A stretch of DNA of 64,000 bases, from contig NZ_CP012073.1 in the NCBI RefSeq assembly GCF_001262075.1, positions 1,426,001 through 1,490,000 of the forward strand, written 5' to 3'. The notes under the pieces are model-generated. The model was not told where the DNA came from. It saw only the letters and a program-made list of their open reading frames with translations, and did no database searches. Positions 1-64,000 of this stretch are shown here, piece by piece (position 1 is the stretch's first letter; every line of letters starts with the position of its first letter). Both the position numbers and the translations under genes were made by a program. Source of the DNA: Ottowia sp. oral taxon 894 (lineage in GTDB: Bacteria; Pseudomonadota; Gammaproteobacteria; Burkholderiales; Burkholderiaceae_C).

Positions 1-1
1 G

Positions 2-1216
2 TCAGACGTGCAGGCGCTGGCCAGCATTGAGGCGCAAGACGTGGCGCGCACGCCCACGGGCCAGGCCGAGCTGGATCGCGCGCTGGGCGGCGGCATCGTC
101 GCCGGCGGCGTGGTGCTCATGGGCGGCGATCCGGGCATCGGCAAATCCACGCTGCTGCTCCAGGCGCTGGATGCCTTGCAGCGCGCGGGCGTGCCTTCGC
201 TTTACGTGACGGGCGAAGAAAGCGGCGCGCAAGTGGCGCTGCGCGCGCGCCGGCTGGGGCTGGCTGGCTCGCAAGTGGCGGTGCTGGCTGAAATCCAGCT
301 TGAAAAAATCGTGGCCACGCTGGCCGCGCGGCAGCCCGCCGTGGCGGTGATTGACTCGATTCAGACGATTTACAGCGACCAGCTCACCAGCGCCCCCGGC
401 AGCGTGGCGCAAGTGCGCGAGTGCGCCGCGCACCTGACGCGCTGGGCCAAGGCGCAAGGCTGCGCCATCGTGCTGGTGGGCCACGTGACCAAAGACGGGC
501 AGCTGGCCGGCCCGCGCGTGCTGGAGCACATGGTGGACACGGTGCTTTACTTCGAGGGCGACACGCACAGCAGCTTCCGGCTGATACGCGCCATCAAGAA
601 CCGCTTTGGCGCCGTCAATGAAATCGGCGTGTTCGCCATGACGGAAAAGGGCCTGAAGGGCGTGAGCAACCCCAGCGCCATCTTCTTGAGCCAGCACGCC
701 GACCCGGTGCCCGGCAGCTGCGTGCTCGTCACGCTGGAAGGCACGCGCCCCTTGCTGGTGGAAGTGCAGGCGCTGGTGGACAGCGGCGGCCCCAGCCCCC
801 GGCGGCTTTCCGTCGGGCTGGAGCGCGACCGCCTGGCCATGCTGCTGGCCGTGCTGCACCGGCACGCGGGCGTGGCCACGGGCGATCAGGACGTGTTCGT
901 GAACGCCGTGGGCGGCGTGCGCATCAGCGAACCGGCGGCCGACCTGGCGGTGATGCTGGCCATCACCAGCAGCCTGCGCGGCAAGGCGCTGCCCAAGGGC
1001 TTTCTGGCCTTTGGCGAAGTGGGCCTGGCCGGCGAAGTGCGCCCCGCCCCGCGCGGGCAGGAGCGCCTGAAAGAAGCGGCCAAGCTCGGCTTTTCCGTGG
1101 CCGTGGTGCCCAAGGCCAACGCGCCCAAAAGAAAAGACAAGGCTTTCGAGGGCCTGACCATTCACGCCGTCGAGCGCGTGGAAGAAGCCATGGCGCTGGC
1201 GCGCCAGCTGGCCTGA
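2..1216 (+). CDS. radA: DNA repair protein RadA (Sms), 5' truncated by window edge
   Basis: This is the C-terminal ~404 residues of RadA/Sms, a RecA-like ATPase that helps process recombination intermediates through branch migration. The visible part has the Walker A motif GGDPGIGKST, the RadA-specific KNRFG motif (within AIKNRFGAVNEIG) and a C-terminal Lon-like domain ending in ARQLA. The N-terminal C4 zinc finger expected in the family lies before the window start, so the gene is partial and its start cannot be called. It is followed after ~100 bp by argJ on the same strand, with no obvious functional link. The assignment is secure from the motif set. Confidence 0.95.
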   Translation, partial: SDVQALASIEAQDVARTPTGQAELDRALGGGIVAGGVVLMGGDPGIGKSTLLLQALDALQRAGVPSLYVTGEESGAQVALRARRLGLAGSQVAVLAEIQLEKIVATLAARQPAVAVIDSIQTIYSDQLTSAPGSVAQVRECAAHLTRWAKAQGCAIVLVGHVTKDGQLAGPRVLEHMVDTVLYFEGDTHSSFRLIRAIKNRFGAVNEIGVFAMTEKGLKGVSNPSAIFLSQHADPVPGSCVLVTLEGTRPLLVEVQALVDSGGPSPRRLSVGLERDRLAMLLAVLHRHAGVATGDQDVFVNAVGGVRISEPAADLAVMLAITSSLRGKALPKGFLAFGEVGLAGEVRPAPRGQERLKEAAKLGFSVAVVPKANAPKRKDKAFEGLTIHAVERVEEAMALARQLA

Positions 1217-1315
1217 TCCGGTCTGTAACTATCATTTGCATAGCGAGCCGCCCGCCTGCCGTGGCTGGAAGCCGCGCGTTTTTCCCTGTTTTCCGATAAC
1301 AAAGGAGTTTTTGCC

Positions 1316-2551
1316 ATGCCAGTCCATCTTTCGCCGCCAGACGCGGCCAGCCTGCATCCTGTCAGCGGCGTGCGCATCGGCGTGGCCGAGGCGGGCATCC
1401 GCAAGGCCGGGCGCAAGGACTTGACCGTGATGCTGCTCGATGAAGGCGCGAGCGTGGGCGGCGTGTTCACGCAAAACCGTTTTTGCGCCGCGCCCGTGCA
1501 GGTGTGCCGAGAGCACCTGACGGCAGGAGCCGGAGCGGACATCCGCTCTTTGGTGATCAACACGGGCTGCGCCAACGCGGGCACGGGGGCAGCGGGGCTG
1601 GCGGCGGCGCGCCGCACCTGCGACGCTCTGGCCGCGCAGCTGGGCGTGCGGCCGCAGCAGGTGCTGCCGTTTTCAACGGGCGTGATCCTGGAGCCGCTGC
1701 CGCTGGAGCGCCTGCAAGCGGGCCTGCCCGCCGCGCTGGCCGATGCGCAGCCCGCCCATTGGCTCAAGGCCGCCGAAGGCATCATGACCACGGACACCGT
1801 GCCCAAAGCGCGCAGCGTGAAAGCAAGCGTGGGCGGCGCGCAAGTGACCGTCACGGGCATCAGCAAGGGCGCGGGCATGATCCGCCCCAACATGGCGACG
1901 ATGCTGGGCTTTGTGGCAACCGACGCATGCGTGGCCCCCGGCCTGATGCCGCAACTGGCGCGGGCGCTGGCCGAAAGCTCCTTCAACCGCGTGACGGTCG
2001 ATGGCGACACCTCGACCAATGACTCTTTCATCGTCATCGCCACGAACAAGGCGGCGCACGCGCCCGTGCAGTCGCTTCAGTCGCCCGAAGGGCAGGCGCT
2101 GTTTGCCGCTCTGCTGGAAGTGGCGCGCTGGCTGGCGCAGGCCATCGTGCGCGACGGCGAAGGCGCGACCAAGTTCATCACCGTGCAGGTGGAAGGCGGA
2201 CAAAACGCCGCCGAGTGCCGCCAGGTGGCCTATGCCATCGCCCACTCGCCGCTGGTGAAAACGGCCTTTTTCGCCAGCGACCCGAACCTGGGCCGCATTC
2301 TGGCGGCCATTGGCTACGCGGGCATTGCTGATCTGGACACGGAAAAAATCGATCTGTATCTGGACGGCGTGCATGTGGCCACTCGCGGCGGGCGGCATCC
2401 GGACTACCGCGAAGAAGACGGCCAGCGCGTGATGAAACAGCCCGAAATCACCGTGCGCGTGAACCTGGGGCGCGGCGCGGCCAGCGAAACCGTCTGGACG
2501 TGCGACCTGAGCCACGAATATGTAAGCATCAATGCGGATTACCGCTCCTGA
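1316..2551 (+). CDS. argJ: Bifunctional glutamate N-acetyltransferase / amino-acid acetyltransferase ArgJ
   Basis: ArgJ transfers the acetyl group from N-acetylornithine to glutamate in the cyclic arginine pathway. The 411-residue protein has the usual family length. It contains the autoproteolysis region [16 protein letters not shown], in which the Thr after Ala becomes the nucleophile of the beta chain, and the downstream [11 protein letters not shown] block. A clear AAAGGAG ribosome-binding site ends about 8 nt before the ATG. The stop codon abuts a decayed R3 repeat, whose left end begins at the final bases of the gene. Presence of argJ fits a betaproteobacterial acetyl-cycling arginine pathway. 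Confidence 0.96.
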
Positions 2552-2709
2552 AAACCTGTTCGCAATTGATCTGTCAGTGCGAAAAGCGCGGTCTTGGGCG
2601 CTTTTGGGTTTTGCGAATCCTTGATAGAGGCCGCCAAGCCATCTGCGATTAGCGCCTTGCCGCCCGCCTCGCCTCGCGCTCCCTCACGGTCAGACTCCGC
2701 ACGGGTTCT
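2552..2709 (+). repeat. Decayed R3 (MITE-like) copy
   Basis: The left end AAAACCTGTTC and the right end GGGTTCT, with interior blocks such as GTGCGAAAAGCGCGG and CCTCACGGTCAGACTC, match the ends and flanks of the intact R3 copies at 22483-22644 and 39611-39766. The centre has diverged. The element starts directly at the argJ stop codon. Confidence 0.6.
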
Positions 2710-2763
2710 GAATGAAAGCGGGCGCGGCCTGGCAGTAGATACCGGGCAGGTTCCGCGCAGCAT

Positions 2764-2801
2764 AAAAAAGCCGGACCGCACTGACAAAGTGCAGGTCCGG
2801 C
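2764..2801 (-). terminator. Intrinsic terminator (minus strand)
   Basis: An 8-bp GC-rich stem, GCCGGACC/GGTCCGGC, continues into a second GCACT/AGTGC stem and is followed on the minus strand by TTTTTT. It can end the candidate small RNA and any read-through from lon. Confidence 0.75.
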
Positions 2802-2863
2802 GCAGAGAGGTTCGCGCAGGGGGAAGTCGGTGGTCACGTTCACCCGCGCAGGCTTGGAGAACC
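2764..2863 (-). ncRNA. Candidate small RNA of ~100 nt with own promoter and terminator
   Basis: On the minus strand a promoter with -35 TTGATA (2899-2894), an 18-bp spacer and a perfect -10 TATAAT (2875-2870) would start transcription near 2863. About 60-90 nt downstream lies a strong intrinsic terminator: stem GCCGGACC/GGTCCGGC (2801-2770), with an inner GCACT/AGTGC stem, followed by six U (2769-2764). The RNA would begin GGTTC and can pair with an internal GAACC. No convincing ORF lies in it. It does not carry the conserved 4.5S RNA core or resemble 6S RNA, so the identity is unknown. The promoter-to-terminator geometry is read directly; the RNA itself is inferred. Confidence 0.6.
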
Positions 2864-2869
2864 GCAGCG

Positions 2870-2899
2870 ATTATAGCGACAAACAAGAACGGCTATCAA
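2870..2899 (-). promoter_or_regulatory. Sigma70 promoter of the candidate small RNA
   Basis: TTGATA, an 18-bp spacer and TATAAT are read on the minus strand, with the -10 hexamer matching consensus exactly. No protein gene starts within 100 bp downstream; a terminator does. Confidence 0.6.
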
Positions 2900-3080
2900 G
2901 CGATTTTTACGCGTTTTTACGAAATGACCGCTTTGCTTTGTGTTTCTTGCCGGGGCTTTTTAGCGCTTCTGTGAAGGCTGTGGCAAACGCCTGCGCCAAA
3001 TTCTGGCCGCGCAAGACAAGAAAAGCGGGGGCGAAAAAAGGCGCTGGCAGGAAATGGATGGACTGCGACGAGCTTATTTT

Positions 3081-3161
3081 GCTTCTTTATCCATAGCATT
3101 ACGTCCTAGTGCATAAAGCGCAGGAGCCATTTTGATGGCCCCTGAATCCGCTCCTGTTTTT
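3081..3161 (+). repeat. R1 intergenic repeat, copy a
   Basis: About 80 bp running from GCTTCTTTATCCATAGC through ACGTCCTAGTGC to GAATCCGCTCCTGTTTTT. It belongs to the R1 family (core TCCTAGTG, ends GCTCCTTT-like and TTTGCTCC-like). It lies between the convergent argJ and lon. Confidence 0.75.
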
Positions 3162-3222
3162 GAGTGCTTCGCAGGCTGCTGTTCTATTCATTGCTCCAGA
3201 GCTGCGAGTGGATACAGGCGAC

Positions 3223-5673
3223 TCAGTGCCGGGTTGCGTCCGCGCGCGCGCCACGCACTCGCTTTTTGGCAGCGGCCGCCACGGCGGCGGCGGAAGGCAG
3301 CGGCGGGGCGGCAGCGGCCTGCGCGTCGGGCAGCGGCGCGGGCAGGCGCTCCAGGGCGGTTTCGAGCACCTGGTCGATCCAGCGGACGGGGATGATTTCC
3401 AGGCCGTTTTTCACGTTTTCCGGAATTTCCTGCAAATCCTTCACGTTTTCTTCGGGGATGAGCACCTTGCGGATGCCGCCGCGCAGCGCGGCCAGCAGCT
3501 TTTCCTTCAGGCCGCCGATGGCGGTGACTTCGCCGCGCAGGGTGATTTCGCCCGTCATGGCCACGTCGGCGCGCACGGCAATGCCGGTCAGCGCCGAGAC
3601 GAAGGCCGTGGTCATGGCCGCGCCGGCGCTGGGGCCGTCCTTGGGCGTGGCGCCGTCGGGCACGTGCAGGTGGATGTCCAGCTTTTCGAAGGCGTCGTCG
3701 GCAATGCCCAGGCGGCGCGCGCGGGCGCGCACGACGGTGCGGGCGGCTTCGACGGACTCTTTCATCACATCGCCCAGCATGCCGGTGCGCAGGATGTTGC
3801 CTTTGCCGGGCATGGCGGCGGCTTCAATGGTGAGCAAGTCGCCGCCCACTTCCGTCCAGGCCAGGCCCACGACCTGGCCGATCTGGTTGTTCTGTTCGGC
3901 GCGGCCATAGGTGAACTTGCGCACGCCCAGAAAGTCGCCCAGGTTTTTGGCGGTGACTTTCACTTTCGGCTTCAGCTGCACCAGTTGCAGGCCCTTGACG
4001 ACTTTGCGGCAGATGCGCGAGATTTCGCGCTCCAGCGAGCGCACGCCCGCTTCGCGCGTGTAGTAGCGCACGATGTCGCGCACGGCGTCTTCGGAAACGC
4101 TCAGCTCCGCCTCTTTGACGCCGTTGGTCTTCATCTGCTTGGGCAGCAGGTAGCGCATGGCGATGCTGGTTTTTTCGTCTTCGGTGTAGCCCGACAGGCG
4201 AATGACTTCCATGCGGTCCAGCAGCGCGGGCGGAATGTTCATGGAGTTGCTGGTGGCCACGAACATCACGTCTGACAAATCGAAGTCCACTTCCACATAG
4301 TGGTCGCTGAAGGCGTGGTTTTGCTCGGGGTCCAGCACTTCGAGCAGGGCGCTGGCCGGGTCGCCCCGGAAGTCCATGCCCATTTTGTCGATTTCATCCA
4401 GCAAAAACAGCGGGTTGCGCGTGCCGGCCTTGTTCAGGCTTTGCAGCACTTTGCCGGGCATGGCGCCGATGTAGGTGCGGCGGTGGCCCCGGATTTCGGC
4501 TTCGTCGCGCATGCCGCCCAGCGCCATGCGCACGTATTTGCGGCCCGTGGCGCGCGCGATGGACTGGCCCAGCGAGGTTTTGCCCACGCCGGGCGGCCCC
4601 ACCAGACAGAGGATGGGGGCCTTGACTTTGTCCACGCGCTGCTGCACGGCCAGGTGCTCCAGGATGCGTTCCTTGACTTTTTCCAGCCCGAAGTGGTCGG
4701 CGTTGAGCACTTCTTCGGCGTGGGCCAGGTCATGTTTGATGCGCGTTTTTTTCGACCAGGGCAGGCCCGCCAGCACGTCCACGTAGTTGCGCACCACGCT
4801 GGCTTCGGCGGACATGGGCGACATCAGGCGCAGCTTTTTCAGCTCGTTTTCCGCCTTTTTCAGCGCCTCTTTGGGCATGCGGGCGGCCTTGATGCGCTTT
4901 TCGATTTCTTCAATGTCCGCACCGTCTTCGCCTTCGCCCAGCTCTTTTTGAATGGCCTTGACCTGCTCGTTCAGGTAGAAGTCGCGCTGGTTTTTCTCCA
5001 TCTGGCGCTTGACGCGGCCGCGAATGCGCTTGTCCACGTTGAGGATGTCCACCTCGCGCTGGATTTCTTCCAGCAGCGCCTGCAAGCGTTTTTGCACGTC
5101 GGCCACTTCCAGCATCTTCTGCTTGACGGGCAGCTGCAGCGGCATGTGCGCGGCGATGGTGTCGGCCAGGCGCTCGGCTTCGGCAATGCCGGAGATGGAA
5201 TTGAGGATGTCGGGCTGAATCTTCTTGAGCTTGGCGTATTGCTCGAACTGCTGCGTGACGGCGCGGCGCAGCGCCTCGGCCTCGGTGGGGTTGGCGGGCG
5301 CGGCCGCTTCCGGCGGCATGGGCAATACGGTGGCCTTGAAAAACTCGCCGTCTTCCACGCGCTCCAGCGCCGCGCGCTGCTGGCCCTGCACCAGCACTTT
5401 CACCGTGCCGTCGGGCAGCTTGAGCATTTGCAGCACAGTGCAAATGCAGCCGGTGGCGTACAGGTCGGTCATGGCCGGCTCATCCTTGCCGGAAGTGCGC
5501 TGCGCCACCAGGGCGATGCGGCGCTCTCCGCCCACGGCCGCTTCCAGCGCCTTGATGCTCTTGGGCCGCCCCACGAACAGCGGGATGACCATGTGCGGAA
5601 ACACCACCACATCGCGCAGGGGCATCAGCGGCATGTCCACCGGTTGGGGAGGCAGCAGGGTCAGTGTGGTCAT
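3223..5673 (-). CDS. lon: ATP-dependent protease Lon
   Basis: Lon is the cytosolic AAA+ serine protease that degrades misfolded and regulatory proteins. The 816-residue protein shows the N-terminal LON substrate-binding domain, a coiled region rich in Lys and Glu, Walker A GPPGVGKTS, Walker B FLLDEIDKMG, and a C-terminal protease domain with the catalytic Ser in PKDGPSAGAAM and the Lys in GGLKEKLLAA. The tail has an Ala-rich extension ending in RGARADATRH. Its usual neighbours clpP and clpX are not beside it; a clpX gene is found at ~57.9 kb in this window. The start ATG at 5673 fits the family N-terminus. Confidence 0.97.
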   Translation of the reverse strand: MTTLTLLPPQPVDMPLMPLRDVVVFPHMVIPLFVGRPKSIKALEAAVGGERRIALVAQRTSGKDEPAMTDLYATGCICTVLQMLKLPDGTVKVLVQGQQRAALERVEDGEFFKATVLPMPPEAAAPANPTEAEALRRAVTQQFEQYAKLKKIQPDILNSISGIAEAERLADTIAAHMPLQLPVKQKMLEVADVQKRLQALLEEIQREVDILNVDKRIRGRVKRQMEKNQRDFYLNEQVKAIQKELGEGEDGADIEEIEKRIKAARMPKEALKKAENELKKLRLMSPMSAEASVVRNYVDVLAGLPWSKKTRIKHDLAHAEEVLNADHFGLEKVKERILEHLAVQQRVDKVKAPILCLVGPPGVGKTSLGQSIARATGRKYVRMALGGMRDEAEIRGHRRTYIGAMPGKVLQSLNKAGTRNPLFLLDEIDKMGMDFRGDPASALLEVLDPEQNHAFSDHYVEVDFDLSDVMFVATSNSMNIPPALLDRMEVIRLSGYTEDEKTSIAMRYLLPKQMKTNGVKEAELSVSEDAVRDIVRYYTREAGVRSLEREISRICRKVVKGLQLVQLKPKVKVTAKNLGDFLGVRKFTYGRAEQNNQIGQVVGLAWTEVGGDLLTIEAAAMPGKGNILRTGMLGDVMKESVEAARTVVRARARRLGIADDAFEKLDIHLHVPDGATPKDGPSAGAAMTTAFVSALTGIAVRADVAMTGEITLRGEVTAIGGLKEKLLAALRGGIRKVLIPEENVKDLQEIPENVKNGLEIIPVRWIDQVLETALERLPAPLPDAQAAAAPPLPSAAAVAAAAKKRVRGARADATRH

Positions 5674-5815
5674 GAAGCAGGGAATCCTTGTTCAAAAGAG
5701 GTGTCTGGAATTGGCGGCGCGCCAGGCAATTTCAAGACGCCGCCCAGCCCGCGCCGCGCCAGGGCGCCGCCACCAAAATGTAGCGCAGCAATGCATCTGG
5801 CGGGCCAGAATTTTT

Positions 5816-5892
5816 CGCTACTTTATCAATAGCATGATGTCCTAGTGCAGAAAGCGCAGAGCGTGTTTTTGGCAGGCCTGAATTTGCTCCTG
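5816..5892 (+). repeat. R1 intergenic repeat, copy b
   Basis: Contains TATCAATAGCATGATG, then TCCTAGTGCAGAAAGCGCAG, and ends GAATTTGCTCCTG. It lies upstream of lon and downstream of purU. Confidence 0.8.
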
Positions 5893-6156
5893 TTAAAGGA
5901 GCCATTCTGGTGTTTCGGAAGTCCCTGGCGGTTTTCCCAAATGGCGCACCGTGCACGCTTGCTTCCAAATCCAGCCCGAGCTCAATGCGCAAGGCGTCGG
6001 CCTGCTGGAGCAGGCCTTAAAAAAATCAGCTCGGCGCGCGGCACCTCAAACGCGCTCTTGGTCATTCATGCGCAGGGCGTGAAGAATGCGAACACCCAAG
6101 GCTTGCCGCACGACTTTTGAACAGGTTTTAAACGAAGCGGGCTGCTGCGCAGGTCG
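5893..6156. other. Noncoding stretch, possible gene remnant
   Basis: No convincing gene. A short plus-strand frame near 5945-6000 reads FQIQPELNAQGVGLLEQ, which looks like protein but has no start, no family match I recognise and no continuation, so it may be a relic. The stretch ends with a TGAACAGGTTTT half-end resembling the right end of R3. Confidence 0.25.
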
Positions 6157-7014
6157 TCAGCGGAAGACCACGGTTTTGTGCCCGTTGAGCAGCACGCGCC
6201 GCTCGGCGTGCCACTTCACGGCACGGGCCAGCACCTGGCTTTCGGTGTCGCGGCCCACGGCGGTCAGCGACTCCACGGTGTGCGTGTGGTCGGCGCGGGC
6301 CACATCCTGCTCGATGATGGGGCCTTCATCCAGATCGGCGGTGACGTAGTGCGCCGTGGCGCCGATGAGTTTCACGCCCCGCTCGTGCGCCTGGTAGTAG
6401 GGCCGCGCGCCCTTGAAGCTGGGCAAAAAGCTGTGGTGAATGTTGATGGCGCGCCCGGCCAGCTTGCGGCACAGGTCGTCAGAGAGCACTTGCATGTAGC
6501 GCGCCAGCACCACCAGCTCCGCCGATTCGGCCTGGATGATTTCGTACTGCCTGGCCTCGGCCTGCGCCTTGGTTTCGCGGGTGACGGGGATGTGATGGAA
6601 AGGCACGTTGTAGCTGGCCGCCAGCTGATAGAAATCGCGGTGGTTGCTGACGATGGCGCGAATGTCCAGCGGCAGCAGCCCGCTTTTCCAGCGAAACAGC
6701 AAATCGTTGAGGCAATGCCCCTCGCGGCTGACAAAGATGGCGCAGCGCATGGGCTGCGCCGCGTCGTGCAGCTGCCAGCGCATGTCGAACTGCGCCGCCA
6801 GCGCGTCCAGCGCCGCACGCATGGCTTGGCTTTTGGCTTCGGGGTTTTCGTCCGTCACCACAAACTGCACACGCATGAAAAACAGGCCCGTGGCCTGATC
6901 GTTGAACTGCGCCGCTTCTTCGATGTTGCCGCCGTTTTCCAGCAAAAAGCCGGAGACGGCATGCACGATGCCCATGCGGTCCGGGCAGGAGAGGGTCAAA
7001 ACGTAAGTGGTCAT
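6157..7014 (-). CDS. purU: Formyltetrahydrofolate deformylase PurU
   Basis: PurU hydrolyses 10-formyl-THF to formate and THF, balancing one-carbon pools and supplying formate for purine synthesis. The 285-residue product has an N-terminal ACT domain (TYVLTLSCPDRMGIVHAVSGF) and a formyltransferase-like hydrolase domain with HHSFLPSFKGARPYYQA and the catalytic Asp region TADLDEGPIIEQD. The ATG at 7014 matches the family start; an in-frame ATG 15 bp upstream (7029), preceded by AGGTG, is a possible alternative. R1 copy c lies upstream. Confidence 0.95.
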   Translation of the reverse strand: MTTYVLTLSCPDRMGIVHAVSGFLLENGGNIEEAAQFNDQATGLFFMRVQFVVTDENPEAKSQAMRAALDALAAQFDMRWQLHDAAQPMRCAIFVSREGHCLNDLLFRWKSGLLPLDIRAIVSNHRDFYQLAASYNVPFHHIPVTRETKAQAEARQYEIIQAESAELVVLARYMQVLSDDLCRKLAGRAINIHHSFLPSFKGARPYYQAHERGVKLIGATAHYVTADLDEGPIIEQDVARADHTHTVESLTAVGRDTESQVLARAVKWHAERRVLLNGHKTVVFR

Positions 7015-7110
7015 TGCGCCAATTGTCATGGATGCACCTGACAGGCGTCCGCGCCCTTCCGGCCAGAGCGCACGTTTTTTCTTTGCCGCCATGCAGCCGT
7101 TTTGCATCAA

Positions 7111-7189
7111 AAAAGGAAGCAAATTTAGCGGAGATCAAATGCGCCATAACGCCCGTTCCACTAGGACCCCATGCTATCAATAGAGGGGC
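7111..7189 (-). repeat. R1 intergenic repeat, copy c
   Basis: Reverse orientation: AAGGAAGCAAATTT, then TTCCACTAGGACCCCATGCTATCAATAG. It lies just upstream of purU. Confidence 0.75.
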
Positions 7190-7303
7190 AAAAAGAAGGG
7201 GAGAAGGCTGTGAGGGCAGGGCGGCAAGGCGTTTCATGAGGAAAGCCGCATGCGAATGCCAAGGCCGGTTTTGGCGCCGGCGGTTCCGGTCCGGCGGCGC
7301 TTG

Positions 7304-8974
7304 TCAGGGTTTGACGCCGCTGGCCATGCCTTGCCTGATTTGCTCCCAGCTCAGGCCAAAGCGCAGCAGGTATTTGCGCAGGCGGTCGGAGTCATTGACG
7401 GCCTTGCGCTGCTGGCGCGATTGGGCAAAAAGCCGCCGCCCCGCTTCAGACAGGCTCGCGCTTTGAGCGCAAACGGGCAGCACGGCGGCCAGTTGCAGGC
7501 GGTCAAAGAGGTCGAGCGCGGCGGCTTTTTCAGGCCCCAGCAGGCGGGCGGGCCAGTCGGCGGCCGCTGGCGCGCTTTCGGGGGCGCTTTCCGGGCCGCT
7601 TTCGGAGCCGCTTTCCGGCTCCTGCCGCGCCCAGAGCCAGCGCAGGCGGGCGGTTTCGGCTTCTACTTGCGCTTGCGTGATGCGGCCGCCTTCGGCCAGG
7701 GTGGCCAGGCGGGTGATGCTGGAGGACAGGTCGCGGAAGTTGCCGCGCCAGGCGGCTTCTTCGCTTTGGGCAAAGCGCAAAAAGGCGCTGCGCGCTTCGG
7801 GGTGAAAGCGCGCCATGCGGCCTTGCTCGCTGGCGTGCAGGGCCAGCAGGTGGTCGATGTTGGGTTCGATGTCTTCGGGCCGCGCGGCCAGGCCCGGCAG
7901 GTCGTAAGTCCAGAGGTTGATGCGCGAAAAAAGGTCTTCGCGAAAGCGCCCGGCGGCCACTTCGCGCCGCAGGTCGCGGCAGGTGCCGGCAATGAGCTGG
8001 AAGTTGCTGCCCACTTCGCGGTCGCTGCCCAGCGGGTAGAAGCGCTTTTCCTCGATGGCTTTGAGCAGCATGGCTTGCTCGTCCGGCCCCAGCTCGCCGA
8101 TTTCGTCCAGAAACAGCACGCCGCCATCGGCGCTTTTGAGCAGGCCGGCGCGGTCGCTGGCCGCGCCGGTGAAGGCGCCTTTTTTGTGGCCGAACAGGGC
8201 GGACATGGCCCCGTCGCCGTGCAGCGTGGCGCAATTGACTTCCACGAACTGGCCGCTGATGAGCTTGCGCTCGCGCTTGAGCTGGGCCATGCGCCGCGCC
8301 AGAAAGGATTTGCCCGCGCCCGTGGGGCCGGTCAGCAAGATGGGCGCGGCAGAGCGCACGGCCACGCGCTCGATTTCGTCGATCAGCGCGTTAAAGCGCG
8401 CGTTGCGCGTGGCGATGCCGCTTTTGAGAAAGGCCACGGCGTCGCGCTGCGCGGCCTCAAAGCGCCGGGCGATGGCGTCGTAGCGCGAAAGGTCCAGGTC
8501 AATGAGCGAGAGCTGGCCCGGCTCGCCCGTGCCCCAGCGGCGCGGCGGCGAGGTTTGCGCCAGCACGCCGGGCAGGTGGCGCGATTCGGCCAGCAGGAAC
8601 AAACAGATTTGCGCCACGTGCGTGCCGGTGGTGATGTGCACCCAGTACTGCCACTCGTCCGGTGCCCAGGCGTAGCCGTGCGCCCAGTCATAGAGCGCGC
8701 TGTAGACCTGGCCAAAGTCCCAGGGGTCGGCAATGGGCAGCAGGGTCAGGCGCACGTCGGTGGCGGGCGAAAAGGAGGCGATGTCGCCCTGCACGCATTC
8801 GGCCAGCCGGCGGTGGCGCTCGCCGGTGTAAATCAGCTCCAGCCGCGCCACGGGCTGGCCGGGCTGCTGGCACAGCGCCACGGAGGGCCGCCACTTTTGC
8901 CAGCGGCCCGCGCCCATGCCGCTGTCGAGCTGCGTGCCGAGAAAGCCAATGGCCGTGACCGGTTTGATATTCAT
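7304..8974 (-). CDS. rtcR: Sigma54-dependent transcriptional activator RtcR
   Basis: RtcR activates the RNA-repair operon in response to RNA damage. The 556-residue protein has an N-terminal RtcR/CARF-type sensor domain (about residues 1-180, starting IGFLGTQLD), a sigma54 AAA+ domain with Walker A GPTGAGKS, the sigma54-contact loop GAFTGA, Walker B FLDEIGELG, and a C-terminal DNA-binding region around LSEAGRRLF. A Ser/Glu/Pro-rich insert (ESGSESGPESAPESAP) separates the AAA+ domain from the C-terminus. It is divergent from the tRNA-like/slipin/rtcB transcription unit and its cognate -24/-12 promoter lies between them. Confidence 0.95.
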   Translation of the reverse strand: MNIKPVTAIGFLGTQLDSGMGAGRWQKWRPSVALCQQPGQPVARLELIYTGERHRRLAECVQGDIASFSPATDVRLTLLPIADPWDFGQVYSALYDWAHGYAWAPDEWQYWVHITTGTHVAQICLFLLAESRHLPGVLAQTSPPRRWGTGEPGQLSLIDLDLSRYDAIARRFEAAQRDAVAFLKSGIATRNARFNALIDEIERVAVRSAAPILLTGPTGAGKSFLARRMAQLKRERKLISGQFVEVNCATLHGDGAMSALFGHKKGAFTGAASDRAGLLKSADGGVLFLDEIGELGPDEQAMLLKAIEEKRFYPLGSDREVGSNFQLIAGTCRDLRREVAAGRFREDLFSRINLWTYDLPGLAARPEDIEPNIDHLLALHASEQGRMARFHPEARSAFLRFAQSEEAAWRGNFRDLSSSITRLATLAEGGRITQAQVEAETARLRWLWARQEPESGSESGPESAPESAPAAADWPARLLGPEKAAALDLFDRLQLAAVLPVCAQSASLSEAGRRLFAQSRQQRKAVNDSDRLRKYLLRFGLSWEQIRQGMASGVKP

Positions 8975-9112
8975 ATCTCAAAGTCTAGCTTTGAATATCG
9001 AATCAACCCGCCTGCCGCCTGGCCTGAAAGGCGCGGCCAGATGCCTTCAGAAAAAATTTTCTCCTTTTATTTCAATGAATTGAATGGTTTTTTTGCCGCC
9101 TGCAAGCGGCGC

Positions 9113-9128
9113 TGGCATGCCGCCTGCA
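9113..9128 (+). promoter_or_regulatory. Sigma54 (-24/-12) promoter of the rtc unit
   Basis: The sequence TGGCATGCCGCCTGCA has the invariant GG and GC dinucleotides with the 10-bp internal spacing of sigma54 promoters. It lies ~140 bp upstream of the rtcR start on the divergent strand, where an RtcR-activated promoter is expected, and ~155 bp before the first tRNA-like element. Confidence 0.75.
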
Positions 9129-9168
9129 CTGAAGAAAGCACCTGAATGGCTGCCGCCAGCTTGCAGGA

Positions 9169-9205
9169 GCCGCATCGGGCCACAAGCCCTGCGGCCCGGT
9201 GCGGC
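9169..9205 (+). other. Strong hairpin in the rtc leader
   Basis: GCCGCATCGGGCC (9169-9181) and GGCCCGGTGCGGC (9193-9205) form a 13-bp stem with one G-U pair and an 11-nt loop. It lies inside the predicted transcript between the sigma54 promoter and the tRNA-like pair. No U-run follows, so it is not a simple terminator. Confidence 0.65.
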
Positions 9206-9282
9206 GCCCGGTTCGCGAAGCGCCTTGCAGCGCAAAGCGGCCTGTAGGCGCGCCGTATGCCGCTGGTGATGGTGTTCGGGTT

Positions 9283-9357
9283 TTGCTGGTAGCTCAGTAT
9301 GGATAGAGCGCACTTTTTTCTAAGGTGAAGTCGCAGGTTCAAGTCCTGCCAGGCAAA
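9283..9357 (+). tRNA. tRNA-like element 1 (anticodon position UUC)
   Basis: It folds as a full cloverleaf: acceptor TTGCTGG/CAGGCAA (one mismatch, one G-U), D stem GCTC/GAGC, anticodon stem CACTT/AGGTG with 7-nt loop TTTTCTA (UUC at positions 34-36), 5-nt variable loop, and T arm GCAGG-TTCAAGT-CCTGC. Position 37 is U rather than a purine, no CCA is encoded, and the acceptor has a mismatch, so this may not be a translating tRNA. It lies inside the RtcR-controlled unit and ends directly against tRNA-like element 2. The fold is read directly; a role as a substrate, sensor or decoy of the RNA-repair system is inference. Confidence 0.7.
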
Positions 9358-9438
9358 TTGTTTGTGGCTCATTCGGTAGAGCAATGCACTGTGAATGCAT
9401 CGGTATATCCGTAGCGGGTTCGAGTCCCGCCAAACAAA
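9358..9438 (+). tRNA. tRNA-like element 2 (anticodon position GUG, long variable arm)
   Basis: It has a perfect 7-bp acceptor TTGTTTG/CAAACAA, D stem GCTC/GAGC, anticodon stem ATGCA/TGCAT with loop CTGTGAA (GUG, histidine), and T arm GCGGG-TTCGAGT-CCCGC. The variable region CGGTATATCCGTA forms its own CGG/CCG hairpin, unlike normal tRNA-His. There is no G before position 1, which histidyl-tRNA synthetase would need, and no encoded CCA. It follows element 1 with no spacer. The element is best called tRNA-like; its place in an rtcB unit suggests it is linked to RNA cleavage and repair. Confidence 0.75.
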
Positions 9439-9815
9439 ACCGCATTTCGCAAGGAATGCCCAAGTACCGGGGCCGCAAGGCCCCTCCCGCCGAGTGCGGC
9501 GCGGCCTCAAGGCCACGGCTGGCGTCAAGCCTGCCCGGCCTGCCAGCCGCGCCGCCCCTGTCCCGGCGGCCCCGCGCCAGCGCGCGCACCGGGGCCGCAG
9601 CGGGCGGCCAGCGGCGGGCCGCGCCAGAGAAAAGGCCGCCTTGGCAGGGCCTTGGCCTCAAAGCAGGCTCTCTGGGCGCCGCCCGCATCGCACGCCGCCC
9701 GTCTGCGCCCGGCTCACGCGCCGGCCCGCTGCCGGGGCAGGGTTCGGCAACCCTTTTTTGAAACAAACCGGTTCGGCGTGAATGACTTGCGCGAATCGCC
9801 ATAGGAGAAAAAAAC
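9439..9815 (+). other. GC-rich transcribed spacer before slipin
   Basis: This ~375-bp stretch is rich in short inverted repeats such as GGGGCCGCAAGGCCCC and has no codon-like structure; the open frames across it look like GC-driven artefacts. It probably forms the structured 5' leader of the slipin-rtcB message. The only clear signal is the AGGAG just before the slipin ATG. Confidence 0.4.
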
Positions 9816-10958
9816 ATGAAAACCTGGGGCTTCAAAACCATACGGGTCAAGAAAAACGAACGCGCCATGCTCCTGCGCAATGGCGACTTTGACCGCATGC
9901 TCATGCCAGGCAAGCACCGCATCACGGCCTGGGGCGACGAGCTGCGCGCCCAAGCCTTCAATCTGGAAGAAAGCGCCTTCACGCACTCTTTGAGCGACTA
10001 CCTGATGGCGCGCGAGCCGCAAGTGGTGGACGAGCACTTTGTGCGCGTGCAAACGGGCGAGGACGAAGTGGCCCTGCTCATTGAAGACGGCGTGCTGACC
10101 GCCATCATCCCGCCCGCCACGCGGCGTCTGTACTGGAAGGGCCTGCACGAAGTGCAAGCGCAAGTGCTGCCCGTGCCGCCCGATTTGCGCGTGCCCGCCG
10201 ACTTGCTGGCCCGCATACGCGCCGCCCGCGCTGCGGGCATGAACCGCTACGCGCCGCTCATGGCCGAAGTGCCGCAGTTTCACACCGGCTTGCTGTGGGT
10301 GGACGGGCAAATCCGCGAAACCCTGCCGCCCGGCGTGCATGGCTGGTGGCAACACGGGCACGCCGTGCGCGTGGACGTGGTGGACTTGCGCGCGCAAACC
10401 GCCGAAGTTGCCGGGCAAGACATCCTCACCCGCGACAAAGTCACGCTGCGCCTGAACCTCACCGCCGTCTGGCGCTACACCGACGCGCAAACCGCCTTCG
10501 GCCAGCATCCCAAGCCTGCCGATCACGTGTACCGCGAACTGCAATTTGCCTTGCGCGCCGCCGTCGGCCAGCGCACGCTGGACGCCCTGCTGGAAGACAA
10601 GGCCGCCATTGACGCCACCGTGCTCGCCCAGGTGCAGCCGCGCCTGGCTGGCAGCGGCATCGCGCTGGAGAGCGTGGGCGTGAAAGACATCATCTTGCCG
10701 GGCGACATGCGGACCATCCTTGCCCAGGTGGTGGAAGCCGAAAAGGCCGCCCAGGCCAACGTCATCCGCCGCCGCGAGGAAACCGCCGCCACCCGCTCGC
10801 TGCTCAACACCGCCAAGGTCATGGAAGGCAACCCCGTCGCCCTGCGCATGAAAGAGCTGGAAACGCTGGAGCGCGTGGCCGAACGCATCGACAAGATTTC
10901 CGTCGTCGGCGGGCTGGACCAGGTGCTCAGCGGGCTGGTCAAGCTCCGGCAGGACTGA
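9816..10958 (+). CDS. Slipin / SPFH-domain protein of the RNA-repair operon
   Basis: A 380-residue stomatin-like protein. It starts MKTWGFKTIRVKKNERAML and carries an SPFH/Band-7 core around DILTRDKVTLRLNLTAVWRY and GIALESVGVKDIILPGDMR, followed by a C-terminal helical region (VVEAEKAAQANVIRRREETA) typical of slipins. No N-terminal membrane segment is visible, so it is either cytosolic or peripherally attached. Slipins next to rtcB and rtcR are known in other bacteria, but their role in RNA repair is unclear. A good ribosome-binding site (AGGAG) precedes the ATG. It is the first protein gene after the tRNA-like pair. Confidence 0.85.
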   Translation: MKTWGFKTIRVKKNERAMLLRNGDFDRMLMPGKHRITAWGDELRAQAFNLEESAFTHSLSDYLMAREPQVVDEHFVRVQTGEDEVALLIEDGVLTAIIPPATRRLYWKGLHEVQAQVLPVPPDLRVPADLLARIRAARAAGMNRYAPLMAEVPQFHTGLLWVDGQIRETLPPGVHGWWQHGHAVRVDVVDLRAQTAEVAGQDILTRDKVTLRLNLTAVWRYTDAQTAFGQHPKPADHVYRELQFALRAAVGQRTLDALLEDKAAIDATVLAQVQPRLAGSGIALESVGVKDIILPGDMRTILAQVVEAEKAAQANVIRRREETAATRSLLNTAKVMEGNPVALRMKELETLERVAERIDKISVVGGLDQVLSGLVKLRQD

Positions 10959-11087
10959 AACGGCTGCCATCGCATGGAGGGCTGCCGCCGCGCGTCTTCA
11001 TGGGTTTTGCGGCCGATGAAGGCGCGAATTGAATTGATCTCTCAGGGGCGGCCCGCGCCGCCCCGTCTTCCCATCATCCTGGTCATC

Positions 11088-11576
11088 ATGAAAAACACCC
11101 CAAGCCGCAAGCAACTGCGCACCGAACAAAAGGCCGCGCGCAAGCAGCCCTGCGCGCAAAGGCTGCCAGCGGACGTCAGCCGCCTGGTCCCCGGCAACAG
11201 CTACGGCGCGGCTTGCAAGCAGTTTTATGAACCCGTTCCCTTCCGCTGCATGGACTGCGGCAAGGAAGAAATATGGACAGCCCGCCAGCAAAAGTGGTGG
11301 TACGAAGACTGCCAGGGCAGCATCTACAGCACCGCCACGCGCTGCCTGCCCTGCCGCATCGCCCGCCGCCAAAAGCTGGCCGAACAGCGCCAGCGCACGC
11401 AAGACGGCCTGGCCCGCAAAGCCGCCCGCACCTTTGACGTGCAAGCCTTCAAACAGGAAAAACAGCGCCGCGCCCAATTGCGGCGGCAGTGGCGCGCGCA
11501 GCAAAAGGCGCGACAAAAGGCGCTGGAAATTCCGGCTTCGGATGCACGCAGCTCACTGGCGGATCCGGCCAGTTGA
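11088..11576 (+). CDS. Zinc-ribbon protein of the RNA-repair operon
   Basis: A 162-residue basic protein. The centre has a zinc-ribbon module with CMDC and CLPC knuckles around KEEIWTARQQKWWYEDCQG, as in the probable zinc-ribbon (zf-trcl-like) family. The C-terminal third is a charged helix rich in Arg, Gln and Lys (KQEKQRRAQLRRQWRAQQKA), suggesting nucleic-acid binding. The ATG at 11088 is chosen because residues before it in the longer frame look non-coding. It lies 129 bp after slipin and 15 bp before rtcB, so it is co-transcribed. Its function is unknown; an RNA-binding accessory role is inferred. Confidence 0.75.
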   Translation: MKNTPSRKQLRTEQKAARKQPCAQRLPADVSRLVPGNSYGAACKQFYEPVPFRCMDCGKEEIWTARQQKWWYEDCQGSIYSTATRCLPCRIARRQKLAEQRQRTQDGLARKAARTFDVQAFKQEKQRRAQLRRQWRAQQKARQKALEIPASDARSSLADPAS

Positions 11577-11591
11577 TTAAAGGAATCAAAA

Positions 11592-12959
11592 ATGACAACG
11601 ACTGAAACCATGCCAAACGCCGCCGCGCCCGAAGAAGCGGCGCAAAAGCGGCTGGAGCGCCGCCTGGAGGCCGCGCGGGCCAGAAATGAAAAAGCCGCTG
11701 AAGAAATGCCGCCCGAAATCATTGAGGTGAATAACGAAAACGGGCATTACCTGCAAATGCAAATCGGCGGCGCTGCGCCCATCAAAATGTGGACCCGGGG
11801 CGTGCCGGTAGAAGAAGACGCGCGCCAGCAATTAAAAAATATCGCCAGCCTGCCCGTGGTATTCAAACACGTGGCGGTGATGCCGGATGTGCATCTGGGC
11901 ATCGGCGCCACGATTGGCACGGTGATTCCAACCATCAAAGCCATTATTCCGGCAGCGGTGGGCGTGGATATTGGCTGCGGCATGATGGCCTGCAAAACCA
12001 CGCTGACGGCCAGCGATTTGCCCGACGATCTGGGGCCGCTGCGCAGCGCCATTGAAAAAGCGGTGCCGCACGGCATGACGCCCAAGAAATATGGCCGCGA
12101 CAAAGGCGGCTGGGAAACGCCGCCCGCTGAAACAGACGCGGCCTGGACCCGTTTGGCCGATGAATTCAGGCAATTGTGCGAATTACACCCGCGCCTGGAA
12201 AAGACGAATAATTACAAACACCTGGGCACGCTGGGCACGGGCAACCATTTCATTGAAATTTGCCTGGATGAAAATCAGGCCGTGTGGATCATGCTGCATT
12301 CCGGCTCGCGCGGCGTGGGCAATGCCATCGGCACGCATTTCATTGAATTGGCGAAACAAGATGCGCGATTGCACCAGCAAAATCTGCCGGATGAAAACCT
12401 GGCCTATTTTGAAGAAGGCGCGCGGTATTTCGGTGAATATGTGAAAGCCGTGGACTGGGCGCAGAAATTCGCCGCCGCCAACCGCGAAGTGATGATGACG
12501 CGCGTGATTAACGCTATGCGAAAAGTCATTGCCAAGCCATTTGAAACGCATGTGGAAGCGGTGAATTGCCACCATAACTACGTGCAGCGCGAAACGCATT
12601 TTGGCCAGGCGGTTTTTGTCACGCGCAAGGGCGCGGTCAGCGCCGAAAAGGGGCGGCTGGGCATCATTCCCGGCAGCATGGGCGCCAAAAGCTACATCGT
12701 GCGCGGCAAGGGGCACCCCGACAGCTTCAACAGTTGCAGCCACGGCGCAGGCCGCACCATGAGCCGCACCCAGGCGAAAAAACTGTTCACGGAGGCCGAC
12801 CAAATCAGGGCGACCGAAGGCGTGGAATGCCGCAAGGACGCAGGCGTGATTGACGAAATTCCAATGGCCTACAAGGACATAGACGCCGTAATGGCCGCCC
12901 AGGCCGATTTGGTGGACGTGCTGCACACGCTCAAGCAGGTGGTGTGCGTGAAGGGGTGA
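11592..12959 (+). CDS. rtcB: RNA-splicing ligase RtcB
   Basis: RtcB joins RNA 2',3'-cyclic phosphate (or 3'-phosphate) ends to 5'-OH ends using GTP and Mn2+. The 455-residue protein contains MPDVHLGIGATIG, the metal-binding VGVDIGCGMM, the NCHHNYV metal/substrate motif and SCSHGAGRTMSR, which carries the histidine guanylylated during catalysis. It has an N-terminal extension of ~45 charged residues (KRLERRLEAARARNEK) before the core. It closes the sigma54/RtcR-controlled unit. The cyclase gene rtcA is absent here, so ligation would rely on ends that are already cyclic or 3'-phosphate. Confidence 0.96.
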   Translation: MTTTETMPNAAAPEEAAQKRLERRLEAARARNEKAAEEMPPEIIEVNNENGHYLQMQIGGAAPIKMWTRGVPVEEDARQQLKNIASLPVVFKHVAVMPDVHLGIGATIGTVIPTIKAIIPAAVGVDIGCGMMACKTTLTASDLPDDLGPLRSAIEKAVPHGMTPKKYGRDKGGWETPPAETDAAWTRLADEFRQLCELHPRLEKTNNYKHLGTLGTGNHFIEICLDENQAVWIMLHSGSRGVGNAIGTHFIELAKQDARLHQQNLPDENLAYFEEGARYFGEYVKAVDWAQKFAAANREVMMTRVINAMRKVIAKPFETHVEAVNCHHNYVQRETHFGQAVFVTRKGAVSAEKGRLGIIPGSMGAKSYIVRGKGHPDSFNSCSHGAGRTMSRTQAKKLFTEADQIRATEGVECRKDAGVIDEIPMAYKDIDAVMAAQADLVDVLHTLKQVVCVKG

Positions 12960-13009
12960 AGCAGAGCAAAACGCCTTCGGCCAAGCCGGGACTGATGCAA
13001 CACATGAAT

Positions 13010-13096
13010 ATTGCTCCTTTATTCATAGCATGATGTCTTAGTGGGAAAAGCGCAGGATGGTTTTTTGAAATCATTGAATTTGCTCCTCTTTTTTAA
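13010..13096 (+). repeat. R1 intergenic repeat, copy d
   Basis: TTGCTCCTTTATTCATAGC, then ATGATGTCTTAGTG (core with one change) and GAATTTGCTCCTCTTTTTT. It lies after rtcB. Confidence 0.8.
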
Positions 13097-13221
13097 GACT
13101 GCCGTTGGGCAAGGCGGCTCGGAGTTCACCTCATTTAGCCAATGCGCCGCTTGCACATCAAAAAGGCCGGGGCGCGCCTGATGGCGCGCCCCGGCCTGAG
13201 CAAAGGAGCAGAAACGGGCGT

Positions 13222-13569
13222 TTATTTCGGCCCAAGGGCGCCTGAAGCCGCGCCCTTGGCGGCGTTCGAAGCGGCGTCCTTGGTTGCCTGCCGGCCGTCC
13301 TGTCCTGTCACCGCAGGCATTTGCGCCTGTTCGGCTGCCGTGGCAGCGGGCTGAGTGGCGGAGTGAGTGGCAGATTGGGCGGCTGAAGGCTGCGCCGTGG
13401 TTTTGGCGGCCTCATGCGCCTGTGGTCCTGCAACGGCTGAAGGCGTAGGCGCATTGGCCTGCTGATCCACGGGCTTGATGCCCGTGCCGGCGGCATGGGC
13501 CATGCCCCAGCTCATTGCCGTGGTCAGCAGCACAACGGCAGAAGAAGCGTAGATGGAACGTTTGGTCAT
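13222..13569 (-). CDS. Small secreted Ala/Thr/Gln-rich protein
   Basis: A 115-residue protein starting MTKRSIYASSAVVLLTT, with a clear Sec signal peptide cleaved near AHAAG. The mature part is low-complexity: Ala, Gln, Thr, Ser and Pro with short repeats (AAQSATHSATQPAAT). AAAGG lies ~10 nt before the ATG, supporting this start over the longer upstream frame. No family is recognised and no Cys is present, so it may be an unstructured periplasmic or surface protein. It is convergent with rtcB and divergent from infA. Confidence 0.55.
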   Translation of the reverse strand: MTKRSIYASSAVVLLTTAMSWGMAHAAGTGIKPVDQQANAPTPSAVAGPQAHEAAKTTAQPSAAQSATHSATQPAATAAEQAQMPAVTGQDGRQATKDAASNAAKGAASGALGPK

Positions 13570-13796
13570 GGAAGAACCTTTCATCGAGTTGAAGGGGAGT
13601 TGCAGTGTGTCCGCCATCGCCGTTACACACCACCTCTGGCCTGTTGGGCTTGTGTCAGGGTGCAAGCTGGCCCGCGCCGCGCGCTGCCGCCTTCCGGCAG
13701 CAGGGGCTTCCACTAAAATGGCCGGTTGCTTTACCACACATATTCGGCCCCGGACTGCCTGGCCGCCGGGCGCCGCCGAAGGAGAAATTCACCCTC

Positions 13797-14060
13797 ATGG
13801 CAAAAGAAGAACTGATCGAGATGCAAGGCGTCGTCAATGAAGTGCTGCCTGACTCGCGCTACCGCGTCACCCTCGACAACGGCCACCAGCTCGTTGCCTA
13901 CTCGGCAGGCAAGATGAAGAAGAACCACATCCGCATCCTGGCGGGCGACCGCGTCACGCTGGAGCTTTCGCCGTATGACTTGAGCAAGGGCCGCATCAGC
14001 TTCCGCCACCTCAACCGTGCGCCCGGCAGCGCCACGCCGCCCGCTCGCAGCGCGCGCTGA
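13797..14060 (+). CDS. infA: Translation initiation factor IF-1
   Basis: IF-1 occupies the 30S A site during initiation. The 87-residue protein is a single OB-fold ([20 protein letters not shown], then [30 protein letters not shown]) plus a C-terminal tail of ~15 residues that the ~72-residue E. coli form lacks. Such extended infA copies are common in betaproteobacteria. AAGGAG precedes the ATG by ~12 nt. It sits apart from the ribosomal-protein operons, as expected for the stand-alone copy. Confidence 0.92.
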
Positions 14061-14267
14061 AAACCCGCTTTTCCCGCCGCTTCAACAGCCCTTTTTTCTG
14101 CCCGCGCCTGCGCCTTGCAGGGGCGGGCAGCGTCGTTTCCGGGGCTGGCGTATTCAATATTCGCGCGTCCATCCAGCCGCTTGTTCACGCGCTTCTTGGC
14201 TGCGCGCGGCGTGCAGTTGGGCGCTTGGCCGCCTGACTGCTTTGGGGCTGCCCATGAAGGCGCCTGT

Positions 14268-14828
14268 TTATTGCCCGGCTTGCTGGCCGCTGGCGGGCAG
14301 TTGAATGGCGGCAATGCGCTCCAGCGCCTGCTGCACTACGTCGCTTTGCATGCTTTGGTAGAGCATTTCGGCTTCGGCTTCCTTGGACAAGGCGGCGCTT
14401 TCGCTGTAGCTCTGGTCGATTTCGCGCAGGATTTCGGCGTCAGGCAGCGCCACGTGGCCTGCCGGGGTGACGAGGCGAAAGCCAAAGCGCACGCGCAGTT
14501 GGTATTCACGCACTTGCCCCGCCGCGTTCAGGCCGACCACGCTGCGCTCGCGGCTGTCTTGCAGGGCTTGCAGGATGACTTGTGCCCGGTTTTTTTCAGC
14601 GGCGTCGGTGATGACTTGCAGGCCCGCGCTGGCAAGCTGGCGCTTGAGTTCCGCGCCCAGGGTGGAGCTGGCGGGCATGTCCACGTAAATGGAGCGGAAG
14701 GCAAATTCAGGCGGGCGGCGCAGGTGAAAGCCGCAGGCCGTCAGCCAGGGCGCGGTGCTGGCAGCAAGGGCGGCCAGGCTGGCGGTGAGCAAAAGGCGGC
14801 GGCAAGGCATGGCGGGCGCTTTCGTCAT
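14268..14828 (-). CDS. lptE: LPS-assembly lipoprotein LptE
   Basis: LptE is the outer-membrane lipoprotein that plugs the LptD barrel for LPS insertion. The 186-residue protein has a signal peptide with lipobox LTAC-GF (Cys near residue 32), then the conserved GFHLRRPPEFAFRSIYV start of the mature form and a C-terminal helix. It lies 169 bp downstream of leuS on the same strand, the usual leuS-lptE order. holA, which normally follows lptE in this lineage, is missing; infA on the other strand comes next. Confidence 0.92.
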   Translation of the reverse strand: MTKAPAMPCRRLLLTASLAALAASTAPWLTACGFHLRRPPEFAFRSIYVDMPASSTLGAELKRQLASAGLQVITDAAEKNRAQVILQALQDSRERSVVGLNAAGQVREYQLRVRFGFRLVTPAGHVALPDAEILREIDQSYSESAALSKEAEAEMLYQSMQSDVVQQALERIAAIQLPASGQQAGQ

Positions 14829-14856
14829 GGTTCAGAAAGAAGGGGCACAGGCGGCA

Positions 14857-14940
14857 TAAAAGAGGAGCAAATTTGATGGGGCTGAAATGCCGCTTCGCGC
14901 AGATTCCACTAGGACGTCTTGCTATGAATAAAGAAGCAAA
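14857..14940 (-). repeat. R1 intergenic repeat, copy e
   Basis: Reverse orientation: GAGGAGCAAATTTGATGGGG, then TTCCACTAGGACGTCTTGCTATGAATAAAG. It lies between leuS and lptE, so it is probably transcribed with them. Confidence 0.8.
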
Positions 14941-14996
14941 TCAAGCGCAAGGAGAGGGGCGCAAGCGCCCCCTTCACAGCCGCACGGCCGTGCCGC

Positions 14997-17819
14997 TCAC
15001 AGCACCACATTGACCAGCCGCCCCGGCACGACGATGAACTTTTTGGGCGTGGCGTTCGCGCCAGCGAATTTGATGAAGGCTTCGCTGGCCAGCGCGGCCT
15101 GTTCAATCTCGGCCTTGCTGGCGTTGGCGGGCACGGTGAAGCGGCCGCGCAGCTTGCCGCCCACTTGCAGCATCAGCTCGATTTCGTCGCGCTCCAGCGC
15201 CTGGGCGTCGGGGCTGGGCCAGGGCGCGTCGATCAGATCGCCCATGAGCGCCTCGTAGCCCAGCTCGCGCCACAGGGCGTGGGTGATGTGCGGGGTGGCC
15301 GGGTAGAGCACGCGCAGCAGGATGCCGAAGGCTTCGCCCAGGGCGAAGGTGTCGCCTTCGCTGGCCGCGCCATCGCCGTCGCCCTTGAAGGCTTCGATGG
15401 CGTTGAGCATCTTCATCGCGCCGGAGACCACGGTGTTGAATTGCAGGCGCTGGTAGTCGTAGTCCACCTGGCCGAGCACGGTGTGGATTTCGTGCCGCAG
15501 CGCCCGGGCTGCCTTGCCCAAAGCGGCGGGGGCGCTTGGCTTGCCCGCTTGCGCCAGTTGCGGCAGGGCAGACAGGCGCAGGCCGCAGGCCCACAGGCGG
15601 CGCAAAAAGCGGTGGCTGCCTTCCACGGCGGTGTCGTTCCACTCCAGCGTGGCCTCGGGCGGCGCGGTGAACATGGTGTAAAGGCGCGCGGTATCGGCCC
15701 CGTATTGCTCGATGAGCGTTTGCGGATCGACGCCGTTGTTTTTGGATTTGGACATGGTGCCCACGCCTTCGTAGTCGATGGGCGTGCCGGCGGGCAGCTC
15801 GCCGTCGGCGCTGGCCACGGGCTTGATCAGTTTGGCGGCCACTTGCTTGCCGCTGGCGTCCAGCACCGGCTCCACGTCAGCGGGCCAGAAGTATTCCTTG
15901 CCGCCCTTGGCGGTGCGGCGGCTGTAGATGTGGTTGAGCACCATGCCTTGCGTGAGCAGGCGGGTGAAAGGCTCGTCGATGCGGATCAGCCCCAGATCGC
16001 GCATGGCTTTGGTCCAAAAGCGCGCGTAGAGCAGGTGCAAGATGGCGTGCTCGATGCCGCCGATGTACTGGTCCATCGGCATCCAGTGCGCCGCGCCGCT
16101 GCCCACCATTTTTTCGTCATCGTGCGCATCGCAGTAGCGCATGAAGTACCACGATGAGTCCACAAAGGTGTCCATCGTGTCCGTCTCGCGCCGGCCCGGG
16201 CCGCCGCATTGGGGGCAGCGCACGCCCGCCTGGAAGGCGGCGCTTTTGGCCAGCGGGTTGCCGCTGCCGTCGGGCACCAGGTCTTGCGGCAGCAGCACGG
16301 GCAGGTCTTTTTCGGGCACGGGCTGCGGGCCGCAGCTTTCGCAGTGGATGATGGGAATGGGCGTGCCCCAGTAGCGCTGGCGGCTGATGCCCCAGTCGCG
16401 CAGGCGCCAGGTGGTGCGTTTTTCGCCCAGGCCCTTTTCGGCCAGCAGCGCGGCCGCCTTGTCCACGGCCTGCTGGTAGGGCAGGCCGTCCAGCGGGCCG
16501 CTGTTGATGCACACGCCTTGCTTGTCGGCGTAGTCCGGCAGCCACTCCTGGGCTTCGGCGTGGCGCAGCAAGGCGGCCTCATAGGTTTCGCGGGTGAGTT
16601 CGTCCAGCGGCTGGGCCTGGTCTTCCAGCGCCCGCATGTAGTTCATCTCCACGGCGGAGAGGATGACTTTTTTGATGTCGATGCCGTACTTTTGCGCAAA
16701 GGCAAAGTCGCGCTCGTCATGCGCGGGCACGCCCATCACCGCGCCGTCGCCATAGCTCATGAGCACGTAGTTGCCCACCCACACTTCCACCCATTCGCCC
16801 GTGAGCGGGTGGCTGACGTGAAAGCCCGTGCGCACGCCCTCTTTTTCCTTGAGCGCCAGCTCGGCCTCGGTGGTGCCGCCCTGCTGGCACTTTTCGATGA
16901 AGGCGGCCACTTCCGGGCGAAAGCGCGCGATGAGCGCCGCCAGCGGGTGCTCGGCCGCAACCGCCACAAAGGTCACGCCCATGAGGGTGTCGGCGCGGGT
17001 GGTGAACACATACAGCGGCCCGCGCGGCGGCTGCTCGCCCGCTGGCAGCGCGGGCGGCTGGCCGTCGCGCCAGGCGGCAGCGTCGTTCCAGTCGAAGGGA
17101 AAGCCAAAGCGCAGGCCCTCGCTCTTGCCAATCCAGTTTTCCTGCATCAGCCGCACGCGCTCGGGCCAGCCGGTGAGCGTGGCCTTGGGGTTGTCCACCT
17201 GCACATGGTCCAGCAGCTCTTGCGCGTAATCGGTGATCTTCAGGTAGTAGCCCGGAATTTCGCGCTTTTCCACCAGCGCGCCGGTGCGCCAGCCGCGCCC
17301 GTCAATCACTTGCTCGTTGGCCAGCACGGTCTGATCCACCGGATCCCAGTTCACCACCTGCGTCTTGCGGTAGGCGATGCCTTTTTCCAGCATCTTCAGA
17401 AACAGCCACTGGTTCCACTTGTAGTAGCTGGCGTCGCACGTGGCGAACTCGCGGCTCCAGTCAATGGCCAGGCCCATCGCCTGCATCTGGCCCTTCATGT
17501 AGGCGATGTTGTCGTAAGTCCACTTCGCGGGCGGCACGCCGTGCTTGATGGCGGCGTTTTCGGCAGGCAGGCCAAAGGCGTCCCAGCCCATGGGCATGAG
17601 CACGTTAAAGCCCTTCATGCGCAGGCTGCGCGTGATCATGTCGTTGATGGTGTAGTTGCGCACATGCCCCATGTGCAGCTTGCCGCTGGGGTAAGGCAGC
17701 ATGGAGCAGGCGTAGTACTTGGGGCGGCGGCTGTCTTCGCGCACACGCCAGGCCTGGCTGGCCTGCCAGTGCGCCTGGGCGGCCTTTTCAATCTGAGAGG
17801 GGTCGTAACGGTCTTGCAT
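14997..17819 (-). CDS. leuS: Leucyl-tRNA synthetase
   Basis: LeuRS charges tRNA-Leu. The 940-residue class I synthetase has HMGH within [16 protein letters not shown], the [12 protein letters not shown] block, a CP1 editing domain with GVPAHDERD, and the KMSKS loop as [12 protein letters not shown]. It is longer than the ~860-880 residues usual for bacteria, with extra segments such as [18 protein letters not shown] and [21 protein letters not shown], the latter carrying a possible zinc CPQC. An R2 repeat lies just upstream of the ATG. Confidence 0.97.
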
Positions 17820-17847
17820 GATGGGGCGCGATTGTAGGAGCGAGGGC

Positions 17848-17912
17848 TTTTTGCTATCAGAAAAATAGCTGCCCGCGCCCGTTTCACGGGGACTTCAGGC
17901 CGATTTGGCTCT
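17848..17912 (-). repeat. R2 hairpin repeat, copy 1 (upstream of leuS)
   Basis: Contains the palindromic GCTATCAGAAAAATAGC hairpin, GCCCGCGCCCGTTTCACGGG and GACTTCAGG. The same modules recur at 34559, 45531, 53691 and 59198. Read on the minus strand it points toward leuS. Confidence 0.6.
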
Positions 17913-18232
17913 GAAAATCCGCTGGCGGCGGCGCAAACGCCGCGCTCTGAACAGGCTCTCACGGCGCTTCTTGCCGCGTTGCCTCCTGCAAGCGCCCGCC
18001 CTGCATCACCAGCACGCGGCTGGCGCTGGCAATGGTTTCGGGGCGGTGGGCCACGATCACGCGCGTGACGGGCAGGCGGCTCACGGCCTCGCTCACCTGG
18101 CGCTCGCAGGCCACATCCAGATGGCTGGTCGCCTCATCCAGAAACAAAAACTGCGGCTGGCGGTAAAGCGCCCGCGCCAGCATCAGACGCTGGCGCTGCC
18201 CGCCGGAGAGAGCGCTACCCCTGTCGCCCGCC

Positions 18233-18395
18233 AGAACCTGTTCATGGTTTGGCCGTGAGGGGCAAAAGGGCGGATCGGGATGGGCTGCAAGGCGCAAACC
18301 GCAGACGGGCCTTGTGGCCCGGCGAGGATTTGCAACGCCGCAGACCGCCCGAGTCCGCGCTTTTCGCCCCCACGGACAGGCCGTGAACAGGTTCT
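18233..18395 (-). repeat. R3 MITE-like element, copy A (in exporter NBD)
   Basis: 163 bp with terminal inverted repeats AGAACCTGTTC/GAACAGGTTCT and an internal CGGGCC/GGCCCG hairpin. It splits the exporter ATPase between Walker A and the signature motif. Deleting the element and one duplicated G rejoins the frame as YHSL-AGDRG-SALSGGQ. Confidence 0.88.
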
Positions 18396-19027
18396 CAGAC
18401 TGTGGTAGTTCATGGGCATCGCCATGATTTCGTCATGAATGGCGGCCAGCCGGGCGGCTTGCTCAATGCGATCGGGCTGAAAGCCGGGGTCGAAAAAACT
18501 GATGTTTTCGCCAATGCTGCCGGCAAACAGGCGGTCGTCCTGCATCACGCAGCCCGTCAGGCCGCGCACGCGCGCCGCGCTCGCGGGCTGCATCAAGTGC
18601 CCGCCGATGCGAATGCTGCCCGCCGCAGGCGCCAGCAAACCCAGCATCAGCTTGAGCAGCGTGCTCTTGCCGCAGCCTGAAGGGCCAACGATGGCCACCG
18701 ATTCGCCCGGCTCAATGCGAAAGCTGCAATCCTTCAGCAGCCACGGCTCCCCTTGCGCATGGCGGAACGACAGGTTCTCCACCTCTATGCCCGCTCCTGC
18801 CAGCGCCGTCAGCGGCGGCAGACTCGCGGGCGCTGGCGCATCCGCCCAAGCCCCTGCTGGAACCTCCTCATGCAGCGGCCCGTCCTCTGGCTCGGCCAGC
18901 ATGATGTCCGCCAGCCGCTGTGCATGCAGCCGCAGCATCCTGAACTCGATGCCCTTGTCAATCAACGCCCCGGCGCGCGTGGCGAACTGGTCTTTGTACG
19001 AAAGGTAGGCAATCAGCATGCCCACGA

Positions 19028-19188
19028 AGAACCTGTCTGGAGTCTGGCCGTGCGGGGCAAAAGAGCGGGGCGGGATAGGCTGCAAGGCGCAAACCGCAGA
19101 CGGGCTAAATGCCCGGCGAGGATTTGCAACGCCGCAGACCGCCCGAATCCGCCCTTTTGCATCCACGGGCAGGCTCCGGACAGGTTCT
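19028..19188 (-). repeat. R3 MITE-like element, copy B (in exporter membrane domain)
   Basis: 161 bp with slightly altered ends AGAACCTGTCTGGA/TCCGGACAGGTTCT. It has the same interior (CGAGGATTTGCAACGCCGCA) and orientation as copy A. It interrupts the exporter between ALDSV and VGMLIAYLSYKDQF. Clean restoration of frame needs a one-base change here, so this copy or its site has drifted. Confidence 0.85.
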
Positions 19189-19884
19189 GGACACGCTGTC
19201 CAGCGCCAGCAGTGCGCCCAGCCAGATGACGGCGATGCGCTCCACGCCAAAAACCAATTGGCTCGCGCTGCCAAAGCCCAAATTCATGCGCGCCAGCCGC
19301 ACATCCTGATTCACCGTGGCCACCATCAGGTTTTCATAGTCGGCGCGGCGCAGCGGCTCCTGGTTGGCCACCTTCACGCTCTGCATGCCGCGCAGCGTTT
19401 CCAGCAAATGCGTCTGCTGGCGTGCGGCGGCCAGCAACTGCTGCTCCGTGCCATCGCGCAAGGGCGCGAAAGCCGCCAGCCGCAACCCCGCGTACAGCGC
19501 CACCGCCAGCAGCGTCACCAGCGCCAGCTTCCAGCTGTACACCAGCATCAGCGCCAGCGTCACGGCAGCCATCAGGCCGTCAATCAGCGCTTCGACAAAA
19601 CTCGTGCTCAGGGTTTTCTGAATGGCCTGCACCGCACCCATGCGCGAAGTCACATCGCCCACATGGCGCTTTTCAAAAAACGCCATCGGCAGCCGCAGCA
19701 AATGGGCGAACACCCGCCCCGCCCATTGCAGCCCCAGGCTGGATGAAAGGTGAACCACCGTCCACCCCCGCAAAAAGCCAATGCCCAGCTGCACCAGCAG
19801 CGCCAGCCCGAAGCCCAGCCCCAGCACCGCCAGCAAATCACGGTCGGCAGACACCAGAACATGATCTACCACCCATTGCATACA

Positions 19885-20046
19885 AGAACCTGTTCACCGT
19901 CCAGTCACGGTTGCAAAAGGGCGGACTCGGGCGGTCTGCGGCGTTGCAAATCCTCGCCGGGCCACAAGGCCCGTCTGCGGTTTGCGCCTTGCAGCCCATC
20001 CCGATCCGCCCTTTTGCCCCTCGCGTCTAGACAGCGAACAGGTTCT
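19885..20046 (+). repeat. R3 MITE-like element, copy C (after C39 domain)
   Basis: 162 bp with perfect 11-bp ends AGAACCTGTTC/GAACAGGTTCT, in the opposite orientation to copies A and B. It interrupts the exporter between VLAPF and MQWVVDHVLVSADRD; an in-frame TAG inside the element ends the C39 fragment. Confidence 0.88.
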
Positions 20047-20568
20047 CAAAGGGCGCCAGCACCACAAACACCTGCAAGGCCGCCGAAAGCAGCAGCACTT
20101 GCGCCAGCGCTCCCCACAGCCCACGCACCGGCCCCGTCAGCTGCCGCAGCGAAACCGCAGGCGCCGCCCGCTGCGGCCTGAACTGCGGCGCAGGCGCAAG
20201 CTCCAGCGCCACGCCCGTGAAGTGGCGCGAAACATCCTGCAAATCCATCTCCCGCCGCCCCGAGGCCGGATCCAGCAGCACCGCCTTCTTGCGCCCCACG
20301 TGCGCCAGCACCACGAAGTGATTCAGATCCCAGTGCAGGATGCACGGCAGCTTCAGCTGCCCCAGGTCTTGCATCTCCAGCCGCAGCGCCCGCGCGTTCA
20401 GCCCCAGCTGCTGCGCATGCTCAATCAACTGGTTCAGCCGCAGCCCTTTGAGCGAAAGCGGAAAGCGCCGCCGCATCTGCGGCAAATCCATATGCAGGCC
20501 GTAATGCCCCGCCACCATCGCCAGACAGGCCAGGCCGCATTCGGCGGCCTCAGACTGGATTAGCGGCT

Positions 20569-21333
20569 TCATGCACCCGCCCCGAAACCGCCCTGAGCGC
20601 GAACGCGCCTGACTGAATCAATCGCAAACATCACGCACAGAGCGAACGACAGCACGCCCAGCGCCCAAACAGCTTTCGCCTGCGGCGCGCCAGCCAGCCA
20701 CACCCAAACGCCAAAAAACATATTTGCCGAAAAATGCGCCAGCATGGCCGCCCACAAATGCCCCGTCACCACATAGAGCAGCGAGAACAGCAAGGCCGCA
20801 AAAATATAATCCGGCCTGAAATGAATGGCGGCAAAAATGACGGCGGAGACCCCTGCTCCTGCAAGCAGGCCATATTTTGCGAAATGCCCCTGCAAGTATT
20901 TTCTGTAAATCAACTCCTCCCGCACTGCACCCGTTGCCAGCATCAGAACCAGCGGCCAACCCCATATCTTTTGTAGCCTGACGGCGTCTTCGTTGATCAT
21001 CTCCTGGAATGCGCCCATATCCATTCCGCCCGCAACAAAATAAAAGGCATCATCAATCAGCCCCATGCCACTCTTGATGGCGATGCCCGCCATAATGCTT
21101 CCCGCTGCAAGCATTGCCATGTCCTTTCCGGTAAAAACTTTTTTTTCAGGGCGCCAGGCGAACAGTTTCCCGCCGCTGACATGCCTGTAAACCGCCAGGA
21201 AAAACAAAAGTCCAGCCAGATTGCCAATTGCCTGGGCGACATGACGGCCCGCAGCATCTTGCAAGCCCACGCCAATCAGCACGGCAACCATCAAATGCAG
21301 AATATAGAGACAGATTATTCGCGCGTTGCTCAT
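20569..21333 (-). CDS. CPBP-family intramembrane protease (bacteriocin operon, second copy)
   Basis: A 254-residue integral membrane protein with about seven to eight hydrophobic segments and the full CPBP/CAAX-protease (Abi) motif set: EELIYR (EExxxR), FAAIH (FxxxH) and HFSAN (HxxxN). Proteins of this family occur in bacteriocin loci as immunity or processing factors. It follows the double-glycine peptide by 48 bp across a hairpin, and its stop overlaps the exporter ATG by 4 bp (ATGA), indicating translational coupling. Immunity or peptide maturation is inferred from context. It lacks any R3 insertion and appears intact. Confidence 0.82.
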   Translation of the reverse strand: MSNARIICLYILHLMVAVLIGVGLQDAAGRHVAQAIGNLAGLLFFLAVYRHVSGGKLFAWRPEKKVFTGKDMAMLAAGSIMAGIAIKSGMGLIDDAFYFVAGGMDMGAFQEMINEDAVRLQKIWGWPLVLMLATGAVREELIYRKYLQGHFAKYGLLAGAGVSAVIFAAIHFRPDYIFAALLFSLLYVVTGHLWAAMLAHFSANMFFGVWVWLAGAPQAKAVWALGVLSFALCVMFAIDSVRRVRAQGGFGAGA

Positions 21334-21339
21334 GATCTC

Positions 21340-21363
21340 AAGCTGGGCCTCGCGGCCCGGCTT
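21340..21363 (-). terminator. Hairpin between bacteriocin peptide and downstream genes (attenuator-like)
   Basis: The minus strand reads AAGCCGGGCC-GCGA-GGCCCAGCTT, a 10-bp stem with one mismatch, and no strong U-run after it. Its place between the peptide gene and the CPBP/exporter genes suggests partial termination or mRNA protection that raises peptide output. Confidence 0.45.
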
Positions 21364-21381
21364 TCATAGGCGTCTATGGCA

Positions 21382-21546
21382 TCAGCAATCGCCGGTTCCA
21401 ATGCATATCATCTCGGTCGTGGAGTTAATAACCGAGCGATAAAGATTGGGCAGATCATCAACAATGCTGCATATATCTTCATACCAGGGATACAAGGGGC
21501 CGCCACCTGAAACTTCAGACAATTCATTTTGAGTCAATTCGCGCAT
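21382..21546 (-). CDS. Double-glycine leader bacteriocin/microcin precursor
   Basis: A 54-residue peptide with a textbook double-glycine leader, MRELTQNELSEVSGG (Leu4, Leu9, Val12, Gly14-Gly15), the substrate of C39-peptidase exporters such as the one in this operon. The predicted mature peptide is 39 residues, beginning GPLYPWYEDIC, acidic (about six Asp/Glu against one Arg) with Cys at precursor positions 26, 48 and 54. An AAAGGAG ribosome-binding site lies 6-7 nt before the ATG. I do not recognise the mature sequence. Antimicrobial activity is inferred from the leader and neighbours; a signalling peptide is possible. Confidence 0.8.
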   Translation of the reverse strand: MRELTQNELSEVSGGGPLYPWYEDICSIVDDLPNLYRSVINSTTEMICIGTGDC

Positions 21547-21625
21547 TTTGCGCTCCTTTCGATTGAAATGGCACAAACCCGGTGCCACGGGACTGCCGGA
21601 ACGCCCGGCAATTCTTGGATCCTGC

Positions 21626-22294
21626 TCAAATATCAGCCATGTAAAACAGCACATAAAATCCTATTGTGAAGTTGTATGCTCCATGAATGATGGAGCGCTC
21701 GAACGCGCCCATGCGCATGCATGTCGCCGCCCACGCCAGCACGGCGCCATAAACAAACGTCAGCCACTCATTGCCGCGATGAGCTACGCCAAACAGAAAC
21801 GACGTGATGATGATGGCTCCCAGGCTTCCAGTGAATTTCTCAATGCCCCTCAGAAGCAATCCCCTCACGATTTTTTCTTCGTACAACGGAATAATCAACG
21901 AGATGTTCATCAAATGTAAACAGTAATACATCAATAAATTCACCCCGCTTGTGTCGCCATTCACATTGATGCGACCTTCTCTATTGAAGCAAAGCCACAG
22001 CGCAGCAGGCAAAATACCTGCCAGCGCCAGCATGGGTATTCTGCGGCCCATGAATTTCCTGCATTGCTCTTTTTGCAGCATGAATAGGATGGGGATGGTG
22101 ATTGCCGTTACCGCGAATTCGGCAATATTTTTTCCCGTAAATTTCCACATGAATTTAACGAGTTCGTTCGGAACAATGGTCAAGATAGCCGTCGAGATGA
22201 TCCAGAAAATACCCTGCATTTTCGGATGCGCCTGCCCATAATCCCTTGCCCATTGAATGGCGGCGCCTGTTTTATGAACGAGGGCATTTGTCAT
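21626..22294 (-). CDS. CPBP-family intramembrane protease (bacteriocin operon, first copy)
   Basis: A 222-residue membrane protein with the CPBP motifs YEEKIVR (EExxxR), FGVAH (FxxxH) and HGAYN (HxxxN), and several hydrophobic helices. Its ATG overlaps the HlyD stop as ATGA, so it is coupled to the adaptor gene; the peptide gene follows 79 bp later. It is only distantly similar to the second CPBP gene at 20569-21333, so the operon has two diverged copies rather than a fresh duplication. Self-immunity or processing is inferred. The frame is intact. Confidence 0.82.
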   Translation of the reverse strand: MTNALVHKTGAAIQWARDYGQAHPKMQGIFWIISTAILTIVPNELVKFMWKFTGKNIAEFAVTAITIPILFMLQKEQCRKFMGRRIPMLALAGILPAALWLCFNREGRINVNGDTSGVNLLMYYCLHLMNISLIIPLYEEKIVRGLLLRGIEKFTGSLGAIIITSFLFGVAHRGNEWLTFVYGAVLAWAATCMRMGAFERSIIHGAYNFTIGFYVLFYMADI

Positions 22295-23704
22295 TCCGCA
22301 TTCCCCACTTTCCCCGCCACCGAATAAAGCGGCTCCACCAGCCATTCGATGAGGCGGCGCTTTTCGCCCATGATGTCGGCGTCCAGCAGCATGCCGGGCT
22401 TGAGGTTTTCGTGGCGGCCGTAGGCGGTGATGTACTGCCGGGGCAGATCCACGGTGATGCGGTAAACCGGCTCGTCGCCCTGAGAACCTGTTCAAAGTCT
22501 GTCCGTGGGCGTGAAAGCGCGAACTCGGGCGGGCTGCCGCGTTGCAAATCCTCGCCGGGCCACAAGGCCCGTCTGCGGTTTGCGCCTTGCAGCCCATCCC
22601 GATTCGCACTTTCGCCCCTCACGGCCAAACTCTGAACAGGTTCTGATAAACGGATGAAAGGGCCTGCAATTCGCTGCGGGTGAGGGCGCTGCGGCTGATG
22701 CTGGCCACGCGCCCGGTGTGGTGGCCAAACTTCTGGTACGGATAGGCCTGGTAGCGCAGCATGACTTTGTCGCCCGGTTCGATGAAGCCGACAGCGCGGC
22801 TGGGAGCAAGCAGGTGGGCTTGCAGCGTGCCCTGGCCGGGCAGCAGGCTGAGCAAGGGCTGGCCCGCTTGCACGGCCTGGCCCTGGCGCACGAGCTGGGC
22901 GGCGATGACGCCCGCCACGGGCGCGGTGACGGCCAGGCGGTTGTCCATGCGCACCTGCACTTCGCTTTGCTCCAGTTGCGCCATGTCACGCGCGTGGTTG
23001 GCGCGGGCGGCTGCGCGCTGGCTGGGCAGCTCGCGCAGGGCCTGTTCCAGCTGGGCGAGCAGGCGGCGGGTGCTGGCGGCTTGCCGCAGCAGGGTTTGCG
23101 TTTGCGCTTCGTGCTCGAAAACGGCGGATTGCTGCTCTTGCACGCTGACGGCTCCGGCTTTTTCCAGGCTTTGGTAGCGGGCCAGTTTTTCGCGGGCCAG
23201 GCGGGTTTGGCGCTGGCGGGTGGCGGCTTCGGCTTCGATTTGCAGCAATTCGCGCCGGGCGGCTTGCAGTTGTTCGTTCAGGCCGCTGGCTTGCTGGCGC
23301 AGTTGCTGTTGCTGAGCGTCTTGCGCGGCTTTCAAGCTGGCTTTCTGCTGGCGGATTTGCTGCTCCAGCGCCGCGCCGCCGTTGCCGCTTTCAGGCATGG
23401 CGCGCGGGGCCTGGATGATGGCGAGCGTCTGCTCGGCGCTGGCGGCGTCGCCTTCGGCCGCGTCCAGCCGCTCGACGATGCGGGTGACAGGGGCAGGCAG
23501 CGTGACCACGCCTTGCAAGGGCACCAGCTGGCCCGCCACGCTGGCGCGGCGCGTGTAGCTGCCCAGCAGGAGAAAGGCGACGATGACCGCCGCCATACCC
23601 GTCGCCGCCAGCGTGAGCAGCCACACGCCCAGCGGCTGGCTGATAGCGATGCCGCCCAGCCGGGCGCTGCGGTGATTGCGGATGACTTCGGGGCGAAACA
23701 GCAT
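22291..23704 (-). pseudogene. HlyD-family adaptor of the bacteriocin operon, interrupted by one R3 element
   Basis: Periplasmic adaptor (membrane-fusion) protein that would link the ABC exporter to an outer-membrane channel. It has a short cytoplasmic N-terminus, one membrane segment (VWLLTLAATGMAAVIVAFLL), a biotinyl/lipoyl-like half-motif, a Gln/Ala-rich coiled coil (~residues 110-240) and a beta-barrel C-terminus (GDEPVYRITVDLPRQY). R3 copy D at 22483-22644 breaks it after SSVYQ. Without the element and one duplicated C the frame is exact and encodes 416 residues. As it stands translation stops eight residues into the repeat. It is the first gene of the operon. Confidence 0.87.
22483..22644 (+). 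repeat. R3 MITE-like element, copy D (in hlyD-like gene)
   Basis: 162 bp with perfect ends AGAACCTGTTC/GAACAGGTTCT, nearly the same interior as copy C and the same orientation. Flanks read TATC and CAGGGC, so loss of the element plus one C restores SVYQ-GDEP in frame. Confidence 0.9.
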
Positions 23705-23924
23705 GGCGGCAATGCGTAGGCGTCAGGAAAATGGCGGGCCGCATGCTACAAGTAACAAGAATTCCTATCAATAAATAATCAACGGAAACGCTGGCGCGCG
23801 GGCGGCTTGCCCGGTCCATGCCGTCTGAAAGGGGCTGGCCGCGCGGCTGACGGAGCCAGGCGCTTTTTGTCGGATGTGCCCGTGACTTTGCCAGGTGGGC
23901 AGAGCGTGTTGCCTGCCCTGATTT

Positions 23925-23997
23925 AGCTCTTTTATTCATAGCGCAATGTCCTAGTGAACACTGCGCGGAACGGCATTTCTGCTCCCTTGAATCAGGC
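23925..23997 (+). repeat. R1 intergenic repeat, copy g
   Basis: TTTAGCTCTTTTATTCATAGC, then GCAATGTCCTAGTGAACACTGCGC and CCCTTGAATCAGG. It lies between the bacteriocin operon and the Dcu transporter. The rest of 23705-24117 shows nothing else I can name, apart from an AT-rich patch near 23755-23790 that may hold the operon promoter. Confidence 0.75.
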
Positions 23998-24114
23998 ATG
24001 CGCCATTCGCGTTGACTTGCGGGTTTTGAAGCAAGGGCTGAGAAGCTGTTCAGAGGAAATTTGCCGCCGAAGCCTGATGGCGGCCTTGCCGCTTCAATCT
24101 CGCAGGCTGGCATA

Positions 24115-24143
24115 AAAAAGCACCGCCAGAAGGGGCGGTGCTT
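24115..24143 (-). terminator. Intrinsic terminator of the Dcu transporter gene
   Basis: AAGCACCGCC-AGAAGG-GGCGGTGCTT is a 10-bp perfect stem. On the minus strand, leaving the transporter gene, it is followed by a T-rich tract (TTTTTATG). Confidence 0.8.
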
Positions 24144-24163
24144 TGCAGGCGGAAGCGCCGCTG

Positions 24164-25510
24164 CTACAGCAGCATTTTGGCCAGCAACAAGCTGAACGCC
24201 AGGCTGAACGCCAGGCTGAGCAGCCCTGGCAGCATGAAGCTGTGGTTGAAGATGTAGCGGCCAATGCGCGTGGTGCCCGTGGTGTCGAAGTCGATGGACG
24301 CGATGATGGGGCCGTAGTTCGGAATGAAGAAGTAGCCATTGACGGCCACAAAGGTGCCCACCATGATTTCCGGCGGCACGCCCAGGCCCACGCCCACGGG
24401 AAACAGCGTGGCGACTGTGGCGCCCTGGCTATTGACCAGCACGGAAAGAATGAAAAGCGCGAAAGCGAAGGTCCACGGCGCGCTTTTCACCAGCCCTGAA
24501 ACCAGCTCTTTGACTTCGCCCATGTGGGCGTGCATCAGCGTGTCGCCCAGCCAGGCAATGCCGAAAATGGCAATCACGGCGCGCATGCCGGCGTGGAATA
24601 CCGAACCGCGCGTGATGGCCGTGCCGTCGGGCCTGCAAATCAGCAAGATGAGCGCGCCTGCCGTGAGCATGACAATTTCAATGGTGTGCGCCATGCCCAG
24701 CGGTTTCAGCTTGCCGCTGGCGTCAGGGAAAAACGGGCGCAGGCTTTCCACCGAACCCATAATGACCACCAGCACGGCGGCAATCAGGAAAATGCCCACG
24801 GATATTTTGGCGTTGCGGTTGCCGGCGGCCGTTTCCGAGGCATTTTGTTCCTGCTGCGATTCAATCATTTCCAGATAATCCGGATCGCTTAGCCGTTTCT
24901 GGTAATGCTCGTCGTCCTTGAGTTCCTTGCCCATTTTGTTGACGAAAATGCAAGCCAAGCCAATGCCGAGAATGGTGGAGGGTATGGTGACCATGAGCAC
25001 ATCCAGCATGGTGATGTGGTAAGGCTCCAGAATGACCAGCGCAGATACCACGGCGGCTGCGATCGGGCTGGCCACAATGGAAAACTGCGAGGCGATGACG
25101 GCCATGGACAGCGGGCGCTCGGGCCGCACGCCGTTGCGGCGGGCCACTTCGGCAATGACGGGCAGCACAGAGTAGGCCACGTGTCCTGTGCCCGCAAAAA
25201 TGGTGAATACGTACGTGACCGCTGGCGCAATGAAGGTGATGTGTTTGGGGTTCTTGCGCAAAATGCGCGTGGCCAGCCGGATCATCAGGTCCAGCCCGCC
25301 TGCGGCCTGCATGGCGGCGGCGGCGCAGACCACGGCCATGATCATCAGCATCACGTCGATGGGCGGGCTGGTGGGCTGGAGCTGGAAGCCGAAGGTCAGC
25401 ACGGCCAGGCCCAGCCCCCCAAAGACGCCCAGGCCGATGCCGCCAGCCTGCGCACCCACCAGAATGCACAACAAAACAATGACAAACTGAACAATAAACA
25501 GCGTGGACAT
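24164..25510 (-). CDS. Anaerobic C4-dicarboxylate transporter (DcuA/DcuB family)
   Basis: A 448-residue inner-membrane protein with ~11-12 hydrophobic segments. It starts [24 protein letters not shown] and contains [19 protein letters not shown] and [25 protein letters not shown], both hallmarks of DcuA/DcuB exchangers of fumarate, malate, aspartate and succinate. A charged cytoplasmic loop ([22 protein letters not shown]) splits the two halves. GGAGA precedes the ATG. No fumarase, aspartase or DcuSR pair is adjacent, so DcuA versus DcuB cannot be decided. Confidence 0.9.
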
Positions 25511-25856
25511 GACGTCTCCAAACTATCAACGACTGCCAGCGCACACCTGCGCGCCAATTACCGATACACGAATGCATTAATGGCCCGCATTTTCCACGGA
25601 CGCCGTAACCGCACAAATGGCCATAATGAAGGCGGATTCTAAACCTGGCGCGGCAGCCGGGCGATGAAAAAATATGGATTATGTTGTTCTGGCAGGCGCC
25701 ATTCTCGTGTTTCATGACGCAGGTCAGAAAATTGGCGCCGGTTTTCAAACTGCAAACGGGTCAGGCCGGCCAGATAATGCAGTTTCTGCCATTAGTAATG
25801 GCACACGAAAAGGCGCGGCAAATGGGCTGCCGCGTGAGGCGTGATGAAGCCGCCCA
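25511..25856. other. Intergenic stretch without recognised gene
   Basis: About 345 bp between two minus-strand genes. It probably holds the Dcu promoter near 25511-25700. I see no repeat copy and no terminator with a clear U-run. Confidence 0.4.
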
Positions 25857-26936
25857 TCAGGCGCCGCGCTTTCGCCGCGCCTTCACGGCTTCGGCCAGCT
25901 GGCGCAGCACGGGCGCCGTCTGCTGCCAGCTCAAACAGGCGTCAGTCACGGAAACGCCGTGTTGCAGGGGCTGGCCGGGCGTGATGTCCTGGCGGCCTTC
26001 GTTCAGGTGGCTTTCGATCATCACGCCGGTGATGCGGCGCTCGCCAGCGGCGATTTGCGCGGCCACGTCGGCGGCCACGTCGATTTGGCGGCGGTGCTGC
26101 TTGGCGCTGTTGGCGTGGGAGCAGTCAATCATCACTTGCTCGCGCAGCCCGGCCTGGGCCAGAAGCTGGCAGGCAGCCTGCACGTCGGCGGCGCTGTAGT
26201 TGGGCGCTTTGCCGCCGCGCAAGATGACGTGGCAGTCCGGGTTGCCGCGCGTTTCAAAAATGGCGGCCTGGCCCATCTGGGTCATGCCGATGAAAGCGTG
26301 GGGCGCTTGCGCGGCCACGATGGCGTCGGCGGCCACTTTCACGCCGCCGTCGGTGCCGTTTTTGAAGCCCACGGGGCATGACAGGCCGCTGGCCAGCTGG
26401 CGGTGGCTCTGGCTTTCGGTGGTGCGCGCGCCTATCGCTCCCCAGCTGACGAGATCGGAAATGAACTGCGGCGAGAGCAGATCAAGAAACTCCGTGCCTA
26501 CGGGCAAGCCCAGCGCCAGCACGTCCAGCAGCAGGCGGCGGGCCATTTGCAGGCCGTCGTTGATGGCGTAGCTGCCGTCCATGCGCGGGTCGTTGATGTA
26601 GCCCTTCCAGCCCACGGTGGTGCGGGGTTTTTCGAAATACACGCGCATCACCATGAGCAGCTCGCCTGCCAGCGCGTCCGCTTCGGCCTTGAGCCGCTGC
26701 GCGTATTCCAGCGCCTGCGCGTGGTCGTGTATGGAGCAGGGGCCGACAACGGCGATGAGCCGGTCGTCTTCGCCGTGCAGCACGCGGGCGATGCCGGCGC
26801 GGCTTTGCTCCACCAAGGCCAGCACGGCATCCGGCGCGGGCAGCCACTCTTGCAGCAGCGCGGGCGTGAGCAGCGGGCGCACGGCGCGCATGCGGATGTC
26901 GTTGGTGCGGGTGGCGTCCTGGGTGTGGGAGGGCAT
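25857..26936 (-). CDS. aroG: 3-deoxy-7-phosphoheptulonate (DAHP) synthase, class I
   Basis: The first enzyme of the shikimate pathway, joining PEP and erythrose 4-phosphate. The 359-residue protein has VVGPCSIHD, MRVYFEKPRTTVGWKGYINDP, GARTTESQSHRQLASGLS, and the late IDCSHANS and GVMIESHLNEGRQ blocks of the AroF/G/H family. Its length matches the feedback-regulated E. coli enzymes; which amino acid inhibits it cannot be read here. The ATG at 26936 gives the usual short N-terminus; the upstream extension in the longer frame is judged non-coding. Confidence 0.95.
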   Translation of the reverse strand: MPSHTQDATRTNDIRMRAVRPLLTPALLQEWLPAPDAVLALVEQSRAGIARVLHGEDDRLIAVVGPCSIHDHAQALEYAQRLKAEADALAGELLMVMRVYFEKPRTTVGWKGYINDPRMDGSYAINDGLQMARRLLLDVLALGLPVGTEFLDLLSPQFISDLVSWGAIGARTTESQSHRQLASGLSCPVGFKNGTDGGVKVAADAIVAAQAPHAFIGMTQMGQAAIFETRGNPDCHVILRGGKAPNYSAADVQAACQLLAQAGLREQVMIDCSHANSAKQHRRQIDVAADVAAQIAAGERRITGVMIESHLNEGRQDITPGQPLQHGVSVTDACLSWQQTAPVLRQLAEAVKARRKRGA

Positions 26937-26993
26937 ATGCGTTTTCCGGTCAAGCCAAAGAGATGGCGCGAGATTACGCCGTCCGCATTTGTC

Positions 26994-27175
26994 AGAGCCT
27001 GTTTGCAAGCTGGCCGGGAGGGGCGAAAGCCAAGGAGCCAGGATGGGCCGCAAGACGCAAACCGCAGATGGGCCTTGCTCCTCCCTTGCAGCCCGGCAAG
27101 GCGCCTCAGCCTGCTTGTGGCCGCGCTTTTAACGCCCCTGGATGGGTTGCAGGCAGGCTTCCAGATCAGCTCGGT
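26994..27175 (-). repeat. Decayed R3 copy
   Basis: Starts GAGCCTGTTTGCAAGCTGGCC and keeps the interior GACGCAAACCGCAGATGGGCC of R3 in the A/B orientation, but the centre and right end are rearranged. It lies between aroG and gshB, followed by an R1 copy. Confidence 0.55.
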
Positions 27176-27189
27176 AGCCCAGAAGCATC

Positions 27190-27270
27190 AGAAACAGGAG
27201 CAAATTCAGGGGGTCAAAAATGCCGTTCTGCGCTCTTTGCACTAGGACGTATAGCTATTTTTTCAGGAGC
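27190..27270 (-). repeat. R1 intergenic repeat, copy h (overlaps gshB end)
   Basis: Reverse orientation: AACAGGAGCAAATTCAGGGG, then GCACTAGGACGTATAGC and CAGGAGCG. Its last bases include the gshB stop codon. Confidence 0.75.
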
Positions 27271-28243
27271 GTTTGTGGTTTGGCTCAGCTGTTGTGCCTG
27301 GCTTTTTTTTTTCAACGGCATCCATGAAGATGGCAGCCACGTTGATGCCGGCTTGCTGGTGAATTTCCTGAAAACAGGTGGGGCTGGTGACGTTGATTTC
27401 GGTGACGTTGCTGCCGATGATGTCCAGCCCAATGAGCAGCAAACCTCGCGGAGCCAGGCGCTGGCCGATGGCCTGGGCAGTGGCGCGGTCGGTGTCATTG
27501 AGCGGCTGCGCTTCGCCCCGGCCCCCGGCGGCCAGGTTGCCGCGCACTTCGCTGCCTTGCGGAATGCGGGCCAGGCACCAGGGCACGGGCTGGCCGTCAA
27601 TGATGAGCACGCGCTTGTCGCCGGCCTTGATGGCGGATAGGTACTTTTGCACCATGACGGTGACAGCGCCGCCGTGATTGAGGGTTTCGATGATGGAGCC
27701 GAGGTTCAGGCCGTCAGCCGCCACGCGGAAGATGCCCATGCCGCCCATGCCGTCCAGCGGTTTGAGGATGATGTCGCCGTGTTCGGCGTGAAAGGCGCGG
27801 ATGGCTTCGGCCGATCGCGTGACGAGCGTGGGCGCGATGTATTGCGGCCACTCCATGATGGCGAGCTTTTCGGGGTGGTCGCGCAAGGCGCGCGGGCGGT
27901 TGATGACGCACGCGCCCTCGCGCTCGGCCTGCTCCAGCAAGTGCGTGGCGTAGATGTATTCGGCGTCAAAAGGCGGGTCCTTGCGCATCAAAACGGCGTC
28001 AAACGCCGTCAGCGGCTGCACGCTTTCGCCCGTGATGTCGTGCCAGACGCCGGCTTCATCGCCCGTCAGCCGCAGCGTTTGCACGCGGGCCGTGACGCTT
28101 GCGCCGCGCTGCCATTGCAGATGGCGCGGCTCGCAAAAGGCGATACCGTGGCCTCGTGCGGCGGCTTCGCGCATCATGGCGAAGGTGCTGTCCTTGTACG
28201 TTTTGAAGGTGTGCAGCGGATCGGCGATGAAGAGCAATTGCAT
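27263..28243 (-). CDS. gshB: Glutathione synthetase
   Basis: GshB adds glycine to gamma-glutamylcysteine, using ATP. The 326-residue ATP-grasp protein starts MQLLFIADPLHTFKTYKDST and contains ILKPLDGMGGMGIFR, VQKYLSAIKAGDKRVLIIDG and GLDIIGSNVTEINVTSPTCFQEI, the family's nucleotide and Mg2+ sites. Its C-terminal residues (NHKRS) run into R1 copy h, which supplies the stop codon. gshA is not in the window. Confidence 0.96.
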   Translation of the reverse strand: MQLLFIADPLHTFKTYKDSTFAMMREAAARGHGIAFCEPRHLQWQRGASVTARVQTLRLTGDEAGVWHDITGESVQPLTAFDAVLMRKDPPFDAEYIYATHLLEQAEREGACVINRPRALRDHPEKLAIMEWPQYIAPTLVTRSAEAIRAFHAEHGDIILKPLDGMGGMGIFRVAADGLNLGSIIETLNHGGAVTVMVQKYLSAIKAGDKRVLIIDGQPVPWCLARIPQGSEVRGNLAAGGRGEAQPLNDTDRATAQAIGQRLAPRGLLLIGLDIIGSNVTEINVTSPTCFQEIHQQAGINVAAIFMDAVEKKKPGTTAEPNHKRS

Positions 28244-28278
28244 GGGACGAGTCTTTCTGGAGGCAGGGGACCTCTTTT

Positions 28279-28689
28279 TTACTGATCAGGCCGTTGCCAG
28301 ATCCACAGCGCCACGGCCAGCATCACGGCGGGCACGCCCAGGCGTGCGGCCAGCGGCAGGCCGGTGAACTGGAGCATGACGCTGCTGCACAGCATGGCCA
28401 GGGTGGCGAACCACTTGGCGGAGCGTGGGATGGCGCGGCGGGCGCGCCAGCGCACGATGTAAACGCCAAACAGCGGATGCGCGAGCATCCATGCCTCCAG
28501 CCGGGGCCAGCCCTTGCCTGCCGCCCAGGCGGCCAGCAGCACGAAAGGCGCGGTGGGCATGACGGGCAGCATGACGCCGATGATGGCCAGGACGATGCCC
28601 AACAGCGCCAGCGCGCGCCACAACAAAACCGTGACCGAGGTTCGCTGGCTGGCGCTGGAGGAGAAAAAGTGTTGCGAATCAGAGGGCAT
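28279..28689 (-). CDS. YbaN / DUF454 family inner-membrane protein
   Basis: A 136-residue protein with three to four hydrophobic segments (LLGIVLAIIGVMLPVMPTAPFVLLAAW is the most conserved) followed by KGWPRLEAWMLAHPLFG, the pattern of the YbaN/DUF454 family. Function is unknown in the family. It lies 35 bp upstream of gshB on the same strand and may be co-transcribed. Confidence 0.8.
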   Translation of the reverse strand: MPSDSQHFFSSSASQRTSVTVLLWRALALLGIVLAIIGVMLPVMPTAPFVLLAAWAAGKGWPRLEAWMLAHPLFGVYIVRWRARRAIPRSAKWFATLAMLCSSVMLQFTGLPLAARLGVPAVMLAVALWIWQRPDQ

Positions 28690-28903
28690 GGCGTGGGCTG
28701 GGCGGGAAAACCGGGCGAATGTAATCCATGCCCCTAGACCCCTGCCGGCTGACAGGAAACGAGAATTTGCAACGGAATTTGGACGGCATTGCCTGTGTCT
28801 GCATCACTGGTATCACTGCTTACATCCGTCACTCAAGCAGGCAGCGAAAAACATAACCCCACTGGTAAGATGCGGCGATTTTTCCCCTGCGCAGTCTTCA
28901 TCC

Positions 28904-29656
28904 ATGCCTTCCGTCTCCCCTGCCAAAGCGCCTGCCAGCTTTGAAGTCAAGAGCGCCAGCTTGCCGCTGGTGGGGCTGCTGCTCAAGTCAGCCGGGCTGG
29001 ATGCGCTGGCGGCGGATTTGCGCCGCCACTATGGTTCCACTCCCGATTTTTTTGACCACGACCCGCTGCTGATCGACCTCTCGCCGCTGGTTGCCAGCCA
29101 GCCCGGCGCGGAGCTGGATTTTGCCGAGCTGCTCAAGCTGCTGCGCCAGTACAAGATGGCTCCCGTGGCCGTATGCGGCGGCACGCCCGCAATGATGGAA
29201 GCCGCCCGCGCAGCCGGGCTGGCCTGCGCGCCTGATGCGCGCGTGTCACATCAAGCCGCGCGCCCCGCCCCGCGCCCTGCGCCAGCCAGAACGGCCGAGG
29301 CGGCCTTCGTTCCCAGCACGGCCATGATGGTGGATCGCCCCGTGCGCGCGGGCGTGCAGGTGTATGCCAGAGGGCGCGATCTGATCGTGAACGCCGTGGT
29401 CAATCCTGGCGCGGAAGTCATTGCTGACGGCCATATCCACGTCTACGCCCCTTTGCGCGGCCGCGCCATCGCAGGCGCTCATGGCGACGCCAAGGCGCGC
29501 ATCTTTGCCATGGCCATGGAGCCGGAGCTGGTGGCCATTGCGGGCGTATACCAGACCGCCGAAGCGGGCCTGCCGCAAGGCGTGCGGGGTCGCCCTGCGC
29601 AAATCCATCTCAGCAGCAGCGATGCCGGACACAAGCTCGTGGCTGTCGCCATGTAA
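28904..29656 (+). CDS. minC: Septum-site determining protein MinC
   Basis: MinC inhibits FtsZ-ring assembly away from midcell. The 250-residue protein has an N-terminal domain (FEVKSASLPLVGLLLKS), a Pro/Ala-rich linker (ARPAPRPAPARTAE) and a C-terminal beta-helix domain (RPVRAGVQVYARGRDLIVNAVVNPGAEVIADGHIHVYAPLRGRA) that dimerises and binds MinD. It is the first gene of the minCDE operon, 55 bp before minD. Confidence 0.96.
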   Translation: MPSVSPAKAPASFEVKSASLPLVGLLLKSAGLDALAADLRRHYGSTPDFFDHDPLLIDLSPLVASQPGAELDFAELLKLLRQYKMAPVAVCGGTPAMMEAARAAGLACAPDARVSHQAARPAPRPAPARTAEAAFVPSTAMMVDRPVRAGVQVYARGRDLIVNAVVNPGAEVIADGHIHVYAPLRGRAIAGAHGDAKARIFAMAMEPELVAIAGVYQTAEAGLPQGVRGRPAQIHLSSSDAGHKLVAVAM

Positions 29657-29711
29657 ACGAAATTCACCTTTTCCAGCAAAAACAGTTTTCCGCAAAGAAA
29701 GACCTCTGAAG

Positions 29712-30527
29712 ATGAGCAAGATCGTTGTCGTGACTTCCGGCAAGGGCGGTGTGGGCAAGACCACCACCAGCGCCGCGTTTTCGTCGGGCCTGGCCTTGAA
29801 GGGTTTCAAAACCGCCGTCATCGACTTTGACGTGGGCCTGCGCAACCTGGATCTCATCATGGGCTGCGAGCGGCGCGTGGTGTACGACTTCATCAACGTC
29901 ATCCAGGGCGATGCCACGCTCACGCAGGCGCTTATCAAGGACAAGCAGTGCGAAAACCTGCATGTGCTGGCCGCCAGCCAGACACGCGACAAGGAGGCCC
30001 TCACGCAGGAAGGCGTGAAAAAAGTGCTCGACGAACTGGCAGAAATGGGCTTTGACTACGTGGTTTGCGACTCGCCCGCCGGCATAGAAACCGGCGCGCT
30101 CATGGCCATGCACTACGCTGATGAAGCCATCGTGGTCACCAACCCCGAAGTCTCCAGCGTGCGCGACTCCGACCGCATTCTGGGCATGCTGGGCAGCAAA
30201 ACCCAGCGCGCCATTGACGGCAAAGAGGCCATCAAGGAGCACCTGCTCATCACCCGCTACAACCCGAATCGCGTAGCCGACGGACAGATGCTCAGCCTGG
30301 ACGACATCCAGGAAATTCTGCGCATTCCGCTCATCGGCGTCATCCCTGAAAGCGAGGCCATCCTGCAAGCCTCCAATCAAGGCCTGCCTGCCGTTTATCT
30401 GGAAGGCACGGATGTGGCCGAAGCCTACAAAGACGTAGTAGAGCGCTTTCTGGGCGAAGAGCGCCCGCTGCGCTTTACCGAAGCGGAAAAGCCTGGCTTC
30501 TTCAAGCGCCTGTTCGGAGGCAAATAA
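29712..30527 (+). CDS. minD: Septum-site determining ATPase MinD
   Basis: A 271-residue deviant-Walker ATPase (KGGVGKTTTSAA) that binds the membrane through a C-terminal amphipathic helix (KPGFFKRLFGGK) and recruits MinC. FDVGLRNLDLIMGCERRVVYDF and VCDSPAGIETGA are typical. It lies between minC and minE, 3 bp from the minE ATG, so the three are expressed together. Confidence 0.97.
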   Translation: MSKIVVVTSGKGGVGKTTTSAAFSSGLALKGFKTAVIDFDVGLRNLDLIMGCERRVVYDFINVIQGDATLTQALIKDKQCENLHVLAASQTRDKEALTQEGVKKVLDELAEMGFDYVVCDSPAGIETGALMAMHYADEAIVVTNPEVSSVRDSDRILGMLGSKTQRAIDGKEAIKEHLLITRYNPNRVADGQMLSLDDIQEILRIPLIGVIPESEAILQASNQGLPAVYLEGTDVAEAYKDVVERFLGEERPLRFTEAEKPGFFKRLFGGK

Positions 30528-30530
30528 GCC

Positions 30531-30815
30531 ATGTCCCTGCTCGATCTGTTCTTTGGCGAGAAGAAAAAAACCGCCTCGGTGGCGAAAGAGCGGCTGCAAA
30601 TCATCCTGGCTCACGAACGCGGCGAGCGCAGCGCCCATGCCCCTGACTATCTGCCCGCACTGCGCGCCGAGCTGATCGCCGTCGTCAAGAAATACGTGCA
30701 AATCAACGACAGCGACATCCAGATTCACCACCAGGGCAATCTGGATGTACTTGAAGTCAAAATTGATCTGCCCGACACCCGCCCCGGCAATTTGGCTGGG
30801 CCGGGCGCAAACTGA
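30531..30815 (+). CDS. minE: Cell division topological specificity factor MinE
   Basis: A 94-residue protein with the membrane-targeting N-terminus [30 protein letters not shown], which stimulates MinD ATPase, and a C-terminal topological domain (IQINDSD-like [27 protein letters not shown]). The last gene of minCDE. Confidence 0.96.
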
Positions 30816-31124
30816 TCTGCTGCGCTAGCGGACTGAGACATCAGCCAGCCTGACCTCCGCGCCTTCCGGCGCGGAGACGGAATGCCCTGGGACTTTTCCC
30901 CGCGCAAACTGCCAGTTTGCGCGTGAGCCACCTTGCATGGCTTACTGGCCGCCCCGCTACAGTAGCGGGGCGCATCTTGCATCTGCGCTGAACTGCTGGA
31001 GCAAGTCTGGGGCAGTGCTTGCGACAGCTTTGATTGCACGGCAGACACCCACGTCAAGCCCCTGCGCGCCCTTGCCGCTTGCGCACCAGTTTCTGGTGCT
31101 GCGACTTAAACGCTTCCTGTCATA
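30816..31124 (-). other. Possible TnpB-type transposase relic
   Basis: The minus strand near 30830-30900 reads KVPGHSVSAPEGAEVRLADV, reminiscent of the C-terminus of OrfB/TnpB transposases of IS200/IS605 elements. The rest is broken by stops, and a perfect CCCCGCTAC/GTAGCGGGG hairpin sits at ~30950-30970. No intact gene. The relic interpretation is tentative. Confidence 0.25.
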
Positions 31125-31403
31125 AGAGCCTGTCCTTAAACCCCAAGTGAATAGCAAAATCCCCCATTTACCCAAGCGGTATGACCGACGCACAGTGACA
31201 TGTGCTGACCAAACACTTTGCTGAATGAACCCAAAAGGGTGTCTTGGGCGCTACGCACCCGGGATCTGCCTGCACGCTTACCTATCGGAAAGTGCTTTTG
31301 CACAATCTCACACTGTTCATCGGTCATGTCACTTACTTGGATACATGACAATCGTTTGCCGTAAATTTTCTTTACGTCTACGGCCAGGCCTTGAACAGGT
31401 CCT
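31125..31403 (-). mobile_element. IS5-type insertion sequence remnant
   Basis: A 279-bp relic bounded by AGAGCCTGTCC (31125) and, read inward on the minus strand, AGGACCTGTTCAAGGCCTGG (from 31403). It keeps a 5' transposase fragment (31327-31136) and has lost most of the gene. The inward right end matches intact R3 ends at 16 of the first 20 bases, including the ACCTGTTCAA core, so this IS probably gave rise to R3 or could have moved it. Confidence 0.65.
31136..31327 (-). pseudogene. IS5-family transposase, N-terminal fragment
   Basis: Begins MTDEQCEIVQKHFPIGKRAG, the typical start of IS5/IS427-type transposases (MTDEQWEIVQ...KRAGRPR). It continues for only ~30 recognisable residues before diverging, with no catalytic DDE residues left. 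Confidence 0.6.
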
Positions 31404-31459
31404 GAAAACCTCAAGAAAAGGCTTTTTGCAAGACGCCTGCGCCGCCGGGGGCGCGGCGC

Positions 31460-31681
31460 TCAAGCTGGCGCGCCCTTTTCCAGAATCCACTGGATCACCA
31501 CCTTGGCAATAAAGCCCAGCATGCCCAGCGCCAGCGCGAGAAAGAGCACGAAAGTGCCAAACTTGCCCGCCTTGGATTCCCATGCCAGCTGTCCAATGAC
31601 AAACAGCATGTAAAGAATGAACGCGCCCACGCCAAAGGTGAGGCCGAACCAGGCAATCTGCTCTTCACTGAAACCGAACAT
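31460..31681 (-). CDS. DUF2788 small membrane protein
   Basis: A 73-residue protein, MFGFSEEQIAWFGLTFGVGA, with two hydrophobic helices separated by ESKAGKFGTF, the pattern of the DUF2788 family found in beta- and gammaproteobacteria. No function is known. It lies alone between the IS relic and the Spy-like gene. Confidence 0.75.
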   Translation of the reverse strand: MFGFSEEQIAWFGLTFGVGAFILYMLFVIGQLAWESKAGKFGTFVLFLALALGMLGFIAKVVIQWILEKGAPA

Positions 31682-31763
31682 GGATGGGCAGGCAAGGAAT
31701 GAAAAGGGCTGCTGAGCTTACGGCATAGCCCCACGCCCGGCCTGCGCCGGGTATGAAAACAGC

Positions 31764-31800
31764 GCATAAAAAAACCGCCCGTGGCAAGCCACCGGGCGGC
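31764..31800 (-). terminator. Intrinsic terminator of the Spy-like gene
   Basis: Read on the minus strand, CCGCCCGGTGGC-TT-GCCACGGGCGG forms a near-perfect 12-bp stem followed by seven T. It lies ~60 bp after the stop of the gene at 31858-32487. Confidence 0.88.
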
Positions 31801-31857
31801 AGGAGGAGCAAGAGGAGTCAAAGCATGAAAGCAAGCGGCCGGCAGGAGCCGCCAGCG

Positions 31858-32487
31858 TCAGCCGCGCGGCGGGCGGCCATTGGGGCCATCAGGCGGCATG
31901 GCGCAAGGGCCGTCGCCGCCCCTGAATCCGGCTTTTGGACCGCCCTTGCCGCCTTGGCAGCCGTCGCGTTCATCGCGTGATTTGCCATGCGGCCGGCCGT
32001 GCGGGCGCCCCTCGGGGCGGCCATGCATGGCGTGCTGGTCAAAGGCTTTTTGCTGTTCAGGCGTGAGTTGCGCGTAGAAATTCTTGATGGCCTGGTTGCG
32101 GGCGGCCATGCGAGTCTGATGCTCGGCCTGCATGGCTTGCATGCGGTCGAGCCGTTCAGGCGTCGTAAGGCGCTCAAACTCGGCGCGATCAGGGCGCTGG
32201 GCGGGCGGGGCGGGCGGCTGCATGGCGCTGGCGAATTGGTTCCACGCGTCTTCTTGTGCGGGAGAAATCTTCAGACGCTCTTTCAGCGCGGCCATGCGCT
32301 TGGCGTGGCGCTCGGCCATGCGGGCATGGCACCGGCCAGCCTTGCCGTCGTGGCTGGCGGTTTTCTGGCGGGCCGCGCCATCCGCCTGGGCGGAGGCTTC
32401 GCCGGAAGCGGGCATTTGCGCCTGCGCCGAAGCGGCTGCAACGGCCATCAAAGCGGCCATCAGAAAAGGTTTGCGGTGATGAAACAT
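31858..32487 (-). CDS. Spy/CpxP-like LTXXQ-motif periplasmic protein
   Basis: A 209-residue secreted protein with signal peptide MFHHRKPFLMAALMAVAAASAQA. The helical core has a CpxP/Spy-type LTPEQQKAFD repeat and Met/Gln/Arg-rich helices (RMQAMQAEHQTRMAARNQAIK). The C-terminus is unusual: a His/Gly/Arg/Pro-rich tail (HGRPEGRPHGRPHGK) with three Cys-containing stretches, which could bind metal. Family members are periplasmic chaperones or metal-stress proteins. Identification rests on the LTXXQ motif and composition. Confidence 0.75.
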   Translation of the reverse strand: MFHHRKPFLMAALMAVAAASAQAQMPASGEASAQADGAARQKTASHDGKAGRCHARMAERHAKRMAALKERLKISPAQEDAWNQFASAMQPPAPPAQRPDRAEFERLTTPERLDRMQAMQAEHQTRMAARNQAIKNFYAQLTPEQQKAFDQHAMHGRPEGRPHGRPHGKSRDERDGCQGGKGGPKAGFRGGDGPCAMPPDGPNGRPPRG

Positions 32488-33177
32488 GGCGGTTTCCTTT
32501 TAAAAGCTCCAACAGAGGGGAAGGGCGCCGTTGTCCGGCATGGAGAGCAAGTGTGGGTTGCGCATGTTTCGGGCAGTGCGCATGAGCGCTGAAGTTTTGT
32601 AAAGACCGCCACCCGTCGCGCGGCCGGGCGACATGCCGCAGGGAATGAGCAGCGCTTCAATGTGGTGCCTGAGCGCTCCAAAGCAAAACCCAAACTCCGG
32701 TCCGAGCATTCCTGGGCCGACTCTGCGGATAAAAGAGTCACTCACACTGGTACGAAAGAAAGACTTAATCTGCTCTTGAAACCATAGCTGAATGTCCTAG
32801 TGCACAAAGCGCAGAATGGTATTTCATACCCCTTTAATTCGCTCCTGTTTTTCAATTCATACGGGCAAGCAACACCGGCTCGGTAGCGCGGCTGGAGTCG
32901 TCAGCTGGTGGCGCACTAGCAAGAGAGAGATGCTTCATCACCCCGTAGCCGCGCCAAGGCGGGGGCAAAGCTTGAAAAAAATGCACCTCCACACCTTGTA
33001 CAAGCTGCTAACGGGCGAAGTGCGCTTCAGCACCACGGAAGCGGCGGCCTGAGTGGCTTTCCAAGCGCTATCGAAAAGTTGAGCCGGGGGTCAGCGTGGC
33101 CTCGGCTGAAGCATTCGCGAAGATTGCCTGCATTCGTCGCACGGTCAGACTTCTGGAATGACCTTGAGGACGGGTTC
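32488..33177. other. Long stretch without intact gene; possible IS relic at its end
   Basis: Apart from R1 copy i (32768-32854) no gene is convincing. Near 33060-33160 a plus-strand frame reads AEAFAKIACIRRTVRLLE then stops, similar to the C-terminal end of IS5-type transposases, and is followed by GGACGGGTTCCT, which resembles an R3/IS end. This may be a second IS relic; the match is short. Confidence 0.3.
32768..32854 (+). repeat. R1 intergenic repeat, copy i
   Basis: ATCTGCTCTTGAAACCATAGC, then TGAATGTCCTAGTGCAC and TTTAATTCGCTCCTGTTTTTC. Confidence 0.8.
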
Positions 33178-34470
33178 CTAGAACTCCAGCAGGCTCAGCC
33201 CTACGCTGAAAACCGTGCGCTTGTAGTTGTAGTCCAGCAGGCTGTCGCCATAGCCGTGGAACAGGCGCAGGTGCAGATGCAGGCCGCTGAAGCTGTTGCC
33301 TGCGCCATTGCCCAAGGCGCGCAGCCATTCCAAGCGCGTGCTGCCACGGCCTGTGCCAACGGGGCCGGTGAAGGTGGCGCGCAACAGGTTGCGGGAATTG
33401 ACTTGCCAAGCTGCGGCAATTTCGCTGTGGCCCAGGTAGCGGGTGATGTCAGGGTTGTTGTCGTTGAGCGCCGTTTCCTTGAAGCGGCTCCAGAGCTTGG
33501 CCTGCACGGTCAAGCCTCGTGGATGCTCAAAGCCAGCCATCAGATAGGCGCGGTTCCAGCTGCGCGACTGGGGGTCTGACTGGCCGTTGGACTGATGCAC
33601 CAGGCCTGCGCCGGTGTAACGCCAGCGCCAGCCCAGGGGCAGGCTGGCTGTGGTGGGGTAGATGTAGATGGCTTCGGGCGCGTAATCGGTAGAGCGGAAA
33701 GGGCGCGAATGCTCCGGGCTGAACAGTTGCCAGTAAGACTGCTGGGTATAGCCAAACCACAGCGAGTCGCGCCGGGGCGAATGAGCCGGGGTGAAAAGGC
33801 CGCCCGCAATCTTCGTGCGCACGGACACCAGCAACAGCGTCTCTTCCTTGCGCCAGCTGGTGGGAGTGGAAACCACATTGGCCGCATTGGGCGAGGCTGG
33901 CTGCTGGTTCATGCGGTTGCCCACGGCTACCAGAAGGCCCGTGGGGCCATAGCCGCGCAGGCTGAAAGTGGGGCAGGCGCTGCCCGACTCGAGTTCCCAG
34001 AAGCGCGAGAGCGCGGAAAACTGCCGGTCGCGGCAGCCTTGCTCCAGCCCCACGCCAACGATGCCGGTGGAAGCAGTAATGCCTTCAGGCGCGTCGTCAC
34101 GGGCCGCAGGAGCGGGCTGGGCGCTGGCCAGAGCCTGCGTGACATCGGCGCGCAGCACGGAGGCCGTGGCGCTGGCAGCGGGCAGCGCGGCATCCGCCTC
34201 GCTCGTCTGGGTCACGCCCGCCACGCGCTGACTCATGGCTTGCATGAGCTTTTGCTGGCTGGCGGCCCACTGGTCAAAGCAGGCCAGGCGTTCGTCATCG
34301 GCCAGCAGGGTGCAGGCTTGCCAGGCGGCGGCCTGCTGAATTTTGGCTTGCGTATCTTCGGCCAATGGCGAGGCAAGGGGCGTGGCAGGGGCGGCTGGCG
34401 TCGCGGCCGCGCCTGTCTGGGCGGCGGCCAGCAGGGGCAAGGCCAGGGGCCACAAGGGAAATCGGGGCAT
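33178..34470 (-). CDS. pldA: Outer-membrane phospholipase A (OMPLA)
   Basis: PldA hydrolyses surface-exposed phospholipids to keep outer-membrane asymmetry. The 430-residue protein has a signal peptide (MPRFPLWPLALPLLAAAQTGAAA), a ~130-residue Ala-rich N-terminal extension before the barrel, and the catalytic signature VHQSNGQSDPQSRSWNR with the His-x-Ser dyad and Asn of OMPLA. Beta strands alternate to a C-terminal Phe (SVGLSLLEF), the outer-membrane insertion signal. The ATG at 34470 is chosen because it begins the signal peptide. Confidence 0.92.
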   Translation of the reverse strand: MPRFPLWPLALPLLAAAQTGAAATPAAPATPLASPLAEDTQAKIQQAAAWQACTLLADDERLACFDQWAASQQKLMQAMSQRVAGVTQTSEADAALPAASATASVLRADVTQALASAQPAPAARDDAPEGITASTGIVGVGLEQGCRDRQFSALSRFWELESGSACPTFSLRGYGPTGLLVAVGNRMNQQPASPNAANVVSTPTSWRKEETLLLVSVRTKIAGGLFTPAHSPRRDSLWFGYTQQSYWQLFSPEHSRPFRSTDYAPEAIYIYPTTASLPLGWRWRYTGAGLVHQSNGQSDPQSRSWNRAYLMAGFEHPRGLTVQAKLWSRFKETALNDNNPDITRYLGHSEIAAAWQVNSRNLLRATFTGPVGTGRGSTRLEWLRALGNGAGNSFSGLHLHLRLFHGYGDSLLDYNYKRTVFSVGLSLLEF

Positions 34471-34558
34471 GGTGCGTGAAAGCCGGTTGGGCGGCTGGAG
34501 CCGCTGGGGCGGCCGGGCCGGATGAGAAAGCGTTTTTATGGGAGCCAAATTGCCCGCA

Positions 34559-34603
34559 AGTCCTGATGAAATAAGCGCGGGCAGCTATCAATGCAATAGC
34601 AAA
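34559..34603 (+). repeat. R2 hairpin repeat, copy 2
   Basis: GTCCTGATGAAATAAGCGCGGGCAGCTATC followed by CAATAGC, the R2 module. It lies ~90 bp upstream of the pldA start. Confidence 0.55.
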
Positions 34604-34634
34604 ATCAGCCTGCCTTCCAAACCCCCTCGCGCCT

Positions 34635-34770
34635 TCAGTTCATGTCCGTGGGCGCGGAAAGTGCGGACTTGGGCGCGGCCTCGGGCATTTACGGGTCTTG
34701 CAAATTCTCGCCGGATCGCAAAGCCCGCCTGCGGTTCGCGCCCACTGACAAATTGGAAGCAGGCTCTTAC
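34635..34770 (+). repeat. Decayed R3 copy beside yceI-like gene 1
   Basis: ATGTCCGTGGGCGCGGAAAG, CTTGCAAATTCTCGCCGG and CCCGCCTGCGGTTCGCGCC match the R3 interior in the C/D orientation; the ends are lost. It runs up to the stop codon of the YceI-family gene at 34767. Confidence 0.55.
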
Positions 34771-35339
34771 TGGCGCACAGCCTCTACAGAAATAACGACG
34801 TGCACTTGCTTGCCCGCCATTTGTTCGGGGCCGTAGCCCAGATCAAACAGGGTGCGGTCAATCGTGGTTTCGAAGTCACCGCCGCACACTTCGCGCTTGA
34901 CCATCTGGTTCGGGTAGCAGGTGAACTGCCGCGCCGCCAGCGTAACGGGGTGCGTCTTGCCCTTGAGCGTGAGCTGGCCTTTCACTTCCTTCACCTTGTC
35001 ACCGTCAAACGTGAATTGGTCGGCCGCGAAGGTGATTGACGGGTATTTCTCCACGTCAAACAAATCGGCGCTCTTGAGGTGCTTGTCAAACGGCGGCACA
35101 CCGCTGCTGATGCTGGCGGCGTCAATCTTGATATTCACCTTGCCCGTCTTGGCGGCGGGATCGAACTGCACCGTGCCCTCCTTCTTGTCAAAGCGGGCGC
35201 GGTTGATCGAAGCGCCGAAGTGGTTGATTTCAAAAAACACCGTGGTGTGCGTGGCGTCAATCACGTAATCGGCGGCCTGGGCTGGCGCGGCGGCTGCGAA
35301 AGCGGCGCAAGCGGCGAGGACGGTAAATGCATGGCGCAT
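34767..35339 (-). CDS. YceI-family periplasmic lipid-binding protein (copy 1)
   Basis: A 190-residue protein with signal peptide (MRHAFTVLAACAAFAAAAPAQA) and the YceI lipocalin-like fold: ADYVIDATHTTVFFEINHFG, FDVEKYPSITFAA, GQLTLKGKTHPVTL. YceI proteins bind isoprenoid-like lipids. Two Cys (in FTCYPNQMVKREVCGG) may form a disulfide. It is followed upstream by a second YceI and cytochrome b561, a common trio. Confidence 0.88.
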   Translation of the reverse strand: MRHAFTVLAACAAFAAAAPAQAADYVIDATHTTVFFEINHFGASINRARFDKKEGTVQFDPAAKTGKVNIKIDAASISSGVPPFDKHLKSADLFDVEKYPSITFAADQFTFDGDKVKEVKGQLTLKGKTHPVTLAARQFTCYPNQMVKREVCGGDFETTIDRTLFDLGYGPEQMAGKQVHVVISVEAVRQ

Positions 35340-35421
35340 GGGAAAGCTCCTTTTCTAGGGGTTGATAAAAACAATTGAAAGCTGCCAAGGCGGCCAGAGC
35401 GGGTATTTTGAGCAAGGACCA

Positions 35422-35985
35422 TCAGATTTTGTCCACGCCCGAAAGCGCCAGTCTGAAGCTGACTTTCACATCGTCAGCCACCAAAGAAGCGTCGCCCCAT
35501 TCGCCGCCACCAATGCCAAAGGCCAGCCGCTTGATGGTGATCTCGCCGCTGGCCACCGTCACCGCGCCTTGCTGGACAAGCGTGACCGGCACTGTCACAG
35601 GCAGGCTCTTGCCCTTGATGGAGAGCTGCCCCGCCACTTCAAAACGGCCGCCGCCCAGCGCCTTTACGGCGCTGGAAGTGAAAGTGGCCTGCGGAAACTT
35701 TGCCACGTCAAACCAGTCAGCCTTGGCCAGCTCGGCATCGGTTTCCTTCACGCCCAGTGTGGCGCTGCCCATGTCGATGAACAAGGTGATGCTGGCGGCG
35801 GCGGGGCGGGCCGGGTCAAACGCCACATCACCGCTGAAACGGGTGAAATGCCCTTGCACCGGCACACCCATTTGCGTGCTCACAAAGGCCATTTCGCTTT
35901 GGGCGGGCAGCAACGCCTGAGCGGCCAGGGCGGGAGTTGCGAAGACCAGCGCCAGCGCGCTGGCGGCCACGGTTTTTCTGAACAT
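35422..35985 (-). CDS. YceI-family periplasmic protein (copy 2)
   Basis: 187 residues with a signal peptide (MFRKTVAASALALVFATPALA). It diverges from copy 1 but keeps VPVQGHFTRFSGDVAFDP, DWFDVAKFPQATFTS and GQLSIKGKSLPVTV. It lies 29 bp after the cytochrome b561 gene, and copy 1 follows 82 bp later, all on the minus strand. Confidence 0.87.
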   Translation of the reverse strand: MFRKTVAASALALVFATPALAAQALLPAQSEMAFVSTQMGVPVQGHFTRFSGDVAFDPARPAAASITLFIDMGSATLGVKETDAELAKADWFDVAKFPQATFTSSAVKALGGGRFEVAGQLSIKGKSLPVTVPVTLVQQGAVTVASGEITIKRLAFGIGGGEWGDASLVADDVKVSFRLALSGVDKI

Positions 35986-36014
35986 ATATCTGACTCCTTC
36001 GGACAAATTCAGCG

Positions 36015-36578
36015 TTATTTCATGCGGCTCAACAGGCCATCGCGGTCTATCAGATGGTGCTTGAGCGCGCCTGCCACATGCAGCGCCACCAGCGCCATCA
36101 GGGCCATGGCCAAAAGCGCGTGCAGCGGCTTGATGCCAGCCGCCAGCGCCTTGTCAGCGCCCAGCCAATCAGGCAGCGGCAGCACGCCAAACAACACAAT
36201 GGGAAAGCCCGCCGCCGAGCTGTAAGCCCAGCCCGCGAGCGGCACGGCGAAAAAGAGCAGATACATCAGCGCGTGAACCCCGTGGTGCGCCACGCGCTGC
36301 CAGCCAGGCATAGCCTCCAGCACGGCAGGCGGCAGCGCGGGCGGGCGGTGCGTCAGCCGCCACAGCAGGCGCAAAGCTGAAAGCGCCAGCACACAGATGC
36401 CCACCCATTTATGCCAGTTGATGAGCTTGAGCTTGGCTGGTGAAAACGGCAGGTTTGCCATATAGACCCCCGAGCCTGCCAGGCCGATGAGAAGCAGCGC
36501 CAATAGCCAATGCAGGGCAATGGCCGTCCGGGTGTAACGGGCCTGGTCTGGCAGGGTTTTGGTGTGAGCAGAAGACAT
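36015..36578 (-). CDS. Cytochrome b561 (YodB/CybB type)
   Basis: A 187-residue inner-membrane di-haem cytochrome with four helices. Haem-ligand His candidates are in IALHWLLALLL, INWHKWVGI, HHGVHALMYLLFF and ALHVAGALKHH. It starts MSSAHTKTLPDQARYTRTAI and heads the b561-YceI-YceI cluster. Its electron partner is not known; context suggests periplasmic quinol or lipid-linked redox chemistry. Confidence 0.88.
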   Translation of the reverse strand: MSSAHTKTLPDQARYTRTAIALHWLLALLLIGLAGSGVYMANLPFSPAKLKLINWHKWVGICVLALSALRLLWRLTHRPPALPPAVLEAMPGWQRVAHHGVHALMYLLFFAVPLAGWAYSSAAGFPIVLFGVLPLPDWLGADKALAAGIKPLHALLAMALMALVALHVAGALKHHLIDRDGLLSRMK

Positions 36579-36991
36579 CGTGGTGGTTTGTTTCGTTGAA
36601 GGTTGTTCAAGGCCCGGGCCTGTGCCGGGCAGCCTTTGTCTTTGCCGATAGCGGGAAGTTCACGAAATTTTCATTCTTTCAGCCGGAAAACGCCCGCGTC
36701 TGGCCCAGGCACGGTCCGGAAAAAGATATCCCTTGTCTCTGGATGTTTTTTGATTTTTTGAATTAGTCGTCGTAGTAAGCCTGCCACTTCTCTGTGGAGA
36801 ACATCTCTTTTTCTTTGTTTTTCAATGGATTGCATGATTGGTGAAGGTATGGAGAACAGCCGCCCGCTTTGCGGCATAGCGGGGATAAGAAACGCTGCCG
36901 CACATCGCCCTGTGGACAAGGTGACATTTATTCCTGTCTTGTTCACAGCCTTGCCAGCAAACGGAGGAACAGAGCTGAATGAGACAAAATA
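36579..36991. other. Intergenic stretch with lower GC, nothing recognised
   Basis: Noticeably more AT-rich than its neighbours, with short frames but no start, ribosome-binding site or family signal. It may contain the b561 promoter next to 36579. Confidence 0.35.
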
Positions 36992-37078
36992 TTCAGCTCC
37001 TTTATCCATAGCATCAGGTCCTGATGAAATGTGCGTTTGATGCCGTTTCTGGATGCCTGAATTAGCTCTTCTTTTTGA
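36992..37078 (+). repeat. R1 intergenic repeat, copy j
   Basis: TTCAGCTCCTTTATCCATAGC, then ATCAGGTCCTGATG (core altered) and GAATTAGCTCTTCTTTTTGATG. Confidence 0.7.
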
Positions 37079-37094
37079 TGTGTCTGTGCAAGCT

Positions 37095-37163
37095 GAACGG
37101 AGCTGAAAGCGCAGCGCCAAGGCAATGACCCGTCTGCGCCTTCGAGCCATGAACAGGTTTTGA
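37095..37163 (+). repeat. Decayed R3 right end, 13 bp before a histidine-kinase gene
   Basis: ACCCGTCTGCGCCTT and CCATGAACAGGTTTT match the right part of R3. The kinase ATG follows at 37177. Confidence 0.5.
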
Positions 37164-37176
37164 ATAATCCGCACCC

Positions 37177-38610
37177 ATGTCCGCGCCTGAAGACCTTTCT
37201 GAAACAGCCCCGCCGCCTGCGCCCTCCGTGCGGCGCTGGACACTGGCGCGCCGCATTGCCGTGCTGGCGCTGGCGCCAGCCGCGCTGGCGCTGGTGGGCG
37301 GCAGCATCTGGCTGCGCACTCAAATGCACGGAGCGCTTTACCAAAGCTTTGCGCAGGCGCTGCAAGAGCGCCAGGAGCGCGTAGCCGCGCGCCTGCTGCA
37401 CGTGCCCGGCGTGAAAGACGAAGTCACCGAATCAGGCGCAGGAGACGAATTCAGCACCATCTATTCCGGCTGGTACTGGCAGGTCAGGCGCACATCCGAC
37501 GCCAGCACGCTGGGCCATTCGCGTTCGCTATGGGATGCCGAGGCGCAGTTGCTTGACAAAGCCGCAGGCCCGGCCGCGCTGGGGCTGATGCAGGCACGCG
37601 GCCCGCGCGCCGAGCCGCTGCTGGCGCAAAGCCGCAGCATCACCCTCAGCGGCCTGAACGAGCCAGCGACTCTGACCGTCTTCGCCCCCGCCAGCACCCT
37701 GCAAGACAACCTGGAGCGCATAGACCGCATCCTGCTGGTCAGCGTCATCAGCCTCATTGTTTTTCTCACCGTCATGCTGCTGGCGCAAGTGCGCGTGGGC
37801 CTGGCGCCGCTGCGGCGGCTCACCCGTGCCGTAGCGGCCGAACGCCAGCCCCACGGCCCGCGCCATCCGCAAACGCCCCGCATCCAGGACGTGCCCGCCG
37901 GCTCCGACCTGGCCCCCCTGCAGCGCGAACTTGGCGCCCTGCTGGCGCACAACGAACGCGTCGTCAGCCGCGCCCGCGCCCACGCGGCCGACCTGAACCA
38001 CGCTCTGAAAAAACCCCTGGCCCTGCTGGCGGCCAGCGCCAGCCGCCAAAGCCAGGTGGACTCGGCCGAAGCCTTGCAGCACATCACCGCCATGACGCGG
38101 CTGATAGACCGCTACCAAAGCCGCACCATGAGCGACGCCGCCCACGCCAGCGCCACCCACGCCAGCACAGCCGTGCTTGAGTGCCTGACGCCCATCGTGC
38201 AAGCCATGCGCAGACTGCACGCCGCGCAAGAGCTGGACTGGCACATGGACGCGCCGCCGCCCGCTGCCGCCTGGCGCTGGAGAGGCGACCGCACCGACCT
38301 GGAAGAAGCCACAGGCAACCTGCTGGACAACGCAGGCAAATGGGCTGCCTCCCAAGTGCGCCTGCAAGTGCGCCGAACTGGCAGCGCCCTGCGCCTGTCC
38401 ATAGAAGACGACGGCCCCGGCATGAGCGCCGCCCAGCTTGAAGCGGCTGGCCAGCGCGGCCTGCGCTTTGATGAAAGCGTGGAAGGCACGGGCCTGGGCC
38501 TGTCCATCGCCAGCCAAATCGCCCAAGCCTACGGCGGAGAGCTGAAGCTGGGCAAAAGCGAGGCGCTCAAGGGCTTGCGCGTGGAGTTGACGCTCGAAGG
38601 CCTGATTTGA
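37177..38610 (+). CDS. Sensor histidine kinase (orphan)
   Basis: A 477-residue membrane histidine kinase. There is an N-terminal membrane segment (IAVLALAPAALALVGGSIWL), a ~110-residue periplasmic sensor, a second segment (ILLVSVISLIVFLTVMLLAQV), a HAMP-like linker, a PhoQ-like H-box (DLNHALKKPLALL, phospho-His in it), an N-box (NLLDNAGKWA), and G-boxes (EDDGPGM, GTGLGLSIA). No response regulator lies beside it; kinases of this type usually pair with an OmpR-family regulator. The start has no good ribosome-binding site and follows an R3 remnant. Confidence 0.87.
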   Translation: MSAPEDLSETAPPPAPSVRRWTLARRIAVLALAPAALALVGGSIWLRTQMHGALYQSFAQALQERQERVAARLLHVPGVKDEVTESGAGDEFSTIYSGWYWQVRRTSDASTLGHSRSLWDAEAQLLDKAAGPAALGLMQARGPRAEPLLAQSRSITLSGLNEPATLTVFAPASTLQDNLERIDRILLVSVISLIVFLTVMLLAQVRVGLAPLRRLTRAVAAERQPHGPRHPQTPRIQDVPAGSDLAPLQRELGALLAHNERVVSRARAHAADLNHALKKPLALLAASASRQSQVDSAEALQHITAMTRLIDRYQSRTMSDAAHASATHASTAVLECLTPIVQAMRRLHAAQELDWHMDAPPPAAAWRWRGDRTDLEEATGNLLDNAGKWAASQVRLQVRRTGSALRLSIEDDGPGMSAAQLEAAGQRGLRFDESVEGTGLGLSIASQIAQAYGGELKLGKSEALKGLRVELTLEGLI

Positions 38611-38698
38611 TACAAAAAAACAGGAGCAAATAAACGGGAAAGAAACACCGCTTCGCGCAATATGTACTAGGACATATTGCTATGGATTAAGGAGCGAG
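38611..38698 (-). repeat. R1 intergenic repeat, copy k
   Basis: Reverse orientation: AACAGGAGCAAATAAACGGG, then TACTAGGACATATTGCTATGG and AAGGAGCGAG. It begins right after the kinase stop codon. Confidence 0.75.
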
Positions 38699-38774
38699 AT
38701 ATACCCTTCGTTCGAGCGTTTTCTTGCATTGCCGGCGCGCTGCCCTTTGCCGCCCAGGCCCGGGCTTGGGCGGC

Positions 38775-38780
38775 GATAAT
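38775..38780 (+). promoter_or_regulatory. -10 box of rnpB
   Basis: GATAAT lies 10 bp before the predicted 5' end of RNase P RNA. A -35 match at normal spacing is not clear. Confidence 0.4.
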
Positions 38781-38789
38781 CGCCGCCCG

Positions 38790-39108
38790 TGAAGCCCGCC
38801 AGACCGCCGCTGGCGCAACAGGCCGCAAGGCCGCGCTGGAGGAACGTCCGGACTGCACAGGGCAGCGCAGGAGCTAACGGCTCCCCGCCGCGAGGCGAGG
38901 ATCAGAGCAACAGAGACGAGCCGCTTGAGTGCGGGTGAAACGGGCAATCTCTGCGCGCAGCAACACCAAATAGGCACACAGTGAGGCGGCCCGCTGAGTG
39001 TGCGGGTAGGTGGCATCGAGCCGGGCGGGCGACCCCCGGCCCAGATTGATGGCGGTCACGGCATGGCGCGCCATGCCGCACAGAATCCGGCTTATCGGCG
39101 GACTTCAC
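38790..39108 (+). ncRNA. rnpB: RNase P RNA (M1 RNA), bacterial type A
   Basis: The catalytic RNA that matures tRNA 5' ends. Recognised from GAGGAACGTCCGGACTGCAC (P4 5' strand), AGAGACGAGCC, the GTGCGGGTAGGTGGCAT region and the 3' block ACAGAATCCGGCTTATCGGC (P4 3' strand and CCA-binding area). The usual GAAAGTCC in the first block reads GAACGTCC here, which may be a lineage feature. The length is ~320 nt and a short T-run follows. The ends are approximate. Confidence 0.93.
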
Positions 39109-39153
39109 GCTTTTCTTCATTTCATCGCGCGCTGGCGCGTTCACTGAACCTGC

Positions 39154-39597
39154 TTACTGCCCATGCACGCCTTGCACGGGCGCGGGCGGCGGGCCGTCTT
39201 GCGCGGCCTGCTCGGCCATGCCGCGCAAGATGCCGCAGCGGGCCGCCTCTTGCGCGGCGGGGCAGCGCGCGCGCAGCGCCTTGAGCTGGCGCTCCAGCTG
39301 GCGCAGCTCGCGGATGCGCTGGCTGATGTGGCGGATGTGCTCGTCCACCATGCGATTGACTTCGCCGCAGTCGCCGCAAGGCGCGTCCAGGCAGCGCAGC
39401 AGGGTTTTGATTTCTTGCAGCGACATGCCCAGGCCCCGCCCCTGGCGTATGAAGGCCAGCCGCTCGGCGTGGGCGCTGCCGTAGTGGCGCCAGTTGTTGC
39501 CGCTGCGGGCAGGCGCGGGCAGCAGGCCCTGGCGCTCGTAGTAGCGGATGGTGTCCACCGGCGTGGCGGTGGCGCGGGCAAGCTCGCTGATCTTCAT
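39154..39597 (-). CDS. cadR: MerR-family Cd(II)/Pb(II)/Zn(II)-responsive regulator CadR/PbrR
   Basis: A 147-residue MerR-type regulator. It has an N-terminal HTH (MKISELARATATPVDTIRYYE), a dimerisation helix, and the metal loop CLDAPCGDCGEVNRMVDEHI with the Cys residues typical of CadR/PbrR. It also has a further Cys pair region (RCPAAQEAARCG) and a short tail without the His-rich end of some CadR. It is divergent from the P1B-ATPase it would control. An R3 element lies 13 bp before its ATG, between gene and operator. Confidence 0.9.
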   Translation of the reverse strand: MKISELARATATPVDTIRYYERQGLLPAPARSGNNWRHYGSAHAERLAFIRQGRGLGMSLQEIKTLLRCLDAPCGDCGEVNRMVDEHIRHISQRIRELRQLERQLKALRARCPAAQEAARCGILRGMAEQAAQDGPPPAPVQGVHGQ

Positions 39598-39610
39598 GGC
39601 CAAACTCTTG

Positions 39611-39766
39611 GGAACCTGTTCAAAGTCTGTCCGTGATGCGGAAGGTGTGACGGAAATTGTGGAATCGGGCGCGGCCCGAAGGCGGCTTGCGCGGCATTGC
39701 AAATGCCTTGCAGCCCATCCCGGTTTCGCGCTTTTGCCCCTCACGGCCAGACTCTGGACAGATTCT
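39611..39766 (+). repeat. R3 MITE-like element, copy E (between cadR and its operator)
   Basis: About 156 bp from GGAACCTGTTCAAAGTCTGT to CTGGACAGATTCT, the C/D orientation, with a shortened centre (GCAAATGCCTTGCAGCCC). It separates cadR from the divergent operator at 39803. Confidence 0.85.
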
Positions 39767-39802
39767 GAGGGGCGGCCGCATCATAGGCAGCGGCCCGGGC
39801 GC

Positions 39803-39833
39803 TTGACCCTGGAGCGGCTCCAGGGTTTTCAAT
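39803..39833 (+). promoter_or_regulatory. MerR-type promoter/operator of the heavy-metal ATPase gene
   Basis: -35 TTGACC (39803-39808), a long 19-bp spacer and -10 TTCAAT (39828-39833). The dyad ACCCTGGAGC-G-GCTCCAGGGT (39806-39826) fills the spacer, as in CadR/PbrR/ZntR operators whose overlong spacing is corrected by the metal-bound regulator. Confidence 0.85.
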
Positions 39834-39840
39834 TGGCGGC

Positions 39841-42207
<2,367 letters not shown>

Positions 42208-42224
42208 CGCAGGCAAGCCGTTTT

Positions 42225-42309
42225 CGCTCTCGAATCAATAGCGTGATGTCCTAGTGGAAATTGTGCTGGCGCCCATTTTTACCTCTTGAATTTGCTCCTT
42301 TTTTTGATG
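42225..42309 (+). repeat. R1 intergenic repeat, copy l
   Basis: TCGAATCAATAGC, then GTGATGTCCTAGTGG and CTTGAATTTGCTCCTTTTTTTG. It lies just after the ATPase gene. Confidence 0.8.
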
Positions 42310-42354
42310 GCATCAGGCGGATGCGGCCGCCCGGTTCAGCGGCCTGGGGCGCGG

Positions 42355-42492
42355 GGCCGGACTTTGCCGGGCGGGAAAAGGGAGCAAAGGTAAAGCAAGG
42401 CGGCAAAAGAAGCGGCAAGTGGCGAAGGCCCGTCTGCGCCTTGCAACGGCCCGCCCGGGCATCCCTCGCGGTCAGGCTCCGAACAGATTCTT
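42355..42492 (+). repeat. Decayed R3 copy
   Basis: GGACTTTGCCGGGCGGGAAAAG at the left, AAGGCCCGTCTGCGCCTTGCA in the centre and CTCGCGGTCAGGCTCCGAACAGATTCT at the right correspond to R3 in the C/D orientation. It lies before cysK. Confidence 0.55.
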
Positions 42493-42653
42493 GGCGCGCC
42501 GCGCGTCCGTGCTGCCAGCTATTCCAGTCTGGGGCCAGCCGCGTCCGGGGCCGGCTCTTATCCAGCGCAGGCATACCCATATCACGCAGCGGCATCAGCG
42601 CCCGTTCATTCAGAATGCGCGCTTTCACCACCCGCGCAAGGAGCGCCCGCACC

Positions 42654-43586
42654 ATGAAAGCCGACAACATCCTGCAAACCATAGGCCGCACGCCGCACGT
42701 GCGCATCAACCGCCTTTTTGCCCCGCCCGCGCAGGTGTGGCTCAAGCTGGAGCGCGCCAACCCCGGCGGCTCCATCAAAGACCGCATTGCGCTGGCCATG
42801 GTGGAAGAAGCCGAGAAAAGCGGCGCCCTCAAGCCCGGCGGCACCATCATCGAACCCACCAGCGGCAACACCGGCGTGGGGCTGGCGATGGTGGCCGCCG
42901 TCAAGGGCTACAAAATCATTCTGGTCATGCCCGAAAGCATGAGCGTGGAGCGCCGCCGCCTGATGCTGGCCTATGGCGCCACATTCGATCTCACGCCCCG
43001 GGAAAAAGGCATGAAAGGCGCCATCGCCCGCGCCGAAGAGCTGGCCGCGCAAATCACCGCCTCCGGCGCCAGCGCCTGGATTCCGCAACAGTTTGACAAC
43101 CTGGCCAACACCGCCGCGCACGAGCGCACCACGGCGCAGGAAATCCTGCAAGACTTTCCCGAGGGGCTGGATGCCGTGATCACCGGCGTGGGCACCGGCG
43201 GCCACATTTCGGCAGCGGCGCACGTGCTCAAGGCCCAGTGGCCGCAGTTGAAAGTGTTTGCCGTGGAGCCGGCCGCTTCCGCCGTCATCAGCGGCAAGGC
43301 GCCCGGCCCGCACCCGCTGCAAGGCATAGGCGCGGGCTTCATCCCCCGCAACCTGGACACGGCGGCGCTGGACGGCGTGATTGCCGTGCCCAACGAGGCC
43401 GCGCTGGAATACGGCCGCCGCTGCGCGCGCGAAGAAGGCATTCTGGTGGGCATCAGCACCGGCGCCACGCTGGCCGCCATTGCGCAAAAGCTGCCCGAAC
43501 TGCCCGCTGGCAGCCGCGTGCTGGGCTTCAATTACGACACGGGCGAGCGCTACCTCTCGGTGGACGGCTACCTGCCCGCCGCCTGA
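42654..43586 (+). CDS. cysK: Cysteine synthase
   Basis: A 310-residue PLP enzyme that makes cysteine from O-acetylserine and sulfide. [13 protein letters not shown] holds the PLP Lys; [13 protein letters not shown] is the substrate loop; [10 protein letters not shown] binds the phosphate and [10 protein letters not shown] follows near the end. The length fits CysK rather than the shorter CysM. AAGGAG lies ~10 nt before the ATG. A strong terminator follows the gene. Confidence 0.93.
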
Positions 43587-43620
43587 AGCGCCGCCCATCC
43601 AGGCGCAAACGCCAAAAGCA

Positions 43621-43654
43621 AACGGCTCCAGCCTCGCGGCGGAGCCGTTTTTTC
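43621..43654 (+). terminator. Intrinsic terminator of cysK
   Basis: A perfect 9-bp stem, AACGGCTCC-AGCCTCGCGGC-GGAGCCGTT, followed by TTTTT. Confidence 0.9.
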
Positions 43655-43680
43655 ATGCCGTGCAGGCGCTGAAGGGTATC

Positions 43681-43767
43681 AAAAGCAGGAGCAAATTCAA
43701 AGGGGTCAAAAAGCGGTTTCGCGCTCTTTTCACTAGGACCTCATGCTATTGATAAAGGAGCAAATTT
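43681..43767 (-). repeat. R1 intergenic repeat, copy m
   Basis: Reverse orientation: AAAAGCAGGAGCAAATTC, then TTCACTAGGACCTCATGC and GATAAAGGAGCAAATTTTCC. It lies downstream of parB. Confidence 0.85.
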
Positions 43768-43816
43768 TCCTGGGCGCCCATTTCCCGCCCGCATCAGAAC
43801 CTGTTCTCACGGACGC

Positions 43817-44770
43817 TCAGGCGCTTTGCCGCAGCCGCTCTATCAGGCCATTGAGTTCGTCCAGCGAAGCGAACTGCACGGCCAGTTCGCCAGAGATGGG
43901 CGCGCCCTGGCGGCGGGTTTTTTTCACGCGCACCTGCACCTGCGCCAGCAGCAGGTCAGAGAGTTCTTCTTCCACGCGGCGCACGTCGCCGGATTTTTCG
44001 GGGGCGGCCTGAGCGGCCTCTTGAGCGGCGCTGGCTGGCTGGGGCTGCGAGAGCTGGCGCACAAGGCGCTCGGCCTCGCGCACGTTCATCTTGCGGGCCA
44101 CCACCTGGTTGGCGGCCGTGATTTGCGCCGCGCCAGACAAGGCCAGCAGGGCGCGCGCGTGGCCCATGTCGATGTCGCCGGCCATGAGCATGGTTTGCAC
44201 TGGCTCGGCCAGGTTGAGCAGGCGCAGCAGGTTGCTGGCGGCGCTGCGGCTTTTGCCCACGGCTTGCGCGGCTTGCTCGTGCGTGAGGCCAAATTCGTTC
44301 ACCAGGCGCTTGATGCCTTGCGCTTCTTCCAGCGGGTTGAGGTTTTCGCGCTGGATGTTTTCAATGAGGGCCATGGCGGCGGCGGCTTCGTCGGCCACTT
44401 CGCGCACGAGCACGGGCACTTGCGTCAGCCCGGCCAGACGGGCTGCGCGGTAGCGCCGCTCGCCCGCGATGATTTCGTAGTGCGCTGTTGCGGTTTCTTC
44501 GCCTGCGCCGTCTGCCGCTGGCAGCGTCACGGCCCTGGGCTGCGCCAGCTGGCGCACGAGGATGGGCTGCATGATGCCTTGCGCGCGGATGCTTTCGGCC
44601 AGCTCGTACAGCGCGCCTTCGTCCATGCGGGTGCGCGGCTGGTACTGGCCGGGGCTGATTTCTTCCAGCGGCAAGAGCATGGGCACGCCAGCGGGATCGG
44701 CGGCGGCGGGTTCGGGAATGAGCAGGGCGTCCAGGCCACGGCCCAGTCCTTTGGTTTTTTTGGTTGCCAT
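43817..44770 (-). CDS. parB: Chromosome-partitioning protein ParB
   Basis: A 317-residue CTPase/DNA-binding clamp that loads at parS. It has the ParB start MATKKTKGLGRGLDALL, arginine-rich GERRYRAARLAG (CTP site), IENIQRENLNPLEEA, a central HTH (GLTHEQAAQAVGKSRSAASNLLRLL) and the C-terminal dimer domain. Two parS-like sites are found in rsmG and mnmG nearby. It is separated from parA by a toxin-antitoxin pair rather than directly following it. Confidence 0.95.
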   Translation of the reverse strand: MATKKTKGLGRGLDALLIPEPAAADPAGVPMLLPLEEISPGQYQPRTRMDEGALYELAESIRAQGIMQPILVRQLAQPRAVTLPAADGAGEETATAHYEIIAGERRYRAARLAGLTQVPVLVREVADEAAAAMALIENIQRENLNPLEEAQGIKRLVNEFGLTHEQAAQAVGKSRSAASNLLRLLNLAEPVQTMLMAGDIDMGHARALLALSGAAQITAANQVVARKMNVREAERLVRQLSQPQPASAAQEAAQAAPEKSGDVRRVEEELSDLLLAQVQVRVKKTRRQGAPISGELAVQFASLDELNGLIERLRQSA

Positions 44771-44817
44771 GATGAGTTGAAAAAAGCTTGAATCGGGTGT
44801 TGAACCAGCGGCAAGGG

Positions 44818-45150
44818 TCAATGGGCTTCGCCGCAGTGACAAATGAGTTCGGCCTTGCCGCGCAAGCACAGCACGAGCACGCGCTGGCGGGGGGCGTCGT
44901 AGTGGTAGCGGGCCAGATAGTGGTCGCGGCCCCGCCGGATGGCCAGCTCGCGCAGGCCGTCGCCCACCGGGCGGCCCACGCCGGGCTGGGCAGACAGCGA
45001 TTGAAGGCCATCCAGCAAAAAGGTGAAGACGGGGGCGGCTTGCGGGCCGCGCTCGCACCACAGGGTTTGCTCGATGCGCATGAGGTCTTGCAAGGCGTGG
45101 GGCGCGAGGATGAGCCTGACGGCGGCTGTGAGGGCGGCAGAAAAAGGCAT
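44818..45150 (-). CDS. RelE/ParE-superfamily toxin
   Basis: A 110-residue protein with the ParE-type pattern: LILAPHALQDLMRIEQTLW helix, AAPVFTFLLDGLQSLSAQPGVGRPV, then ELAIRRGRDHYLARYHYDAPRQRVLVLCLRGKAEL, whose beta-strands and Arg residues match ParE toxins. It starts 16 bp after the stop of an RHH-type antitoxin gene. ParE toxins usually inhibit gyrase and RelE cuts mRNA; the sequence looks closer to ParE. It sits between parA and parB. Confidence 0.72.
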   Translation of the reverse strand: MPFSAALTAAVRLILAPHALQDLMRIEQTLWCERGPQAAPVFTFLLDGLQSLSAQPGVGRPVGDGLRELAIRRGRDHYLARYHYDAPRQRVLVLCLRGKAELICHCGEAH

Positions 45151-45166
45151 GGCTTGCGGCGCAGGT

Positions 45167-45490
45167 TCAGTCAATGGGGCGGGCCACGGGCGCGGGCGGC
45201 AGGCTGGCATGGCCGGCGCGGTGCTGCGCCAGCCGGGCGAAGTACGAACGCACTTCTTCCCAAGGGTGACCTTGGCCGCTTTCGCTCAGGTGGCGTTGCG
45301 CGGCTTGCGCGTCGTGCATGAATTGGTGGCCGAGCTGGTGCCGCTCGGCAGCCGCTTGCAGGGCGGCCAGCATCCACTCGGCGGTTTCCTGGCCTGCGGC
45401 CTGTGCGGCCGCTTCAATTTGCTGATGCAGCGCGGCGGGCAGCTTCAGTGTGCAAGCCGTGGCGCTGGCGTTGGGGGCGGTTTTGGGCAT
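45167..45490 (-). CDS. Ribbon-helix-helix antitoxin of the toxin-antitoxin pair
   Basis: A 107-residue protein. The N-terminal CTLKLPAALHQQIEAAAQAAGQETAEWMLAALQ looks like a CopG/RHH DNA-binding domain. The C-terminal part is charged and probably wraps the toxin. Gene order (antitoxin first, short gap to toxin) is typical of such modules. Pairing with the downstream toxin is inferred from context. Confidence 0.65.
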   Translation of the reverse strand: MPKTAPNASATACTLKLPAALHQQIEAAAQAAGQETAEWMLAALQAAAERHQLGHQFMHDAQAAQRHLSESGQGHPWEEVRSYFARLAQHRAGHASLPPAPVARPID

Positions 45491-45530
45491 GGCGTGAGTC
45501 TATTCACCGGGATTCAGGCATGGCGCTCAT

Positions 45531-45592
45531 GAAATAACTACAAAAATAATAGCTGCCTGCGCTGATTTCACGGGGACTTGCGGCGGTTTGGA
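45531..45592 (-). repeat. R2 hairpin repeat, copy 3 (upstream of antitoxin gene)
   Basis: AACTACAAAAATAATAGCTGCCTGCGC followed by GATTTCACGGGGACTTGCGG, the R2 module, with the minus-strand orientation pointing toward the antitoxin gene. Confidence 0.6.
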
Positions 45593-45595
45593 TGC

Positions 45596-46381
45596 TCAAG
45601 CCTGAAGGCCGCGCTGAACCATCTCATGGGCGAAGGCGATGAAGGCCTGGCTGCCTTTGGCGTGGGAATCGAATACGACGCCCGGCAGACCGTAGCTGGG
45701 CGCTTCGGCCAGGCGTACATTGCGGGGAATGACGGTGTCAAACACCCGGTCGCCATAGTGGCGCTTGAGCTGGTCGCTCACTTGCTGCTGCAAGGTGATG
45801 CGCGGATCGAACATGACCCGCAGCAAGCCAATCAGGCGCAAATCGCGATTGAGATTGGCGTGCACGAGCTTGATGGTGTTGGTGAGGTCGGCCAGCCCCT
45901 CCAGCGCGAAATATTCGCACTGCATGGGCACGATCACGCCCTGGGCCGCGCACAGGCCGTTGAGCGTGAGCAGGCTCAAGGCGGGCGGGCAGTCGATGAG
46001 GATGAAGTCGTAATCCCCGCGCACCGCCGCCAGGGCGTTTTTCAGGCGCTTTTCACGCTGTTCAAGCTGAACCAGCTCCACCTCAGCGCCCGCCAGCTCG
46101 CGATTGGCGCCCAGCACGGCATAGCCGCAGCCCGCCTCGGCCAGATCAGCCGGGCGGCGCACCGCTTCGGCCACGGTGACGCTGCCGATGAGCACGTCAT
46201 ACACGCTATGCGGCAGGCTGTGCTTGTCCACGCCCGACCCCATCGTGGCATTGCCTTGAGGGTCCATATCCACCAGCAGCACGCGCTGCCCGATGCGGGC
46301 CAGCCCTGCGGCGAGATTGACGGTCGTGGTGGTTTTGCCAACGCCGCCTTTTTGGTTGGCAATACAGAAGATGCGGGACAT
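45596..46381 (-). CDS. parA: Chromosome-partitioning ATPase ParA
   Basis: A 261-residue Walker ATPase (KGGVGKTTTTVNLAAGLA) of the chromosomal ParA/Soj type, with LLVDMDPQGNATMGSG, IDCPPALSLLT and the C-terminal PRNVRLAEAPSYGLP. It drives segregation of ParB-parS complexes. It lies 94 bp after rsmG on the same strand, in the conserved mnmG-rsmG-parA-parB block near many bacterial origins. Confidence 0.96.
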   Translation of the reverse strand: MSRIFCIANQKGGVGKTTTTVNLAAGLARIGQRVLLVDMDPQGNATMGSGVDKHSLPHSVYDVLIGSVTVAEAVRRPADLAEAGCGYAVLGANRELAGAEVELVQLEQREKRLKNALAAVRGDYDFILIDCPPALSLLTLNGLCAAQGVIVPMQCEYFALEGLADLTNTIKLVHANLNRDLRLIGLLRVMFDPRITLQQQVSDQLKRHYGDRVFDTVIPRNVRLAEAPSYGLPGVVFDSHAKGSQAFIAFAHEMVQRGLQA

Positions 46382-46475
46382 GATGAAAACGGCGCGAGAA
46401 GAATGAAGACGCTGGCGGTGCTTTTTGGGCCGCCTATTTTCAGGCAAACCCATGCTCATCCGAAACGCAGCAGCC

Positions 46476-47110
46476 CTACTGCCCTGCCCTTTTGCGCAAC
46501 CAGATGATGCAGCGCTCGGCATTCAGCCCCGGAACGGTCAGATGTTCCACGTGAAACACATCCACATCAGGCGGCAAGGCGGCGATTTCTTCATCGGGCA
46601 GCTTGCCTTTCATGGCCATCCAGACGCCATGCGGAGCCAGCGCCTGCGCGGTCCAGGCCGTGAAATCAGCCAGGGAAGCGAAGGCGCGCGATGTGATGAG
46701 GTCAAACGGGCCGCCCAAGCTTTCCACGCGCGCATGCAGGCCGCGCAGATTGGGCAGTTTCAGAGTGGCCGCTGCTTGCTGAATGAAAGCAGCCTTTTTG
46801 GCCACGGCATCCACGCATGTCACGTCCAGTTCAGGGCGGCAAATGGCCAGCGCCACGCCTGGCAGGCCGCCGCCAGAGCCTGCGTCCAGCAGCTTCAGCG
46901 CCCTGCCCTGCGTTTGCGCCTGCAAAGGGCGCAGCACGGCCAGACTGTCCAGCAGGTGATGCGTGAGCATGTCTGGCGCGCTGCGAACCGCCGTGAGGTT
47001 GTAAACGCGGTTCCATTTGGCCAGCAGAGCCAGATAGGCCAGCAGGGATTCGAACTGCCCATCATCCAGCGCCAGCCCCAGCGCTTGCGCGCCTTGCAGC
47101 AGGGCCGCTT

Positions 47111-47114
<4 letters not shown>
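46476..47114 (-). CDS. rsmG: 16S rRNA (guanine527-N7)-methyltransferase RsmG
   Basis: A 212-residue SAM methyltransferase acting on 16S G527. It has [14 protein letters not shown], the SAM loop [17 protein letters not shown] and [12 protein letters not shown]. Its ATG overlaps the mnmG stop (ATGA), so they are coupled. A parS-like sequence is embedded in its 3' part at 46543-46558. Confidence 0.95.
46543..46558. promoter_or_regulatory. parS-like site in rsmG (15/16)
   Basis: TGTTCCACGTGAAACA differs at one base from the palindromic parS consensus TGTTTCACGTGAAACA and lies within 2.7 kb of parB. Confidence 0.85.
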
Positions 47115-49027
<1,913 letters not shown>

Positions 49028-49030
49028 AAA

Positions 49031-49074
49031 CAAAAAAAGCCCGGCAATGAATGCGGGCCTGGGCTGAAATTATA
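49031..49074 (-). promoter_or_regulatory. mnmG promoter -10 and leader hairpin with U-tract
   Basis: On the minus strand TATAAT (49074-49069) is followed by a hairpin AGGCCCG/CGGGCTT (stem ends 49060-49037) and seven T, ending only a few nt before the mnmG ATG. It looks like a terminator fused to the start site. Confidence 0.5.
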
Positions 49075-49173
49075 TGAAGCAGAGCCGATTGGGTTATTCG
49101 CGCCGCGCTTTTATGAATGTGTCTGAAACAATTCGTCATTTAAAATGCTTTTTCTTCAACCCGCTCATGCCGC

Positions 49174-50091
49174 ATGAAACACGCAACGACTCTTTCTTTC
49201 GCGCGCTGCCTGCTGGCTGCCTGCGCGGCCTCTTTGTTTGTCTGCGCCGCGCCGTCCGTGGCGCAGGCCGGTTCCGTGCTGGATCGCATTCAGTCCACGG
49301 GCGTATTGAAAATGGGATACCGGGCCGACGGCGCGCCTTTCTCGTGGGAAACAGGGCCAAGCGCAGCGACCGGATATGCGCCGGATATTTGCCAGCGCAT
49401 CGCCGCCAGCATCGCCAGCCATCTGAAACTGCCCAAGCTGCAAGTGCAGGCTGTGCCCGTGCTTGAATCCACTCGCATTTCGGCCGTCATCAATGGAGAA
49501 ATCGACATTGAATGCGCTGGCACCACCAACAGCAAGGCGCGGCGCGAACAAGTGGCTTTCGGCTTGCCTTATTTCTATGCCGGCTCGGCGCTGATGGTTC
49601 GTGAAGGCGGCGGCATCACGGGTCTTGGCAATTGCAGAGGCAAAAAGCTGGGCACGATCGAAGGCTCCACCAGCAGCCAGATTGCCGAACTCAAAAACGA
49701 CAATGGCGGCTGGACGCTCAAAACCTTCAAATCCATGAACGAGGCCACGGCGGCGCTGGGGCGCGGCGAGATTGACGCGCTGATGTACGACGACGTCACC
49801 CTGCTCACCGCAGCGGCGCAATCCGGCGGCAAGCTTTCCGTGCTGGCGCAGCGCTACTCCATCGAACCGCTGGCGCCCATGTTCAGCAAGTCTGATCCCG
49901 AGCTGGAAAAAGTGGTGCTGCAAGCCATGCAGCAGCTTTATCGCGATGGAGAAATGGACGCCATCTACAAGCGCTGGTTTCTCTCCCCCCTGCCTGGTCT
50001 GGGCTACAACCTGAACCTGAAAATGAGCGCCTTGCTGCAAGACAACCTGCGCCGCCCCACAAGCTATGTGGCGGACTGGACGGTGGTGTAA
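49174..50091 (+). CDS. Amino-acid ABC transporter solute-binding protein (paralogue 1)
   Basis: A 305-residue periplasmic protein of the GltI-like family for polar amino acids. It has a signal peptide (FARCLLAACAASLFVCAAPSVAQA), then SVLDRIQSTGVLKMGYR, PFSWETG, the substrate-contact DIECAGTTNSKARREQVAFG, and the C-terminal RRPTSYVADWTVV. It begins a set of three paralogues (also at 50246 and 52127), with no permease or ATPase genes nearby. The ligand is unknown; acidic amino acids are a guess from the family. Confidence 0.85.
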   Translation: MKHATTLSFARCLLAACAASLFVCAAPSVAQAGSVLDRIQSTGVLKMGYRADGAPFSWETGPSAATGYAPDICQRIAASIASHLKLPKLQVQAVPVLESTRISAVINGEIDIECAGTTNSKARREQVAFGLPYFYAGSALMVREGGGITGLGNCRGKKLGTIEGSTSSQIAELKNDNGGWTLKTFKSMNEATAALGRGEIDALMYDDVTLLTAAAQSGGKLSVLAQRYSIEPLAPMFSKSDPELEKVVLQAMQQLYRDGEMDAIYKRWFLSPLPGLGYNLNLKMSALLQDNLRRPTSYVADWTVV

Positions 50092-50245
50092 GCACGCCTC
50101 CTTCTCCCCCAAGGAGAATCAGCAGACAGCCTCTCTGTGTATCTGCACAGGAAATACTGAAACGAACTTTGCTGCAAGCGCTTTCACCCGCGCAAGCAGA
50201 ATGCAATCCATAATTACATTCCCTCGGTGAAAACCCTTGCAAATC

Positions 50246-51163
50246 ATGACAATCGCTTCTGCTTCTTTCTCCCGCCTGGCCCTGCGCCTGCTGGCGGGCT
50301 TGGCTGCTTGCGCGGCCCTGGCGTCGCCTGCGCATGCGGGGCCGGTGCTGAACCGCATCCAGGCCACCGGCGTGTTCAAGATGGGCTACCGCCCGAATGG
50401 CGTGCCCTTTTCATGGGAAACCAGCCCCGGCGCTGCAACAGGCTACGCGCCTGACATTTGCCAGCGCATTGCCGCAGGCATTGCCGCCCATCTGAAACTG
50501 CCCAAGCTGCAAGTGCAGGCTGTGCCCGTGCTTGAATCCACGCGCATTCCCGCCGTCGTCAATGGCGAAATCGACATGGAATGCGCCGGCACCACCAACA
50601 ACAAGGCGCGGCGCGAACAAGTGGCTTTTGGCTTGGCCTATTTCTATGCCGGCTCGGCGCTGATGGTTCGTGAAGGCAGCGGCATCACGGGCCTGAGCGG
50701 CCTCAGGGGCAAGAATCTGGGCGTGCTCGAAGGAGCCACCGGCAACCAAATCATCGACATCCACAAAAACCGCAGCGGCGGCTGGACGCTCAAAACCTTC
50801 AAATCCATGCGCGAAGCCACAACCGCGCTGGAGCAAGGCGAGATCGACGCCCTGCTCGACGACGATGTCACTTTGCTCACCATCGCCGCGCAATCCGGCG
50901 GCAAATTTTCCGTTCCGGCGCAGCGTTACTCCATTGAGCCGCTGGCCCCCATGTTCAGCAAAAGCGATCCGGAGCTGGAACGGGTGGTGCTGCAAATCAT
51001 GCAGCAGCTCTACCGCGACGGAGAAATGGACGCCATCTACAAGCGCTGGTTTCTCTCTCCCCTGCCCGGCCTGGGCTACAACCTGAACCTGAAAATGGGC
51101 GCCCTGCTGCAAGACAACCTGCGCCGCCCCACGGCTTACGTGACCGACTGGACGGTGATGTAG
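50246..51163 (+). CDS. Amino-acid ABC transporter solute-binding protein (paralogue 2)
   Basis: 305 residues, closely similar to paralogue 1 over its whole length (for example LKLPKLQVQAVPVLESTRI is shared). The ATG at 50246 (MTIASASFSRLALRLLAG) gives the same length as paralogue 1; a TTG 9 bp upstream is less likely. Differences cluster in the middle lobe (TGNQIIDIHKNRSGGW versus TSSQIAELKNDNGGW), which may shift ligand choice. It is separated from paralogue 1 by 154 bp. Confidence 0.85.
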   Translation: MTIASASFSRLALRLLAGLAACAALASPAHAGPVLNRIQATGVFKMGYRPNGVPFSWETSPGAATGYAPDICQRIAAGIAAHLKLPKLQVQAVPVLESTRIPAVVNGEIDMECAGTTNNKARREQVAFGLAYFYAGSALMVREGSGITGLSGLRGKNLGVLEGATGNQIIDIHKNRSGGWTLKTFKSMREATTALEQGEIDALLDDDVTLLTIAAQSGGKFSVPAQRYSIEPLAPMFSKSDPELERVVLQIMQQLYRDGEMDAIYKRWFLSPLPGLGYNLNLKMGALLQDNLRRPTAYVTDWTVM

Positions 51164-51190
51164 GAGCCTGCTCAGCCCGCCTGCAAGCGT

Positions 51191-51276
51191 CAGAAACAGG
51201 AGCGAATTCAAGGGCTAAAAATGCCGCTTCGTGCAGTTTCCACTAGGACATCGCGCTATGAATAAAGGAGCTAAAT
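51191..51276 (-). repeat. R1 intergenic repeat, copy n
   Basis: Reverse orientation: AAACAGGAGCGAATTCAAGG, then TTCCACTAGGACATCGCGC and GAATAAAGGAGCTAAAT. Nothing else is recognised in 51277-51485. Confidence 0.85.
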
Positions 51277-51485
51277 AACTCTGCCTGCTCCCTGCGTGTT
51301 CCAGCGATTTTTCAAGGCCGCCGCAAGCCGGCCTGCTGCGCGTCGGCGTCTTTCGCTTCATCTCAAGGCCAAGCGCCAGTCTGGCGGGAAATCCGCCGGA
51401 TTGTTTTTGGCGCGTTTCAAAATCCATTTCTCAAATTGCGACAAAGGCTGCCATGTGAGGCCTGGATATATTCACTGAGCACGGC

Positions 51486-51878
51486 ATGATTACTTTCAAA
51501 ATCAATGAACCCATCAGCGGCAGCCAATTCGTGGAATTGCTGAAAAATACCAGCCTGGGCGCGCGGCGGCCCCTGGATGATTCCGCTCGCATCGCCGCCA
51601 TGCTTGCGCATGCCAATCTGGTGGTGACGGCCTGGGATGCGGCCTCGCTGATCGGCGTGGCCCGTTGCGTGACGGATTTTGCCTACTGCTGCTATCTGTC
51701 TGATCTGGCCGTGCGTGAATCGCACCAGAAACAAGGTGTCGGCATCGCCTTGATTGACAAGGTGAAATCGGCGCTGCATCCCGCGTGCAAAATCATTTTG
51801 CTGGCCGCGCCGGACGCCGCTGGTTACTATCCGCACATCGGTTTTTCACAGCATATGAGCGCTTGGGTCAAGGCGTGA
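51486..51878 (+). CDS. GNAT-family N-acetyltransferase
   Basis: A 130-residue protein with the acetyl-CoA loop RESHQKQGVGIALIDKV (Q-x-x-G-x-G/A type) and YLSDLAVRESHQ strand. The C-terminal AAPDAAGYYPHIGFSQH is typical of small GNATs. The substrate is unknown. It interrupts the array of solute-binding genes. Confidence 0.82.
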   Translation: MITFKINEPISGSQFVELLKNTSLGARRPLDDSARIAAMLAHANLVVTAWDAASLIGVARCVTDFAYCCYLSDLAVRESHQKQGVGIALIDKVKSALHPACKIILLAAPDAAGYYPHIGFSQHMSAWVKA

Positions 51879-52126
51879 GAATTAATCCGTTCAATTTTGA
51901 TTCAGGCATATCGTGAATTTATCGTCAATATCCTGTCGATAAGCAATATTCACATATTTCAGCTTGAGGCGGCCTCAATCAGCCAGCAGCCAGCCAGAAA
52001 CACCCTCTTTGCGCAAGCGCCGTGGCGGTGAAAAAGCGCGGAAAGCCATATTCCGGTAATATTCCACACTTTGTTGCGCTGGGTTCGTCGCATTCCTGCG
52101 ACAAGGCTGCGAATGAGGTTGATGAA

Positions 52127-53032
52127 ATGCTGTTGAACAACTCTGTCCGCCGCGCTGTCTGCGTGTTTTCCTTGGCTTTGCTGGGCGCAGGCAGCGCATG
52201 GGGGGGTGAAACCCTGGATGCCATCAGAAACACGGGGCGCATGACCCTGGGTTACCGCGAAAACGCCATACCGTTCTCATGGAAAACCAAAAGCGGACAA
52301 GTGGTGGGCTACGCCATTGAAACCTGCCAGCGCCTGGCCGCCGCCGTGCAGGAGCATTTGAAGCTGCCTCGCCTGGAAGTGCGCTACGTTCCCGTGACCT
52401 CGGCGGACCGCGTGCGCTCCATTCTTGACAAGCGCATTGACCTTGAATGCGGCGTGACCACCAACACGCCCGCCCGGCGCGAGCTGGTGGCCTTGGGGCT
52501 GACCTACTTTTATGCGGGCGCGCGCCTGCTGGTGCGCGAAGGCGAGGGCATCCTCTCCTTGCAGGACATGAAGAACAAGACGCTGGGGCTGGTCAAAGGC
52601 ACCACGGGCGAGCTGGTGATGCAAAAACACCAGCGCCAGCACACCGACGGCTGGAAAACGCAGCTGTTTGACAGCACCAATGACGGCGTGACCGCGCTGG
52701 AGCAAGGCAGGATCGACGGCATCCTGACAGACGACGTTCAGCTGCTGGTGCGCGCGCGCCAGTCGTCCCGGCATCTGGAATTGGTGGGGCCTGCCTTGTC
52801 CATTGAGCCGCTGTCCCTGGCATTCAGCAAGGCCGACCGGGAGCTGGGCAGCCTGGTGGATGGCGAAATGAAGCGCCTGTACCGCAGCGGCGCCATGCAG
52901 GAGATGTACCAGCGCTGGTTCCGCAGCCCGCTGCCCGAACTGGGCTACAGCCTGGACTTGGCCCCCGGCAGGCTGCTCAACGACAACTTCCAGCGACCCA
53001 GCGCCTATGTGGCGGACTGGGTCATGCTGTGA
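52127..53032 (+). CDS. Amino-acid ABC transporter solute-binding protein (paralogue 3)
   Basis: 301 residues, more distant from paralogues 1 and 2 but with the same plan: signal peptide (VCVFSLALLGAGSAWG), TLDAIRNTGRMTLGYRENAIPFSW, RIDLECGVTTNTPARRELVALG, RRSP-type end PSAYVADWVML. The ATG at 52127 is chosen because upstream residues of the longer frame do not match the family. No transporter permease is adjacent. Confidence 0.83.
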   Translation: MLLNNSVRRAVCVFSLALLGAGSAWGGETLDAIRNTGRMTLGYRENAIPFSWKTKSGQVVGYAIETCQRLAAAVQEHLKLPRLEVRYVPVTSADRVRSILDKRIDLECGVTTNTPARRELVALGLTYFYAGARLLVREGEGILSLQDMKNKTLGLVKGTTGELVMQKHQRQHTDGWKTQLFDSTNDGVTALEQGRIDGILTDDVQLLVRARQSSRHLELVGPALSIEPLSLAFSKADRELGSLVDGEMKRLYRSGAMQEMYQRWFRSPLPELGYSLDLAPGRLLNDNFQRPSAYVADWVML

Positions 53033-53090
53033 GCGCCCGCTCGCGGCTGGCTGCGCGGGGCCGAATGTGAAGGGCGGATGCGCAGCATTC

Positions 53091-53176
53091 TTTTACTCCT
53101 TGAATCAGAGCAAGGGGTCCTAGTGGAATCTGCGCAAGACGGTATTTCCGCCTCTTAAATTTGCTCCTTTTTTTCA
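53091..53176 (+). repeat. R1 intergenic repeat, copy o
   Basis: TTTTACTCCTTGAATCAGAGC, then AAGGGGTCCTAGTGG and CTTAAATTTGCTCCTTTTTTTC. It lies between paralogue 3 and the Gdx gene. Confidence 0.8.
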
Positions 53177-53271
53177 TGCATCATGGCGGCGTGCGCCGCC
53201 TGGCGAACCCTTGTGAATCCTTATCGGGCAGATGCAGCGCGCGCCCTCTTTTTCATTACAGAAACCACGAC

Positions 53272-53595
53272 ATGAGCTGGCTTTTTCTCATCACCGCCGG
53301 GCTGCTGGAAATCGGCTGGCCGCTGGGCCTCAAATACGCGCAGCAAGACGGCTGCCGCCTCGCGGGCATCGCCGCCGCCGTTCTCTTCATGGCAGGCAGC
53401 GGTTTCCTGCTTTTTCTCGCCCAGAAGGAAATTCCGATGGGCACCGCCTATGCGGTGTGGACGGGCATTGGCGCGGCAGGCACATTTCTCGTGGGCGTTC
53501 TCTTTTTCAACGACGCTGCCACCTTTGGCCGCTGGCTCGGCGCGGCGCTGATCATCAGCGGCGTGGCCGTGATGAAACTCTCAAGCGGACGCTGA
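53272..53595 (+). CDS. sugE: Guanidinium exporter Gdx (SugE-type SMR)
   Basis: A 107-residue small multidrug-resistance protein with four helices. The N-terminus MSWLFLITAGLLEIGWPLGLKY carries the essential Glu (LLEIGW) and the GLKY signature of the SugE/Gdx subgroup, which exports guanidinium. The second-last helix reads GTAYAVWTGIGAAGTFLVG, as expected. I looked for a guanidine riboswitch upstream and could not see one. Confidence 0.9.
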   Translation: MSWLFLITAGLLEIGWPLGLKYAQQDGCRLAGIAAAVLFMAGSGFLLFLAQKEIPMGTAYAVWTGIGAAGTFLVGVLFFNDAATFGRWLGAALIISGVAVMKLSSGR

Positions 53596-53690
53596 AAACG
53601 CCCGCTCGTGAAATGGCCAGTCCCATGCGTTCAGCACAGGTGTCCCGCGCCTTTCAATATTGAGTTTCCGGGGGCCTTTTGAGCCGCTTG

Positions 53691-53735
53691 CGCCCGTGAA
53701 ACAAGCCCGGGCAGCTATTATTTTCATAGTCAAAC
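53691..53735 (+). repeat. R2 hairpin repeat, copy 4 (upstream of comM)
   Basis: CGTGAAACAAGCCCGGGCAGCTATTATTTTCATAGTC, the R2 module, 30 bp before the comM ATG and pointing toward it. Confidence 0.6.
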
Positions 53736-53765
53736 AGGCCAGCGAAAAATGGAAGGGAGCCGAGC

Positions 53766-55325
53766 ATGGGATTGAGTCTGGTGCAGGGCCGCGCCCTGAT
53801 GGGGCTGGCCGCGCCCGCCGTGGCGGTGGAAGCGCACCTGGCCAATGGCCTGCCCGCGTTCACGCTGGTGGGCCTGGCCGATATAGAGGTGAAAGAAGCG
53901 CGCGAGCGCGTGCGCAGCGCCTTGCTTAACAGCGGCCTGCAATTTCCGCACAACCAGCGCATCACCGTCAATCTGGCCCCGGCTGATTTGCCCAAGGATT
54001 CGGGCCGCTTTGATCTGCCCATTGCGCTGGGCATTCTGGCAGCCAGCGGCCAGATTGACGGGCGCAAGCTCGCGGGCTGGGAATTTGCGGGCGAGCTGTC
54101 GCTTTCAGGCGAGCTGCGCCCCGTGCGCGGCGCGCTGGCCACGGCGGCGGCCCTGCACGCGGCGCAGACGGAAGACGCCGCCCGCGTTCGCCTCGTGCTG
54201 CCGCCCGGCAGCGCGGAAGAAGCGGCGCTGGCGCCAGGCATTGACGTGTACCGCGCCCGCCATTTGCTGGACGTGGTGGCGCAATTTCTGCCTGACGGCG
54301 CGCCGCCGCCCGCTTCAGACGCGGCCAGCGGCTGGGCCAAGCTGGCCGGCGCCACGCCCGCCGCTGCGCCCCAATACCCCGATCTGGCCGATGTGAAAGG
54401 CCAGGCCGCCGCCAAGCGCGCGCTGGAAATCGCCGCCGCTGGCGGCCACAGCCTGCTCATGTCCGGGCCGCCGGGCACGGGCAAATCCATGCTCGCGCAG
54501 CGCTTTGCGGGCCTGCTGCCGCCCATGAGCGCGCCAGACGCGCTGCAAAGCGCCGCCATCGCCAGCCTGGCCGGGCGCTTTTCGCTGGCCCAATGGGGTT
54601 TGCGCCCTACTTGCGCACCGCACCACTCGGCCAGCGCCGTGGCGCTGGTCGGCGGCGGCTCGCCGCCCAAGCCGGGCGAAATTTCGCTGGCGCACAACGG
54701 CGTGCTGTTTCTGGATGAACTGCCCGAATTCCCCCGCGCCGCGCTGGAAGCCTTGCGCGAGCCGCTGGAATCGGGCCACATCACCATCTCGCGCGCCGCG
54801 CAGCGGGCCGAATTTCCGGCGCGCTTTCAGCTCGTAGCCGCCATGAACCCCTGCCCTTGCGGCCACCTGGGCGATGCGCGTCACGCCTGCCGCTGCACGC
54901 CGGACCAAATCGCCCGCTATCAAGGCAAGCTCTCCGGCCCGCTGCTGGACCGCATCGACCTGCACGTGGAAGTGCCCGCCCTGCCCGCCGCCGAGCTGCT
55001 GGCCGCCCCGCCTGGCGAAAGCAGCGCCGCCATACGCGCGCGCTGCGCCGCCGCCTGGCAGCGCGCGCTGGCGCGGCAAGGCATGCCCAATCAATATCTG
55101 GCCGGGCAGGCGCTGGATGAATATCTGCATTTGCAGCCCGAAGCCGCCCGCTTTGCCCAAACCGCCGCCGAGCGCCTGGGCTGGAGCGCCCGCGCCACGC
55201 ACCGCGCCCTGAAAGTGGCCCGCACCATTGCCGACCTGGCCGGCAGCCCCACCGTGGCCGCCGCCCACGTGGCCGAAGCCGTGCAATACCGGCGCGCACT
55301 GGGCGCGGCCGCCGCGCGCCATTAA
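53766..55325 (+). CDS. comM: ComM/YifB Mg-chelatase-like AAA+ ATPase
   Basis: A 519-residue helicase-like ATPase needed for branch migration during natural transformation in other bacteria. It starts SLVQGRALMGLAAPAVAVEAHLANGLPAF, with a Lon-like N-domain, Walker A GPPGTGKSM, sensor VAAMNPCPCGHLGD with a Cys cluster (ARHACRC) of possible zinc use, and the C-terminal helical lid. GGGAGC lies before the ATG. Natural competence of this organism is not otherwise shown here. Confidence 0.93.
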   Translation: MGLSLVQGRALMGLAAPAVAVEAHLANGLPAFTLVGLADIEVKEARERVRSALLNSGLQFPHNQRITVNLAPADLPKDSGRFDLPIALGILAASGQIDGRKLAGWEFAGELSLSGELRPVRGALATAAALHAAQTEDAARVRLVLPPGSAEEAALAPGIDVYRARHLLDVVAQFLPDGAPPPASDAASGWAKLAGATPAAAPQYPDLADVKGQAAAKRALEIAAAGGHSLLMSGPPGTGKSMLAQRFAGLLPPMSAPDALQSAAIASLAGRFSLAQWGLRPTCAPHHSASAVALVGGGSPPKPGEISLAHNGVLFLDELPEFPRAALEALREPLESGHITISRAAQRAEFPARFQLVAAMNPCPCGHLGDARHACRCTPDQIARYQGKLSGPLLDRIDLHVEVPALPAAELLAAPPGESSAAIRARCAAAWQRALARQGMPNQYLAGQALDEYLHLQPEAARFAQTAAERLGWSARATHRALKVARTIADLAGSPTVAAAHVAEAVQYRRALGAAAARH

Positions 55326-55481
55326 TGAATGCAAAGAAAGAGACAAGCGCGCCTATTACATGAATATGGCACGAAAAATGCTATGAAAAACCCGAAAAGC
55401 GTGTCATGCTAGATAGCTCCGCATCGTTGTTTGATGTTTTTTCGCGGCTGATTCGCCGCAGGATTTTTTAGAAGTATTGAA

Positions 55482-56138
55482 ATGTCCAACTCCAAAGACG
55501 CCCTTGTTTTCCTGATCGACGACGATGCCAGCGTGCGCGAAGCCCTTGCCTGGCTGCTGCGCTCGCGCCGCCTGGTGCCTGAGGCTTTTTCCAGCGCCGA
55601 AGCCTTTGAGGCCATGCTCGGCCCGGCCCCGGAGCTTGACGGCGATGAGCCGCCCCCCGTGCCGCCGCACCCGGCCTGCATCGTGCTGGACGTGCGCCTG
55701 GAAGGCGGCATGAGCGGTCTGGAGCTGTTTGAAAAACTGCTGGCGCGCGGCATCGCCTGGGTGTGGCCCGTCATCTTCCTCACGGGCCATGCCGACGTGC
55801 CCATGGCCGTGGCCTCCATCAAGCGCGGCGCTTTCGACTTCTGCGAAAAACCCTTCTCCGACAACGCGCTGGTGGACCGCATCGAACAGGCCCTGCAAGT
55901 CTCCGCCGAACGCATGGAAGTGCTGCATGACCGCCATGACGTTGTCGCCCGCATCAACGAGCTGACCGACCGCGAGCAGGAAGTGATGTACTGCATTGCC
56001 CGGGGCCTGGCCAACAAGGCCACGGCAGACGAGCTGGGCATCAGCGTGCGCACGGTGGAAGTGCATCGCGCCCGCGTGTTTGACAAGATGCGCGTCAAAT
56101 CCGCCGTCGACTTGGCCAACTTGTTGCAAGCCTTGTGA
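55482..56138 (+). CDS. FixJ-type LuxR-family response regulator (orphan)
   Basis: A 218-residue regulator. The receiver domain (FLIDDDASVREALAWLL, phospho-Asp in CIVLDVRLEGGMSG) is followed by a LuxR-type HTH (ELTDREQEVMYCIARGLANKATADELGISVRTVEVHRARVFDKM). The receiver holds an unusual 15-residue acidic/proline insert (PELDGDEPPPVPPHP) before the phospho-Asp strand. No kinase gene is adjacent. Confidence 0.87.
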   Translation: MSNSKDALVFLIDDDASVREALAWLLRSRRLVPEAFSSAEAFEAMLGPAPELDGDEPPPVPPHPACIVLDVRLEGGMSGLELFEKLLARGIAWVWPVIFLTGHADVPMAVASIKRGAFDFCEKPFSDNALVDRIEQALQVSAERMEVLHDRHDVVARINELTDREQEVMYCIARGLANKATADELGISVRTVEVHRARVFDKMRVKSAVDLANLLQAL

Positions 56139-56183
56139 GCGCCACAGGCCGCAGAGCAGGTTGAGCCTGAGCAGACAACGCGC

Positions 56184-56214
56184 AAGCGGGCCGCCCGGCC
56201 CGCTTTTCTTTGAA
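56184..56214 (+). terminator. Intrinsic terminator of the response regulator gene
   Basis: AAGCGGGCC-GCC-CGGCCCGCTT (9-bp stem) followed by TTCTTT. An isolated GAACAGGTTCC R3-like half-end follows at ~56214. Confidence 0.75.
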
Positions 56215-56264
56215 CAGGTTCCGGGGCCGCGAGGATTGGCTGCCCTTATTTCTGAAGCAGACCC

Positions 56265-57650
56265 ATGCGAATCATCATCCTTGGCGCAGGCCGCGTTGGC
56301 GAAAGCGTGGCCGAAAACCTGGCCAGCGAGCAAAACGACATCACCGTCATCGACCCCGACCCCGAGCGCCTGCGCCGCCTGGAAGACCGCCTGGAGCTGC
56401 GCGGCGTCATCGGCAATGGCATCCAGCCCTCGGTGCTGCGCAATGCGGGCGCGCAAGATGCCGACATGTTCGTTGCCTGCACCCCGCAGGACGAAACCAA
56501 CCTGGTGGCCTGCAAGATCGCGCACGACGTGTTCAACGTGCCCACCCGCATCGCCCGCGTACGCTCCCCCGAAATCAAGGACAGTGAGGCGCTGCTGGGG
56601 CCAGACGGCTTTGCGGTAGACCGCGTCATCTGCCCTGAAGACTCCGTCACGCGCTACATCCGCCAGCTGGTGGAATACCCGGAAGCGCTGCAAGCGCTGC
56701 AATTCTCGCAAGGCCGCGTCTGCCTGGTGGCCGTGCGCGTGTCAGGCCACAGCGACCTGGCCGGGCGTACCGTGGGCGAATTCAGCCAAGAACACGGGGA
56801 GATGAATTTCCGCATCGTCGCCATCTACCACCTGGGCGAAGAAATAGCCTGCGACTCGGCCTCGCGCGTGTGTGCGGGAGATGAAGTATTCGTGCTGGTC
56901 GCCCGCGAGCAGGCGTACCAAGTGTTGCGCGCCATCGGCAACGCCAACCAGCCCGTGCGCCGCGTGATGATTGTGGGCGGCGGCCGCGTGGGCCTGAGCC
57001 TGGCGCGCAGCCTAGCGGGGCAATGCGCCGTCAAGGTCATCGAGCACGACCGTCTGCGCTGCAAATACCTGGCTGGCGAGCTGCCCGATTCGCTCGTGCT
57101 GCTGGGCGACGCCGCCGACGAAGACCTGCTGCGCAACGAAAACGTAGGCGAAATGGATTTGTTCGTGGCCGTCACCAGCGACGACGAAGACAACATCCTC
57201 TCGGCCATGCTCGCCAAGCGCATGGGCGCGCGGCGCGTCATGGCCCTGGTCAATCGCCGCGCCTATGCCGACATGCTCGAAGGCAGCGCCATCGACATTG
57301 CCATCTCGCCCGCGCACGCCGTCATCGGCGAGCTGCTCACCCACGTGCGGCGCGGCGCAGTGGTTGCCGTTCACAGCCTGCGCCGGGGCGCCGCCGAAGC
57401 GCTGGAAGGCGTGGCCCGGGGCAGCGCCAAGACTTCACGCCTTGTGGGCCGCCGCATCGACGAAATCGAACTGCCGCAAGGCGCGCGCGTTGGCGCCATC
57501 GTGCGCCCTTCCACCCTGGGCACGCAAGTGCTCATGCCCCACCATGACACCGTCATCGAAGCCGATGACCACGTCATTCTCTTTCTGCCCCACAAACGCG
57601 CCATCCGGGAAGCAGACAAGCTCTTTCAGGTGCGCGCCACTTTCTTCTAG
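56265..57650 (+). CDS. trkA: Trk potassium-uptake regulatory subunit TrkA
   Basis: A 461-residue cytosolic NAD-binding subunit of the Trk K+ channel, with two RCK modules: IIILGAGRVGESVAENLA and MIVGGGRVGLSLARSLAG Rossmann motifs, each followed by a TrkA-C domain. The usual partner trkH, often next to trkA, is not in the window, so the membrane subunit must be encoded elsewhere. Confidence 0.95.
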   Translation: MRIIILGAGRVGESVAENLASEQNDITVIDPDPERLRRLEDRLELRGVIGNGIQPSVLRNAGAQDADMFVACTPQDETNLVACKIAHDVFNVPTRIARVRSPEIKDSEALLGPDGFAVDRVICPEDSVTRYIRQLVEYPEALQALQFSQGRVCLVAVRVSGHSDLAGRTVGEFSQEHGEMNFRIVAIYHLGEEIACDSASRVCAGDEVFVLVAREQAYQVLRAIGNANQPVRRVMIVGGGRVGLSLARSLAGQCAVKVIEHDRLRCKYLAGELPDSLVLLGDAADEDLLRNENVGEMDLFVAVTSDDEDNILSAMLAKRMGARRVMALVNRRAYADMLEGSAIDIAISPAHAVIGELLTHVRRGAVVAVHSLRRGAAEALEGVARGSAKTSRLVGRRIDEIELPQGARVGAIVRPSTLGTQVLMPHHDTVIEADDHVILFLPHKRAIREADKLFQVRATFF

Positions 57651-57737
57651 ATTGCTCTTCTAACAATAGCATGATGTCCTAGTAGGGGCTGAGCAAAGCG
57701 GCATTTTGAACCCCTTGAATTCGCTCCTATTTTTGAT
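57651..57737 (+). repeat. R1 intergenic repeat, copy p
   Basis: TTGCTCTTCTAACAATAGC, then ATGATGTCCTAGTAGG and CTTGAATTCGCTCCTATTTTTG. It begins at the trkA stop codon. Confidence 0.8.
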
Positions 57738-57852
57738 ATTTCCTGGCGATCGGCCCTGCCCGGAGACTTGCTCTGCCTGCACCTGCTGCAAGCACCCCGT
57801 TGCTATCATGCGCAGTTGCATTTTTCGCGGGCAACCCCCACCCTTCGCTCTC

Positions 57853-59130
57853 ATGGCCGACAAGCAAAACTTTCCGGGCGACAAGCCCCTTCACTGCTCC
57901 TTTTGCGGCAAAAGCCAGCATGAGGTGCACCGACTCATTGAAGGCAAGGTGGGCAGCCATTTCGCCTTCATCTGTGACGAGTGCGTCAAGCAAAGCTCCA
58001 GCATCCTGCAAGAGGAGCTGAAAAATGACGCGGCGGCTTGCGCCAGCGACAGCCTGCCCACGCCGGCGGAGCTGAAGGCGCACCTGGACAACTACGTGAT
58101 CGGGCAGGAAAAGGCCAAGCGCACGCTGGCCGTGGCCGTGTACAACCACTACAAGCGCCTGCGCCACAAGGACGACAGCCTGGGCGGCGATGTGGAGCTG
58201 GCCAAAAGCAACATCCTGCTCATCGGCCCGACCGGCTCCGGCAAAACGCTGCTGGCGCAAACCCTGGCGCGCCAGCTCAATGTGCCCTTCGCAATGGCCG
58301 ACGCCACCACGCTCACCGAAGCCGGCTACGTGGGCGAAGACGTGGAAAACATCATCGCCAAGCTGCTGCAAAACTGCGAATACAACGTGGAGCGCGCGCA
58401 GCGCGGCATCGTCTATATCGACGAAATCGACAAGATCACCCGCAAGGCCGACAACCCCAGCATCACGCGCGACGTCTCGGGCGAAGGCGTGCAGCAGGCG
58501 CTGCTCAAGCTCATTGAAGGCACCGTGGCCAGCGTGCCGCCGCAAGGCGGGCGCAAAGTGCCCAACTCGGAATACCTGCAAGTGGACACGACCAACATTC
58601 TGTTCATCTGCGGCGGCGCGTTCGCCGGGCTGGAAAAGGTGATCGAGGCGCGCATGGAATCGGGCGGCATCGGCTTTGGCGCCACCGTGCGCAGCAAGCA
58701 GGAGCGCTCGCTCACGCAGGTGTTCGCCGACGTGGAGCCGGAAGACCTCATCAAATACGGAATGATTCCCGAGCTGGTAGGCCGCATGCCCGTGGTGACC
58801 ACGCTGGCGGAGCTGACGGAAGACGCGCTCGTTCAAATCCTCACCGAGCCGAAAAACGCCCTCGTCAAGCAATACGAGCGCCTGTTCGCGATGGAAGGCG
58901 TGGAGCTGGAAATCACCCCCGCCGCGCTGCGCGCCATTGCCCGCAAGGCGCTGGCGCGCAAAACGGGCGCGCGCGGCCTGCGCTCCATCATGGAGCAGGC
59001 GCTGATCGACACCATGTTTGACCTGCCCAATACGCCAGACGTGGCCAAAGTCGTCATCGAAGAAGCCGTCATCACCGGAAACCAGCCGCCGCTGCGCGTG
59101 CCGCGCGAGGCCGCCAAGTCGGCTGCGTGA
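57853..59130 (+). CDS. clpX: ClpX-type unfoldase, divergent zinc domain and RKH loop
   Basis: A 425-residue AAA+ unfoldase partner of ClpP. The zinc domain has CSFC and ICDEC, but the intervening stretch ([14 protein letters not shown]) is longer than the usual RKLIAGPSVY form. Walker A GPTGSGKT, pore loop GYVGEDVEN and the ClpP-docking IGF loop (GGIGFGATV) are kept. The RKH substrate loop reads RKV here ([12 protein letters not shown]). clpP, tig and lon are not adjacent. It may be a second, specialised clpX copy; the gene could equally be the only one. No ribosome-binding site is obvious. Confidence 0.9.
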
Positions 59131-59197
59131 GCGGGGCGCCAAGGCGCGGGCTTCGATCAAGGGCCAGGCATCAGGTTCAGGCATCGAATCGGCCGTT

Positions 59198-59246
59198 TGT
59201 CCTAGTGAAATCAGCGCAGGCCGCTATCAAAAGCATAGTCAATACA
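59198..59246 (+). repeat. R2 hairpin repeat, copy 5 (upstream of folC)
   Basis: GTCCTAGTGAAATCAGCGCAGG and CCGCTATCAAAAGCATAGTC, an R2 module that also carries the R1 core TCCTAGTG, showing the two repeats are related. It lies 16 bp before the folC ATG. Confidence 0.6.
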
Positions 59247-59262
59247 GCGATCTCCTTGCATC

Positions 59263-60582
59263 ATGAGCACCCCGAAGACTCTGGCCGAATGGCTCGCGCA
59301 TGCCGAGCGCCTGCATCCTGAAAACATCGCGCTGGGGCTGGAGCGCGTGCGCGAGGTGGCCTCGCGCATGGGGCTGGCGTTTGCCTGCCCTGTTTTCACC
59401 GTGGCGGGCACCAACGGCAAAGGCTCCACTTGCGCCATGCTGGAGGCCGTGCTCACGCATGCGGGCTACCGCGTGGGCGTCTACACCTCGCCGCATCTGG
59501 TGGATTTTGAAGAGCGCTGCCGCGTGCGCGGCCAGCCTTGCGACGCCCAAACGCTGGCGGCGGCCTGCGTCGCCGTGGAGCAGGCGCGCGGCGGCGTGGC
59601 GCTGACCTACTTTGAGTTCACCACGCTGGCCATCTTGCATGTGCTCGCAGGGGCCGGGCTGGATGCCGTGGTGCTGGAAGTGGGCATGGGCGGGCGGCTG
59701 GATGCCGTGAACATCATCGACGCCGACTGCGCCATCATCACCAGCGTGGACATCGACCACGCCGAATTTCTGGGCGCCACGCGCGAGGCAATCGGCCGCG
59801 AGAAGGCGGGCATCTTGCGCGCGGGCCGTCCCGCCATCGTCAGCGACCCCGTGCCGCCGCAAAGCGTGATCGAGCGCGCCACGGCCATCGGGGCGGATTT
59901 GTGGTTGTCAGGGCGCGACTTCAACGTCAGCGGCGACAAGCAGCAATGGGCCTGGGCCGGGCGCGGGCGGCGCTACAGCGGCCTGGCCTACCCGGCCCTG
60001 CGCGGCGCCAACCAGCTGGTGAACGCCGCTGGCGCGCTGGCTGCCCTGGAGGCCCTGCGCAGCCGCCTGCCCGTGACGGCGCAGGCTGTGCGGGGCGGCA
60101 TGGCGCACGTCACGCTGCCAGGGCGCTTTCAGATCGTGCCGGGCAAGCCCGCCCTGGTGCTGGATGTGGCGCACAACCCCCACGCCGTGGCCACGCTGGC
60201 GGCCAATCTGGACGCGATGGGCTTTTATCCCACCACCCGCGCCGTGTTCGGCGCCATGCGCGACAAAGACCTGCCGGGCATCCTTGCGCGCATTGACCCG
60301 ATCATCGACCACTGGTATTTCACCGATTTGCCCACGCCCCGCGCCCTGCCTGCCGCCCAATTGCAGGCTTTGTGGCAGGCGCAAACCCGGCGCAAGAACG
60401 TGCCCGCCGAGTGCTTTGCCAGCCCCGCCCAGGCCCTGAACGCCGCAGCGCTGGCGACTGAGGCGACCGATAGAATCGTCGTCTTTGGCTCGTTTTTCAC
60501 CGTCGGCGGCGTGCTGCGGCATGGCGTGCCGCATCTGGAGCCGGGCCAGCCCGTGCCGCCGCCCAGGGCCACGCCAAACTGA
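59263..60582 (+). CDS. folC: Bifunctional folylpolyglutamate / dihydrofolate synthase
   Basis: A 439-residue Mur-ligase-like enzyme that adds glutamate to folates. VAGTNGKGSTCAMLE (P-loop), TSPHLVDFEERCRVRG, the carbamylated-Lys region GREKAGI and LVLDVAHNPHAVATLA are typical. It is the first gene of the conserved folC-SPOR-cvpA-purF run. accD, which often precedes it, is replaced here by clpX. Confidence 0.95.
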   Translation: MSTPKTLAEWLAHAERLHPENIALGLERVREVASRMGLAFACPVFTVAGTNGKGSTCAMLEAVLTHAGYRVGVYTSPHLVDFEERCRVRGQPCDAQTLAAACVAVEQARGGVALTYFEFTTLAILHVLAGAGLDAVVLEVGMGGRLDAVNIIDADCAIITSVDIDHAEFLGATREAIGREKAGILRAGRPAIVSDPVPPQSVIERATAIGADLWLSGRDFNVSGDKQQWAWAGRGRRYSGLAYPALRGANQLVNAAGALAALEALRSRLPVTAQAVRGGMAHVTLPGRFQIVPGKPALVLDVAHNPHAVATLAANLDAMGFYPTTRAVFGAMRDKDLPGILARIDPIIDHWYFTDLPTPRALPAAQLQALWQAQTRRKNVPAECFASPAQALNAAALATEATDRIVVFGSFFTVGGVLRHGVPHLEPGQPVPPPRATPN

Positions 60583-60695
60583 CGAGTCGCCACACGGCTT
60601 GCCTTGGGCGGCGCGCCTATCCGCCTGACCGGCCCCGCCCGCCTCCAGCACGCCTTCACGCCTTCGCCTTCACACTTTCGTCCGCCTTACCGCTC

Positions 60696-61769
60696 ATGGC
60701 CTTTCCTCCTTTTCGCCCCCCCGGCCAGGACAAACCCTCGCCTGCTCGTGCGGGCCGCAAGCGGTCAGAGCCGGCGGCGCCCGCCCTGTCGGTCGATGAG
60801 CTGCGCCGCCAGGCGCGCGTGCGCCTGCTGGGCGCGCTGGTGCTGGTGGCTGCCGCCATCATCGGGCTGCCCATGCTGTTTTCTTCGCAGCCCAGGCCCG
60901 TGGCCGTGCAAGCGCCCGTGGTCATTCCAGACCGCGATCAGGTCGCTCCACTGCCTCCGCCGCCTTCATCCGCCGCCTCCGCGCGCAGCAGCCAGATTGA
61001 CACGGCAGACAGCCTGAATGAGCGCGAAGAACTCATTGCCGCCACTGGAGCCGCGCCTGAACCGCCCGCCGCGTCTGCGCGCCCGCAGCCGCTCACGCCC
61101 TATCAACCGCAGCCGCCCCAGCCCCGGCCTGCGGCGGACAAGCCAGCGGAAAAACCGGCTGAAAAACCCGCAGCCAAGCCCGCCAAACCTGAAAAAACCG
61201 TCGAGAAACCAGCCAAGCCCGCCGAAAAACCGGCCAGGCCGGCGGAAAAACCAGCTGACCGCAAACCCGTCAAGCCTGCGGACAAGCCGGTGGAGAAACC
61301 TGCGGAAAAACCGGCGGACAAGGCTGCCGACAAGCCTCGCGCCGCTGCGCGCGAAAGCAGCGGCGACGCGCAGCGCGCCCTGGCCCTGCTGCACGGCCAG
61401 GGCGGCAAACCTTCGCGCGCGGCCGAAGCCAGCGACGGCGACCGCGCGCGCGCGCTGCTGGAAGGCCGCAGCGCCAAGCCGGCAGACAAGGCTGCCGACA
61501 AGGCCGCAGACAAACCCGCCAGCAAGCCCGCCGCTGGCAGCAGCCGCTTTTTCATCCAGATTGGCGCGTTTGCCGATGCGGCAGGCGCGGCCAGCGCCCG
61601 CCAGAAAGCCGAGCGCGCGGGCGTGCACACCTACACGCAGGCGGTCAGTACGGCCGCCGGCCAGCGCACCCGCGTGCGGGCTGGCCCTTTCAGCTCCCGC
61701 GAAGAGGCTGACAAGGCCGCCGCCGCGCTCAAACGCGCGGGCCTGCCCTCCGCCGTGCAGGCGCAGTGA
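60696..61769 (+). CDS. SPOR-domain cell-division protein (DedD-like)
   Basis: A 357-residue bitopic inner-membrane protein. There is an N-terminal cytoplasmic tail, one membrane helix (LLGALVLVAAAIIGLPMLF), a long periplasmic Pro/Lys/Ala linker made of many KPAEKPA-like repeats (~residues 148-225), and a C-terminal SPOR domain (RFFIQIGAFADAAGAASARQKAERAG). SPOR domains bind denuded septal peptidoglycan. The repeat length probably varies between strains. Confidence 0.88.
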   Translation: MAFPPFRPPGQDKPSPARAGRKRSEPAAPALSVDELRRQARVRLLGALVLVAAAIIGLPMLFSSQPRPVAVQAPVVIPDRDQVAPLPPPPSSAASARSSQIDTADSLNEREELIAATGAAPEPPAASARPQPLTPYQPQPPQPRPAADKPAEKPAEKPAAKPAKPEKTVEKPAKPAEKPARPAEKPADRKPVKPADKPVEKPAEKPADKAADKPRAAARESSGDAQRALALLHGQGGKPSRAAEASDGDRARALLEGRSAKPADKAADKAADKPASKPAAGSSRFFIQIGAFADAAGAASARQKAERAGVHTYTQAVSTAAGQRTRVRAGPFSSREEADKAAAALKRAGLPSAVQAQ

Positions 61770-61851
61770 GGGCGCGCATGCTGTGGCGCAGGCTTCAGGG
61801 CGCTGACGCCTGTTTTGGTTTTTTCACTCACCTTCAAGGAGCGTGAACGAC

Positions 61852-62769
61852 ATGTCTGCCGAAATCTTTCCAACTCCCCTGGACTGGGTGGCCCTGGCAG
61901 TGCTGCTGGTGTCGCTGCTGGCGGGGTTCATGCGCGGTTTTCTGATCGAGGCCATTGCGCTGTGCGGCTGGGTGGGCGGCTTTTTTCTGGCCCGCGCCTT
62001 CGCAGCCGATGTGGCGGCCTGGCTGCCCATGGAGAACTCCCTGCCTGGCGTGCGGCTGGCCGCAGGCTTCGCGCTGATTTACGTGCTGGCGGTTTTCGCG
62101 GGAGGCTTCGTGGCCTGGATGGTCTCGCGCGGCGCCGAGGCCGTGGGCCTGCGCGCCGTGGACCGGGGCCTGGGCGCGGTGTTCGGCGTCTGCCGCGCGC
62201 TGCTCATCGTGGTGCTCATGGTGTGGCTGTGCGGCGCTACCCCGCTGGCCCGCAAGCCGTGGTGGCCGCATTCCTGGAGCTTGCGGGTGGCTTCCGGTTT
62301 TGTGCCTCTGCTGCCCAAGGAGCCGCCTTCGCTGCCGCCTGCCGATGCGTGGGCCGCCCTGCTGCATGACCCGTCCCTGCTGGGCGGCGGCGCGCCAGCT
62401 TCTGTTCCCGCCCATCCGGCCGCCGCCGCGCCTGCGGCGCCCCAGGCGGCCTCCGCGCCGCCGCCTGACGTGGCGCCGCCGCCCGCCCAAGCTGCGCCAG
62501 AGGCCCCTGCCGCGCCTATCGCGCCAGCTGAGCCTGCCGGGCATGGCGCGAGACCGCATCGCGTGCATGGCACGGAGCATGGCGCGCACGGCCGCCGCCA
62601 TGCAACCCCTGCCCCCGTTTCCGTCCCGGCTCCTGCGGTTGCGCCCGCCCCCGTGCCTGCGTCCACGCCCGCCGTGGCGCCGCCGCCGGCCCAGGCGCAG
62701 CCCGCTGCCGCCGAACCCCAGCCCGCCGAGCGCCGCAGCATTACCCTGCGGCAGGGCGTGCATTACTGA
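61852..62769 (+). CDS. cvpA: CvpA-family membrane protein with long Pro/Ala-rich tail
   Basis: A 305-residue protein. The first ~165 residues are the CvpA domain with four hydrophobic segments (TPLDWVALAVLLVSLLAGFMRGF). The last ~135 residues are a Pro/Ala-rich, low-complexity extension not found in the ~162-residue E. coli CvpA. The ATG at 61852 is spaced 10 bp from AAGGAG; a GTG at 61843 is too close to it. The order folC-SPOR-cvpA-purF is conserved in betaproteobacteria. CvpA affects purF-linked and envelope phenotypes; its exact role is unclear. Confidence 0.85.
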   Translation: MSAEIFPTPLDWVALAVLLVSLLAGFMRGFLIEAIALCGWVGGFFLARAFAADVAAWLPMENSLPGVRLAAGFALIYVLAVFAGGFVAWMVSRGAEAVGLRAVDRGLGAVFGVCRALLIVVLMVWLCGATPLARKPWWPHSWSLRVASGFVPLLPKEPPSLPPADAWAALLHDPSLLGGGAPASVPAHPAAAAPAAPQAASAPPPDVAPPPAQAAPEAPAAPIAPAEPAGHGARPHRVHGTEHGAHGRRHATPAPVSVPAPAVAPAPVPASTPAVAPPPAQAQPAAAEPQPAERRSITLRQGVHY

Positions 62770-62808
62770 AAAACTGCTTTTTCCCACCTCAACCCGGAGC
62801 CAACCACC

Positions 62809-64000
62809 ATGTGCGGCATTGCTGGCGCAGTCCATAGCGCCCCTGTCAATCAGATTCTTTATGACGCGCTTTTGCTGCTGCAACACCGGGGGCAGGACGC
62901 GGCGGGCATCGCCACCCAGCACGAGCGCCGCTTTTTCATGCACAAGGCGCGCGGCATGGTGCGCGATGTGTTCCGCACCCGCAACATGCGCGCGCTGCCC
63001 GGCAACATGGGGCTGGGCCAGGTGCGCTACCCCACGGCGGGCAACGCCTACAGCGAAGAAGAGGCGCAGCCTTTCTACACGAGCGCGCCTTTTGGCATCG
63101 TGCTGGTGCACAACGGCAATCTCACCAACGCGCCGGCGCTCAAGGCCGAGCTGTTTTCCACCGATCACCGCCACACCAACACCAGCAGCGATTCCGAGGT
63201 GCTGCTGGGCGTGCTGGCGCATGAGCTGGAGCGCGTTTCGCGCGGGCACACGCTCACGCAAGAGGATGTGTTCGCCGCCGTGCGCGGCGTGCACCAGCGC
63301 GTGCGCGGCTCGTATGCCGTGATTGCCATGATTGCGGGGCATGGCCTGCTGGCCTTCCGCGATCCGCACGGCATCCGCCCTTTGTGCATGGGCCGCAGCG
63401 CCGACGGGCTGACGATGGTGGCCAGCGAATCCGTGGTGCTGGAAGGGCTGGGCTGCACGCTGGAGCGCGATCTGGAGCCGGGCGAGGCCGTGTTCATTGG
63501 CGCCAGCGGCGAGCGCAGCGCCATGCAGTGCGCTCAGCAGCCGCGCTGCACGCCCTGCATCTTTGAATACGTGTATCTGGCCCGGCCCGATTCGGTGATG
63601 AATGGCATCTCCGTCTATCAGGCCCGCATTGCGCTGGGCGAGGCGCTGGCCAGGCGCGTGGTTTCCACCGTGCCGCCCACGCAAATTGACGTGGTCATTC
63701 CCGTGCCCGAAACCAGCCGCCCCAGCGCCGCGCGGCTGGCGCAGCTGCTGGGGCTGCCGTGCCGGGAAGGCTTTGTGAAAAACCGCTACGTGGGCCGCAC
63801 GTTCATCATGCCGGGGCAGGCCGTGCGCAAAAAATCGGTGCGGCAAAAGCTCAGCCCCATCGCCAGCGAGTTCGCGGGCAAGAACGTGCTGCTGGTCGAT
63901 GACTCCATCGTTCGCGGCACCACCAGCCGCGAAATCGTGCAGATGGTGCGCGACGCCGGGGCCAGCAAGGTTTTCCTGGCCAGCGCCGCGCCGCCCGTGC
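62809..64000 (+). CDS. purF: Amidophosphoribosyltransferase PurF (3' truncated by window edge)
   Basis: The first committed enzyme of purine synthesis. MCGIAGAVHSAPVNQILYDALLLLQHRGQDAAG gives the N-terminal Cys2 nucleophile of the glutaminase, with GQVRYPTAGN and LVHNGNLTN following. The phosphoribosyltransferase part reaches the PRPP site LLVDDSIVRGTTS before the window ends. About 397 codons are visible. CGGAG lies before the ATG. Confidence 0.96.
   Translation, partial: MCGIAGAVHSAPVNQILYDALLLLQHRGQDAAGIATQHERRFFMHKARGMVRDVFRTRNMRALPGNMGLGQVRYPTAGNAYSEEEAQPFYTSAPFGIVLVHNGNLTNAPALKAELFSTDHRHTNTSSDSEVLLGVLAHELERVSRGHTLTQEDVFAAVRGVHQRVRGSYAVIAMIAGHGLLAFRDPHGIRPLCMGRSADGLTMVASESVVLEGLGCTLERDLEPGEAVFIGASGERSAMQCAQQPRCTPCIFEYVYLARPDSVMNGISVYQARIALGEALARRVVSTVPPTQIDVVIPVPETSRPSAARLAQLLGLPCREGFVKNRYVGRTFIMPGQAVRKKSVRQKLSPIASEFAGKNVLLVDDSIVRGTTSREIVQMVRDAGASKVFLASAAPPV

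What the first reader, a model, noticed from the sequence alone, without database searches (positions are those of the whole stretch)
9283..9438. Two tRNA-like RNAs, joined end to end, inside an RtcR-controlled RNA-repair unit
Two complete cloverleaves follow each other with no spacer between a sigma54 promoter and slipin-zinc ribbon-rtcB. One has UUC, the other GUG in the anticodon position plus a hairpin variable arm unlike tRNA-His and no base suitable for the G-1 rule. Neither encodes CCA, and element 1 has U at position 37. Being induced together with the RNA ligase suggests a role as repair substrate, decoy for anticodon nucleases, or ligand source for the CARF sensor. The fold is read directly; the role is inference. 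I cannot name a published family for this arrangement.
Basis: partly seen in the sequence, partly recalled or inferred. Interest (0 to 1): 0.88.

Follow-up and report, generated by a model that had tools for sequence, protein, structure and literature searches.

The report
tRNA-mimic leader RNA in repair operon
The two joined tRNA-like elements are part of a conserved structured leader RNA, not found described in the sources searched, that sits in front of a slipin gene in bacterial RNA-repair loci, so a stress-repair operon seems to carry its own tRNA mimic.

Summary
In detail: two abutting cloverleaves (9283-9357, 9358-9438) lie between a sigma54-type promoter and slipin-treble clef-rtcB, divergent from rtcR. 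They are not ordinary tRNA genes, and they are not alone. They are the tRNA-like part of a ~600-nt leader RNA that also has a conserved ~140-nt 5' domain (9140-9282). A covariance model built only from relatives finds this domain directly abutting element 1. The domain has 32 of 35 pairs with double compensatory changes and no Rfam match above chance. The RNA tracks slipin rather than rtcB or rtcR: 23 of 23 slipin-type RtcR loci have the T-arm motif in the leader against 5 of 72 others. Of 103 distinct slipin leaders, 100 have at least one T-arm and 78 the tandem pair. Relatives often replace the anticodon loop by a tetraloop, and half give element 1 a CCA. In loci without rtcR the same RNA-slipin-rtcB unit often lies behind arrays of up to 17 tRNAs. 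This argues against translation and against a general 'anticodon-nuclease bait' role. Best reading: a tRNA-mimic leader/ncRNA working with slipin in tRNA-damage repair. Identity is well supported; mechanism is inferred (cis or trans is open).

The parts
7304..8974 (-). rtcR, sigma54-dependent activator with CARF domain
   Evidence: PF06956 243.6 bits, NF038308 773 bits over cut-off 650
9113..9128 (+). sigma54 (-24/-12) promoter TGGCATGCCGCCTGCA; transcription start expected near 9139 (inferred)
   Evidence: GG-N10-GC in 14 of 14 aligned leaders; 71 of 72 distinct rtcR-type leaders, 1 of 31 rtcR-less ones
9140..9282 (+). conserved 5' domain of the leader RNA (closing helix P1, GGGGUU-type hairpin, GGUGC...GCAUGCCGC hairpin)
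   Evidence: CM R1 built from 11 relatives without this window: 35 bits, E 4e-4 in 694 kb; CM R2 (window among its 44 sequences) 47.7 bits; covariation 32 of 35 pairs
9283..9357 (+). tRNA-like element 1 (TLS1), anticodon position UUC, U37, no CCA
   Evidence: RF00005 48.6 bits; ARAGORN; acceptor 6 of 7 pairs
9358..9438 (+). tRNA-like element 2 (TLS2), anticodon position GUG, long variable arm, no G-1, no CCA
   Evidence: RF00005 61.0 bits; acceptor 7 of 7 pairs
9442..9459 (+). hairpin after TLS2 (GCAUUUCGCAAGGAAUGC)
   Evidence: sequence and MFE fold; a covarying hairpin sits here in relatives, A1 columns 290-301
9469..9484 (+). GNRA-capped hairpin GGGGCCGCAAGGCCCC
   Evidence: sequence and fold; counterpart GGUCGAAAGACC in relatives
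9486..9499 (+). CCCGCCGAGUGCGG element
   Evidence: MFE fold; counterpart CCCGCCGAACGCGGG conserved in A1
9739..9754 (+). terminator-like hairpin plus T run between the RNA and slipin (weak)
   Evidence: 2 sites in the stretch, shuffles give 1.6, so not above chance
9816..10958 (+). slipin/SPFH (Band_7) protein with N-terminal beta modules and no clear membrane segment
   Evidence: PF01145; hydropathy; model pLDDT 84
11091..11576 (+). treble-clef zinc protein
   Evidence: PF13451 45 bits
11592..12959 (+). rtcB RNA ligase
   Evidence: PF01139 430 bits

Best explanation
Shown: the pair is the tRNA-like section of a conserved structured leader RNA. Its order is sigma54 start, 5' domain, tRNA-like elements (two here, none to three elsewhere), small hairpins, then slipin. 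The leader accompanies one subfamily of SPFH/slipin proteins in RNA-repair loci, whether these sit beside RtcR or behind a tRNA array. Inferred: when tRNAs are damaged, RtcR switches on the transcript. Element 1, in relatives often just acceptor stem + T-arm + NCCA (the minimal RNase P substrate as I recall it), marks a cut at the 5' domain/element 1 border (9282/9283 here). The released or still attached RNA uses its tRNA elbow (D- and T-loops) to dock tRNA-handling proteins onto the slipin assembly, a tRNA-mimic RNP for repair in the manner of Ro60-Y RNA. The decoding part is dispensable. Steps not shown: transcription, processing, any protein partner, and whether the RNA acts in trans or only in cis on the slipin mRNA. 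I put the identity claim at about 0.9 and this mechanism at about 0.4.
For: 5' domain CM built without the window hits directly abutting element 1. Covariation: score 0.487 vs 0.159 shuffled, 91% of cells paired vs 33-46% when slid (alignment fitted to the model). With the 44-sequence model the best match in 72 non-slipin RtcR loci is E=0.2 and away from the leader. T-arm motif in the first 900 nt divergent from rtcR: slipin 23 of 23, others 5 of 72. 103 distinct slipin leaders: 100 with a T-arm, 78 with a tandem pair. Element-1 acceptor: 26 of 78 perfect 7-bp partners vs 60 of 1560 shuffled; CCA follows it in 39 of 78. Promoter type changes with context while the RNA stays (sigma54-like 71 of 72 with rtcR, 1 of 31 without), so the RNA is not a mere promoter appendage. 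It stays with slipin where rtcB is not adjacent: E. coli IAI39 and a Citrobacter plasmid, leader-slipin-RlaP, with weak 5'-domain matches of 20.6 and 25.7 bits. One locus (L042) has this RNA with slipin and Ro60 with YrlA in the same operon, so the two RNAs are distinct parts.
Against: No expression, processing or binding data. A leader fixed upstream of one gene suits cis-regulation of slipin equally well. Three Pseudomonas leaders have no T-arm, and the Enterobacterales leaders read keep only a lone one, so the tRNA-like part is not indispensable. Only 39 of 78 element-1 copies are followed by CCA, and the window's is not. Rfam's tRNA model also gives three weak matches just upstream of rtcB in non-slipin loci, two of them overlapping a YrlA match (L036, L065) and one not (L058). 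The terminator-like site is not above chance. The fold energy of the window RNA is only modestly better than shuffles (z -2.33; -1.63 for L048). Deletion of this slipin in P. aeruginosa PA14 had no clear effect in the tests whose passages I read (PMC13086221).
Confidence: 0.5

Rival explanations
1. Cis-acting leader: the tRNA-like elements are a substrate-mimic operator. A tRNA-binding product of the operon (RtcB, RtcA, RlaP) or RNase P binds the leader and tunes translation or read-through into slipin, as threonyl-tRNA synthetase does on its own mRNA (recalled).
For: Fixed position immediately upstream of slipin: of 25 genome hits of the 5' domain in 298 genomes, 24 lie at slipin loci; sequence conservation reaches to near the slipin start in the close relatives; RtcAB are reported to be required for RtcR-dependent activation (PMC9650030, start of abstract in the listing).
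Against: No terminator above chance in the window; no start-site sequestration looked for beyond reading the alignment; the RNA is kept under different promoters and without adjacent rtcB; the 600-nt size is large for such an operator.
Confidence: 0.25
2. Processing punctuation only: the tRNA-like elements are RNase P/RNase Z cut sites that separate the 5' domain RNA from the slipin mRNA, as the tRNA-like element of MALAT1 does (recalled).
For: Border of 5' domain and element 1 is exact in the window (9282; 9283); element 1 in relatives keeps acceptor, T-arm and often CCA while losing D- and anticodon arms.
Against: Element 2 keeps a D-loop/T-loop elbow but has only 3-5 contiguous acceptor pairs in 50 of 76 leaders, poor for RNase P; two tandem copies are more than needed; some leaders have none.
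Confidence: 0.15
3. Uncleavable decoy: the RNA soaks up tRNA-cleaving toxins or nucleases through its tRNA body, protecting tRNAs (raised for YrlA in PMC7790460, passage read).
For: Tetraloop anticodon arms would make it non-cleavable; the rtcR-less form often sits behind arrays of tRNAs that could be replacements, which suits a tRNA-cleavage defence.
Against: Single-locus transcript against abundant tRNAs; the 5' domain is kept where the tRNA body is lost; the anticodon arm varies.
Confidence: 0.12
4. Two ordinary, RtcR-induced tRNAs (Glu and His) supplying translation after tRNA damage.
For: Good cloverleaf scores; real-looking tRNA arrays do occur beside this unit elsewhere, with 8 tRNA-His and 7 tRNA-Glu in 13 such loci; element 2 has a normal anticodon loop; 5 of 78 array tRNAs also read as U37.
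Against: No CCA where 36 of 37 own tRNAs encode it; U37, absent from 37 own tRNAs; no G-1/C73 for His; poor identity to array tRNA-Glu/His, 0.47-0.63; many homologues lack an anticodon loop.
Confidence: 0.04

Closest known systems
[quoted passage not shown]
   Same: A tRNA-mimic RNA in an RtcR-controlled RNA-repair operon. The YrlA order T-arm, acceptor-like stem, D-arm equals the stretch from element 1's T-arm to element 2's D-arm; the model matches window 9330-9382 at 34.1 bits, E 2e-4. Ordinary tandem tRNAs in L207 gave no YrlA match at E<=1.
   Different: Below YrlA's gathering score of 69 bits; the match covers only model positions 28-81 of 114; L207's own tRNA-like pair gave no YrlA match either and L048's only 21.1 bits; partner is slipin, not Ro60; L042 has both RNAs.
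Anabaena TrcR regulon: trn array of 26 tRNAs, rtcB (all3526), slipin (alr0740), HNH nuclease (PMC10272220, passages and table read)
   Same: Co-induction of tRNAs, RtcB and a slipin under translational stress; rtcR-less loci here physically join tRNA array, leader RNA, slipin and rtcB.
   Different: Cyanobacterial genes are dispersed under a repressor; the paper holds rtcB and RtcR but is not among the papers with 'tRNA-like'; the window form has RtcR/sigma54 and no array.
tRNA array units of mycobacteria (PMC12803027, start of abstract and one passage read)
   Same: Redundant tRNA clusters with an HNH gene, called a putative anti-defence system.
   Different: The terms SPFH, slipin and RNA ligase do not occur in that paper.
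RtcR-controlled rtcBA repair operon of Salmonella and E. coli (PMC7790460 and PMC9650030, start of abstract and passages)
   Same: Regulator, promoter class and RNA ligase.
   Different: The term slipin does not occur in either paper; no tandem tRNA-like leader is described in the passages read.

Membership tests
functional tRNA (Glu/His) | cloverleaf with conserved D- and T-loop signatures | tested here: met
   RF00005 48.6 and 61.0 bits
functional tRNA (Glu/His) | purine at position 37 | tested here: not met
   element 1 has U37; 37 of 37 own tRNAs have a purine, though 5 of 78 array tRNAs in relatives read as U37. Element 2 has A37
functional tRNA (Glu/His) | genomic CCA as in this genome's tRNAs | tested here: not met
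   0 of 2 against 36 of 37
functional tRNA (Glu/His) | His identity G-1:C73 | tested here: not met
   A at -1, A at 73; own tRNA-His has G-1 and C73
functional tRNA (Glu/His) | aminoacylation and use in translation | not testable with these tools
   needs experiment
bacterial Y RNA (YrlA) | covariance-model score at gathering threshold | tested here: not met
   34.1 bits of 69 in the window; 21.1 bits in L048
bacterial Y RNA (YrlA) | Ro60/Rsr gene in the operon | tested here: not met
   window operon is slipin, zf_Tbcl, RtcB; Ro60 elsewhere in the genome was not searched for
bacterial Y RNA (YrlA) | permuted tRNA-like module (T-arm, acceptor stem, D-arm) | tested here: inconclusive
   same element order across the TLS1-TLS2 junction, but full cloverleaves compete
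bacterial Y RNA (YrlA) | binding to Ro60 and PNPase | not testable with these tools
   -
slipin-leader RNA family described here | 5' domain CM match upstream of the tRNA-like elements | tested here: met
   R1 (window not in training) E 4e-4; R2 (window in training) E 2.6e-7
slipin-leader RNA family described here | tandem T-arms 55-95 nt apart, followed by slipin | tested here: met
   window distance 81 nt
tRNA array / trn operon | cluster of several translation-competent tRNAs | tested here: not met
   only two tRNA-like calls in 64 kb; arrays are in rtcR-less relatives

The most novel reading that the evidence does not exclude
A new class of ribonucleoprotein: this slipin subfamily lacks a clear membrane segment, carries N-terminal SPFH-type beta modules and a long C-terminal helix, and may build a soluble cage or ring that holds the tRNA-mimic RNA for tRNA repair, a bacterial counterpart in kind to Ro60-Y RNA or vault-vault RNA particles. 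The Y RNA tRNA-like module (element 1's 3' half joined to element 2's 5' half) would then have arisen from such a tandem pair.
Probability: 0.2. Interest if true: 0.93.

Novelty: new variant of a known kind. Interest (0 to 1): 0.82.

Why it matters
It gives RNA-repair operons a second tRNA-mimic RNA next to the Y RNAs, undescribed in the papers I could search, in Variovorax, Acidovorax, Burkholderia, Pseudomonas and (in part) Escherichia coli. It links three things studied apart: RtcB repair, SPFH proteins and redundant tRNA arrays. The open question of what the slipin does in rtc operons becomes testable: delete or mutate the RNA and look at tRNA halves, RtcB substrates and toxin survival. 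It also warns annotators that tRNA callers label such elements as tRNA-Glu, -His, -Arg, -Ile, -Thr and so on.

Tried and rejected
Ordinary tRNA-Glu/His: rejected. YrlA membership: rejected on score and missing Ro60. Origin of the window's Glu/His pair from array tRNA-Glu/His, suggested by 8 His and 7 Glu in 13 array loci: not supported by identity, 0.47-0.63. Known Rfam leader or ribozyme: no match overlaps 9140-9282 at E<=1; the L048 leader searched to E 5 gave tRNA, weak YrlA and chance-level hits, one of them (asX1, 19.4 of 70 bits, E 1.7) over the 5' domain. Intrinsic terminator as the RNA's 3' end: not above chance. Sensitive ARAGORN at 80% threshold: too many calls, dropped. Viral contigs: 1 slipin relative, leader cut at 171 nt, dropped from counts with L191 (48 nt). 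Defence families: slipin, treble clef and rtcB match none; rtcR matches PADLOC's three RtcR models and two weak ones. Regulators of the array form: Pfam on 10 proteins of four array loci gave no common candidate. Vault likeness: the whole-model search gives stomatin, HflK, prohibitin and also major vault protein (Z about 11-12; one alignment spans model 8-336, rmsd 6.0), but the N-terminal part alone gives only Z about 5 to erlin/prohibitin/HflK and Z about 3 to MVP, and Foldseek nothing below E 0.001, so only an idea.

Counting limits: the wider RtcR loci carry only up to 1.5 kb of flank, so a slipin further away would be counted as non-slipin; 9 listed RtcR genes got no locus and were not examined. 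Of the 5 non-slipin T-arm loci, three have T-arm before D-arm as in YrlA (L093, L131, L132), one (L143) is a complete tRNA-Pro(UGG)-like gene, one (L125) is unexplained. One search counts contain duplicates of the same contigs; the deduplicated counts are. The loop tally (75 leaders: 28 with 7 nt, 26 with 4, 12 with 5, 5 with 9, 2 with 6, 2 with 3) depends on a simple hairpin picker. R1 hits 51 of the 69 sources at E<=0.05, six of them its own training loci; R2 then reached 11 of the 18 missed at E<0.02, L233 at 0.076 and L247 only at 1.3, while L148, L235 and L237 gave none and L203 and L209 were not searched again; L236 gave none either. The list also held one antisense match in L048 that I kept out of the second model. 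In one search one of 25 hits (G227, L269) has no slipin or T-arm pair, probably a remnant, and the slipin locus of G079 (L072) was not found there. Some loci counted as rtcR-less have short flanks (for example L194 791 nt, L197 787 nt).

Full report
Check of the observation. ARAGORN finds exactly two tRNA-like genes in the window, 9282-9358 and 9358-9438. Rfam's tRNA model places them at 9283-9357 (48.6 bits) and 9358-9438 (61.0 bits), without a spacer. They lie between rtcR (7304-8974, minus strand) and slipin, a treble-clef protein and rtcB. A GG-N10-GC promoter lies at 9113-9128.

They are not ordinary tRNAs. The genome has its own tRNA-Glu(UUC) and tRNA-His(GUG) elsewhere. Of 37 own tRNAs read (of 44 others in the genome), 36 end in CCA and all have a purine at 37. 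Own tRNA-His has G-1 and C73; element 2 has A at both. Both elements are nearest to tRNA-like elements of other slipin leaders (0.73, 0.72) rather than to tRNA-Glu or tRNA-His of the arrays (0.47-0.63); the best own tRNA reaches 0.70 for element 1, so the margin there is small. Against this, 5 of 78 array tRNAs also read as U37.

They belong to a larger conserved RNA. RtcR passes the NCBIfam cut-off in 42 of 299 genomes of the same family. I fetched the other 41 loci. Thirteen have slipin next to rtcR. Rfam, run on 40 of the 41 (L069, without slipin, was left out), found tRNA-like matches on the operon strand in the rtcR-slipin gap of 11 of these 13; it also found three weak ones upstream of rtcB in non-slipin loci, two overlapping YrlA matches (L036, L065) and one not (L058). 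The other two slipin loci, L038 and L072, have one T-arm each. Aligning the 14 gaps, window included, shows the same order: sigma54 promoter, 5' domain, tRNA-like elements, hairpins, slipin. RNAalifold on 11 relatives gives 71 pairs, 31 with changes on both sides. A covariance model (R1) of the 5' domain alone, built without the window, finds the window at 9140-9282, ending one base before element 1, at 35 bits, E 4e-4 in 694 kb; its strongest off-target matches there are 28.2 bits (antisense, L048) and 26.4 bits (inside rtcR of L054). A second model (R2) from 44 sequences, window included, hits further slipin leaders that were not in its training set, some of them close relatives of it, at up to 77 bits; none of 72 non-slipin RtcR loci matches below E 0.1. 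On the 44-sequence alignment 32 of 35 pairs have double changes, score 0.487 against 0.159 shuffled; the alignment is fitted to the model, but sliding the partners drops pairing from 91% to 33-46%.

The RNA tracks slipin. Among 95 RtcR loci the T-arm motif occurs in the first 900 divergent bases in 23 of 23 slipin-type loci and 5 of 72 others, Fisher p about 1.5e-17, without correction for relatedness. Three of those five have the T-arm-before-D-arm order of YrlA, one (L143) is a complete tRNA-Pro(UGG)-like gene before rtcB, one is unexplained. Of 103 distinct leaders, 100 have at least one T-arm and 78 a tandem pair; the three without are Pseudomonas (L214, L218, L220), and these keep the 5' domain. 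L148, from another order of the class, has three tandem elements, two above Rfam's threshold.

What varies tells against decoding. In 75 parsed leaders the anticodon arm of element 2 carries a 4-nt loop in 26 (GCAA 12, GAAA 9) and a 7-nt loop in 28 (duplicates included). Element 1 is often reduced to an acceptor stem, one or two small hairpins and a T-arm. Its acceptor strands vary together: 26 of 78 have a perfect 7-bp partner against 60 of 1560 shuffles, and CCA follows in 39 of 78; for element 2 CCA follows in 13 of 78. What stays is the T-loop, the GG of the D-loop in element 2 and the 5' domain. The window is among the more tRNA-like forms.

Two contexts. With rtcR, a sigma54-like motif is present in 71 of 72 distinct leaders, and none of 57 named rtcR-type loci has further tRNAs on the operon strand upstream of the leader in the held flank. 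Without rtcR, the motif is found in 1 of 31, and tRNA genes lie upstream in 13 of 23 named loci (several of the other 10 have short flanks) and in 11 of 12 fetched family loci, two of which repeat named ones, with up to 17 tRNAs; 69 of 78 array tRNAs in those 12 end in CCA. Two genomes of the window's own genus have this array form (L268, L270). In E. coli IAI39 and a Citrobacter plasmid the unit is leader, slipin and RlaP without adjacent rtcB, and the leader has a weak 5'-domain match and a lone T-arm. 1621 of 5426 E. coli genomes match the Providencia slipin gene (L235) at 60-80% identity; the eight listed matches cover 61% of it. In L156 the order is slipin, treble clef, rtcB, RlaP, rtcA, in L148 slipin, rtcB, rtcA, RlaP; the window's genome has no RlaP match.

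Mechanism. RtcR responds to damaged tRNAs in Salmonella (PMC7790460, title, start of abstract and passages). An RNA placed to be induced with the repair enzymes, shaped like tRNA but indifferent to the anticodon, most simply mimics tRNA for proteins that read the elbow or acceptor: RNase P, the CCA enzyme, RtcB, RlaP or PNPase. Because it stays with slipin when promoter, rtcR or adjacent rtcB change, I infer that slipin is its partner or its target in cis. The exact border between 5' domain and element 1 suggests a processing cut. None of this is shown. Rivals and their tests are listed.

Comparison. The nearest known RNA is YrlA, a tRNA mimic in Ro60-type RtcR operons; its element order equals the junction of elements 1 and 2, and the model scores 34.1 bits there, under half its threshold. 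An array of real tandem tRNAs gave no YrlA match, but neither did the tRNA-like pair of that locus, which speaks against a close link. L042 carries both systems, so they are distinct parts. The nearest known physiology is the TrcR regulon of Anabaena (PMC10272220, passages and table read). I found no description of this RNA; the searches were in the held open-access library only. Two P. aeruginosa papers that mention this slipin gene do not hold the terms I looked for: tRNA (PMC13086221) and tRNA-Arg (PMC8619066); I read passages of both. From memory only: PAO1 is annotated with a tRNA-Arg (PA4581.1) at this place.

Verdict. Observation confirmed; interpretation partly right. I file it as a new variant of a known kind, tRNA-mimic RNAs of RNA-repair operons, with a real chance of being a new RNP class.

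Noticed in passing
window 9816-10958: The slipin has no clear membrane segment (19-residue hydropathy under 1.6 in 36 of 37 homologues). Its model shows beta modules, an SPFH domain and a helix of about 65 residues with a break; the whole model also matches major vault protein at Z about 11-12, but the N-terminal part alone does so only weakly.
   Followed up: partly
L259-L270, L176, L202, L207, L223: Arrays of up to 17 tRNA genes directly upstream of the same leader-slipin-rtcB unit in loci without rtcR; His, Glu, Asp and Arg are the commonest in the named ones.
   Followed up: partly
L176 around 3690-3980: An HNH-like reading frame (CAYCGD...CEHIVPASRGG, read by eye) lies between the tRNA array and the leader; HNH genes also accompany tRNA arrays in Anabaena and M. 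avium.
   Followed up: no
L271 4563-6487 and L272 3995-5913: Slipin-RlaP genes behind a leader, without adjacent rtcB, in E. coli IAI39 (rtcR also not adjacent) and on a Citrobacter plasmid.
   Followed up: partly
L143, 237-314 counted from rtcR in the divergent direction: A complete tRNA-Pro(UGG)-like gene with CCA lies between rtcR and rtcB in a genome of the same phylum but another class; not a slipin leader.
   Followed up: no
L033 11254-13880: A 22-tRNA array about 9 kb from rtcR in a locus with YrlA and no slipin match.
   Followed up: no
L057 6352-9820: A metallo-beta-lactamase-fold protein and an ADP-ribosylglycohydrolase lie between slipin and rtcB.
   Followed up: no
L042 2259-9212: One operon holds both systems: tRNA-like leader with slipin, then Ro60 with YrlA, rtcB, RlaP, rtcA.
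   Followed up: yes
L131, L132 leaders: Several T-arm motifs with the T-before-D order of Y RNAs in small genomes of the same order.
   Followed up: no
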